A stretch of 32,386 nt of DNA from Butyrivibrio sp. (GTDB lineage Bacteria; Bacillota; Clostridia; Lachnospirales; Lachnospiraceae): assembly GCF_017433805.1 (NCBI RefSeq), contig NZ_JAFRGN010000051.1:1-32386 (forward strand), written 5' to 3'. The notes beneath the pieces were generated by a model. The model worked only from the letters and a program-made list of their open reading frames with translations. It searched no databases and was not told where the DNA came from. A program made the position numbers and the translations under genes. Below are positions 1-32,386 of the stretch, piece after piece. How positions within the stretch are numbered: position 1 is the stretch's first letter; every line of letters starts with the position of its first letter.

Positions 1-2
1 AA

Positions 3-98
3 GCATTCGGAAGTGAAGCGCAGCGAATAATAAATGACATGAATGTCATGTCTGAGAATGCTTATATTGATCCAAACGGTTATATTAGCCATAAATAA
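3..98 (+). CDS. C-terminal fragment of an unrecognised protein
   Basis: Frame 3 is open from the window edge to a TAA at 96-98, giving about 31 residues that end in NAYIDPNGYISHK. The other two plus-strand frames stop within the first 30 bases. A strong hairpin terminator follows within a few bases, as expected for a gene end. The fragment is too short to assign a family or function. It is soluble-looking, with no hydrophobic stretch. It is called coding only because of the open frame and the terminator directly behind it. Confidence 0.5.
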   Translation, partial: AFGSEAQRIINDMNVMSENAYIDPNGYISHK

Positions 99-100
99 AA

Positions 101-140
101 TAAGGCTATACCTGGCAGAGTGCCTGGTATAGCCTTTTGT
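101..140. terminator. Bidirectional Rho-independent terminator
   Basis: An inverted repeat of about 16 bp with one mismatch, arms 102-118 and 121-136, is followed by TTTTGTG on the plus strand and preceded by AT-rich sequence that gives a U-rich tail on the minus strand. It sits between the end of the partial plus-strand gene and the stop of the minus-strand flavodoxin, so it probably serves both. Confidence 0.8.
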
Positions 141-153
141 GTCATTATAAATA

Positions 154-693
154 TTAGTGAGCCAGCATGAGCTCTTTAGCTTGTGAGCAGCATTCATTAA
201 CGAATTGGTGAGCTCTTTGCAGATCTTCTCTGGTGGGATGACTCTTGGCTGTATCAAAGATTTCCATGATCTTATCCAGCTTATAGTCATCGCATTTACC
301 TCTGTAGGATTCATATTTGGCCCTTAGAGCCTCAGGCATCTTACCTTGGCAGAAATATGATCCTAGAAAGTTAGTATCATCTGAAATCCAAACACTGGCA
401 TTTTGCTCAAGGGAAGCGTAATAGGACTTGTCATTTCCCATTCCACAGGTTCCAAACAGAGCAATATTGCGGTGATTGATGGATGAGAGTATATCTATTA
501 TTTCCAGTGTACAGGAGCCTCTGTTTGCCCAAAAACCAACAAAATACGTTTCAGCATCCATGGTGCCATTCCATGTTCGTACATCAACAATTGCTTTATC
601 CTTCTTGGAACAAGGTAAAGCCTTGTAGATTTCTTCTGCAAGTTTTTTGGTATTACCAGTTTCGCTGGCATATATAACTAGGTACTTGAGCAT
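154..693 (-). CDS. Flavodoxin family protein
   Basis: A protein of about 179 residues that should bind FMN and carry electrons in the cytoplasm. Near the N-terminus, YASETGNTKKLAEEIY is the classical phosphate-binding loop of flavodoxins (T/S-x-T-G-N-T). The later segment GFWANRGSCT and the FGTCGMG region fit the loops around the flavin ring. Length suits a flavodoxin-like domain plus a short helical C-terminal extension that is rich in Cys and Lys. The longer frame opens at GTG GTG (702), but those codons are themselves the ribosome site AGGTGG, which lies 5 nt before the ATG at 693. I therefore start at 693. It is a single-gene unit with its own promoter at 760-788. Redox partners are not evident from the neighbours. 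Related flavodoxin-like proteins act with flavin reductases, but no such partner is visible here. Confidence 0.85.
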   Translation of the reverse strand: MLKYLVIYASETGNTKKLAEEIYKALPCSKKDKAIVDVRTWNGTMDAETYFVGFWANRGSCTLEIIDILSSINHRNIALFGTCGMGNDKSYYASLEQNASVWISDDTNFLGSYFCQGKMPEALRAKYESYRGKCDDYKLDKIMEIFDTAKSHPTREDLQRAHQFVNECCSQAKELMLAH

Positions 694-759
694 AGGCACC
701 ACCTATCTTTGCGGCCTCATGGCCACAGAAAACGTTTGATAGTCGCCGCATACAAGTAC

Positions 760-788
760 ATTTTATGCTTGAACATCAGTAAATTCAA
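760..788 (-). promoter_or_regulatory. Sigma-A-type promoter of the flavodoxin gene
   Basis: Read on the minus strand: -35 TTGAAT (788-783), 17-nt spacer, -10 TAAAAT (765-760). The predicted start near 753 leaves a leader of about 60 nt, which contains a small GGCC-TCAT-GGCC hairpin (around 714-725) before the AGGTGG ribosome site. Confidence 0.65.
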
Positions 789-894
789 GAAACACGGCAT
801 TATTTATATCTAAAAAATCCATTATTCCTATGAACAAATAAGGAACTCTATAAACAAAACAGTACCAGATTGCCTTATCTTAAGGGCGGGCGAG

Positions 895-923
895 TTGATT
901 TAAACTATGGGAATGAATATAAT
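895..923 (+). promoter_or_regulatory. Sigma-A-type promoter of trkAH
   Basis: -35 TTGATT (895-900), 17-nt spacer, and a perfect -10 TATAAT (918-923). Transcription would start about 30 nt before the trkA start codon, too close to leave room for a riboswitch. Confidence 0.75.
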
Positions 924-960
924 GTAATGTGGATTTATGTGTTTATAACGGAGGACTAAT

Positions 961-2322
961 ATGCATATTCTGATTGTGGGCTGCGGCAATGTTGGACAGA
1001 CACTTACACAGCAGCTTAGCAAAGAAGGACATAATATTACAGTTATAGAAGAAAAGAGCAGTGTTCTTCAGAGTGTAGTTAATAACTATGATGTTATGGG
1101 AATAGTTGGAAATGGAGCCAGCTATTCAATTATGAAGGATGCGGGAATTGAGACTGCAGATCTTATGATCGCAGTTACAGATTCAGATGAGCTCAATCTT
1201 TTGTGCTGTCTGATAGCCAAGAAGGCAGGTAACTGCCATACTATAGCCAGAGTACGTAATCCTATATATAAAAAGGAAATCAACTTTATCAAAGAAGAAC
1301 TTGGACTTTCAATGGTCATAAACCCTGAGGAAGCTGCTGCAAATGAGGCAGAGAGACTTTTGAAATTCCCTTCCGCTACCAAGATTGAGACCTTTGCAAG
1401 AGGAAGAGCGGAGCTTGTTAAATTTGTCATTGATGAGAACTCAAGACTCTGCAACAAGGCACTTAAGGATATTCCTGCAGATCTTCGTAAACAGGTGCTT
1501 ATTTCCATTGTTAACAGAGGAAATGAAGTATTTATCCCAGATGGTAACACAGTTCTTCATGCAGGAGATGAGGCTACTGTATTTGCTTCCAGCAGGAATA
1601 CAGTTAATTTCTTCAAAAAATTAGGACTTCCTACAGCCAAGGTTCATTCAACAATGATCATTGGTGGAGGAGAAACAGCCTTTTACCTTGCTCAGAACCT
1701 TCTTTCTCTGGGAATTAAGGTCACAATATTTGAAAGAGATCCAGTAAGGTGCAAGGAGTTGTCAGAGCTTTTACCACAGGCTCTTATTATCTGCGGAGAT
1801 GGAACTGACAAGGATATGCTCCTGGAGGAAGGCGTTACAAGCGTAGAATCCTTTGTATCGCTCACTAACCTTGATGAAGAGAATATCATGCTGTCAATGT
1901 ATGTTAAGAGCATTAATCCTAAGGCCAAGCTTATTACTAAGGTACACAGGGTTAATTATGGCGATATCATTGGCTCACTGAATATCGGAAGTATCATTTA
2001 TCCCAAGAATATTACTGCGGACAGAATCGTTCAGTTTGTAAGAGGAATGTCTGCATCCAAGGATAGCAATATTGAGACACTGTACAAGCTTAATGATGAC
2101 AGAGTTGAGGCACTAGAGTTTATCGTTCGTGGCGGTAGCCCTGTTATAGGAGTGCCTCTTGCACAGCTCAACCTCAAGAAGGGAATTCTTATTGCTTGTA
2201 TCAACCATTATGGCGATATCATTTCTCCAAGTGGTGATAGTGTTATCCGAGACAGAGACACTGTAATTGTAGTTACTACAAGAACAGGATTAAAAGATAT
2301 AAGTGATATATTGGAGAATTGA
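961..2322 (+). CDS. trkA: Trk potassium uptake regulatory subunit TrkA
   Basis: A 453-residue cytoplasmic gating subunit of a Trk/Ktr-type K+ transporter. It has two tandem RCK units, each with a Rossmann NAD(H)-binding fold and a C-terminal RCK_C domain. The first begins at the N-terminus with GCGNVG (residues 7-12) and an acidic strand end VIEE. The second has IIGGGETA (about 233-240) with strand end FERD. RCK_C regions follow each (about 145-215 and 370-450). Length is normal for TrkA. A strong ribosome site GGAGG precedes the ATG by 6 nt. The stop is 3 nt before the trkH start, so expression of the pair is coupled. The first Rossmann motif is intact. The second (GGGETA) is less canonical, as is common in TrkA. 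Confidence 0.95.
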   Translation: MHILIVGCGNVGQTLTQQLSKEGHNITVIEEKSSVLQSVVNNYDVMGIVGNGASYSIMKDAGIETADLMIAVTDSDELNLLCCLIAKKAGNCHTIARVRNPIYKKEINFIKEELGLSMVINPEEAAANEAERLLKFPSATKIETFARGRAELVKFVIDENSRLCNKALKDIPADLRKQVLISIVNRGNEVFIPDGNTVLHAGDEATVFASSRNTVNFFKKLGLPTAKVHSTMIIGGGETAFYLAQNLLSLGIKVTIFERDPVRCKELSELLPQALIICGDGTDKDMLLEEGVTSVESFVSLTNLDEENIMLSMYVKSINPKAKLITKVHRVNYGDIIGSLNIGSIIYPKNITADRIVQFVRGMSASKDSNIETLYKLNDDRVEALEFIVRGGSPVIGVPLAQLNLKKGILIACINHYGDIISPSGDSVIRDRDTVIVVTTRTGLKDISDILEN

Positions 2323-2325
2323 TAA

Positions 2326-3771
2326 ATGAATTACTCGATGATCAGATACGTTCTGTTTAGACTGTTAAGGGTAATGGGAGCGCTTTTTTCATTGCCTCTT
2401 ATAGTTGCTCTGATATACAAGGAGTATGACAGCGCTATTTCTTTTTTGATACTTGCTGTTGCGTGCTTTGTTGTTGGAGCAATCTTTACTATCAAAAAGC
2501 CTACAAATAAGGTTATTTACGCCAAAGAGGGATTCGCTATAACTGCTGTGGCATGGATTGCGGTCAGTATGATGGGCGCGGTTCCTTTTGTGATAACAGG
2601 AACAATTCCGAATTATATTGATGCTCTTTTTGAAACTGTATCAGGCTTTACCACAACTGGAGGCAGTATCCTCACAAGTGTGGATAATATCGAGAAGAGT
2701 GTACAGTTCTGGAGAACCTTTACTCACTGGATTGGTGGTATGGGAGTGCTTGTTTTCCTCCTGGCTGTTGTTCCAATGGCAGATGGATACAGCATGCATC
2801 TTATGAGAGCTGAGTCTCCTGGTCCAGTTGTTGGTAAGATTGTTCCCAAGGTAAAAGATACAGCTAAGATTTTGTACATTATTTATTTTGGAATCACTGT
2901 TGCAGAGATCCTTTGTCTTATTATTTCTGGAATGCCAGTATATGATGCGATCACAATCTCTTTTTCCACAGTAGGAACTGGAGGCTTTGCAGTTCGTGAC
3001 ACAGGAATGATGGGATATTCACTTGTGAGCCAGGCTATTATCATCGTGTTCATGGCTCTTTGCGGAATTAACTTTACGGTTTACTATTTCCTTCTCAACA
3101 AAAAGCCCAAGGAGGCTTTTGCTATTGATGAAGTGAAGTTCTATATTGTTACTATGCTTGCAGCAGCAACTGTTATAGCTGTTAATGTTTATAGAAGCGG
3201 ATGTGTTACAGATCCAGGGCTTGCGTTCCATCATTCACTGTTTTCTGTGGCTTCCATCATGACAACTACAGGTTTCTGTACACTTGATTTTGATACCTGG
3301 CCAATGCTGTCCAAATTGATCCTGGTGGTACTGTCACTTATCGGAGCCTGCGCTGGTTCAACTGGTGGTGGATTTAAGTTCTCTAGAGCGCTGATCGTAA
3401 TCAGAAATGCCAGAAATGAGCTTAATTTCATAGTCCATCCTAAGGCTGTTAAAAGAGTATACATGGATGGCCATTCCGTAGAGGGAACAACAGTTAAGTC
3501 TGTTACTGCATACCTTGGTATTTATGTAATTACTTTTATCGCTTCAACACTTGTAGTGTCTTTGGATAATTTTGATTTCCAGACTACAGTCACATCTGTT
3601 GTTGCTACACTTAATAACATAGGACCTGGTCTTGGAATGGTTGGACCAACTGGCAATTATTCAGAGTTTTCATATCTTTCCAAGCTTATACTGATGTTTG
3701 ATATGTTGGCTGGAAGACTGGAACTTCTGCCTATTTTCATTATTTTAAAGCCTAAGACCTGGAAGAGATAA
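2326..3771 (+). CDS. trkH: Trk potassium uptake channel subunit TrkH
   Basis: A 481-residue polytopic membrane protein, the K+-conducting subunit that pairs with TrkA. Four pore-loop repeats with filter glycines are visible: SGFTTTGGS, STVGTGGF, IMTTTGFCT and LNNIGPGLG, each flanked by hydrophobic helices. This is the M1-P-M2 x4 design of the SKT superfamily. The C-terminus (LLPIFIILKPKTWKR) is typical of TrkH. Its ribosome site GGAG lies inside the end of trkA, so translation is probably coupled. I see no convincing terminator after the gene, only AT-rich sequence. Confidence 0.95.
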   Translation: MNYSMIRYVLFRLLRVMGALFSLPLIVALIYKEYDSAISFLILAVACFVVGAIFTIKKPTNKVIYAKEGFAITAVAWIAVSMMGAVPFVITGTIPNYIDALFETVSGFTTTGGSILTSVDNIEKSVQFWRTFTHWIGGMGVLVFLLAVVPMADGYSMHLMRAESPGPVVGKIVPKVKDTAKILYIIYFGITVAEILCLIISGMPVYDAITISFSTVGTGGFAVRDTGMMGYSLVSQAIIIVFMALCGINFTVYYFLLNKKPKEAFAIDEVKFYIVTMLAAATVIAVNVYRSGCVTDPGLAFHHSLFSVASIMTTTGFCTLDFDTWPMLSKLILVVLSLIGACAGSTGGGFKFSRALIVIRNARNELNFIVHPKAVKRVYMDGHSVEGTTVKSVTAYLGIYVITFIASTLVVSLDNFDFQTTVTSVVATLNNIGPGLGMVGPTGNYSEFSYLSKLILMFDMLAGRLELLPIFIILKPKTWKR

Positions 3772-3840
3772 TACGTAAAAGCAATAAAAACCTGGCTGTA
3801 ATAAATCTAAAATTTTTATAAACAAATATAAAATTTATTA

Positions 3841-3868
3841 TTGCTAATTGTGTCCAAAGTGTGATAAT
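3841..3868 (+). promoter_or_regulatory. Probable extended -10 promoter
   Basis: -35-like TTGCTA (3841-3846), 16-nt spacer, and -10 GATAAT (3863-3868) preceded by TG plus one base, the extended -10 form. It would start transcription about 40 nt before the small exported protein gene at 3915. Confidence 0.5.
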
Positions 3869-3914
3869 ATTTAGTAGGTTTTGTGAAGAAAGATTTATTT
3901 AATAGGTGATTTAT

Positions 3915-4505
3915 ATGAAGAATACGAGGAAATGGGTTATTGCATTCCTTGTTTCTGTACTTTTTATATGCACATTTGTAGTTGGCTCAGCTGCGTTCTC
4001 TAGAAATAGTTCCAGTGGAAATATGGACATGGATGACTCTGTTCGTTCTGATGCAGTATTTACACTTAACGGATATCTGGGATTAGATGATAGCAGTAAT
4101 GCCAGCGGCGGAGAGGCGAGTGTTGCCAACCAGGAAACAGCTAATGGTGTTGGCAGACTTACTCAGAGAGTTACAATAGTAAGCGACGGTAATGTCCTTC
4201 CTATAAGCGGTACAGTAACCAAGATGCAGGATGCATTTTATCCAGGTACATATGTAGTTAAATTTAGTAATAAGGCTCTTCTGACAGCTGACGCTACTAT
4301 CAAGGTCAGAATCGATGTAGCCAAGGATGAGCAGGTATATATTCTTACCGGCAATAAGGACACAGGATACACTCAGATAGATGTAGTCACAGCAGATTCT
4401 GATAACTGTATTTCATTCGATACAGACGTCATTCAGGACTACACAATCTCCAAGACAGACATCATGAGTGCACAGGCTGCAATGGCCAACGTAATGACAA
4501 ACTAA
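3915..4505 (+). CDS. Small exported protein of unknown function
   Basis: A 196-residue protein I do not recognise. The N-terminus is a typical Sec signal: MKNTRKW, a hydrophobic core of about 17 residues (VIAFLVSVLFICTFVVG), then SAAFS, where signal peptidase I could cut. There is no lipobox Cys at the cut region. The mature part is acidic, with a low-complexity Ser/Asn/Gly stretch (about 45-75). It is followed by a probable beta-rich domain containing VTIVSDGNVLPISGTVT and KVRIDVAKDEQVYILTG. The frame is open from a GTG at 3906, but AGGTG lies 7 nt before the ATG at 3915, so the ATG is chosen. It is monocistronic between its own promoter and terminator, and directly precedes palindromic element A. 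A cell-wall or surface role is a guess. Confidence 0.75.
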   Translation: MKNTRKWVIAFLVSVLFICTFVVGSAAFSRNSSSGNMDMDDSVRSDAVFTLNGYLGLDDSSNASGGEASVANQETANGVGRLTQRVTIVSDGNVLPISGTVTKMQDAFYPGTYVVKFSNKALLTADATIKVRIDVAKDEQVYILTGNKDTGYTQIDVVTADSDNCISFDTDVIQDYTISKTDIMSAQAAMANVMTN

Positions 4506-4530
4506 AAGAGCGACTAAGTCGCTCTTTTTC
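4505..4530 (+). terminator. Rho-independent terminator
   Basis: The hairpin AAAGAGCGAC-TAA-GTCGCTCTTTTT directly follows the stop codon of the small exported protein and ends in a T run. Confidence 0.85.
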
Positions 4531-4551
4531 TATGCCCAAAACGTATGGCCC

Positions 4552-5249
4552 CGCTGCCGCCATTTACATCATAACCCCTTCCCCCGCCCCGCGCCACAGG
4601 GCCTCTGCTCGTTCATAAAGATTTTTTCGTCGCCTCCAGTTTCGGATATTCATGGCCTTCGGAAAGCGGCTAAGAATTCTACGGGGCAAAACTCGCACCC
4701 TTAGCAGTCGTAGCCGATCCATCCAATTTTCCACGGCGAGTCTTAGATGGCAAATGCGATTTTCTAATGTTTCCATGGCAGCTTTTCCTGCGCATGCGAA
4801 ACGATGTCTGAAGCAGGACGGAGAAAACTGTATATTTTTGAAAAAGCCATACGGTGCGTAGCACCTATTAAAAAGGAGAAATCAACTTCTTCAAGCTAGC
4901 TTGGAAGATTGATTTCTCCTTTTATATACGCTCGCTTTGCGAGCTATGGCATTTTCATTTATTTATCTCAATTCCGTCCTGCGAGTTGCAGTTGAGCATG
5001 CGTATTAAAAGAAAAGCTGCGGAAACATCTGAGAAAATCTGCATTTGTCAGTGACGAGCAAGGGGAATTGGTGGGAGGTGAAAGGCTGCCTTGGGTGCTC
5101 AGACATGTTGCCCCGAAGCAGAATTCTTATTGCCGCTTCCCAAAGGCTCATGAATATATCCTCACTTACACAGACGAAAAAATCTTCATTGAACATCGCC
5201 ATGCCCTGTGGTGTGGGGCGGGAGGCCTGAGACGAGAATGGTGGTAGCG
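4552..5249. repeat. Large palindromic non-coding element, copy A
   Basis: About 700 bp forming one long imperfect inverted repeat centred on AAGCTAGCTT (4893-4902). Outermost ends pair (CGCTGCCGCCATT at 4552-4564 with AATGGTGGTAGCG at 5237-5249). Next come GC-rich blocks (4583-4602 with 5203-5222, 18 of 20), then AGATTTTTTCGTC (4619-4631 with 5173-5185), then AGAATTCT (GAATTC at 4674 and 5121) and GCAGGACGGA-type blocks. The innermost part is a perfect 15-bp stem (4871-4885 with 4909-4923). Each arm also has a side hairpin: GGTGC-GTA-GCACC (4853-4865) and GCTCGC-TTT-GCGAGC (4930-4944). Between the conserved blocks the two arms (type I left, type II right) are clearly diverged. Short frames inside are not preserved between the arms. 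The right end stops 1 bp before the traX stop codon. A second copy lies at 24343-25063, inverted. Confidence 0.9.
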
Positions 5250-5250
5250 A

Positions 5251-6060
5251 TTAGCCCCAGATGAGGCATCTGATGATGTAGATGAGGGTCAGGTGGACTG
5301 GGTAGAATACGTAGAAGAAGTATTTGAGGTTTCCGAGGTTACGGCCTCTTTTGTGGCTGTAGAGAGCCATGAGGATGAAGCCTGGGAAAGCCCAATATTC
5401 TATGCCGAGCTGGGAGATGAAGAAGTAGCCAGCAAGGATACGTATGAATTCATATTTACGAAGTAAGTAGAAGATGAGGATGAGAACTACGCCCCAAACG
5501 TCATAGTCTGAATTGATCTTGTAAGCTATGCCACAGCCCAGTAATGCGATTACTATATAGGCAAGCCATGATATCACAATGTGAAGGTTCTTTTCCTTGC
5601 AGAAGCTATATGCTACATCCATTCCCCAGATTACCAGAAGACCTAACAGAAGAGTGAAATAAACATTGCACTGATCCATCAAGAGATAACTGTTGGCCTC
5701 AAGTGCTTCTACGATGTTAATGTTAAAGATCTCTTCTTCGGAAAAGAATATAAGATCAAAAGGAATTTCTGAGATAATACCAAAAAGAAGCAGACTAAGA
5801 GCGTATCTTAGCCTGCTTCTGGTGTGCATGAAGCCTTCTACGAGAAGAAAACAGAATATAGGAAAAGCTGTTCTGCCTACTCCTCTCAGAAACATATAAA
5901 TAAAATTAAGCTGGTCAATTGTGAGATCGCCAGTATACAGTCCACTACGAACTACAGGAAACATGATACCTGCTGTAATGTGATCAATCAGCATAGTTAT
6001 GCAAGCAATTATTTTAAGAGTGTTGCCGTTGATTTTCTGAAATCTGCTTAATTCTGACAT
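5251..6060 (-). CDS. TraX family membrane protein
   Basis: A 269-residue polytopic inner-membrane protein. The N-terminus (NGNTLKIIACITMLIDHITAG) is the TraX family signature, with an Asp-His pair near the end of helix 1. About seven to eight hydrophobic helices follow, with basic loops. TraX of plasmid F acetylates the N-terminus of pilin. Chromosomal Firmicute homologues are distant members of the acyltransferase-like family with unproven substrates, so acetylation is only inferred. The ATG at 6060 has a weak ribosome site (GTGAG). The gene lies 45 nt downstream of the DUF3048 lipoprotein gene in the same direction and may be read from its promoter. The stop codon (TAA, minus strand) abuts palindromic element A. 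Confidence 0.85.
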   Translation of the reverse strand: MSELSRFQKINGNTLKIIACITMLIDHITAGIMFPVVRSGLYTGDLTIDQLNFIYMFLRGVGRTAFPIFCFLLVEGFMHTRSRLRYALSLLLFGIISEIPFDLIFFSEEEIFNINIVEALEANSYLLMDQCNVYFTLLLGLLVIWGMDVAYSFCKEKNLHIVISWLAYIVIALLGCGIAYKINSDYDVWGVVLILIFYLLRKYEFIRILAGYFFISQLGIEYWAFPGFILMALYSHKRGRNLGNLKYFFYVFYPVHLTLIYIIRCLIWG

Positions 6061-6105
6061 GTTAGTCTCACGCTTATAAATATTTTTGTATCTTAGTTAT
6101 AGTAA

Positions 6106-7251
6106 TTACTGAAGTGTAATGTTATCCCAAGTATCTGAAGGAATAAGTGAGATATAAGTCTTACCTGTGTTAAGAACAAGCTCCTGACCCTGGTCATCGT
6201 AATACTTGGTAACGCCTGTCTCGCTTGTCTTGGACCACATGATAATCTTAGCTTCGCCATTTGTGAGGTACCATCCGATCTGACCATCGCTGATGCAGTT
6301 GTAAATGAGGTAGCCGTTCTCGTCGAGCTGGTTGAAGCTGCAGTTCTGAAGGATTACATTCTTGAAGCTAAGAGGTGCTCCGTCCTCAGCATCTTCGTGT
6401 CTCTCACCGTACTCGTAGTACTCATATTCATTAGTCTCGCTGTTGTAAACAAGCTGAGAAGAATTATGTGTGAATGGAAGAGTAACAATTGTTCCAGGAT
6501 ATGTGTTGGAGTACTTGTCTGAAAGCTTATACTCTTTGCCATATTCAATGAAATTGAAGTGGCTGCCTGGGTTAGCATACTCATTGTATGTAGCTGAAAT
6601 GTTGAACTTCTCGATATCTGACTCAAGGTCACCAGGTAAGATGTACTCTGTGAACTCTCTTGCCTTACCGTTGTTTACTCTTGAGAAATAACCTGAAAGG
6701 TGGTCAGCTGCCCAAGGGTTAGCAAAATATACATCGTTGTGGTAAGGTCCACCGTCGTGGCAAAGGATTGCGTTCCACTCTGAAGCAAGAATGATGTTGG
6801 TAGGACGTGTACTTCTGATACTACCGAGCTGCTCAATGCTGCCCCAATCCTTAACAATGCACATAAGACGAGTGATTCTGTCGTTCTTGGTGCTGTTCAT
6901 AAGCTCATATACAACGTCTGCTTCTGATGTTCCGTAGTGAGGAAGAGCTGTGATCTCATTATCTACCATAGCTGCGATAGGACGCTGATCTTTGATCTCT
7001 TCGCTGATAGGCTCACCAGTAAGTTCGCTGAAGTACATTCCCTCTGGAAGTACGTAAGGTTCATCTGATGCAACTTCCTCTGTAGCTGCTTCTCCAGCAT
7101 TGTCTGTTGTCTCAGTGTTGATTGGTTCAAAAGAAACTCCTGTAGAAGTCTCTTCGCCGGCATCTTCTGCGCCGCAGGCTGCCATTGAAAGCACCATTAC
7201 TGAGCACAGCATAGCTGCAACAACTTTTTTTCCATATGTTCTAATATGCAT
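6106..7251 (-). CDS. DUF3048 domain lipoprotein (YerB-like)
   Basis: A 381-residue lipoprotein. The N-terminus is basic (MHIRTYGKK), then a hydrophobic stretch and lipobox LSMAAC, with the lipidated Cys at about residue 26. An acidic, Glu/Thr-rich linker (about 27-65) leads into the DUF3048 domain: RPIAAMVDN, the ADVVYELM segment, IGSIRSTRPTNIILASEW-like sequence and ILCHDGGPYHND. This is the pattern of YerB-type proteins, whose biochemical role is not established. A C-terminal part follows (about 280-381), ending in a run that includes VILQNCSFNQLDENGYL and YYDDQGQELVLNTGKT. The ribosome site AAGGAG lies 9 nt before the ATG. It is transcribed divergently from feoAB, with traX 45 nt downstream. 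It acts on the outer face of the membrane. Confidence 0.88.
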   Translation of the reverse strand: MHIRTYGKKVVAAMLCSVMVLSMAACGAEDAGEETSTGVSFEPINTETTDNAGEAATEEVASDEPYVLPEGMYFSELTGEPISEEIKDQRPIAAMVDNEITALPHYGTSEADVVYELMNSTKNDRITRLMCIVKDWGSIEQLGSIRSTRPTNIILASEWNAILCHDGGPYHNDVYFANPWAADHLSGYFSRVNNGKAREFTEYILPGDLESDIEKFNISATYNEYANPGSHFNFIEYGKEYKLSDKYSNTYPGTIVTLPFTHNSSQLVYNSETNEYEYYEYGERHEDAEDGAPLSFKNVILQNCSFNQLDENGYLIYNCISDGQIGWYLTNGEAKIIMWSKTSETGVTKYYDDQGQELVLNTGKTYISLIPSDTWDNITLQ

Positions 7252-7335
7252 TACTTGTAATCTCCTTATTTAGTAAAACAAAATATACCTATCAAAATCG
7301 CATAGTGAAGCAATTTTAAATCATAGGTAATCTCT

Positions 7336-7364
7336 ATTTTAACAAAATAATAAAAATTGAGCAA
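7336..7364 (-). promoter_or_regulatory. Sigma-A-type promoter of the DUF3048-traX unit
   Basis: Minus strand: -35 TTGCTC (7364-7359), 17-nt spacer, -10 TAAAAT (7341-7336). The start near 7329 leaves an AT-rich leader of about 78 nt. I did not find an equally clear promoter for the divergent feoAB gene in the same intergenic region (7252-7486). Confidence 0.6.
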
Positions 7365-7486
7365 CCCATGAATAGGCAGTTGCACATAACTAACAAATTT
7401 ACATTTTATTTTCCTGGTAAAAAGAGTAGTATATATTTATAAATGAGAAAAATTATTCTTAAGGTTTTATACATAAGGAGTTTCAA

Positions 7487-9853
7487 GTGACATTAAAAGA
7501 GTTAGAAATCGGTAAGAAAGCAAGAATAGTTAGTGTTGGCGGGGAAGGCGCTCTTCGCCAACATTTTTTGGATATGGGTGTTATCCCTGGAGCAGAGCTT
7601 TCTGTTATTAAGTATGCGCCCATGGGAGACCCGTTAGAAATTGAGATTCATGGCTACAGGCTTACACTTCGTCTTGCAGAGGCGCAGCAGATAGAGATTA
7701 CAGAGATAGCCAGATTTAGTGATGAAATATTTACAGGCAGTGAATCAGATAAGGGTTCGTCTGATGTAAAAAAGAAAACTGTTCACCCAGGTCTTGGTGA
7801 AACAGGTATCTATCACCCCAAGGGCAGCGGTAATCCTCTTCCAGAAGGAACAACACTTACCTTTGCTCTTGTTGGTAATCAGAACAGTGGAAAGACAACT
7901 CTTTTTAACCAGCTTACTGGATCCAAGCAGCATGTTGGTAACTTCCCAGGAGTTACTGTGGATCGTAAGGATGGAGAGATAAGAGGCTACAAGAATACCC
8001 TGATTACTGACCTTCCAGGTATTTATTCCATGTCTCCTTATACAAGTGAGGAGATTGTTTCTCGTAATCACGTACTCAATGAGAAACCGACAGCTATCAT
8101 CAATATCGTTGATGCTACTAATGTTGAGCGTAATCTTTACCTCACAATGCAGCTACTTGAGATGGATGTTCCAACTGTAGTAGCTCTTAATATGATGGAT
8201 GAGCTCACAGGTAACGGCGGCGTTGTAGATATTAACGAGATGGAGGAAATGCTGGGAACTCCTGTTGTTCCTATTGCTGCAGCCAAGAATGAAGGTGTTG
8301 ACGAGCTTATTGCCCATGCTCTTCACATTGCCAAATATCAGGAGAAACCGCTTGAACAGGACTTCTGTTCCAAGGATGACAATGGAGGTATAGTTCACAA
8401 GTGCCTTCATGCTGTAATGAACCTTATTGCAGATAACGCAGACAGAGCTGGACTTCCTCTTAGATTTACAGCCAGCAAGGTTGTTGAGGGCGATCCACTT
8501 ATAATAGAAAAGCTGAATCTTGATGATAATGAAAAAGAGGCTATCGAGCACATTGTTTCCCATATGGAAAAAGAAAGAGGTCTTGATAGAAGCGCGGCTA
8601 TAGCGGATATGCGTTTCCAGTACATTAAAAAGGTTTGTCAGAAGTGTGTGACCAAGCCAAAAGAGAGTAAGGAACAGCTTCGCAGTAATAAGATTGATAA
8701 GCTACTTACTGGTAAATACACAGCTATCCCTATGTTTATCCTTATAATGGGACTTGTATTTGTGCTGACTTTCAATGTAATTGGTGCATGGCTTCAGGGA
8801 ATATTGGAGGAACTAATCGGCGCACTGGGGGCTACTGTTGAGAACGCGATGACTGCTGCTGGAGTCAATGAAGTTCTAAAAGGTCTTGTAGTTAATGGCA
8901 TATTTGACGGAGTTGGAAGTGTACTCAGCTTCCTTCCTATTATCATAGTTCTTTTCCTCTTCCTGTCACTTATGGAAGATAGCGGATACATTGCAAGAGT
9001 TGCTTTTGTGATGGATAAGATCCTCAGGAAAATAGGTCTTTCTGGCCGAAGCATTGTACCTCTCCTTATTGGCTTTGGATGTACTGTTCCGGCAGTTATG
9101 TCCACAAGGACACTTCCAAGTGAGAGAGACAGGAAGATGACAATTGTACTGACTCCGTTCATGAGCTGTACAGCTAAGCTCCCTATTTATGCCTTTTTTG
9201 TAAATGCCTTTTTCCCTGGAAAAGGCGGACTAGTTATTACAGCACTGTATCTGTGGGGAATTGCAATTGGAATCCTCAATGCTTTCATAACCAAGAAGAC
9301 TGTATTTAAGGGCGAACCTGTGCCATTTGTAATGGAGCTTCCTAATTACAGACTTCCAAGTCCTAGAAATGTGGGACAGCTCCTTTGGGAGAAGTCCAAG
9401 GACTTCATTCAGAGAGCTTTTTCAGTTATTTTCATTGCTACAATTGTTGTTTGGCTTCTTAGTAACTTTGACCTTCACTTTAACCTTGTCAGTGATTCCA
9501 AAGAGAGTATTCTTGCTATTGTTTCAGGAATTATAGCACCTCTTTTTGCACCACTTGGACTTGGTGACTGGAGAATCTGTACCTCTCTTATCAGCGGATT
9601 TATTGCCAAGGAGAGCGTGGTCTCAGTTATGGAGGTTCTGTTCGTCGATGGAGTTGAGAATTCTCTTACTACAGTGACAGCCATTACATTGCTGGTATTC
9701 AGCCTTTTGTATACACCATGCGTGGCAGCTATTGCTTCTATAAAAAGAGAGCTTGGCAAAAAGTGGGCTCTTGCAGTTGTGGTATGGCAGTGCGCTGTTG
9801 CATGGATCGTTGCCCTTGTAGTGAGGCTTGTAGCTCTTTTGATAATAGGGTAA
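7487..9853 (+). CDS. feoB: Ferrous iron transporter, FeoA-FeoB fusion
   Basis: A 788-residue inner-membrane Fe(II) importer with FeoA fused to its N-terminus. Residues 1-77 are the SH3-like FeoA domain (LRQHFLDMGVIPG, MGDPLEIEIHGYRLTLR). A polar Ser/Lys/Gly linker (about 78-120) follows. The FeoB G domain has G1 GNQNSGKT (130-137), the switch G2 threonine in GVTV (155-158), G3 DLPG (175-178) and G4 NMMD. A helical GDI domain leads to the membrane part with two Gate motifs (FLPIIIVLFLFLSLMEDSGYIAR and LLIGFGCTVPA regions) and the FeoB C-terminal domain. The start is GTG, with AAGGAG 6 nt upstream. Fusion of FeoA to FeoB is known in some Firmicutes and Bacteroidetes and enforces 1:1 stoichiometry. 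No separate feoA or feoC is visible. Iron control is expected, but I see no solid Fur box. Confidence 0.95.
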   Translation: MTLKELEIGKKARIVSVGGEGALRQHFLDMGVIPGAELSVIKYAPMGDPLEIEIHGYRLTLRLAEAQQIEITEIARFSDEIFTGSESDKGSSDVKKKTVHPGLGETGIYHPKGSGNPLPEGTTLTFALVGNQNSGKTTLFNQLTGSKQHVGNFPGVTVDRKDGEIRGYKNTLITDLPGIYSMSPYTSEEIVSRNHVLNEKPTAIINIVDATNVERNLYLTMQLLEMDVPTVVALNMMDELTGNGGVVDINEMEEMLGTPVVPIAAAKNEGVDELIAHALHIAKYQEKPLEQDFCSKDDNGGIVHKCLHAVMNLIADNADRAGLPLRFTASKVVEGDPLIIEKLNLDDNEKEAIEHIVSHMEKERGLDRSAAIADMRFQYIKKVCQKCVTKPKESKEQLRSNKIDKLLTGKYTAIPMFILIMGLVFVLTFNVIGAWLQGILEELIGALGATVENAMTAAGVNEVLKGLVVNGIFDGVGSVLSFLPIIIVLFLFLSLMEDSGYIARVAFVMDKILRKIGLSGRSIVPLLIGFGCTVPAVMSTRTLPSERDRKMTIVLTPFMSCTAKLPIYAFFVNAFFPGKGGLVITALYLWGIAIGILNAFITKKTVFKGEPVPFVMELPNYRLPSPRNVGQLLWEKSKDFIQRAFSVIFIATIVVWLLSNFDLHFNLVSDSKESILAIVSGIIAPLFAPLGLGDWRICTSLISGFIAKESVVSVMEVLFVDGVENSLTTVTAITLLVFSLLYTPCVAAIASIKRELGKKWALAVVVWQCAVAWIVALVVRLVALLIIG

Positions 9854-9868
9854 TTAACATGATATAAT
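9839..9868 (+). promoter_or_regulatory. Sigma-A-type promoter of the beta-CASP/thyA/folA operon
   Basis: -35 TTGATA (9839-9844, inside the end of feoB), 18-nt spacer, and a perfect -10 TATAAT (9863-9868). There is no hairpin terminator between feoB and this promoter, so some read-through is possible. Confidence 0.6.
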
Positions 9869-9909
9869 TTAATTTATGAATAAATACATCAGGGACGAGG
9901 TATTTGCGT

Positions 9910-11514
9910 ATGAAACTTACCTTTATCGGTGCTGATCACGAGGTTACAGGAAGCTGTCATTTTATACAGGCCTGTGACAAGAATATTCTGGTAGATTATG
10001 GAATGGAGCAGGGCAAGGATTACTTTGAAAATGTCCCACTTCCAGTGTCTGCGCCCGAAATAGACTATGTTTTCCTGACACATGCTCATGTGGATCACTC
10101 AGGAAATCTCCCGCTTCTATATGCCAAGGGCTTTAGAGGCAAGATTTATGCTACGGATGCGACTTCTGATCTGTGTAACATTATGCTGCGTGACTGTGCG
10201 CATATTCAGATGCAGGAAGCGGAGTGGCGTAACCGTAAGGCTAAACGTACCAGAGATATCGCTCAGGTAGAGCCCGCCTACACCATGGAAGATGCTGAGA
10301 AGACCATCAAGGCCTTTATTCCCTGCGACTATAATCAGGAAATTGATGTGTGCGAAGGCGTCAAGATTCGTTTTACTGACATAGGACATCTCCTTGGTTC
10401 TGCCAGCATAGAGGTGTGGCTTACTGAGAAAAATGTCACCAAGAAGCTTGTCTTTTCCGGTGATATCGGCAATAAGCGCCAGCCACTTATAAGAGATCCT
10501 CAGAACACCGAGGAAGCGGACTACGTTATCATGGAGTCCACCTATGGTGACAGACTTCATGCCACTGAAAGGCCTGATTATGTAAAAGAGCTTGCGGAGA
10601 TACTGGACAGAACCTTTGCAAGAGGCGGAAATGTTGTTATTCCTTCATTTGCTGTGGGTAGAACCCAGGAAATGCTGTACTTTATCAGGAAGATCAAGAT
10701 AGACGGGCTGGTTAAGAGTAAGCCCAATTTCCCTGTTTTTGTAGATAGTCCTCTGGCTGTTGAGGCTACAGAGATATTCGAGGACAATCAGTACGAGTGC
10801 TACGATGATGAGGCTATGGAGCTGGTCAGGAAGAGGATCAATCCTGTGACCTTCCCTGGTCTTAATCTGGCCATCACCACAGAGGAATCAAGAGCTATCA
10901 ACGAAGATCCTGAGCCTAAGGTTATTATTTCAGCTTCTGGAATGTGCGAGGCTGGACGTATCAGGCATCACCTCAAGCACAATTTGTGGCGCGAGGAATG
11001 TACAGTTCTTTTTGTTGGCTATCAGTCAATTGGAACAACAGGTAGAGCCATAGTTGACGGCGCAGAGCAGATCAAGCTCTTTGGCGAGACTATTGATATC
11101 AAGGCAGATATCTGCAAGCTTGAGGGCTTGTCAGGACATGCTGATAAAAACGGACTTATCGAGTGGCTCAACGGTTTTACCGTAAAAAGACCTTCGAGAG
11201 TCTTTGTTGTTCATGGCGAAGACAGCGTCTGTGTCTCTTTTGCCCAGTGTCTTAGAGACGAGTACGGCTACAATACCTACGCTCCATACAGCGGAACTGA
11301 ATTTGATATCATCTCAGGACAGATCACCAAGGAAGGCGTTCCGATTCCTGTTAAGAAGAAAGAGGCTACGCTTGTTTCTGATGTTTACGCAAGACTCAAG
11401 GCAGCAGGTGCAAGACTTATGGGCATCATAGCTAAGAGTGAGGGCATGACCAATAAGGACAAGGCCAAGTTCGCAGATCAGATAATAGCGTTGTGTGACA
11501 AATGGAGTAAATAA
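9910..11514 (+). CDS. Beta-CASP metallo-beta-lactamase fold hydrolase (RNA-processing type)
   Basis: A 534-residue cytoplasmic protein of the CPSF/Ysh1-like branch of beta-CASP nucleases. The metallo-beta-lactamase part has the metal motif HAHVDH (58-63), then the DIGHLLGSAS and SGDIGN segments that supply further zinc ligands. The beta-CASP insert is seen in VVIPSFAVGRTQEML, VFVDSPLAVEATEIF and IISASGMCEAGRIRHHL. The terminal zinc motif is in GLSGHADKNGLIEWL and VVHGE. A C-terminal extension of about 70 residues follows. Bacterial relatives degrade or process RNA, but the substrate here is not known. The frame also opens at TTG 9904. The ATG at 9910 has GAGG about 9 nt upstream and gives the usual MKLTFIGA start. 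It is first in an apparent operon with thyA and folA. Confidence 0.9.
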   Translation: MKLTFIGADHEVTGSCHFIQACDKNILVDYGMEQGKDYFENVPLPVSAPEIDYVFLTHAHVDHSGNLPLLYAKGFRGKIYATDATSDLCNIMLRDCAHIQMQEAEWRNRKAKRTRDIAQVEPAYTMEDAEKTIKAFIPCDYNQEIDVCEGVKIRFTDIGHLLGSASIEVWLTEKNVTKKLVFSGDIGNKRQPLIRDPQNTEEADYVIMESTYGDRLHATERPDYVKELAEILDRTFARGGNVVIPSFAVGRTQEMLYFIRKIKIDGLVKSKPNFPVFVDSPLAVEATEIFEDNQYECYDDEAMELVRKRINPVTFPGLNLAITTEESRAINEDPEPKVIISASGMCEAGRIRHHLKHNLWREECTVLFVGYQSIGTTGRAIVDGAEQIKLFGETIDIKADICKLEGLSGHADKNGLIEWLNGFTVKRPSRVFVVHGEDSVCVSFAQCLRDEYGYNTYAPYSGTEFDIISGQITKEGVPIPVKKKEATLVSDVYARLKAAGARLMGIIAKSEGMTNKDKAKFADQIIALCDKWSK

Positions 11515-11542
11515 AAGAAAAAAGTTTGAAAAGGGGAGAAAT

Positions 11543-12394
11543 ATGAGCAGAGCAGATGAAATCTTTATAGATATGTGCAAGGATATCCTTGAGAACGGCA
11601 CCTCTACTGAGGGTGAGAAGGTAAGACCTCACTGGCCTGATGGAACACCTGCATATACTATCAAGAAGTTTGGGGTAGTTAACAGATACGATCTTTCCAA
11701 GGAATTTCCTATCATGACACTCAGAAAGACAGCTCTTAAGAGTGCAACTGATGAGATTCTCTGGATTTATCAGCAAAAGAGTAATAATATCCATGACCTT
11801 AACAGCCATATCTGGGATGAGTGGGCTGATGAGACAGGATCTATTGGTAAGGCTTACGGCTATCAGATTGGCCAGAAGAGCATCTATAAGGAAGGCGAGT
11901 TTGACCAGATTGACAGGGTTATCTATGACCTCAAGAACAATCCATTCAGCCGTCGTATCATGACAAACACTTATGTGTTCAATGATCTTCATGAGATGAA
12001 TCTGTATCCATGTGCATATTCAGTAACCTACAACGTTACTCAGAAAAAGGGCGAGGACAAGCTTACACTTAATGCTATCCTCAACCAGAGATCTCAGGAC
12101 GTTTTAGCAGCTAATAACTGGAACGTAGTTCAGTATGAAGTTCTTGTGCATATGCTTGCTCAGGTCTGTGACATGAACGTAGGTGAGCTTGTTCACGTAA
12201 TCGCAGATGCACATATCTACGACAGACATGTGCCCCTTATCAAGGAGCTCATTGAGCGTAAGCCACTTCCAGCACCTAAGTTCCACCTTAATCCGGACGT
12301 AAAAGATTTCTATCAGTTCACACGTAACGACGTTTCTCTCGAGGGCTACAAAGTTGCAGGTGAACAGTTAAAAGATATTCCGATCGCGATATAA
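11543..12394 (+). CDS. thyA: Thymidylate synthase
   Basis: A 283-residue cytoplasmic enzyme that methylates dUMP to dTMP using methylene-tetrahydrofolate, releasing dihydrofolate for FolA. Visible motifs are RRIM (137-140) for phosphate binding, the catalytic Cys157 in LYPCAYS, QRSQD (182-186) with the phosphate-binding Arg, the dUMP-contacting Asn in NNWNVVQY, and ADAHIYDRH (221-229). The residue after the catalytic Cys is Ala rather than the usual His (PCH), and the following segment is YSVTYNV rather than xxxQFYV. This marks a divergent clostridial-type branch. The frame extends upstream into the preceding gene, but AGGGGAG sits 6 nt before the ATG at 11543, so that start is chosen. folA follows after 17 nt. 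Confidence 0.95.
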   Translation: MSRADEIFIDMCKDILENGTSTEGEKVRPHWPDGTPAYTIKKFGVVNRYDLSKEFPIMTLRKTALKSATDEILWIYQQKSNNIHDLNSHIWDEWADETGSIGKAYGYQIGQKSIYKEGEFDQIDRVIYDLKNNPFSRRIMTNTYVFNDLHEMNLYPCAYSVTYNVTQKKGEDKLTLNAILNQRSQDVLAANNWNVVQYEVLVHMLAQVCDMNVGELVHVIADAHIYDRHVPLIKELIERKPLPAPKFHLNPDVKDFYQFTRNDVSLEGYKVAGEQLKDIPIAI

Positions 12395-12411
12395 AATATA
12401 GAGGAGACAGT

Positions 12412-12906
12412 ATGAAAGCAATCGTAGCAGTAGACAGTAACTGGGCCATCGGTAACAAGGGACAGCTCCTTGTTAGCATACCAGCGGACCAGAAGAATTT
12501 CAGAAATGAGACAATAAACAAGACAATAGTATATGGAAGAAAGACACTTGAGACCTTTCCTCAGAGAGTTGTTCTTCCTAAGAGAAACAACATTATTCTT
12601 TCTACCAAGAAAGACTACAGAGTTAAGGACGCAGCAGTAGTTCACTCCAAGCAGGAGCTCTTAGACCTTGTTTCTGACCTTGATACCGATGAGGTATACA
12701 TCATAGGTGGAGAGAGCGTATACAGAGAATTTCTTGATCAGTGCGATACAGCAATCGTAACCTTTATCGACAAGGAATTTGAGGCAGATACCTATTTCCC
12801 TAACCTGGACAAGGATCCTGAGTGGGAGATGGCGGACGAGAGCGACGAGCAGGTTTACTTTGATTTGACTTACACTTATAGGACATACAAGAGAATTGCT
12901 AAATGA
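12412..12906 (+). CDS. folA: Dihydrofolate reductase
   Basis: A 164-residue enzyme that reduces dihydrofolate to tetrahydrofolate with NADPH, restoring the cofactor oxidised by ThyA. It has AIVAVDSNWAIGNKGQL (substrate/cofactor loop), IPADQKNFR with the active-site acidic residue, YGRKTLETFP (NADPH phosphate-binding), NNIILST, and EVYIIGGESVYREFL (nicotinamide site GG). The usual LPW tripeptide is VSIP here, and the GRPLPGR loop is shortened to RVVLPKR, so it is a divergent member. The ribosome site GAGGAG is 6 nt before the ATG. The 17-nt gap to thyA indicates one transcript. Confidence 0.93.
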   Translation: MKAIVAVDSNWAIGNKGQLLVSIPADQKNFRNETINKTIVYGRKTLETFPQRVVLPKRNNIILSTKKDYRVKDAAVVHSKQELLDLVSDLDTDEVYIIGGESVYREFLDQCDTAIVTFIDKEFEADTYFPNLDKDPEWEMADESDEQVYFDLTYTYRTYKRIAK

Positions 12907-12947
12907 TTATAGTGCAACATCAGTTAACTAATTCAGAGGGATTATAA

Positions 12948-13874
12948 GTGAGCGCGAATAAAACAGACAACAGAAAGAAAGCACTTGTTCTGATAAATAA
13001 AACTTCAGGAACTGGCAAAGCAGGTAATGATACTCTTGATATAGCCATAGCTCTTGCGGAAAAAGGCTATGAGCCGATCGTATATCCGATTATCCCTGGA
13101 ACAGACCTTACTTCAGAGGTTCTGGTGGCAGAATATGGAAAAGAGACAGAGCTTATTCTTTGCAGCGGCGGCGATGGAACACTTAACCATGTCATGAATT
13201 CAATGATGCTGCTGGATAAGAAACCTCTTCTTGCCTATATTCCATCTGGCAGCACCAATGATTTTGCCAAAGCACTTGGAATTCCCGGAGTTCGTACCAA
13301 AGCACTGGAAGTTGCTATATCTGGCAAGCCAACTCAGTATGATGTTGGTAAGATGAATGACAGATTCTTTAACTATGTTGCTGCTTTTGGAGCTTTTTCC
13401 AAGGTGAGCTATGCTACTGACCAGGACCTTAAAAACGTTCTTGGTTACGCAGCCTATGTAATTAGTGCTATTGCAGAGCTTCCTCAGAATATAGGCTATA
13501 GCTGTCACATGAAGATTGAGGCAGATGGAGTTCTGGAAGAGGGCGATTATATCTTTGGCGCAGTCAGCAATTCGGCGTCTGTGGCAGGCATGACTCTTTT
13601 CGCTGATGCTGATATCAAGCAGGACGACGGCCAGATGGAGCTGCTTCTTATCCGTGCGCCCAAGAATCTTGGTGAGTTTAATGCAGTTATTACAGCTCTT
13701 GCTTCCAGAGAACCTGATAATCCTTACATCACCTACAAGCAGGTTAAAAAGGTAAATCTTGTTTCAGAAGATGATGTGGAATGGACTTTGGACGGTGAGT
13801 TTGGCGGTGCTTACAAGGAAACTACAATAGAAGTAATAGATAAGGCCATGACCATAATGACCAAACAAAGTTAA
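12948..13874 (+). CDS. Diacylglycerol/sphingosine kinase-family lipid kinase
   Basis: A 308-residue soluble kinase of the DagK_cat (DgkB/YegS) family, which phosphorylates diacylglycerol or related lipids at the membrane face using ATP. The N-terminal nucleotide domain has INKTSGTGKA (17-26), the hallmark GGDGT (74-78) and PSGSTNDFAKALGIP (99-113). The C-terminal beta-sandwich carries the ISNSASVAG-like region (AVSNSASVAGMTLF) and LDGEFGG near the end, typical of this fold. The start codon is GTG with GAGGG about 9 nt upstream. It lies 41 nt after folA in the same direction and ends at a hairpin terminator, so it is probably the last gene of the operon. A role in recycling diacylglycerol is inferred from DgkB. 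Confidence 0.88.
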   Translation: MSANKTDNRKKALVLINKTSGTGKAGNDTLDIAIALAEKGYEPIVYPIIPGTDLTSEVLVAEYGKETELILCSGGDGTLNHVMNSMMLLDKKPLLAYIPSGSTNDFAKALGIPGVRTKALEVAISGKPTQYDVGKMNDRFFNYVAAFGAFSKVSYATDQDLKNVLGYAAYVISAIAELPQNIGYSCHMKIEADGVLEEGDYIFGAVSNSASVAGMTLFADADIKQDDGQMELLLIRAPKNLGEFNAVITALASREPDNPYITYKQVKKVNLVSEDDVEWTLDGEFGGAYKETTIEVIDKAMTIMTKQS

Positions 13875-13923
13875 AGGATATAGAAAATTCATTTGACAAC
13901 CACAAGGATTTTTGTAGAGAATG

Positions 13924-13960
13924 TATGGTGACAACCTATGCGTTGCCACCATAATTTTTT
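13924..13960 (+). terminator. Rho-independent terminator after the lipid kinase
   Basis: Stem ATGGTGACAAC (13925-13935) with GTTGCCACCAT (13942-13952), one mismatch and a 6-nt loop, followed by AATTTTTT. Confidence 0.75.
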
Positions 13961-14005
13961 GCGTTATGGGAAACTATATACTTATTAGAAAGAAAAGTGA
14001 CTAGT

Positions 14006-15202
14006 ATGAGTTTTGAAAATGTAGCTATAGAAAAATGCCCTTCATACGATTATGAAGTTGTAAAAGAGGCACTGGATAAGGTGCTTGCAGATATTGACGC
14101 TCTGGATTTTGTTAAGCCAGGCATGAGAATTGGAATTAAGACCAATCTGGTTGCAGCTATGGCACCGGATAAGTCTGTTACAACACATCCTGTGCTTCTT
14201 AAGAGACTTTGCGAAAAGCTTCTGGAGATGGGCGCCAGCGTTGTAATTGGCGATAGCCCGGGAGGTCTTTATACTCCAATGTTTCTTCAGAACGTATATA
14301 AGACCTGCGGTCTTGAGACCATGGTAAAAGAGCTGGATCCAACGGGAGAGAAGCTCAAATTAAATGATGATTACTCAATCCACAATGGAGAGTTCCTTGA
14401 TGCAGTATCCATCAAGACCTTCATTTATACAGGCTGGCTTGATAATGTTGATGCCATCATCAATTTCTCCAAGCTCAAGACCCACGCCATGATGGGGATG
14501 AGCTGCGCAGTTAAGAACATGTTCGGAACAATCCCTGGTGCGACCAAGCCAGAGTACCACATGAGATTTCCAGAGGAGCATGCCTTTGCCAATATCATGG
14601 TGGATCTGAACGAGTTCTTTAAACCAAAGCTCTATGTGGTTGATGCCGTAGATGGCATGGAGGGCAATGGTCCAACTGCCGGTGAAAAGAGACATATCGG
14701 TGCTGTTCTTGCATCAGCAAAGCCTTACGCTCTTGATATGGTCTGCGCTGAGCTTATTGGTATGGGCTACGCAGACGTGGCAACTCTTATCGTTGCCAAC
14801 GAAAGAGGTCTAGGCCCCAAGGACTTTAGTGAAGTTACAGTTGTGGGAAGCTGCCCAGTTTCTGAGATCAAGGTAGCTGACTTTAAGCGCGCAACAATTC
14901 ATCAGAGCATAACCTTTGAAGGAAAGGGCATTCAGGGTGCTCTCACATCCGCTGTCCTTAAGCTTGCCTATACCACCAAGCCTCAGGTCAAGGTAAAGGA
15001 GTGTATCGGCTGCAGAAAGTGCGCGGATACATGCCCAGCCAAGGCTATAACCATGGTGGATGGAGGCAAGAACAAGATTCCACAGATTGACAGATCTAAG
15101 TGCATCAAGTGCTTCTGCTGTCAGGAGTTCTGCCCTAAGGGAGCCATGAAGGTTCACTATAACCTGCTTGGAAGGTTTGCTAACCGTATAAATCACGTGT
15201 GA
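14006..15202 (+). CDS. DUF362 domain protein with C-terminal 2x[4Fe-4S] ferredoxin
   Basis: A 398-residue cytoplasmic protein. The DUF362 domain (about 5-300) has GIKTNLVAA, VVIGDSPGG, INFSKLKTHAMMGMSCAVKNMFG and VVDAVDGMEGNGP, all characteristic. A bacterial ferredoxin domain follows, with two complete cluster motifs: Cys333/336/339/343 (CIGCRKCADTC) and Cys366/369/372/376 (CIKCFCCQEFC), each followed by Pro. DUF362-ferredoxin proteins are redox proteins of unknown substrate, common in clostridia. An in-frame GTG lies 9 nt upstream (13997). I prefer the ATG, but the ribosome site is weak for both. It starts a tight cluster with the LRR protein (13 nt later), radical SAM protein and MATE exporter. 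Confidence 0.88.
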   Translation: MSFENVAIEKCPSYDYEVVKEALDKVLADIDALDFVKPGMRIGIKTNLVAAMAPDKSVTTHPVLLKRLCEKLLEMGASVVIGDSPGGLYTPMFLQNVYKTCGLETMVKELDPTGEKLKLNDDYSIHNGEFLDAVSIKTFIYTGWLDNVDAIINFSKLKTHAMMGMSCAVKNMFGTIPGATKPEYHMRFPEEHAFANIMVDLNEFFKPKLYVVDAVDGMEGNGPTAGEKRHIGAVLASAKPYALDMVCAELIGMGYADVATLIVANERGLGPKDFSEVTVVGSCPVSEIKVADFKRATIHQSITFEGKGIQGALTSAVLKLAYTTKPQVKVKECIGCRKCADTCPAKAITMVDGGKNKIPQIDRSKCIKCFCCQEFCPKGAMKVHYNLLGRFANRINHV

Positions 15203-15215
15203 TCAGGAAACATAC

Positions 15216-16133
15216 ATGTTCTTATATGAAATGATAAATGACAAAAAAGATAATCATGAATATATAGAGATTACAGGCTACGAGGGAACTGTGACTAATC
15301 TGGTGATTCCTGAAACTATAGACGGAATCAAGGTTGAGTCAATTGGAAGTCACGCCTTTTCTGCAAGAGAGGACATTGTAGCTGTAGAGATTCCGCAGAC
15401 CGTCAGGATTCTCAGGAGCTATGTCTTCCACAATAGCAGGAATCTTAAGAAGATTTCCATATATGACAGCCTTGATGATTACTACGACGGCGTTGTGAGA
15501 CAGTGCGACAATCTGGAAGAGGTGGAGATTACCATTACCCGCAGCTGGTTTGAGGTAATCAGAAACTTTCTTGCTGACAGTGATAAAGCCATCAGATTTG
15601 TGATACATGACAAGACCGGAAGTGGAGCGGATTCTGTTCTTTCTTTCCCTGGATATGTCTATGACTTCAACGAGAATACCATGGCAAGGACAATTCAGTT
15701 CTCAATCGCAGGTGCTGGCTATGCTTACAGAGAGTGTGTGGATCGTAGGAAGATAGATTATCGCCAGTATGACTCTCTTTTTGCCAAGGCTATGATAGAC
15801 GGAGGTAGTATCTGTCAGGACATAGCTATAGGAAGGCTTCTTTATCCCCTTGAACTGGAAGAGCGGTTCAAGGCCGGCTATGAGCAGTTTGTAAGAGATA
15901 ATGGCCGTGACATATTAGTAAGATACATTGAGCTTGCCAAAAAAGATGGCGAGACGCTTGGAACTTTAGGTAAGCTCCTTGAGTATACATCTGAAGCAAA
16001 TTTGTTTGAAGATACAGATATAGAGAGGGCTGTAGAATATGCAGCTGGCCTCGATATTCCTGCTATCACATCTCTTTTGATGGAAAAGAGCAGGAAAGCT
16101 GCGCAGGATAATGCGTTTACATTTGGTTTTTGA
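15216..16133 (+). CDS. BspA-type leucine-rich repeat protein, cytoplasmic
   Basis: A 305-residue protein with no signal peptide or membrane segment. The first 110 residues contain LRR_5 (BspA-like) repeats, with units such as VTNLVIPETIDGIKVESIGSHAF, IVAVEIPQTVRILRSYVF and LKKISIYDS. The rest (about 115-305) is mainly helical and not recognised. It includes a charged region CVDRRKIDYRQYDSLFAKAM and an ankyrin-like C-terminal stretch (AVEYAAGLDIPAITSLLMEKSR). Most BspA-type proteins are exported, so an internal one is likely a protein-interaction module. The ribosome site CAGGAAA lies 6-7 nt before the ATG. The stop overlaps the region just before the radical SAM start, so the genes are translationally close. 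The function is unknown. Confidence 0.8.
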   Translation: MFLYEMINDKKDNHEYIEITGYEGTVTNLVIPETIDGIKVESIGSHAFSAREDIVAVEIPQTVRILRSYVFHNSRNLKKISIYDSLDDYYDGVVRQCDNLEEVEITITRSWFEVIRNFLADSDKAIRFVIHDKTGSGADSVLSFPGYVYDFNENTMARTIQFSIAGAGYAYRECVDRRKIDYRQYDSLFAKAMIDGGSICQDIAIGRLLYPLELEERFKAGYEQFVRDNGRDILVRYIELAKKDGETLGTLGKLLEYTSEANLFEDTDIERAVEYAAGLDIPAITSLLMEKSRKAAQDNAFTFGF

Positions 16134-16135
16134 TT

Positions 16136-17017
16136 ATGGCAATTAAGCTTTCTACATATCTTAAAAATGAATATGGCGAGAAGGTTTATCGTCTGTCTCT
16201 GTCTTCAGGCTGTGGATGCCCTAACAGGGATGGAACGGTGAGCGTTGGAGGCTGCACCTTTTGTTCAGAGGGCGGCTCTGGAGAGTTTGCTGCATCCGGA
16301 TCTATTGACGATCAGATACAGGAAGCCAAGGCCAGAATCCAGCAAAAGACTGATGCCAGCAAGTTTATTGCATATTTTCAGTCTTTTACCAATACCTATG
16401 GTGATGTGGCAAGACTCAGAGAACTGTACACCAGAGCAATCATGCGGGATGACGTGGTGATACTATCCCTTGGAACAAGACCTGACTGCGTTGGACCAGA
16501 AGTGATAGCTATGTTAAAAGAGCTTGATCAGATTAAGCCAGTATGGGTGGAACTGGGGCTTCAGACAATTCATGATGAGACTGCAAGAGCCTTTAACAGA
16601 GGCTATGATCTGGACTGCTTTATTGACGCTTATAAGCGCCTCAAGGAAGCAGGACTTACCGTTATTGTGCACCTAATAATGGGACTTCCAGGAGAAAGCA
16701 GGGAGATGATGCTGGAATCAGTTAGATTTCTTGCTGAGCTGGAGCCAAGCCTTGATGGAATTAAAATACAGAATCTTCAGATATTAAAGGGCACGCAGAT
16801 GTACGAGGAGTTTGCAAAAGAGCCTTTCCATATCATGAGTATGGAGGAATACACAGACCTTGTGGCGGATGCGCTGGCTCTTTTACCGGAAACATGCGTT
16901 GTTCATCGCATGCAGGGCGACGGCCCAAGAAAACTCCTTGTGGCACCAATGTGGAGCCTCGACAAGAAGCGTGTATTGAACATGCTGACAGAAAAGACTA
17001 AAGGAATAGTAAAATGA
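16136..17017 (+). CDS. TIGR01212 family radical SAM protein (YhcC-like)
   Basis: A 293-residue cytoplasmic radical SAM enzyme. The cluster-binding region near residues 24-45 reads SGCGCPNRDGTVSVGGCTFC, followed directly by SEGGSGEFA, which is the signature of the YhcC/TIGR01212 family. Further motifs are ILSLGTRPDC, VWVELGLQTIHDETA, HLIMGLPGES and KIQNLQILKGT. The Elp3-like core fits, and the reaction is not established. The frame opens at TTG 16130, but ATG 16136 gives the normal family start. No good ribosome site is seen, and coupling to the LRR gene that stops at 16133 is likely. The last codons overlap the MATE start by 4 nt (ATGA). Confidence 0.9.
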   Translation: MAIKLSTYLKNEYGEKVYRLSLSSGCGCPNRDGTVSVGGCTFCSEGGSGEFAASGSIDDQIQEAKARIQQKTDASKFIAYFQSFTNTYGDVARLRELYTRAIMRDDVVILSLGTRPDCVGPEVIAMLKELDQIKPVWVELGLQTIHDETARAFNRGYDLDCFIDAYKRLKEAGLTVIVHLIMGLPGESREMMLESVRFLAELEPSLDGIKIQNLQILKGTQMYEEFAKEPFHIMSMEEYTDLVADALALLPETCVVHRMQGDGPRKLLVAPMWSLDKKRVLNMLTEKTKGIVK

Positions 17018-18456
17018 GTAGTTTTGAGACAGGAAATAGAGAAGAAGCAATTAAATATAAATTCACATTGAAGGAGGCACTTATTGGAGACGCGGCCTTT
17101 TACCGCAGAGTTTCCATGGTTGTGCTTCCAATGATCATTCAGAATACACTTTCCAACATTGTAGGACTTCTGGATAACATCATGGTTGGACAGGTAGGAA
17201 CTCTGTCCATGTCCGCTGTAGCTATCGTTAACCAGATTCTCTTTATCTTTTACCTGTGTATATGGGGATCTCTTGCGGGAGCGGGAATTTTCAGTACTCA
17301 GTTCTTTGGAAAAGGAGATATGGAGGGCGTAAGGGCGGCCATCAGATTTAAGTTCCTGACAGCCGTTACAATCTTGCTGGTAGCAGGTACGATTCTGATA
17401 ACCTTTGGTGGTACGCTCATTAATCTGTACATTGCAGCTGATACACCGGCAGCAGATGCAGCTCAGACACTGAAGCTGGCTTCCGGATATCTGAGGATAA
17501 TGATAGTTGGACTTATTCCATTTAGCTTAACTCAGGTTTATGCCAGCGCCATGAGGGAATCAGGCAAGACTACACTTCCTATGATCGCCAGTATGGTGGC
17601 TATGGGCGTTAACTTCGTGTTTAATGCTCTGCTCATCTTTGGTCTCTTTGGACTTCCTAAAATGGGCGTTTATGGAGCTGCTGTAGCCACAGTAATTTCC
17701 AGATTTGTAGAGCTGGCTATAGTTGTTTATGGCGCTCATAAAAAGAACTCCAGATACACGTTCTTTAGAGGACTTTACAGCAAGTTTGTGATTCCTGGTA
17801 ACCTGGCTGTCCAGATGCTGATCAGGTCACTTCCACTTCTTATGAATGAGTTCTTGTGGAGCCTTTCACAGGCAACTCTTTTGCAGGCTTATTCCATAAG
17901 AGGAATTGCCGTGATTGCGGCTATGAATATCAGCGGAACAATTTCTCAGATATTCAACGAGGTATTCTTATCACTTGGTAACTCAACAGGAATCATTGTT
18001 GGACAAGAGCTCGGTGCGGACAGACTTGTTTCTGCAAGACGTACAGCCTGGAGAATGGCAGCTCTTAGCGTGGCTTCGACCTTTGTGATGGGCTCACTTC
18101 TTGCACTTGCTGCTCCATTCATTCCTCAGGTTTATAACACTGAACCAGAGATCAGAAGACTTGCAACAAGGTATATCTGGATTGTAGCTCTTTGCATGCC
18201 TATTAACGCATACGCGAATGTGTCATATTTCACCATGAGATCAGGTGGAAAGACTACAGTTACATTCCTTTTTGACAGCTGCTTTGCATGGCTTGTACCA
18301 GTGCCTTGTGCATATATTCTTAGTAGATATACAGCTCTTCCAGCACTGTCAGTATTTACTGTTGTATCGCTTCTTGAAGCCATTAAATGTCTCATCGGAT
18401 TTATCCTTGTCCGCAGCGGTGTTTGGGTGAGAAATATCGTAAAAACCGCTGGGTAA
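17014..18456 (+). CDS. MATE family multidrug/metabolite exporter
   Basis: A 480-residue polytopic membrane protein with about 12 hydrophobic helices in two homologous halves. The N-half has VLPMIIQNTLSNIVGLLDNIMVGQVGT and the following AIVNQILFIFYL. The second half repeats the pattern with SQATLLQAYSIRGIAVIAAMNISGTISQIF and IIVGQELGA. Family members use a Na+ or H+ gradient to export cationic drugs or metabolites, and the substrate here cannot be read from the sequence. The ATG overlaps the stop of the radical SAM gene (ATGA). There is no clear terminator after the stop, and a candidate promoter for rarA follows. Confidence 0.92.
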   Translation: MSSFETGNREEAIKYKFTLKEALIGDAAFYRRVSMVVLPMIIQNTLSNIVGLLDNIMVGQVGTLSMSAVAIVNQILFIFYLCIWGSLAGAGIFSTQFFGKGDMEGVRAAIRFKFLTAVTILLVAGTILITFGGTLINLYIAADTPAADAAQTLKLASGYLRIMIVGLIPFSLTQVYASAMRESGKTTLPMIASMVAMGVNFVFNALLIFGLFGLPKMGVYGAAVATVISRFVELAIVVYGAHKKNSRYTFFRGLYSKFVIPGNLAVQMLIRSLPLLMNEFLWSLSQATLLQAYSIRGIAVIAAMNISGTISQIFNEVFLSLGNSTGIIVGQELGADRLVSARRTAWRMAALSVASTFVMGSLLALAAPFIPQVYNTEPEIRRLATRYIWIVALCMPINAYANVSYFTMRSGGKTTVTFLFDSCFAWLVPVPCAYILSRYTALPALSVFTVVSLLEAIKCLIGFILVRSGVWVRNIVKTAG

Positions 18457-18472
18457 ATGAATTAAGATTATC

Positions 18473-18501
18473 TTGAATAAAAGGGCATAAAAATATAAAA
18501 T
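18473..18501 (+). promoter_or_regulatory. Candidate promoter giving a near-leaderless rarA mRNA
   Basis: -35 TTGAAT (18473-18478), 17-nt spacer, -10 TAAAAT (18496-18501). The expected start about 7 nt after the -10 falls near 18508, only about 3 nt before the rarA ATG. No Shine-Dalgarno sequence is present upstream of that ATG. Confidence 0.5.
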
Positions 18502-18510
18502 TGATTTGTT

Positions 18511-19833
18511 ATGGATTTGTTTGAATATATGAGAGAAAACAATAAAGATAAGGAATCTCCGCTTGCCGCAAGAATGCGCCCAAGGACCCTTGATGAGGTA
18601 GTTGGTCAGCAGCACATTATTGCTAAGGACAAGCTTCTTTATCGTGCAATCTCAGCAGACAAGCTTAGCTCCATTATTTTATATGGACCTCCCGGAACAG
18701 GTAAGACCACTCTGGCCAAGGTTATAGCAGGAACTACCAAGGCTGAGTTCATGCAGATCAATGCCACTGTCGCCGGCAAAAAAGATATGGAAGAAGTGGT
18801 TGGTAAAGCCAAGGATAATCTTGGTATGTATGGCAAGAAGACCATTCTTTTCATAGACGAGATTCATAGATTTAATAAGGGGCAGCAGGACTACCTTCTT
18901 CCATTTGTTGAGGATGGAACAGTTATCCTTATTGGAGCAACTACCGAGAACCCATATTTTGAGGTTAACGGGGCTCTTATTTCAAGGTCCATAATATTTG
19001 AGCTTAAGCCTCTTACAGCAGATGATATCAAGGTTCTTTTGAACAGAGCTGTTACAGATAAAGATAGAGGAATGGGGGCTTACAAGGCAGTTCTGGAGCC
19101 TGATGCGGCAGATTTTCTTGCTGACCTTGCAGATGGCGATGCCAGACATGCCCTTAATGCCATTGAACTTGGCATTTTGACTACCAACAGAAGTGAGGAT
19201 GGCCTTATCCACATCACCAAAGAGGTTGCCGAGGAATGTATCCAGAAAAAGGTAGCCAGATATGATAAGGATGGGGACAACCATTACGATACAATATCAG
19301 CTTTTATCAAGAGCATGAGAGGGTCAGATCCTGATGCGGCAGTTTACTACCTTGCCAGGATGCTTAATGCAGGCGAGGATCCCAAGTTCATCGTCCGCAG
19401 GATGATGGTGTGCGCTTCGGAGGATGTTGGCAATGCTGATCCGCAGGCGCTTCAGGTTGCTGTTGCAGCTTCACTTGCAGTAGAAAGACTAGGTATGCCA
19501 GAGGCCAGGATAACTCTTGCCCAGGCTGCGAGCTACATTGCTACTGCGCCTAAGTCCAATGCAGCCATTTGCGCTATTGATGATGCCATGGCAATGGTCA
19601 GAGAGACAGGGAATCTTCCTATTCCAGCTCATCTTCAGGATGCACATTACAAGTCAGCTGGTAAGCTTGGCCATGGAATTGGCTATAAATATGCTCACGA
19701 CTACCCTAATAACTACGTTGAGCAGCAGTATCTTCCTTATGAACTCAATGGTAAAGAGTTCTATAATCCTTCAGGAAATGGATACGAAGTTAAGATTAAA
19801 GAGCACATGAAGAAGCTCAAAAAGAAGGATTAA
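18511..19833 (+). CDS. rarA: Replication-associated recombination protein A (RarA/MgsA), AAA+ ATPase
   Basis: A 440-residue clamp-loader-like AAA+ ATPase that acts at stalled replication forks together with single-strand binding protein. It has PLAARMRPRTLDEVVGQQHI (N-linker), Walker A GPPGTGKT (59-66), Walker B ILFIDEIHRF (112-121), sensor 1 IGATTENPYFEVN, the arginine-finger region SRSIIFEL, sensor 2 GDARHALN, and the MgsA C-terminal tetramerisation domain (YDTISAFIKSMRGSDPDAAVYYLARML, ASEDVGNADPQAL). Length is normal. There is no ribosome site near the ATG: the upstream bases are AT-rich, ending ATTTGTT. It is followed at 20 nt by the DUF5722 gene. Confidence 0.95.
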   Translation: MDLFEYMRENNKDKESPLAARMRPRTLDEVVGQQHIIAKDKLLYRAISADKLSSIILYGPPGTGKTTLAKVIAGTTKAEFMQINATVAGKKDMEEVVGKAKDNLGMYGKKTILFIDEIHRFNKGQQDYLLPFVEDGTVILIGATTENPYFEVNGALISRSIIFELKPLTADDIKVLLNRAVTDKDRGMGAYKAVLEPDAADFLADLADGDARHALNAIELGILTTNRSEDGLIHITKEVAEECIQKKVARYDKDGDNHYDTISAFIKSMRGSDPDAAVYYLARMLNAGEDPKFIVRRMMVCASEDVGNADPQALQVAVAASLAVERLGMPEARITLAQAASYIATAPKSNAAICAIDDAMAMVRETGNLPIPAHLQDAHYKSAGKLGHGIGYKYAHDYPNNYVEQQYLPYELNGKEFYNPSGNGYEVKIKEHMKKLKKKD

Positions 19834-19853
19834 TTATATTTTTTGAGGGTTAG

Positions 19854-21758
19854 ATGAAAAAGAAAAAGATGCATTCCGGGTTAAAAGCCCGTAAAAATAG
19901 AAGACTTGTGATCCTTAGCAGCATAGTGGCAGGACTGGCCACTGCTTTTGTGATCGGATCAGGAATCTATCTGATATTTGGTGCTGAGAGCACAGAAGAT
20001 AGCAGTTCATTTTTGGATAGCACACAGGAAGTGGTTCTTAATGATTCCGCTGCTATTGATGAGACACGCGAGCAGGCAATCGAAACTCCAGGGGTGATAG
20101 TGGATGAGAGCGGCGCTGGTGCATCTGGTTCAGAAGGACTACTCGAATCAGTGCAGAAGATAGAAACTCAGTACCTCAGTGATGAAGTGATTAGCACTAT
20201 CGTTTCTGGTGGTAAGTCAGTATCCAAGGCCCTTGGCCTCAGACCAGCGACTGTTGAGATGACAGCTGAGAACAGGAGCACCTTTGCTTCTATAGATAAC
20301 TGCCTCATCGTTGATTCCTCCAAGGTTCAGGTTTCTGTAACTTCTGATGGAATTCCCAAGAGTGATGACAAGTACTATTATCTTTTTGAAGAAAAGACCT
20401 ATGAAGACTCAATCAGCGAAGATGCTGAGCCTTTAGCCAAGATATATAAGGGTGATGATACATCTTTTACCGTAAACTTAAATAAGGGAGATTCATCCTC
20501 TAAGCTCTTCTCAAAGTTCACTGTTGCAGTTAAGCTTGATGGAGAATATGTCTCAATTGCGCATCCTAAATACATCACTAACCCTGAAGGCTGTGCAGGC
20601 TACAGCTATGGCGGAATGTCACACAAGTCCATTAAGGGAATCCTGCCAGATCCACTTAGAATCGGCGAGCTTCCTGATCTGGGAGTTAGCTACTGTACCT
20701 ACAACATTCCTTTATCGCATATTTTGACCACATCAGGTGGCATTTCATATACCTACGGCGGAGTGACCTATCACTTCAAGCAGGGAGCTATTGAGACCTA
20801 TGATTATCTTTTCAAGAGGCTCAACAGCATGGGTATTGATGTTGCTGCTATTGTTCTTAATGATGCCAGCACAGCTGCTTTCCCTGAGATCACACATCCT
20901 GATGCAAGGCACGGCTCAACAGCTCCTTACTACATGTTTAATGCGGTTAATGACGGCGGAGTTAAGGCCTGTGCGGCTATCGGAAGCTTTTTGGCCAACA
21001 GATATTCAGGTTCTGGTCACGGCAATGTTAGCATGTGGATCATTGCTAATGAGGTTAATGCAAGACGCGAATACAACTACATGCCATTTGTAGATGTTGA
21101 TACTTATACAACTGCTTTTGTCAGAGCTTTCAGAGTTTTCTACAATGCGATCAAGAGTCAGAACTCTGCAGCCAAGGTTTACTTCTCAATAGACCAGAGA
21201 TGGACCTACAACACACAGAAGACTGGCGACTATGATGCCAAGGATGTTCTGGATATATTCACTTCATCCATCTCAGAATATGGCAATATTGACTGGGGAC
21301 TTGCAGCTCATCCATACTCGTTCCCTAATGAGAATACTCCTTTCTGGAAGCCGACCAAGTACACTAACCATACGGTTTCTACACCGGTTATCTCAATGGA
21401 TAACCTTGAGGTCCTCACCGACTACATGCAGAGAGATGAGATGAGGGATACTTCCGGAAATGTCAGATCCATCATACTTAGTGAGATCGGTTATTCTTCT
21501 ACTTCTGGCGAAACTATGCAGGCAGCGGCTTTTGCTTATGCCTACACCAAAATGGAAAAGAACGGCTATATTGACGCACTCATGTTGTCGAGACAGACGG
21601 ATGCCAGCGATGAAATCGCAGCGCTGGGACTTGCCCTTGGACTTCAGACAACTGGCGGTCATCATAAATATATTTATAATGTGTTCAAATATATTGATAC
21701 TGACAAGCGAAATGAGGTAGTATCATTTGCGTATGATATAGTTGGGACAAAGTTCTAG
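19854..21758 (+). CDS. Membrane-anchored DUF5722 protein, glycoside hydrolase-like
   Basis: A 634-residue protein. The very basic N-terminus (MKKKKMHSGLKARKNRR) precedes one hydrophobic helix (about 19-43, ending IYLIFG), giving an N-in membrane anchor or uncleaved signal. An acidic Ser/Glu linker (to about 110) follows, then a DUF5722 region. An N-terminal beta part (about 115-250) leads into a probable TIM barrel with KGILPDPLRIGELPDLGVSY, SMWIIANEVN (Glu400), VYFSIDQRW, IDWGLAAHPYSFP and IILSEIGYSS (Glu544). The two Glu residues at strand ends match the acid/base and nucleophile positions of clan-A glycosidases. A catalytic role and a sugar substrate are inferred. The ribosome site GAGGG lies 5 nt before the ATG. 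It sits between rarA and malic enzyme in the same direction. Confidence 0.82.
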   Translation: MKKKKMHSGLKARKNRRLVILSSIVAGLATAFVIGSGIYLIFGAESTEDSSSFLDSTQEVVLNDSAAIDETREQAIETPGVIVDESGAGASGSEGLLESVQKIETQYLSDEVISTIVSGGKSVSKALGLRPATVEMTAENRSTFASIDNCLIVDSSKVQVSVTSDGIPKSDDKYYYLFEEKTYEDSISEDAEPLAKIYKGDDTSFTVNLNKGDSSSKLFSKFTVAVKLDGEYVSIAHPKYITNPEGCAGYSYGGMSHKSIKGILPDPLRIGELPDLGVSYCTYNIPLSHILTTSGGISYTYGGVTYHFKQGAIETYDYLFKRLNSMGIDVAAIVLNDASTAAFPEITHPDARHGSTAPYYMFNAVNDGGVKACAAIGSFLANRYSGSGHGNVSMWIIANEVNARREYNYMPFVDVDTYTTAFVRAFRVFYNAIKSQNSAAKVYFSIDQRWTYNTQKTGDYDAKDVLDIFTSSISEYGNIDWGLAAHPYSFPNENTPFWKPTKYTNHTVSTPVISMDNLEVLTDYMQRDEMRDTSGNVRSIILSEIGYSSTSGETMQAAAFAYAYTKMEKNGYIDALMLSRQTDASDEIAALGLALGLQTTGGHHKYIYNVFKYIDTDKRNEVVSFAYDIVGTKF

Positions 21759-21782
21759 TTACAAGTTGGAGAGGAGAATATT

Positions 21783-22946
21783 ATGACAAACGCTGAAAAA
21801 GCCTTACAGATGCACGAAGAGTGGCAGGGGAAACTTGAAATCAAGTCTAAAGCAGAGGTTAAGAGTAAGGAAGACCTTGCAATCGCTTATACACCAGGTG
21901 TTGCAGAGCCTTGCAAACTGATTGCTGAGGACAAGAGCCTTGCTTATAAATATACTATCAAGTCCAATACAATCGCTGTAGTTTCTGACGGAAGCGCAGT
22001 TCTTGGCCTTGGTAACATCGGACCTTACGCAGCTATGCCTGTTATGGAAGGTAAAGCAGTTCTTTTCAAGGAATTCGGCGGAGTCAATGCAGTTCCTATC
22101 TGTCTTGATACACAGGACACAGAGGAGATCATCAAGGCTGTGACATATCTTGCTCCTGGCTTTGGTGGCATTAACCTTGAAGATATCTCAGCTCCAAGAT
22201 GTTTTGAAATAGAAGAGAGATTAAAAGAGAAGCTCGATATCCCTGTTTTCCATGACGATCAGCATGGCACAGCTATCGTAGTTCTTGCAGGTGTCATCAA
22301 TGGTCTTAAGGTTGTTGGCAAAAAGAAAGAAGACTGCAAGGTTGTTGTAAACGGCGCAGGTAGCGCAGGTATCGCTATTACCAAGCTGCTCCTCAGATAC
22401 GGCTTTAAGAATGTAACAATGTGCGATAAATCCGGTATTCTCAGTAAGACTTCACCAGATCTTAACTGGATGCAGGAGAAGATGATGGATGTAACTAATC
22501 CAGACCAGCAGACAGGAAGTCTGTCTGATGCACTTAAGGGCGCAGATGTATTTGTTGGCGTTTCAGCTCCTGGCATCGTGTCCAAAGAGATGGCTCAGGG
22601 CATGAACAAGGATGCAATCATGTTCGCTATGGCCAACCCAGTTCCAGAGATCATGCCTGATCTTGCCAAGGAAGCAGGTATCAGAGTTATCGGAACAGGT
22701 AGAAGTGACTTCCCTAACCAGGTCAATAACGTTCTCGTATTCCCTGGAATCTTCAGAGGAGCTCTTGAATGTGGTGCTACTCAGATCACAGAGGAGATGA
22801 AGCTTGCAGCAGCTAATGCTCTTGCAGCACTTGTTCCTGAAGAGGAACTTAGCGATGTTAACATCCTTCCTGCAGCATTTGATCCAAGATGCGCAGATGC
22901 AGTATCTACTGCTGTTAAAGAGTGCTACCTTGCTTCTAAGAATTGA
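21783..22946 (+). CDS. NAD(P)-dependent malic enzyme
   Basis: A 387-residue cytoplasmic enzyme that decarboxylates malate to pyruvate with reduction of NAD(P). It is of the short bacterial type without a phosphotransacetylase tail. The catalytic Tyr36 is in AYTPGVAEPC and Lys91 in MEGKAVLFK. Metal ligands are in GGINLEDI (Glu133, Asp134) and FHDDQHGT (157-164). The dinucleotide loop is VNGAGSAGIA (189-198), with MCDKSGIL at the end of the following strand. Cofactor preference cannot be fixed by reading, although an Asp at that strand end favours NAD. A strong ribosome site GGAGAGGAG precedes the ATG. It is 24 nt from the DUF5722 gene. Confidence 0.93.
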   Translation: MTNAEKALQMHEEWQGKLEIKSKAEVKSKEDLAIAYTPGVAEPCKLIAEDKSLAYKYTIKSNTIAVVSDGSAVLGLGNIGPYAAMPVMEGKAVLFKEFGGVNAVPICLDTQDTEEIIKAVTYLAPGFGGINLEDISAPRCFEIEERLKEKLDIPVFHDDQHGTAIVVLAGVINGLKVVGKKKEDCKVVVNGAGSAGIAITKLLLRYGFKNVTMCDKSGILSKTSPDLNWMQEKMMDVTNPDQQTGSLSDALKGADVFVGVSAPGIVSKEMAQGMNKDAIMFAMANPVPEIMPDLAKEAGIRVIGTGRSDFPNQVNNVLVFPGIFRGALECGATQITEEMKLAAANALAALVPEEELSDVNILPAAFDPRCADAVSTAVKECYLASKN

Positions 22947-22994
22947 TATTAGTAATTTGTATTATAGATTTAGGAAATAAAGGAGAGGAAGCTT

Positions 22995-23516
22995 TTGAGT
23001 TCCCAGTATCTTACTTTATATAAGATGATAGTTCTGTACATGTTAAGGCGCTGCGAAGTGCCCCTTAGCAAGTCACAGATTTATGATTTTATCCTGGAAA
23101 AAGAATATACGACTTTCCTTACACTTCAGGAAGTGTTCAGCGAACTTGCTTCTTCTGAACTTGTAATAGAAAAAACTGTTGCAAACAGAACTTTTTTGGA
23201 GATAACCAAGGAAGGCGATGAAACCCTGAAGTTCTTTGGTAACAGGATCAATCCATCAATCAGGCAGCAGATCGATGAGTACTTTCGTGACAACAGCATG
23301 AAGCTCAGAAATGAAACTGCTATCCAGGGCGATTATCGCAAGACTGCAGAGAATGAATATACAGTAAGACTTGTTGCCAAGGAAAATGGTCAGAACCTGG
23401 TGGACATAAGTCTTCCGGTACCTACTGAGGAGATTGCCCAGAGTATCTGCGACAAATGGCAGGAGAAAAATGCAGATATTTACCAGTATCTGATTACTTC
23501 TCTCATGATGGAATAA
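22995..23516 (+). CDS. DUF4364 family protein, probable winged-helix regulator
   Basis: A 173-residue cytoplasmic protein of the Firmicute DUF4364 family. The N-terminal half looks like a winged helix-turn-helix (LYKMIVLYMLRRCEVPLSKSQIYDFILEKEYTTFLTLQEVFSELASSELV, then KTVANRTFLEITKEGDETLKFF as the wing). The C-terminal half is beta-rich (YTVRLVAKENGQNLVDISLPV). DNA binding is inferred from the fold. The start is TTG with an excellent AGGAGAGGAA site 5-6 nt upstream. No alternative ATG exists before the conserved helix. It lies 48 nt after malic enzyme, and a strong terminator follows. Confidence 0.88.
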   Translation: MSSQYLTLYKMIVLYMLRRCEVPLSKSQIYDFILEKEYTTFLTLQEVFSELASSELVIEKTVANRTFLEITKEGDETLKFFGNRINPSIRQQIDEYFRDNSMKLRNETAIQGDYRKTAENEYTVRLVAKENGQNLVDISLPVPTEEIAQSICDKWQEKNADIYQYLITSLMME

Positions 23517-23537
23517 CCGATATAACAGGATTTTTTA

Positions 23538-23565
23538 AGAGACTCACATTAGTGAGTCTCTTTTT
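23538..23565 (+). terminator. Rho-independent terminator after the DUF4364 gene
   Basis: Perfect 10-bp stem AGAGACTCAC (23538-23547) with GTGAGTCTCT (23552-23561), a 4-nt loop and TTTTT. Confidence 0.9.
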
Positions 23566-23609
23566 GCGTTACGATATTTTATAAAATTTTTATTTATATG
23601 ATGGACAAT

Positions 23610-23637
23610 TTGTGGACTTAATCGTTTAAACTATTTT
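23610..23637 (+). promoter_or_regulatory. Weak candidate promoter of the small lipoprotein gene
   Basis: -35-like TTGTGG (23610-23615), 16-nt spacer, -10-like TATTTT (23632-23637), in AT-rich sequence about 40 nt before the start codon. A gene behind a strong terminator needs a promoter here, but the hexamers are poor. Confidence 0.3.
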
Positions 23638-23676
23638 TATAACATACGAGTTTCTTATGAGGAGGGAAATTATAAT

Positions 23677-24282
23677 ATGTTCAGAAAAATCTATTCTAGA
23701 GTAATGTCAGTAGCAATTGTTGGGGCTATGGCCATGGCTGTGTGCACAGGCTGTGGAAGTAAAGTCGATGAAACAGTAGAGATCAATTTAGAGGAAGTTC
23801 CTCATGCTGATACTGTAGACGTGGCTTTTGATGATGACCTTGCAGTAGAATCAACAGATGAAATCTACTACGATGCAAATGGTTGGAGCCTTAGGTATGA
23901 TCCAAATGTTATAGCAGTAAACGCTGGTGGCCCAATGTCAACATTCGTTTACACAGGCGACTGTGCTGGAACCTGCATGATGACATCCACATACGATGTC
24001 GGTATGGATGCTGAGACAGCAGCAGAGGAGCTCGCAAAGAGCTGGGGCGAAGAGGCTAAGGTTACAGAGTGTATCTTCCCTGGAACAGCAGATGTAAGTG
24101 GCTACTACGTATACTTACCACCAATGGAAGGTGGCTTAGGACTTGTCCAGGATGCTTTCGTAAGAGACTACATGGACGGCTACCTTACACTTGAGTTCAC
24201 AATCCACAACTGTGGTGATGACTCCATCGACATCCCTGTATCAGATGCCTTCGCTTACATGGTGGACACACTCCAGTTCTAA
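23677..24282 (+). CDS. Small lipoprotein of unknown function
   Basis: A 201-residue protein I do not recognise. The N-terminus is MFRKIYSR, then a hydrophobic segment with repeated Ala/Met (VMSVAIVGAMAMAVC) and lipobox CTGC, giving a lipidated Cys at about residue 26. The mature part is strongly acidic and begins with a linker (about 30-60). A compact domain follows, with YYDANGWSLRYDPNVIAV, VYTGDCAGTCMM, AAEELAKSWGEEAKVTEC and GYLTLEFTIHNCGDDS. The several Cys residues could form disulfides outside the membrane. The ribosome site GGAGG lies about 11 nt before the ATG. It is monocistronic between two terminators and directly precedes palindromic element B, as the exported protein at 3915 precedes element A. 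Confidence 0.78.
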   Translation: MFRKIYSRVMSVAIVGAMAMAVCTGCGSKVDETVEINLEEVPHADTVDVAFDDDLAVESTDEIYYDANGWSLRYDPNVIAVNAGGPMSTFVYTGDCAGTCMMTSTYDVGMDAETAAEELAKSWGEEAKVTECIFPGTADVSGYYVYLPPMEGGLGLVQDAFVRDYMDGYLTLEFTIHNCGDDSIDIPVSDAFAYMVDTLQF

Positions 24283-24316
24283 ATAAACATCCCAAAAACT
24301 TCCAAAAACTCCCAAA

Positions 24317-24347
24317 GAAGTCTACCACCCGGTAGACTTCTATTTTT
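24317..24347 (+). terminator. Rho-independent terminator after the small lipoprotein gene
   Basis: Perfect 10-bp stem GAAGTCTACC (24317-24326) with GGTAGACTTC (24331-24340), loop ACCC, followed by TATTTTTT. The T run also forms the left edge of palindromic element B. Confidence 0.9.
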
Positions 24348-25063
24348 TACGCACCAATCCCACCCCCGCCTTCTACAACCTCCTTCCCCGCCCACACCTC
24401 AGGACAAGGCGATGTTCAATGAAGATTTTTTCGTCTGTGTAAGTGAGGTTTATTCATGAGCCTTCAGAAGGCGGCAATAAGAATTCTGTCACGGGTCAAC
24501 ATGTCTGAGCATCCAAGGCAGCCTTTCGCCTCCCACCAATTCCCCTTGCTCGTCACTGACAAATGCAGATTTTCTCAGATGTTTCCGCAGCTTTTCTTTT
24601 AATACGCATGCTCAACTGCAACTCGCAGGACGGAATCAAGGTTAAAAAGAAAATGCCATAGCTCGCAAAGCGAGCGCTTATAAAAATGAGAAATCAATCT
24701 TCCAAGCTAGCTTGAAGGAGTTGATTTCTCATTTTTAATAGGTGCTACGCACCGTATGGCATTTTCTATGATATATTTTTGCTCCGTCCTGCTTCAGACA
24801 TCGTTTCGCATGCGCGGGAAAAGCTGCCATGGAAACATTAGAAAAGCGCATTTGCCATCTAAGACTCGCCGTGGAAAATTGGATGGATCGGCTACGGCTG
24901 TTGTGGGTGCGAGTTTTGACCCGTAGAATTCTTAGCCGCTTTCCGAAGGCCATGAATATCCGAAACTGGAGGCGACGAAAAAATCTTTATGAACGAGCAA
25001 AGTTCCTGGGGTGAGGGCGGGGAGGAGCGCGGGACTACGAATGGTGGGAGTTGGTGCAAAAAA
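24343..25063. repeat. Large palindromic non-coding element, copy B (inverted relative to copy A)
   Basis: About 720 bp with the same architecture as copy A but in the opposite orientation: type II arm on the left, type I arm on the right, centre AAGCTAGCTT at 24704-24713. Ends pair through a T run plus GCACCAATCCCA on the left and TGGGAGTTGGTGC plus an A run on the right. The central stem is 24682-24697 with 24721-24736 (16 bp, perfect). The side hairpins are GCTCGC-AAA-GCGAGC (24661-24675) and GGTGC-TAC-GCACC (24741-24753). GAATTC occurs in each arm (24481, 24926). By eye the type I arms of A and B differ at only a handful of positions over more than 200 nt, and the type II arms are slightly less similar. 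The unique differences include paired, compensating changes. No intact coding frame spans both arms. Confidence 0.9.
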
Positions 25064-25170
25064 GCGTTGTCGGGGCTTGGGAAGATGGGGTATTGTAGAT
25101 ATATGACGACTTTTTGTTGGACAGGTAGTGATAATCTAATTATGAATTAATATAGAAGAGAATTGCGATT

Positions 25171-26442
25171 ATGTTTAATTTTATGGAAGATCCAAATGCA
25201 CAAACTCTTATGGCGCTTTATATATCACTGCTGATGCAGCTAGTTGGTGTGGCGCTTGCGGTTCTGGTTGATCCGTATATTAAGAGAGAAAATAGGATAA
25301 GAATATATACCATTGTTGTCATAGTTACGTACTTGCTCTTTGAACCTTATGTTACGGAGACGTACGGCCCGGCTCTGTTTGGAAGCCACGGTGTTTTGTG
25401 GTACACCTTCCATTCCAGCTTTAGCTATATTATGAGAACGGTGGTGCTATATCTTTTCATAGGCCTTAGCGGTAATACATGGGGCAAGAATATACTCCGT
25501 GCGATACTGGTGATAAATGCATTCTTTTGCTGCAGCGCATTTTTTGTCCCATGGGTATTCGTGTTCAATGAAAACTATGGATGGCACAGAGGACCGCTTG
25601 GTTTTATACCTTTTGTAGCAAGCTTTATATTGGTTTTGTGGCTTGTTGTGGGCTCGGTGATCCGATTCAGAGGTATTAAGAGAAGAGAAAGTAGTATTCC
25701 AGTTATTATTTCAATATTTGTTGTCGGCGCAGTATTAGGGGATGTTGAGATGGGTTTTAGCCCAATGGTATCTTTTCTGAATGTTGCAATGACCGGAAGT
25801 ACCGTATTTTTCTACATCTGGATGCACCTTCAGTTTGTAAGAGAGCATGAGAAAGCAATAAGAGCCGAGCAGAGAATCAAGATCATGATGTCTCAGATTC
25901 AGCCACACTTTCTTTTCAATGCCCTGTCTACTATTCAGGCTCTTACAGAGACTGACCCTGAGAGAGCATCCAAGGTTATTGAGGAGTTTGCTACCTATCT
26001 CAGGCAGAACATCAGCTCTCTTAATCAGGATTCCATGATTCCTGTGAGTAAAGAGATTGAGCATACCAAGACGTATTCGGATATCGAGGAGGTTCGCTTC
26101 CCATCTATCAAGATCGAATATGATATTGAGGATGATGAATTCCTGATTCCACCGCTTACAATTCAGCCTATGGTTGAGAACGCCATCCGTCACGGCGTCA
26201 GAGGCAAAAAACATGGTTGGGTATGCGTCAATATCTATCGCGAGGGCGATATGCATGTTATATCGATCCGCGACAATGGTAAGGGCTTTGATGTTAACCA
26301 GATGATTGAAGATACCAAAAATGGTGATCACATCGGAATCAAAAACGTAAGAGACAGGATAAAAGAGATGACGGGAGGAACTTTCTCCATAGAAAGTGTG
26401 ATTGGAGAGGGTACATCCATTACGATCAGAATTCCAGCGTGA
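25171..26442 (+). CDS. LytS-type sensor histidine kinase
   Basis: A 423-residue membrane sensor kinase. About seven hydrophobic helices fill residues 10-220, a 7TM-like sensor region. A short coiled linker (VREHEKAIRAEQRIKIMM) leads to the His_kinase domain with phospho-acceptor His246 in QPHFLFNALSTIQAL. The ATPase domain has the N-box PMVENAIRHG (Asn337), G1 box DNGKGF (368-373) and G2 box IGIKNVRDRI. This is the LytS/YpdA class, which usually signals to a co-encoded regulator. Here the response regulator starts 14 nt downstream. The ribosome site is weak (AGAG). Its promoter would lie in 25064-25170, just beyond element B, where a GATAAT (25130-25135) is the best -10 candidate but lacks a good -35. 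The signal is unknown. Confidence 0.9.
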   Translation: MFNFMEDPNAQTLMALYISLLMQLVGVALAVLVDPYIKRENRIRIYTIVVIVTYLLFEPYVTETYGPALFGSHGVLWYTFHSSFSYIMRTVVLYLFIGLSGNTWGKNILRAILVINAFFCCSAFFVPWVFVFNENYGWHRGPLGFIPFVASFILVLWLVVGSVIRFRGIKRRESSIPVIISIFVVGAVLGDVEMGFSPMVSFLNVAMTGSTVFFYIWMHLQFVREHEKAIRAEQRIKIMMSQIQPHFLFNALSTIQALTETDPERASKVIEEFATYLRQNISSLNQDSMIPVSKEIEHTKTYSDIEEVRFPSIKIEYDIEDDEFLIPPLTIQPMVENAIRHGVRGKKHGWVCVNIYREGDMHVISIRDNGKGFDVNQMIEDTKNGDHIGIKNVRDRIKEMTGGTFSIESVIGEGTSITIRIPA

Positions 26443-26456
26443 TTTAGAGGAGTAGT

Positions 26457-27278
26457 ATGAACGCTATATGTGTAGATGATGAGGAGCTGATTCTTGCAAG
26501 AACAGTTTCCCTTGTAAAAAAAACTGAGAAATTTGATAAGGTAGAATCCTTTTCCGAGCCATCAGAGGCGATAGCTTATCTTGATAAAACAGCTGTTGAT
26601 CTGGCTCTTTTGGATATTGATATGCCACAGATGGGCGGCCTTGAACTGGCTAATAATCTAAAGAAAAAGAATCCGGATATAAAGATCATTTTTTTGACTG
26701 GTTATTCTGAGTACGCGGTAGATGCCTACGCAATGCATGCTACTGGATATCTGCTCAAACCAGTTGGCTTTGATAAGCTCCAGTCTGAGATTGAATATGC
26801 GCTTTCATCCGGTATTCAGGCAAGTGCAGCCTCAGCAGAAGCCAGCATCCAGAGTAGTCCTAAGGTTAAGGTAGAGACCTTTGGATATTTCAATATTCTG
26901 GTTGGTGACAGACTTGTAGTATTTAAGCGTAATAAGGCAAAAGAGCTTATTGCGTGCCTTGTGGATCGTCGTGGACAGTATGTTTCAAGAAAAGATGTCT
27001 TCTACATTCTGTGGGAAGATGATGATTACGACAGAGCTAAGCAGAAATATCTTGATACCATAATTAGAAGCCTTAAGGATACGCTTGAGGAATATGGTAT
27101 CTCAGAAATCTTTGAATCAGAGAGTGGTATGATGCGTGTTGTACCTGAGAAATTTGATTGTGATCTGTATCGTTTCCTTGATAATGATGAGGCTGCGATA
27201 GCAAGTTTCAGAGGAGAGTATATGAGCTCATACTCCTGGGCAAGCGAGACAGAGGGCTATCTTACTGATAGAGAATAA
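26457..27278 (+). CDS. Response regulator with SARP-like winged-helix output
   Basis: A 273-residue regulator. The receiver domain (1-118) has the acidic pocket Asp7-Asp8, phospho-acceptor Asp53 in LLDIDMPQMGG, Thr81 in FLTGYSEYA and Lys101 in LLKPVG. A Ser/Ala-rich linker (120-133) follows, then a winged-helix output (about 135-225) beginning VETFGYFNILVGDRLVVFKRNKAKELIACLVDRR and containing DVFYILWEDDDYDRAKQKYLDTIIRSLK. The tail is VPEKFDCDLYRFL and GEYMSSYSWA. This SARP/OmpR-like output replaces the LytTR domain more common with LytS kinases. The ribosome site GAGGAG lies 6 nt before the ATG. A long hairpin terminator follows at 27289. Target promoters are unknown; the small gene at 27422 is a candidate by position only. 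Confidence 0.9.
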   Translation: MNAICVDDEELILARTVSLVKKTEKFDKVESFSEPSEAIAYLDKTAVDLALLDIDMPQMGGLELANNLKKKNPDIKIIFLTGYSEYAVDAYAMHATGYLLKPVGFDKLQSEIEYALSSGIQASAASAEASIQSSPKVKVETFGYFNILVGDRLVVFKRNKAKELIACLVDRRGQYVSRKDVFYILWEDDDYDRAKQKYLDTIIRSLKDTLEEYGISEIFESESGMMRVVPEKFDCDLYRFLDNDEAAIASFRGEYMSSYSWASETEGYLTDRE

Positions 27279-27288
27279 GGAAACTGTT

Positions 27289-27334
27289 AATTAGGACAAT
27301 TTTTTGAAAAAACAAAAATTGTCCTAATTTTGTG
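27289..27334 (+). terminator. Terminator-like hairpin after the response regulator
   Basis: Perfect 16-bp stem AATTAGGACAATTTTT (27289-27304) with its complement at 27314-27329 and a 9-nt loop. It is followed by TTGTG, so the T tract is short, but the stem is strong. Confidence 0.7.
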
Positions 27335-27421
27335 TAGACGATTTGTAGGACATCGCATGATATTCTGAATAAGCAATAACAAATTATGAGGGGTTATGTT
27401 ATAGAAAGTGAGGAATGTGTT

Positions 27422-27535
27422 ATGAAAGTATGGGCGCATAGTTGGAAAACTTACATGTTAGCAGTATCTGCTACAATGACGATGACAATGGCATCTATCA
27501 TGCTATTGGCATATGCCGTGCTCTTCATGACCTAA
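27422..27535 (+). CDS. Met-rich 37-residue hydrophobic peptide
   Basis: An ATG at 27422 opens 37 codons ending in TAA at 27533-27535. The peptide starts MKVWAHSWKTYM and then has one hydrophobic segment of about 24 residues containing TMTMTMASIMLLAYAVLFM. It has seven Met in all, and a short basic N-terminus as in single-helix membrane peptides. GAGG lies 8 nt before the ATG. It stands alone between the terminator hairpin at 27289 and a perfect terminator at 27571, so it looks like its own transcription unit. I know no family for it. It could be a small membrane protein or a signal/pheromone precursor regulated by the adjacent two-component system, but there is no direct evidence for either. 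Its small size keeps confidence moderate. Confidence 0.5.
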   Translation: MKVWAHSWKTYMLAVSATMTMTMASIMLLAYAVLFMT

Positions 27536-27570
27536 TTCCTTCTATAACAATGAGAAAATCTGGTGTGTGA

Positions 27571-27610
27571 CAAAAGCCTCAAGGAAATTATTCCTTGAGG
27601 CTTTTGTGCA
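27571..27610. terminator. Bidirectional Rho-independent terminator
   Basis: Perfect 16-bp stem CAAAAGCCTCAAGGAA (27571-27586) with its complement at 27591-27606 and loop ATTA. The stem ends in T-rich sequence on both strands. It ends the small peptide gene on the plus strand and the tRNA on the minus strand. Confidence 0.85.
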
Positions 27611-27618
27611 TCAAAAAA

Positions 27619-27691
27619 AGCTGCTGACGGGAATCGAACCCGTGACCTCCGCACTACCAATGCGACGCACTACCGACTGTGCTACAACAGC
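27619..27691 (-). tRNA. tRNA-Thr (anticodon GGT)
   Basis: Minus strand. The acceptor stem GCTGTTG pairs with CAGCAGC (one G-U), with U8-A9. The D-stem is GCAC/GTGC with loop AGTCGGTA. The anticodon stem is TCGCA/TGCGG with loop TTGGTAG, anticodon GGT. The variable loop is AGGTC, and the T-arm is ACGGG-TTCGATT-CCCGT. The discriminator is U73 and no CCA is encoded; a T run follows at once. It reads ACC/ACU threonine codons. G1-C72 and C2-G71 match threonine identity. The D-stem and the 32/38 loop bases (U and G) are less usual than in typical bacterial tRNA-Thr. Confidence 0.92.
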
Positions 27692-27717
27692 TTGAACTCC
27701 TTGGAGTCACAAATGAT

Positions 27718-27747
27718 ATTATAGCAACCGCGCAACCTTCTTGTCAA
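27718..27747 (-). promoter_or_regulatory. Strong sigma-A promoter of the tRNA-Thr gene
   Basis: Minus strand: consensus -35 TTGACA (27747-27742), 18-nt spacer, consensus -10 TATAAT (27723-27718). The transcript would start about 20 nt before the mature tRNA 5' end. Confidence 0.85.
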
Positions 27748-27777
27748 TCGCATTTTGTAGGAAGTAAATGATTGAAA

Positions 27778-27806
27778 TTGACAAGGAAATTGCGCAAAAT
27801 TTTATT
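27778..27806 (+). promoter_or_regulatory. Candidate promoter of the ABC exporter operon
   Basis: -35 TTGACA (27778-27783), 17-nt spacer, -10 TTTATT (27801-27806), divergent from the tRNA promoter. A leader of about 65 nt with an A/T-rich stretch (TATAGTCATAG, T7, ACTATAG) precedes the first ABC gene. Confidence 0.5.
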
Positions 27807-27877
27807 GTAATCATAGAAATAGGGGGATAGAATCAAAGATATAGTCATAGTTTTTTTACTATAGATGGGGTGAATTT

Positions 27878-29662
27878 ATGAAAAAGAATAATAGGAAGTG
27901 GAAGTATCCCAGGACACGATTGCAGTGGCTTTGGGATAACATGGAAGGCAACAGATTCATCTATGTTTGCGCAGTGTTGGGCACAGTTGTTTATAATATG
28001 ATGCAACTGACAGTGCCTTTTTTTTCTGGCAAAATTGTCGATGAATTCTTAACTGGAGAGGGTGCAAGGCAGAATATGGCGCAACATCCAGACCAGTTCT
28101 TTAAACTCCTGGCACTCATGGTAGGACTTACTATTCTGCGATGCATTATTGTGTATCTGGACTGTATGGCCTATGAGCATGTTTCTCAGGGAGTTCTCTT
28201 TAGAGTACGTAATTTCCTGTATAACAAGATCCAGAGACAGGACATGAAGTTCTACAGTACCTATAGGACTGGTGACCTTATGACAAGAGTTACCGGTGAC
28301 CTTGATGCTGTAAGACACATGGTTGCCTGGGTTATCAGAATGGTAGTGGAGGCTTTTTCACTGGTTACTGCTACAGCTATCTATTTCATTTTCATGGACT
28401 GGAAGCTGGCATTTAACCTTTTAATTGTTGCGCCTCTCATCTTCCTTATCATCTACGTGTTCAAGCTCCTTGTAGCTCCCATGCACGCACTTCTTCGTGA
28501 AAAGCTTGCATATATGAACACAGTAGCTCAGGAGAATATTGCAGGTAACAGAGTTGTTAAGGCCTTTGCAAGAGAAGACTACGAAATAGAGAAGTTCGAT
28601 GACTGCAACTCTGATTACAGAGATACCAACAAAAAGACAGCACGAATCTGGCTTCGTTTCTATCCATTCGTAGAAACTCTTGCCAACCTCCTTTCAGTTA
28701 TTCTGCTGCTTGTAGGTGGTCTTTTCCTTATTCATGGCGATATGACAATGGGTGAGTATGTTTCTTTCTCAGGTCTTATCTGGGCTATCGCTAACCCTAT
28801 GAGACAGCTTGGTAACGTCATGAATGAGTTCCAGAGATTCTCTGCAGCATCTGCCAAGGTTATGGAGATTTACTACTCTGAGCCTGAGATTGTGGATGCT
28901 CCTGACGCTGTTGATATGCCAGAGAGATTTAAGGGTGAGGTTGAGTTTAAGAATGTTTCATTCCAGTACGCGGATGCCAAGCTCCCTGTTCTTGAACATA
29001 TCTCTTTTACCGCCAAACCAGGACAGACTATCGCCATCATGGGTGAGACGGGCTGTGGTAAAACTTCGCTTATCCACCTGATCCCAAGGTTCTATGAGCC
29101 TACAGAGGGCGAGATTCTCATAGATGGAGTTAACGTCAATAAGTTAAAGCTCAATCAGCTCCGCAAGAACATCGGTCTTGCGACTCAGGACGTGCTCCTG
29201 TATTCAGATACAATCGATGGCAACATTGCTTATGGTGACAGCAACATCAGTAAGGAAGAGGTTGTGCGCTTTGCCAAGTATTCTGCAGCATCTGACTTTA
29301 TTGCCAAGATGCCTGAAGGGTACGACACTATCGTTGGAGAAAGAGGCGTTGGCCTTTCTGGTGGTCAGAAGCAGAGAATTTCTCTTGCAAGGGCGCTGGC
29401 CGTAAGACCATCAATCCTGATCCTCGATGATACAACCTCCGCAGTTGACCTTGAGACGGAAAAAGAGATCCAGGATAGCTTAAGACACCTTGATTTCCCA
29501 TGTACCAAGATCATCATCGCTCAGCGTATCTCAACAACCAAGGATGCTGACCAGATTCTCATCATGCAGCACGGCGAGATAAAAGAGCGCGGAACACATG
29601 AAGAACTTATCAAGCTTGGCGGATACTATGCTGAGCTGGTTAAATTACAGGCAGGTGCGTGA
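27878..29662 (+). CDS. ABC exporter half-transporter, degenerate-site subunit
   Basis: A 594-residue permease-ATPase fusion. An N-terminal six-helix type-1 exporter domain (about 20-320) has the usual coupling-helix segment (VTGDLDAVRHM, VVKAFAREDYEIEKF). The nucleotide-binding domain has Walker A GETGCGKT (389-396), Q-loop ATQDVLLYSDT, an intact signature LSGGQ (493-497), and Walker B ILILDD. Asp518 replaces the catalytic Glu, and Gln549 replaces the switch His (IIAQRIST). These losses match the inactive-site subunit of heterodimeric exporters such as TM287/288 and BmrCD. The ribosome site GGGGTGA precedes the ATG. The partner gene starts 15 nt after the stop. It exports an unknown substrate, possibly a drug, lipid or peptide. 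Confidence 0.93.
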   Translation: MKKNNRKWKYPRTRLQWLWDNMEGNRFIYVCAVLGTVVYNMMQLTVPFFSGKIVDEFLTGEGARQNMAQHPDQFFKLLALMVGLTILRCIIVYLDCMAYEHVSQGVLFRVRNFLYNKIQRQDMKFYSTYRTGDLMTRVTGDLDAVRHMVAWVIRMVVEAFSLVTATAIYFIFMDWKLAFNLLIVAPLIFLIIYVFKLLVAPMHALLREKLAYMNTVAQENIAGNRVVKAFAREDYEIEKFDDCNSDYRDTNKKTARIWLRFYPFVETLANLLSVILLLVGGLFLIHGDMTMGEYVSFSGLIWAIANPMRQLGNVMNEFQRFSAASAKVMEIYYSEPEIVDAPDAVDMPERFKGEVEFKNVSFQYADAKLPVLEHISFTAKPGQTIAIMGETGCGKTSLIHLIPRFYEPTEGEILIDGVNVNKLKLNQLRKNIGLATQDVLLYSDTIDGNIAYGDSNISKEEVVRFAKYSAASDFIAKMPEGYDTIVGERGVGLSGGQKQRISLARALAVRPSILILDDTTSAVDLETEKEIQDSLRHLDFPCTKIIIAQRISTTKDADQILIMQHGEIKERGTHEELIKLGGYYAELVKLQAGA

Positions 29663-29677
29663 GAAAGGAGATAAATC

Positions 29678-31465
29678 ATGGCAAGAAGAAATACATATAA
29701 AGAAGACGAAATCCTTGAAGAGCCTTTTGACCTGCGCCACCTGTTAAGAGCATGGGTGTATATCAAAAAGCACGCAGGCAAAATGGTACTGGCACTTGTA
29801 CTGTCAGCTCTTGGCGGAGCTGCGGCCCTTGCCAGTCCTATGATCGTGCAGAAGGCTTTGGATGAAGCTATACCAAACGGCGATGTTAACATGCTATACA
29901 AACTTGTTGTAGCTGTATCATGCTTTTATATCGTAAGTGTGATCTTCACAACTATTCGTTCACACATAATGATAAATGTCAGCCAGAATATAATTTATCA
30001 GATCAGGTCAGATCTTTTTAAACATTTACAGAAGCTCCCATTCCAGTATTACGACGACAGACCACAGGGTAAGATTCTCGTAAGAGTTGTTAACTACGTT
30101 AACTCCGTTTCAGATATGCTCAGTAACGGTCTTATCAACGTTGTACTGGAGATCATCAACCTGGTATTCATCGTGATATTCATGTTTGCAGTGGATGTGA
30201 GTCTTAGCCTTGTTGTTCTGGCAGGTGTACCATTCCTTATGGTATTCATGTTCTGGATCAAGAATAAGCAGAGAAAAGCATGGCAGGCAGTATCTAACAA
30301 GAACTCCAACCTTAATGCTTATCTTCAGGAGAACATTGTTGGAGCCAGAATTACTCAGATATTCGCAAGAGAAGATGAGAACGCAGAGATTTTCAAGACT
30401 CTTTCCGGCAACTGCAGGAAGACCTGGATGACTGCTGTAGGCTACAGTACACTTGTATGGCCTGGAATCGACACCATTTCAGTCCTTGTAAGAGGCGCAA
30501 TCTTCCTCTTTGGCCTCTTTATCTTTTCACAGGGAAGCGAGACTCTTGGAACTATCGTAGCTATTTCCAGTTACGCATCAAGATTCTGGCAGCCTATTAT
30601 GAACCTTGGTAACATCTTCAACGGCTTTATCAACAACATGGCTTATCTTGAGAGAATTTTTGAGACTATGGACGAGAAGGTTACTGTAGATGACGAGCCT
30701 GATGCCACAGAGATGCCTAAGATTACTGGTGAAGTTACCTTTGAGAACGTTTCTTTCTCCTACGAGAAGGGAAAAGAAATCCTTCATAACGTATCCTTTA
30801 GTGTTAAGCCAGGCGAGAGCGTTGCCCTTGTAGGACCAACTGGAGCAGGTAAGAGTACTATCGTAAGCCTTATTTCCAGATTCTATAATGTAGATAGCGG
30901 ACGAATCCTCATAGATGGGCAGGATATTTCCAAGGTTACCCTTAAATCCCTCCGCTCGCAGATGGGAATCATGCTTCAGGACAGCTTTATTTTCTCTGGA
31001 ACCATCGAGGACAATATCAGATATGGTAAGCTCGATGCCACAGAAGCTGAGATCAGGCGCGCCAGCAAGACAGTTTGTGCCCATAGCTTTATAAAAGGCA
31101 TGCAGGATGGATATAGAACAGAGGTAAAAGAGAGAGGTGCCCTTCTTTCACAGGGACAGAAACAGCTCATTTCCTTTGCCAGAACTCTTTTGTCAGATCC
31201 TTCAATCCTCGTACTGGATGAGGCCACATCAAGTATCGATGTTCAGACAGAAAAAGCTCTTCAACAGGGACTTGATGCCATGTTGACAGGCAGAACGAGC
31301 TTTATCATAGCCCACAGACTTTCTACTATCACCAAGTGTGACAAGATCATGTATATCAATGATGGTGGAATAACAGAGTGTGGAAGTCATGCAGAGCTCA
31401 TGGCCAAGAAGGGTGATTATTATCATTTGTATACTGCTCAGATCGATGGACTGGAAGTTGGTTGA
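29678..31465 (+). CDS. ABC exporter half-transporter, catalytic-site subunit
   Basis: A 595-residue permease-ATPase fusion, partner of the preceding gene. The transmembrane domain (about 35-330) has six helices and the conserved RITQIFAREDENAEIF segment. The nucleotide-binding domain has Walker A GPTGAGKS (386-393), Q-loop LQDSFIFSGT, Walker B ILVLDEATSS with catalytic Glu515, and switch His546 (IIAHRLST). All of these are intact. Its own signature is altered to LSQGQ (490-494). Paired with the other subunit, this gives one complete ATP site (this Walker A/B with the partner's LSGGQ) and one degenerate site. The ribosome site AAGGAG precedes the ATG by 7-8 nt. The two genes are surely co-transcribed. 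Confidence 0.94.
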   Translation: MARRNTYKEDEILEEPFDLRHLLRAWVYIKKHAGKMVLALVLSALGGAAALASPMIVQKALDEAIPNGDVNMLYKLVVAVSCFYIVSVIFTTIRSHIMINVSQNIIYQIRSDLFKHLQKLPFQYYDDRPQGKILVRVVNYVNSVSDMLSNGLINVVLEIINLVFIVIFMFAVDVSLSLVVLAGVPFLMVFMFWIKNKQRKAWQAVSNKNSNLNAYLQENIVGARITQIFAREDENAEIFKTLSGNCRKTWMTAVGYSTLVWPGIDTISVLVRGAIFLFGLFIFSQGSETLGTIVAISSYASRFWQPIMNLGNIFNGFINNMAYLERIFETMDEKVTVDDEPDATEMPKITGEVTFENVSFSYEKGKEILHNVSFSVKPGESVALVGPTGAGKSTIVSLISRFYNVDSGRILIDGQDISKVTLKSLRSQMGIMLQDSFIFSGTIEDNIRYGKLDATEAEIRRASKTVCAHSFIKGMQDGYRTEVKERGALLSQGQKQLISFARTLLSDPSILVLDEATSSIDVQTEKALQQGLDAMLTGRTSFIIAHRLSTITKCDKIMYINDGGITECGSHAELMAKKGDYYHLYTAQIDGLEVG

Positions 31466-31583
31466 TTTTTAGTTTCCAACCTGTGGAAGGTGAGTGAAAC
31501 AAAGTTGTGAAAAAGCCGCATTTAGAGCCGGATTTCATAATTTGTTCACACTTTCTTCACAAGAATTTTGTATTATCTTCAGT

Positions 31584-32243
31584 ATGAAAATTTACGATAT
31601 TCCACAGGCAAGTAAAATAACCATTAATTTGGTTCATAACAATGAGAGTAGAACTGTTGAGACTACTGTACTTACTCGCTATGGTGAGGGAGTATTGATT
31701 ACACCGGTACAGGTTGATGGCCAGCTTATTGATTTTTGTGATAGAGCTCATTTCGAATACGTAGAGTCATATACAAATATCAAGCACATCTTCCAGGTTG
31801 ATGATATTACCAAAGTTGATTTTTCAGGATCTGAGTTCCATGTAGTTAATGGAAAAGAGGTTATTTCATCAAGCAACAGGAGAAGAGCAGAGAGATACGA
31901 AACTGAGGTTATGTGTAGTGCAGTTATCAATGACACTACCAGAATCAGTGCAGTACTTACAGATATTTCCATGAGAGGCTTTTCTTTGATGGTCGGATAT
32001 TTCTACGGATTAAGCGTAGGTGACAAGATCAGGATTGAGTTCTTCAAGGATTTCAAGAGTATCAAGATTGTAATTCAGGGAGTAGTAGTCAGAAACTTCT
32101 TTATGGATGGTAACCTGGCAGCAGGTTGTGCCATAGAACACATTGATCCTCGCGGACTTGCTTTTGTCCTTGAGAGGAAACAGGCTCATGAAAAAGAGCT
32201 TGAGAAAGATAAAGAAGCTAAGAAAAATAAAGTAACAGCATAA
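31584..32243 (+). CDS. PilZ domain protein (cyclic-di-GMP binding)
   Basis: A 219-residue cytoplasmic protein. An N-terminal YcgR-like beta domain (about 1-95, KIYDIPQASKITINLV, GVLITPVQVDG) is followed by a PilZ domain. The cyclic-di-GMP motifs are RxxxR in NRRRAERYE (Arg100, Arg104) and DxSxxG in TDISMRGFSL (Asp127, Ser129, Gly132). The C-terminal tail is a charged Lys/Glu helix (EKELEKDKEAKKNK). It probably couples cyclic-di-GMP to motility or surface behaviour. The frame also opens at GTG 31494, which has a good AAGGTGA site. The 30 extra residues would use codons rare here (CAA, TTG) and do not look like the domain, so I prefer the ATG. That ATG has no ribosome site but has TATTAT 7 nt upstream, which would give a leaderless mRNA. 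The start is uncertain. Confidence 0.82.
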   Translation: MKIYDIPQASKITINLVHNNESRTVETTVLTRYGEGVLITPVQVDGQLIDFCDRAHFEYVESYTNIKHIFQVDDITKVDFSGSEFHVVNGKEVISSSNRRRAERYETEVMCSAVINDTTRISAVLTDISMRGFSLMVGYFYGLSVGDKIRIEFFKDFKSIKIVIQGVVVRNFFMDGNLAAGCAIEHIDPRGLAFVLERKQAHEKELEKDKEAKKNKVTA

Positions 32244-32257
32244 ATAATAACATTTAA

Positions 32258-32290
32258 AATGCCCAGCCATTTGGCTGGGCATTATTTTTA
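32258..32290. terminator. Bidirectional Rho-independent terminator
   Basis: Stem ATGCCCAGCC (32259-32268) with GGCTGGGCAT (32273-32282) and loop ATTT, followed by TATTTTTATT on the plus strand and ATTTTAAATG on the minus strand. It separates the convergent PilZ and glmS genes. Confidence 0.88.
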
Positions 32291-32386
32291 TTATTCTACT
32301 GTAACAACCTTAGCAAGGTTACGTGGCTTATCAACATCGTAGCCCTTAGCAGAAGATGTGTAGTAAGCAATGAGCTGCATAACAAC
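32291..32386 (-). CDS. glmS: C-terminus of glucosamine-fructose-6-phosphate aminotransferase
   Basis: Only the last 31 residues and the TAA stop (32293-32291) lie in the window. The fragment reads [28 protein letters not shown]. The ending DxDxPRNLAKxVTVE is diagnostic for GlmS, which makes glucosamine-6-phosphate from fructose-6-phosphate and glutamine at the entry to peptidoglycan precursor synthesis. The conserved Lys of the C-terminal tail that contributes to the isomerase site is present (LAK). The gene continues beyond the window, so the glmS ribozyme, if any, is not visible. Confidence 0.93.

Follow-up and report, generated by a model that had tools for sequence, protein, structure and literature searches.

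The most plausible explanation of the two long quasi-palindromes of the window (copies A and B) is a non-coding foldback DNA element that is, or was at one time, mobile. Its arms would be rewritten by copying from a hairpin template or by recombination with each other, and selection would keep certain boxes, including six near-invariant mispairs. We give this reading a probability of about 0.6. The window is the whole stretch of DNA analyzed, 32,386 nucleotides, and represents one whole contig of a Butyrivibrio genome; a third copy (C) is present in the same genome. A and B are members of a family of quasi-palindromes, mostly 600-900 bp long, that is dispersed through intergenic regions of Butyrivibrio, a genus of rumen bacteria.

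Architecture and distribution of the element

Within the window, copies A and B run in opposite directions and share five ungapped blocks (I1-I5) that are 92-93% complementary. The features recognized in them are collected in Table 1. Predicted RNA folds are very stable, with -327.7 kcal/mol (z -16.0) for A (4570-5245) and -321.7 kcal/mol (z -15.8) for B (24370-25050).

Table 1. Positions of the quasi-palindromes and of their parts in the window.
Feature	Position	Strand	Remarks
Copy A of the giant quasi-palindrome	4551..5249	-	Read on -, the orientation of B; self-complementary span 698 nt; shares I1-I5 with B
Copy B of the giant quasi-palindrome	24343..25063	+	Self-complementary span 721 nt
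Tip module of B, GCAGGACGG to CCGTCCTGC	24625..24792	+	Model R1, 143.8 bits (tip in training set)
Tip module of A	4813..4982	-	Model R1, 155.5 bits (tip in training set)
Tip-bounding stem, left half, GAAAATGCCAT	24649..24659		Read by eye; pairs with 24756-24766
Tip-bounding stem, right half, ATGGCATTTTC	24756..24766		Read by eye
Small hairpin 1, GCTCGC-AAA-GCGAGC	24661..24675		On the opposite side, reverse-complemented, in copy C (scored A vs C)
Small hairpin 2, GGTGC-TAC-GCACC	24741..24753		On the opposite side in copy C
Central hairpin, CAAGCTAGCTTG apex	24681..24737		Variable sequence, pairing retained; helix 8 of the 26-copy alignment
Conserved box, left arm	24547..24590		Opposite 24824-24869, with retained mispairs; alignment A1
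Conserved box, right arm	24824..24869		Alignment A1
Terminator-like site of the upstream gene (hairpin and T-run)	24316..24348	+	At the border of copy B or just beyond it

Read by eye from the outside in, the element begins with ends that resemble ACCATTCACAG in several copies, followed by an outer arm whose sequence varies between copies and which pairs near-perfectly within many of them. Inward of this arm, a T-rich box lies opposite an A-rich box, and then come the middle arms with their conserved boxes, a short stem (GCAGGRCGG/CCGYCCTGC) found in most copies, and a further stem that bounds the tip. The tip consists of two small hairpins on either side of a central hairpin, which has A-rich and T-rich flanks and an apex that is usually CAAGC..GCTTG-like. 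In one copy of Butyrivibrio sp. INlla14 (L039), an inserted hairpin-containing sequence splits the right arm and the outer arm resumes beyond it. The usual three-hairpin tip is absent from the center, as if lost, in L050, L109 and L115.

The self-palindrome score was at least 190 in 51 of the 60 fetched loci, against 27-72 in shuffled sequences (one per locus). Of these 51 loci, 46 together with A and B make up the set of 48 oriented copies; L029, L114, L116, L117 and L122 were omitted as partial or not orientable. The self-complementary span is 601-907 bp in 41 oriented copies and 336-566 bp in the other seven.

A pattern scan of genomes matched 26 stretches, 24 of them in Butyrivibrio, including Butyrivibrio sp. 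INlla14, B. proteoclasticus P6B7, Butyrivibrio sp. VCB2006 and B. hungatei DSM 14810. The two remaining matches, in an Acidobacteriia MAG and in Herbaspirillum, have self-palindrome scores of 46 and 106 and were dismissed as chance. DNA similarity to copy C found the element in 22 of 79 Butyrivibrio genomes. With the tip model R1, at least 59 of the 79 gave matches (35 candidates scored per genome), a count in which several genomes match by construction because their copies belong to the training set. The highest numbers of tip matches, at least 34, 30 and 29 (genomes G014, G361 and G360), correspond to about 15 to 17 copies, since most places are counted once per strand. Contigs end inside or near the element in L023, L029, L031, L046 and L108, as expected for an assembly-breaking repeat, so draft genomes undercount the copies.

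Across the wider family, at least 24 of 397 genomes match the tip model, two of which are Butyrivibrio (seven candidates scored per genome). Among the candidates scored, the only strong matches outside the genus are in G304 (best E 1.6e-16) and G325 (3.6e-12). In G304, the palindromes at four of the loci read measure 369-586 bp; at a fifth, L211, the best palindrome is centered elsewhere. The two G325 loci that were read measure 143 and 147 bp. The remaining matches outside the genus are weak (E from 3e-7 upward), and the four that were read span 98-346 bp. Shorter palindromes with three hairpins or a central hairpin occur at L213, L214, L215, L216 and L218 in other genera, some of them with A- and T-runs resembling two-way terminators. 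A phage origin was rejected: five IMG/VR pattern matches reach self-palindrome scores of only 50-94, compared with at least 190 in the 51 element loci, and blastn of copy B returned nothing from phage or plasmid collections.

Paired changes, retained mispairs and inversions

The preliminary description had pointed to three base pairs at which both arms change together between A and B, and the letters are as claimed: G4875-C4919 of the central stem in A is T-A at 24731/24687 in B (read in the frame of A), G4686-C5111 of the long arm is T-A at 24919/24496, and G4601-C5204 of the outer arm is A-T at 25004/24404. Its remark that the arms otherwise differ widely needs qualification, since 75% (245/326) of the self-aligned positions in A and 77% (258/333) in B are Watson-Crick pairs. 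Of the pairs in the predicted fold of A, 238 can be traced into B; both members differ in 10 of them and a single member in 15, where 1.3 coincident changes are expected under independence. The central pair G4875-C4919 is not among the five pairs counted with this pairing map. Between A and B, 35 of 476 paired sites changed and 27 of 182 unpaired sites, i.e., paired sites change at half the unpaired rate, a pattern that selection would also give. Even with two copies, the co-change effect is small but real. Two copies alone are weak evidence, and it is the alignment of 26 copies that settles the presence of compensating changes.

This alignment (A1) covers 26 of the 48 oriented copies and 294 column pairs. 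In it, 74.5% of the cells pair, compared with 66.2% in shuffles, and both-sided changes amount to 780 cells, compared with 358 in shuffles and 212-384 when each partner is displaced by one, two or three columns. In 500 shuffles, the observed value was never reached on any of five measures; the result is somewhat favored by the fact that the pairing was derived from the same sequences. The covariation is far above both the shuffled and the slid controls. In the central hairpin (helix 8), 92.1% of the cells are paired and 19 of 30 pairs show a both-sided change. A further 94 comparisons within nine groups of related copies gave 1038 both-sided changes between Watson-Crick pairs and 181 others, next to 809 one-sided changes that made or broke a Watson-Crick pair and 100 others; these comparisons are non-independent, and poorly alignable outer arms inflate the figure of 1038. 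At column pair 118/571, which is the long-arm pair mentioned above, 25 of 26 copies have U-A and only copy A has G-C, so both sides changed on the lineage of A itself.

Pairing is not uniformly maintained. Eighteen column pairs are almost never paired in the 26 copies; for six of them, between 24 and 26 copies show an identical pair of letters. The boxes of the left and right arms hold conserved non-pairs at columns 174/517, 175/516, 179/509 and 180/508. Near-invariant mispairs stand a few bases from co-changed pairs, e.g., A·G at 130/561 and A·C at 246/447, both present in 26 of 26 copies. Wholesale conversion of one arm thus fails to explain the data, and conversion tracts would have to be about ten bases or less, unless double substitutions under selection are involved. 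The comparisons between copies and species, which contain no pedigree, did not catch a conversion event.

In addition to single base pairs, larger parts of the element differ between copies by inversion. The tip enclosed by the 24649-24659/24756-24766 stem is inverted in other copies. Tips were compared in 50 copies, of which six served as references and ten were unscored because the apex was missed (B, L036, L038, L040, L087, L089, L090, L096, L233 and L245, including the weak 'SWAP' labels of L036 and L038), leaving 34 comparisons. In eight of these, from five genomes (L042; L039 and L239; L088 and L231; L093; L097 and L098), the small hairpins are swapped and reverse-complemented relative to the reference copy. 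The weakest case is L231, which belongs to another subfamily, and L097 and L098 score 0.63 vs 0.47 and 0.43. The apex is clearly inverted as well in L093 (0.94 vs 0.65), and not in L042, L088, L097 or L098. Tips also differ by inversion between copies of one genome.

The element as a whole can be inverted too. L035 and L041 occupy one locus, with 98% identity in the flanks and the element in opposite orientation. The outermost, non-palindromic ends align uninverted, which favors inversion in place over two separate insertions. Orientation is also opposite at L086/L095 (flanks 75% and 87% identical). It is the same at L244/L247, where both flanks are collinear (68% and 79%), so inversion is not universal. 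Only one flank matches at L096/L110. L038 and L042 are collinear in their right flank and inverted relative to each other in the left one, placing the element at the breakpoint of a chromosomal inversion.

Template switching is described as making the arms of a repeat alike and inverting the spacer, in the available text of two studies (PMC8604942, PMC8794818). In the element, the two arms would pair when the DNA becomes single-stranded or is extruded, and a paired arm could then serve as template or recombination partner for the other, through template switching or arm-arm recombination. A new base copied from arm to arm would appear as a compensating change, and the same copying or recombination would invert whatever stands between paired stretches. 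Template switching accounts for the inversions and the co-changes, for G·T and A·C mispairs being about equally frequent (see below), and for stems, outer and central, that pair near-perfectly while their sequence varies. The persisting mispairs are left unexplained by it, and we take them as selection on conserved boxes of the arms. Such selection, acting on certain boxes and on the near-invariant mispairs, would prevent the middle arms from becoming perfect, and the boxes are perhaps maintained by a protein or enzyme that recognizes the folded strand, which is a guess. The preliminary description had left a choice between selection on a folded RNA or DNA and hairpin-templated correction. Templating on hairpin DNA gains support from the co-changes, the inverted tips and the element inverted in place between its 98%-identical flanks, and some DNA-level selection probably also acts, given the six letter-invariant mispairs; selection on an RNA strand is unsupported, given the mispair counts described below.

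Selection on the folded DNA alone, in which the hairpin is the substrate of a structure-reading recombinase or transposase (cf. IntI-attC) and compensation becomes fixed because broken hairpins fail, is a possible but rather unlikely alternative. It would explain the 18 conserved non-pairs with their six letter-invariant members, the slower change of paired sites between A and B, and the symmetric mispairs that DNA predicts. By eye, the three-hairpin tip is moreover retained across clades with differing stem sequences. On the other hand, the outer arms of many copies are wholly unlike each other and still near-perfect within each copy, spacer inversions are a footprint of copying or recombination and not of selection, and no enzyme is known.

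Strand symmetry of mispairs and gene context

RNA tolerates G·U pairs and not A·C, and on DNA the two are mirror images of each other. We compared their frequencies with a strand-neutral self-alignment of the 48 copies, which gave 471 G·T and 507 A·C mispairs (p=0.26, conserved mispairs included). When only A1 pairs that are at least half Watson-Crick were considered, which avoids the conserved mispairs, there were 209 G·T and 194 A·C cells, in 90 and 77 columns (p=0.35). One-sided changes in the 94 comparisons produced 234 G·T and 221 A·C. The RNase P RNA of the genus, used as a control, gave 82 G·T vs 2 A·C in 25 of the 30 fetched loci (L266, L269, L270, L275 and L277 were omitted).

The choice of pairing method matters for this test. 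RNAalifold inherently favors G·T, and for the element (Watson-Crick fraction at least 0.6) it gave 86 vs 45 on the + strand and 78 vs 52 on the - strand; we therefore rely on the strand-neutral pairing. The RNase P control used RNAalifold pairs, and its antisense fold gave 34 vs 16, so the method inflates G·T, yet not to the extent of 82 vs 2. Other mispair classes in the 48 copies are balanced except for A·A over T·T (362 vs 261, p=6e-5), the sole strand asymmetry found there, in a chosen orientation and with a p-value overstated by the counting of related copies. The near-equality of G·T and A·C indicates a constraint unlike that of a single-stranded RNA made from one strand.

RNA made from both strands, e.g., of a two-way terminator, would also give symmetric mispairs, and we consider it improbable that the element works between convergent genes as an insulator or as a terminator of transcription in both directions. 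Its placement fits such a role in part. Both neighbors were called for 45 of the 48 copies, which include some orthologous pairs, and these lie between convergent (20), tandem (21) or divergent (4) genes. Convergent placement was thus more frequent than among ordinary gene pairs (21/166; p=9e-6, with differing and in both cases crude calling methods), also when one method was used throughout (6/12 vs 21/166, p=0.003). Divergent sites showed no significant depletion (p=0.79). The A-rich and T-rich flanks of the central hairpin would also suit a terminator. However, the genes preceding A and B have their own terminator-like hairpins just before the element (B was scanned). The one next to B (Table 1) is the sole terminator-like site in 24250-25180, where shuffles average 1.2, so the scan found none in the arms or tip of B. 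Furthermore, 25 of the 45 copies are outside convergent gaps, and such gaps may simply be safe places for insertion.

A large structured RNA, transcribed from one strand and selected for its fold, is very unlikely in spite of the stable predicted folds (z about -16) and the strong covariation. Of eight helices, only helix 4 leans to G·T at a level below 0.05 (9 vs 1 cells, p=0.02, uncorrected), and helix 2 has 15 G·T vs 6 A·C (p=0.08). A general G·T excess like that of RNase P is absent. Rfam searches at gathering scores, run on the element of the window and on six loci from relatives, gave no match, and the only further hits were sub-threshold. Two promoter-like sites were found against a shuffle average of 1.2.

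An alignment artefact, or a few inherited ancestral paired changes counted repeatedly, is refuted for the main claim: by eye, copies look clustered by genome and outer arms are hard to align, yet the slid-partner control preserves relatedness and still drops to 212-384 cells, and changes private to a single copy exist (118/571).

Sites of the element and comparison with known systems

At the site of copy A, 105 bp separate the aligned flanks in G360 and 98 bp in G365, compared with 753 and 761 bp in the window, and no trace of the element was seen in the aligned gap. By eye, no target-site duplication was seen, the flanks of the empty sites being too diverged. Mobility is suggested by the dispersal of the family and by this one locus without the element, where the two other species may have lost it. 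Copy A has a TraX-domain protein beside it (window 5251-6060, - strand), and copy B is followed by a histidine kinase and response regulator pair (window 25171-27278, + strand). Loss of SbcD was rejected as a general reason for the survival of the palindromes, since sbcD scored above the cut-off in 37 of 79 genomes, including the element-bearing G000, G014, G360 and G365. Two other element-bearing genomes (G031 and G361) gave no sbcD match.

The terminal repeat of AAV is a long palindrome with a pair of small hairpins at its tip, and these swap their order (flip/flop). The similarity to the tip of the element is an analogy only, as the element is chromosomal and no virus or Rep gene was seen. 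As far as the available text of the sources goes, the closest process is template-switch mutation at quasi-palindromes, which makes arms alike, inverts the spacer and yields compensation without RNA selection (PMC8604942, PMC8794818); the cases described there are short repeats and RNA genes, whereas the elements of the present family are dispersed, mostly 600-900 bp long, and inverted at two or more levels. Prokaryotic MITEs, in the text available, share dispersed intergenic copies, inverted-repeat ends and the lack of a transposase gene (PMC10969869), the latter in line with our check of A and B, neither of which contains an open reading frame of at least 80 amino acids. Unlike these MITEs, which are typically <500 bp, the element is longer and palindromic over its full length, with no direct repeats seen and no known parent transposase. 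Integron attC sites, as the accessible part of the source describes them, likewise retain structure while sequence varies and keep unpaired bases inside a hairpin (PMC2727003), as the element does with 18 non-pairs inside covarying stems of 26 copies. The element is far larger than attC, and no recombinase, integrase or cassettes were seen among the nine window proteins scanned. Insertion sequences of Wolbachia invert in place by recombination between their own terminal inverted repeats, according to the text at hand (PMC3004938); in our family, tip and apex invert separately too. Membership of REP/BIME was rejected, since REPs are given as 20-40 bp palindromes in the portion of the source available (PMC3733652), far below the spans of all 48 oriented copies. 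An inverted-repeat survey of bacterial genomes lists Butyrivibrio hungatei with the lowest inverted-repeat number, and its available text makes no mention of long imperfect inverted repeats (PMC10434271). The main text of the B316 genome paper does not contain 'palindrom' (PMC2914790). A description of the family was not found in the literature searched, and a paper outside that search could exist.

The pieces, foldback repeats and template switching, are already known. We know of no precedent for their combination at this scale. More speculatively, and unlikely as a whole, the family could be mobile DNA of a new class, in which a folded strand would be the inherited unit. This strand, a hairpin of 600-900 nt whose tip has three arms and whose mispairs are fixed, would be read by a putative recombinase and would invert at three nested levels (element, tip and apex). 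Self-templated renewal of the arms would then let structure be inherited more faithfully than sequence, and the shorter tip relatives in other genera would be the ancestral form.

Compensating changes are commonly read as proof of a functional RNA. In the element, a large natural example, they seem to originate at the DNA level, and the comparison of G·T with A·C is a simple diagnostic to separate the two origins, with the RNA control behaving as expected. Strains that carry about 15 copies would allow arm correction and tip inversion to be measured directly.
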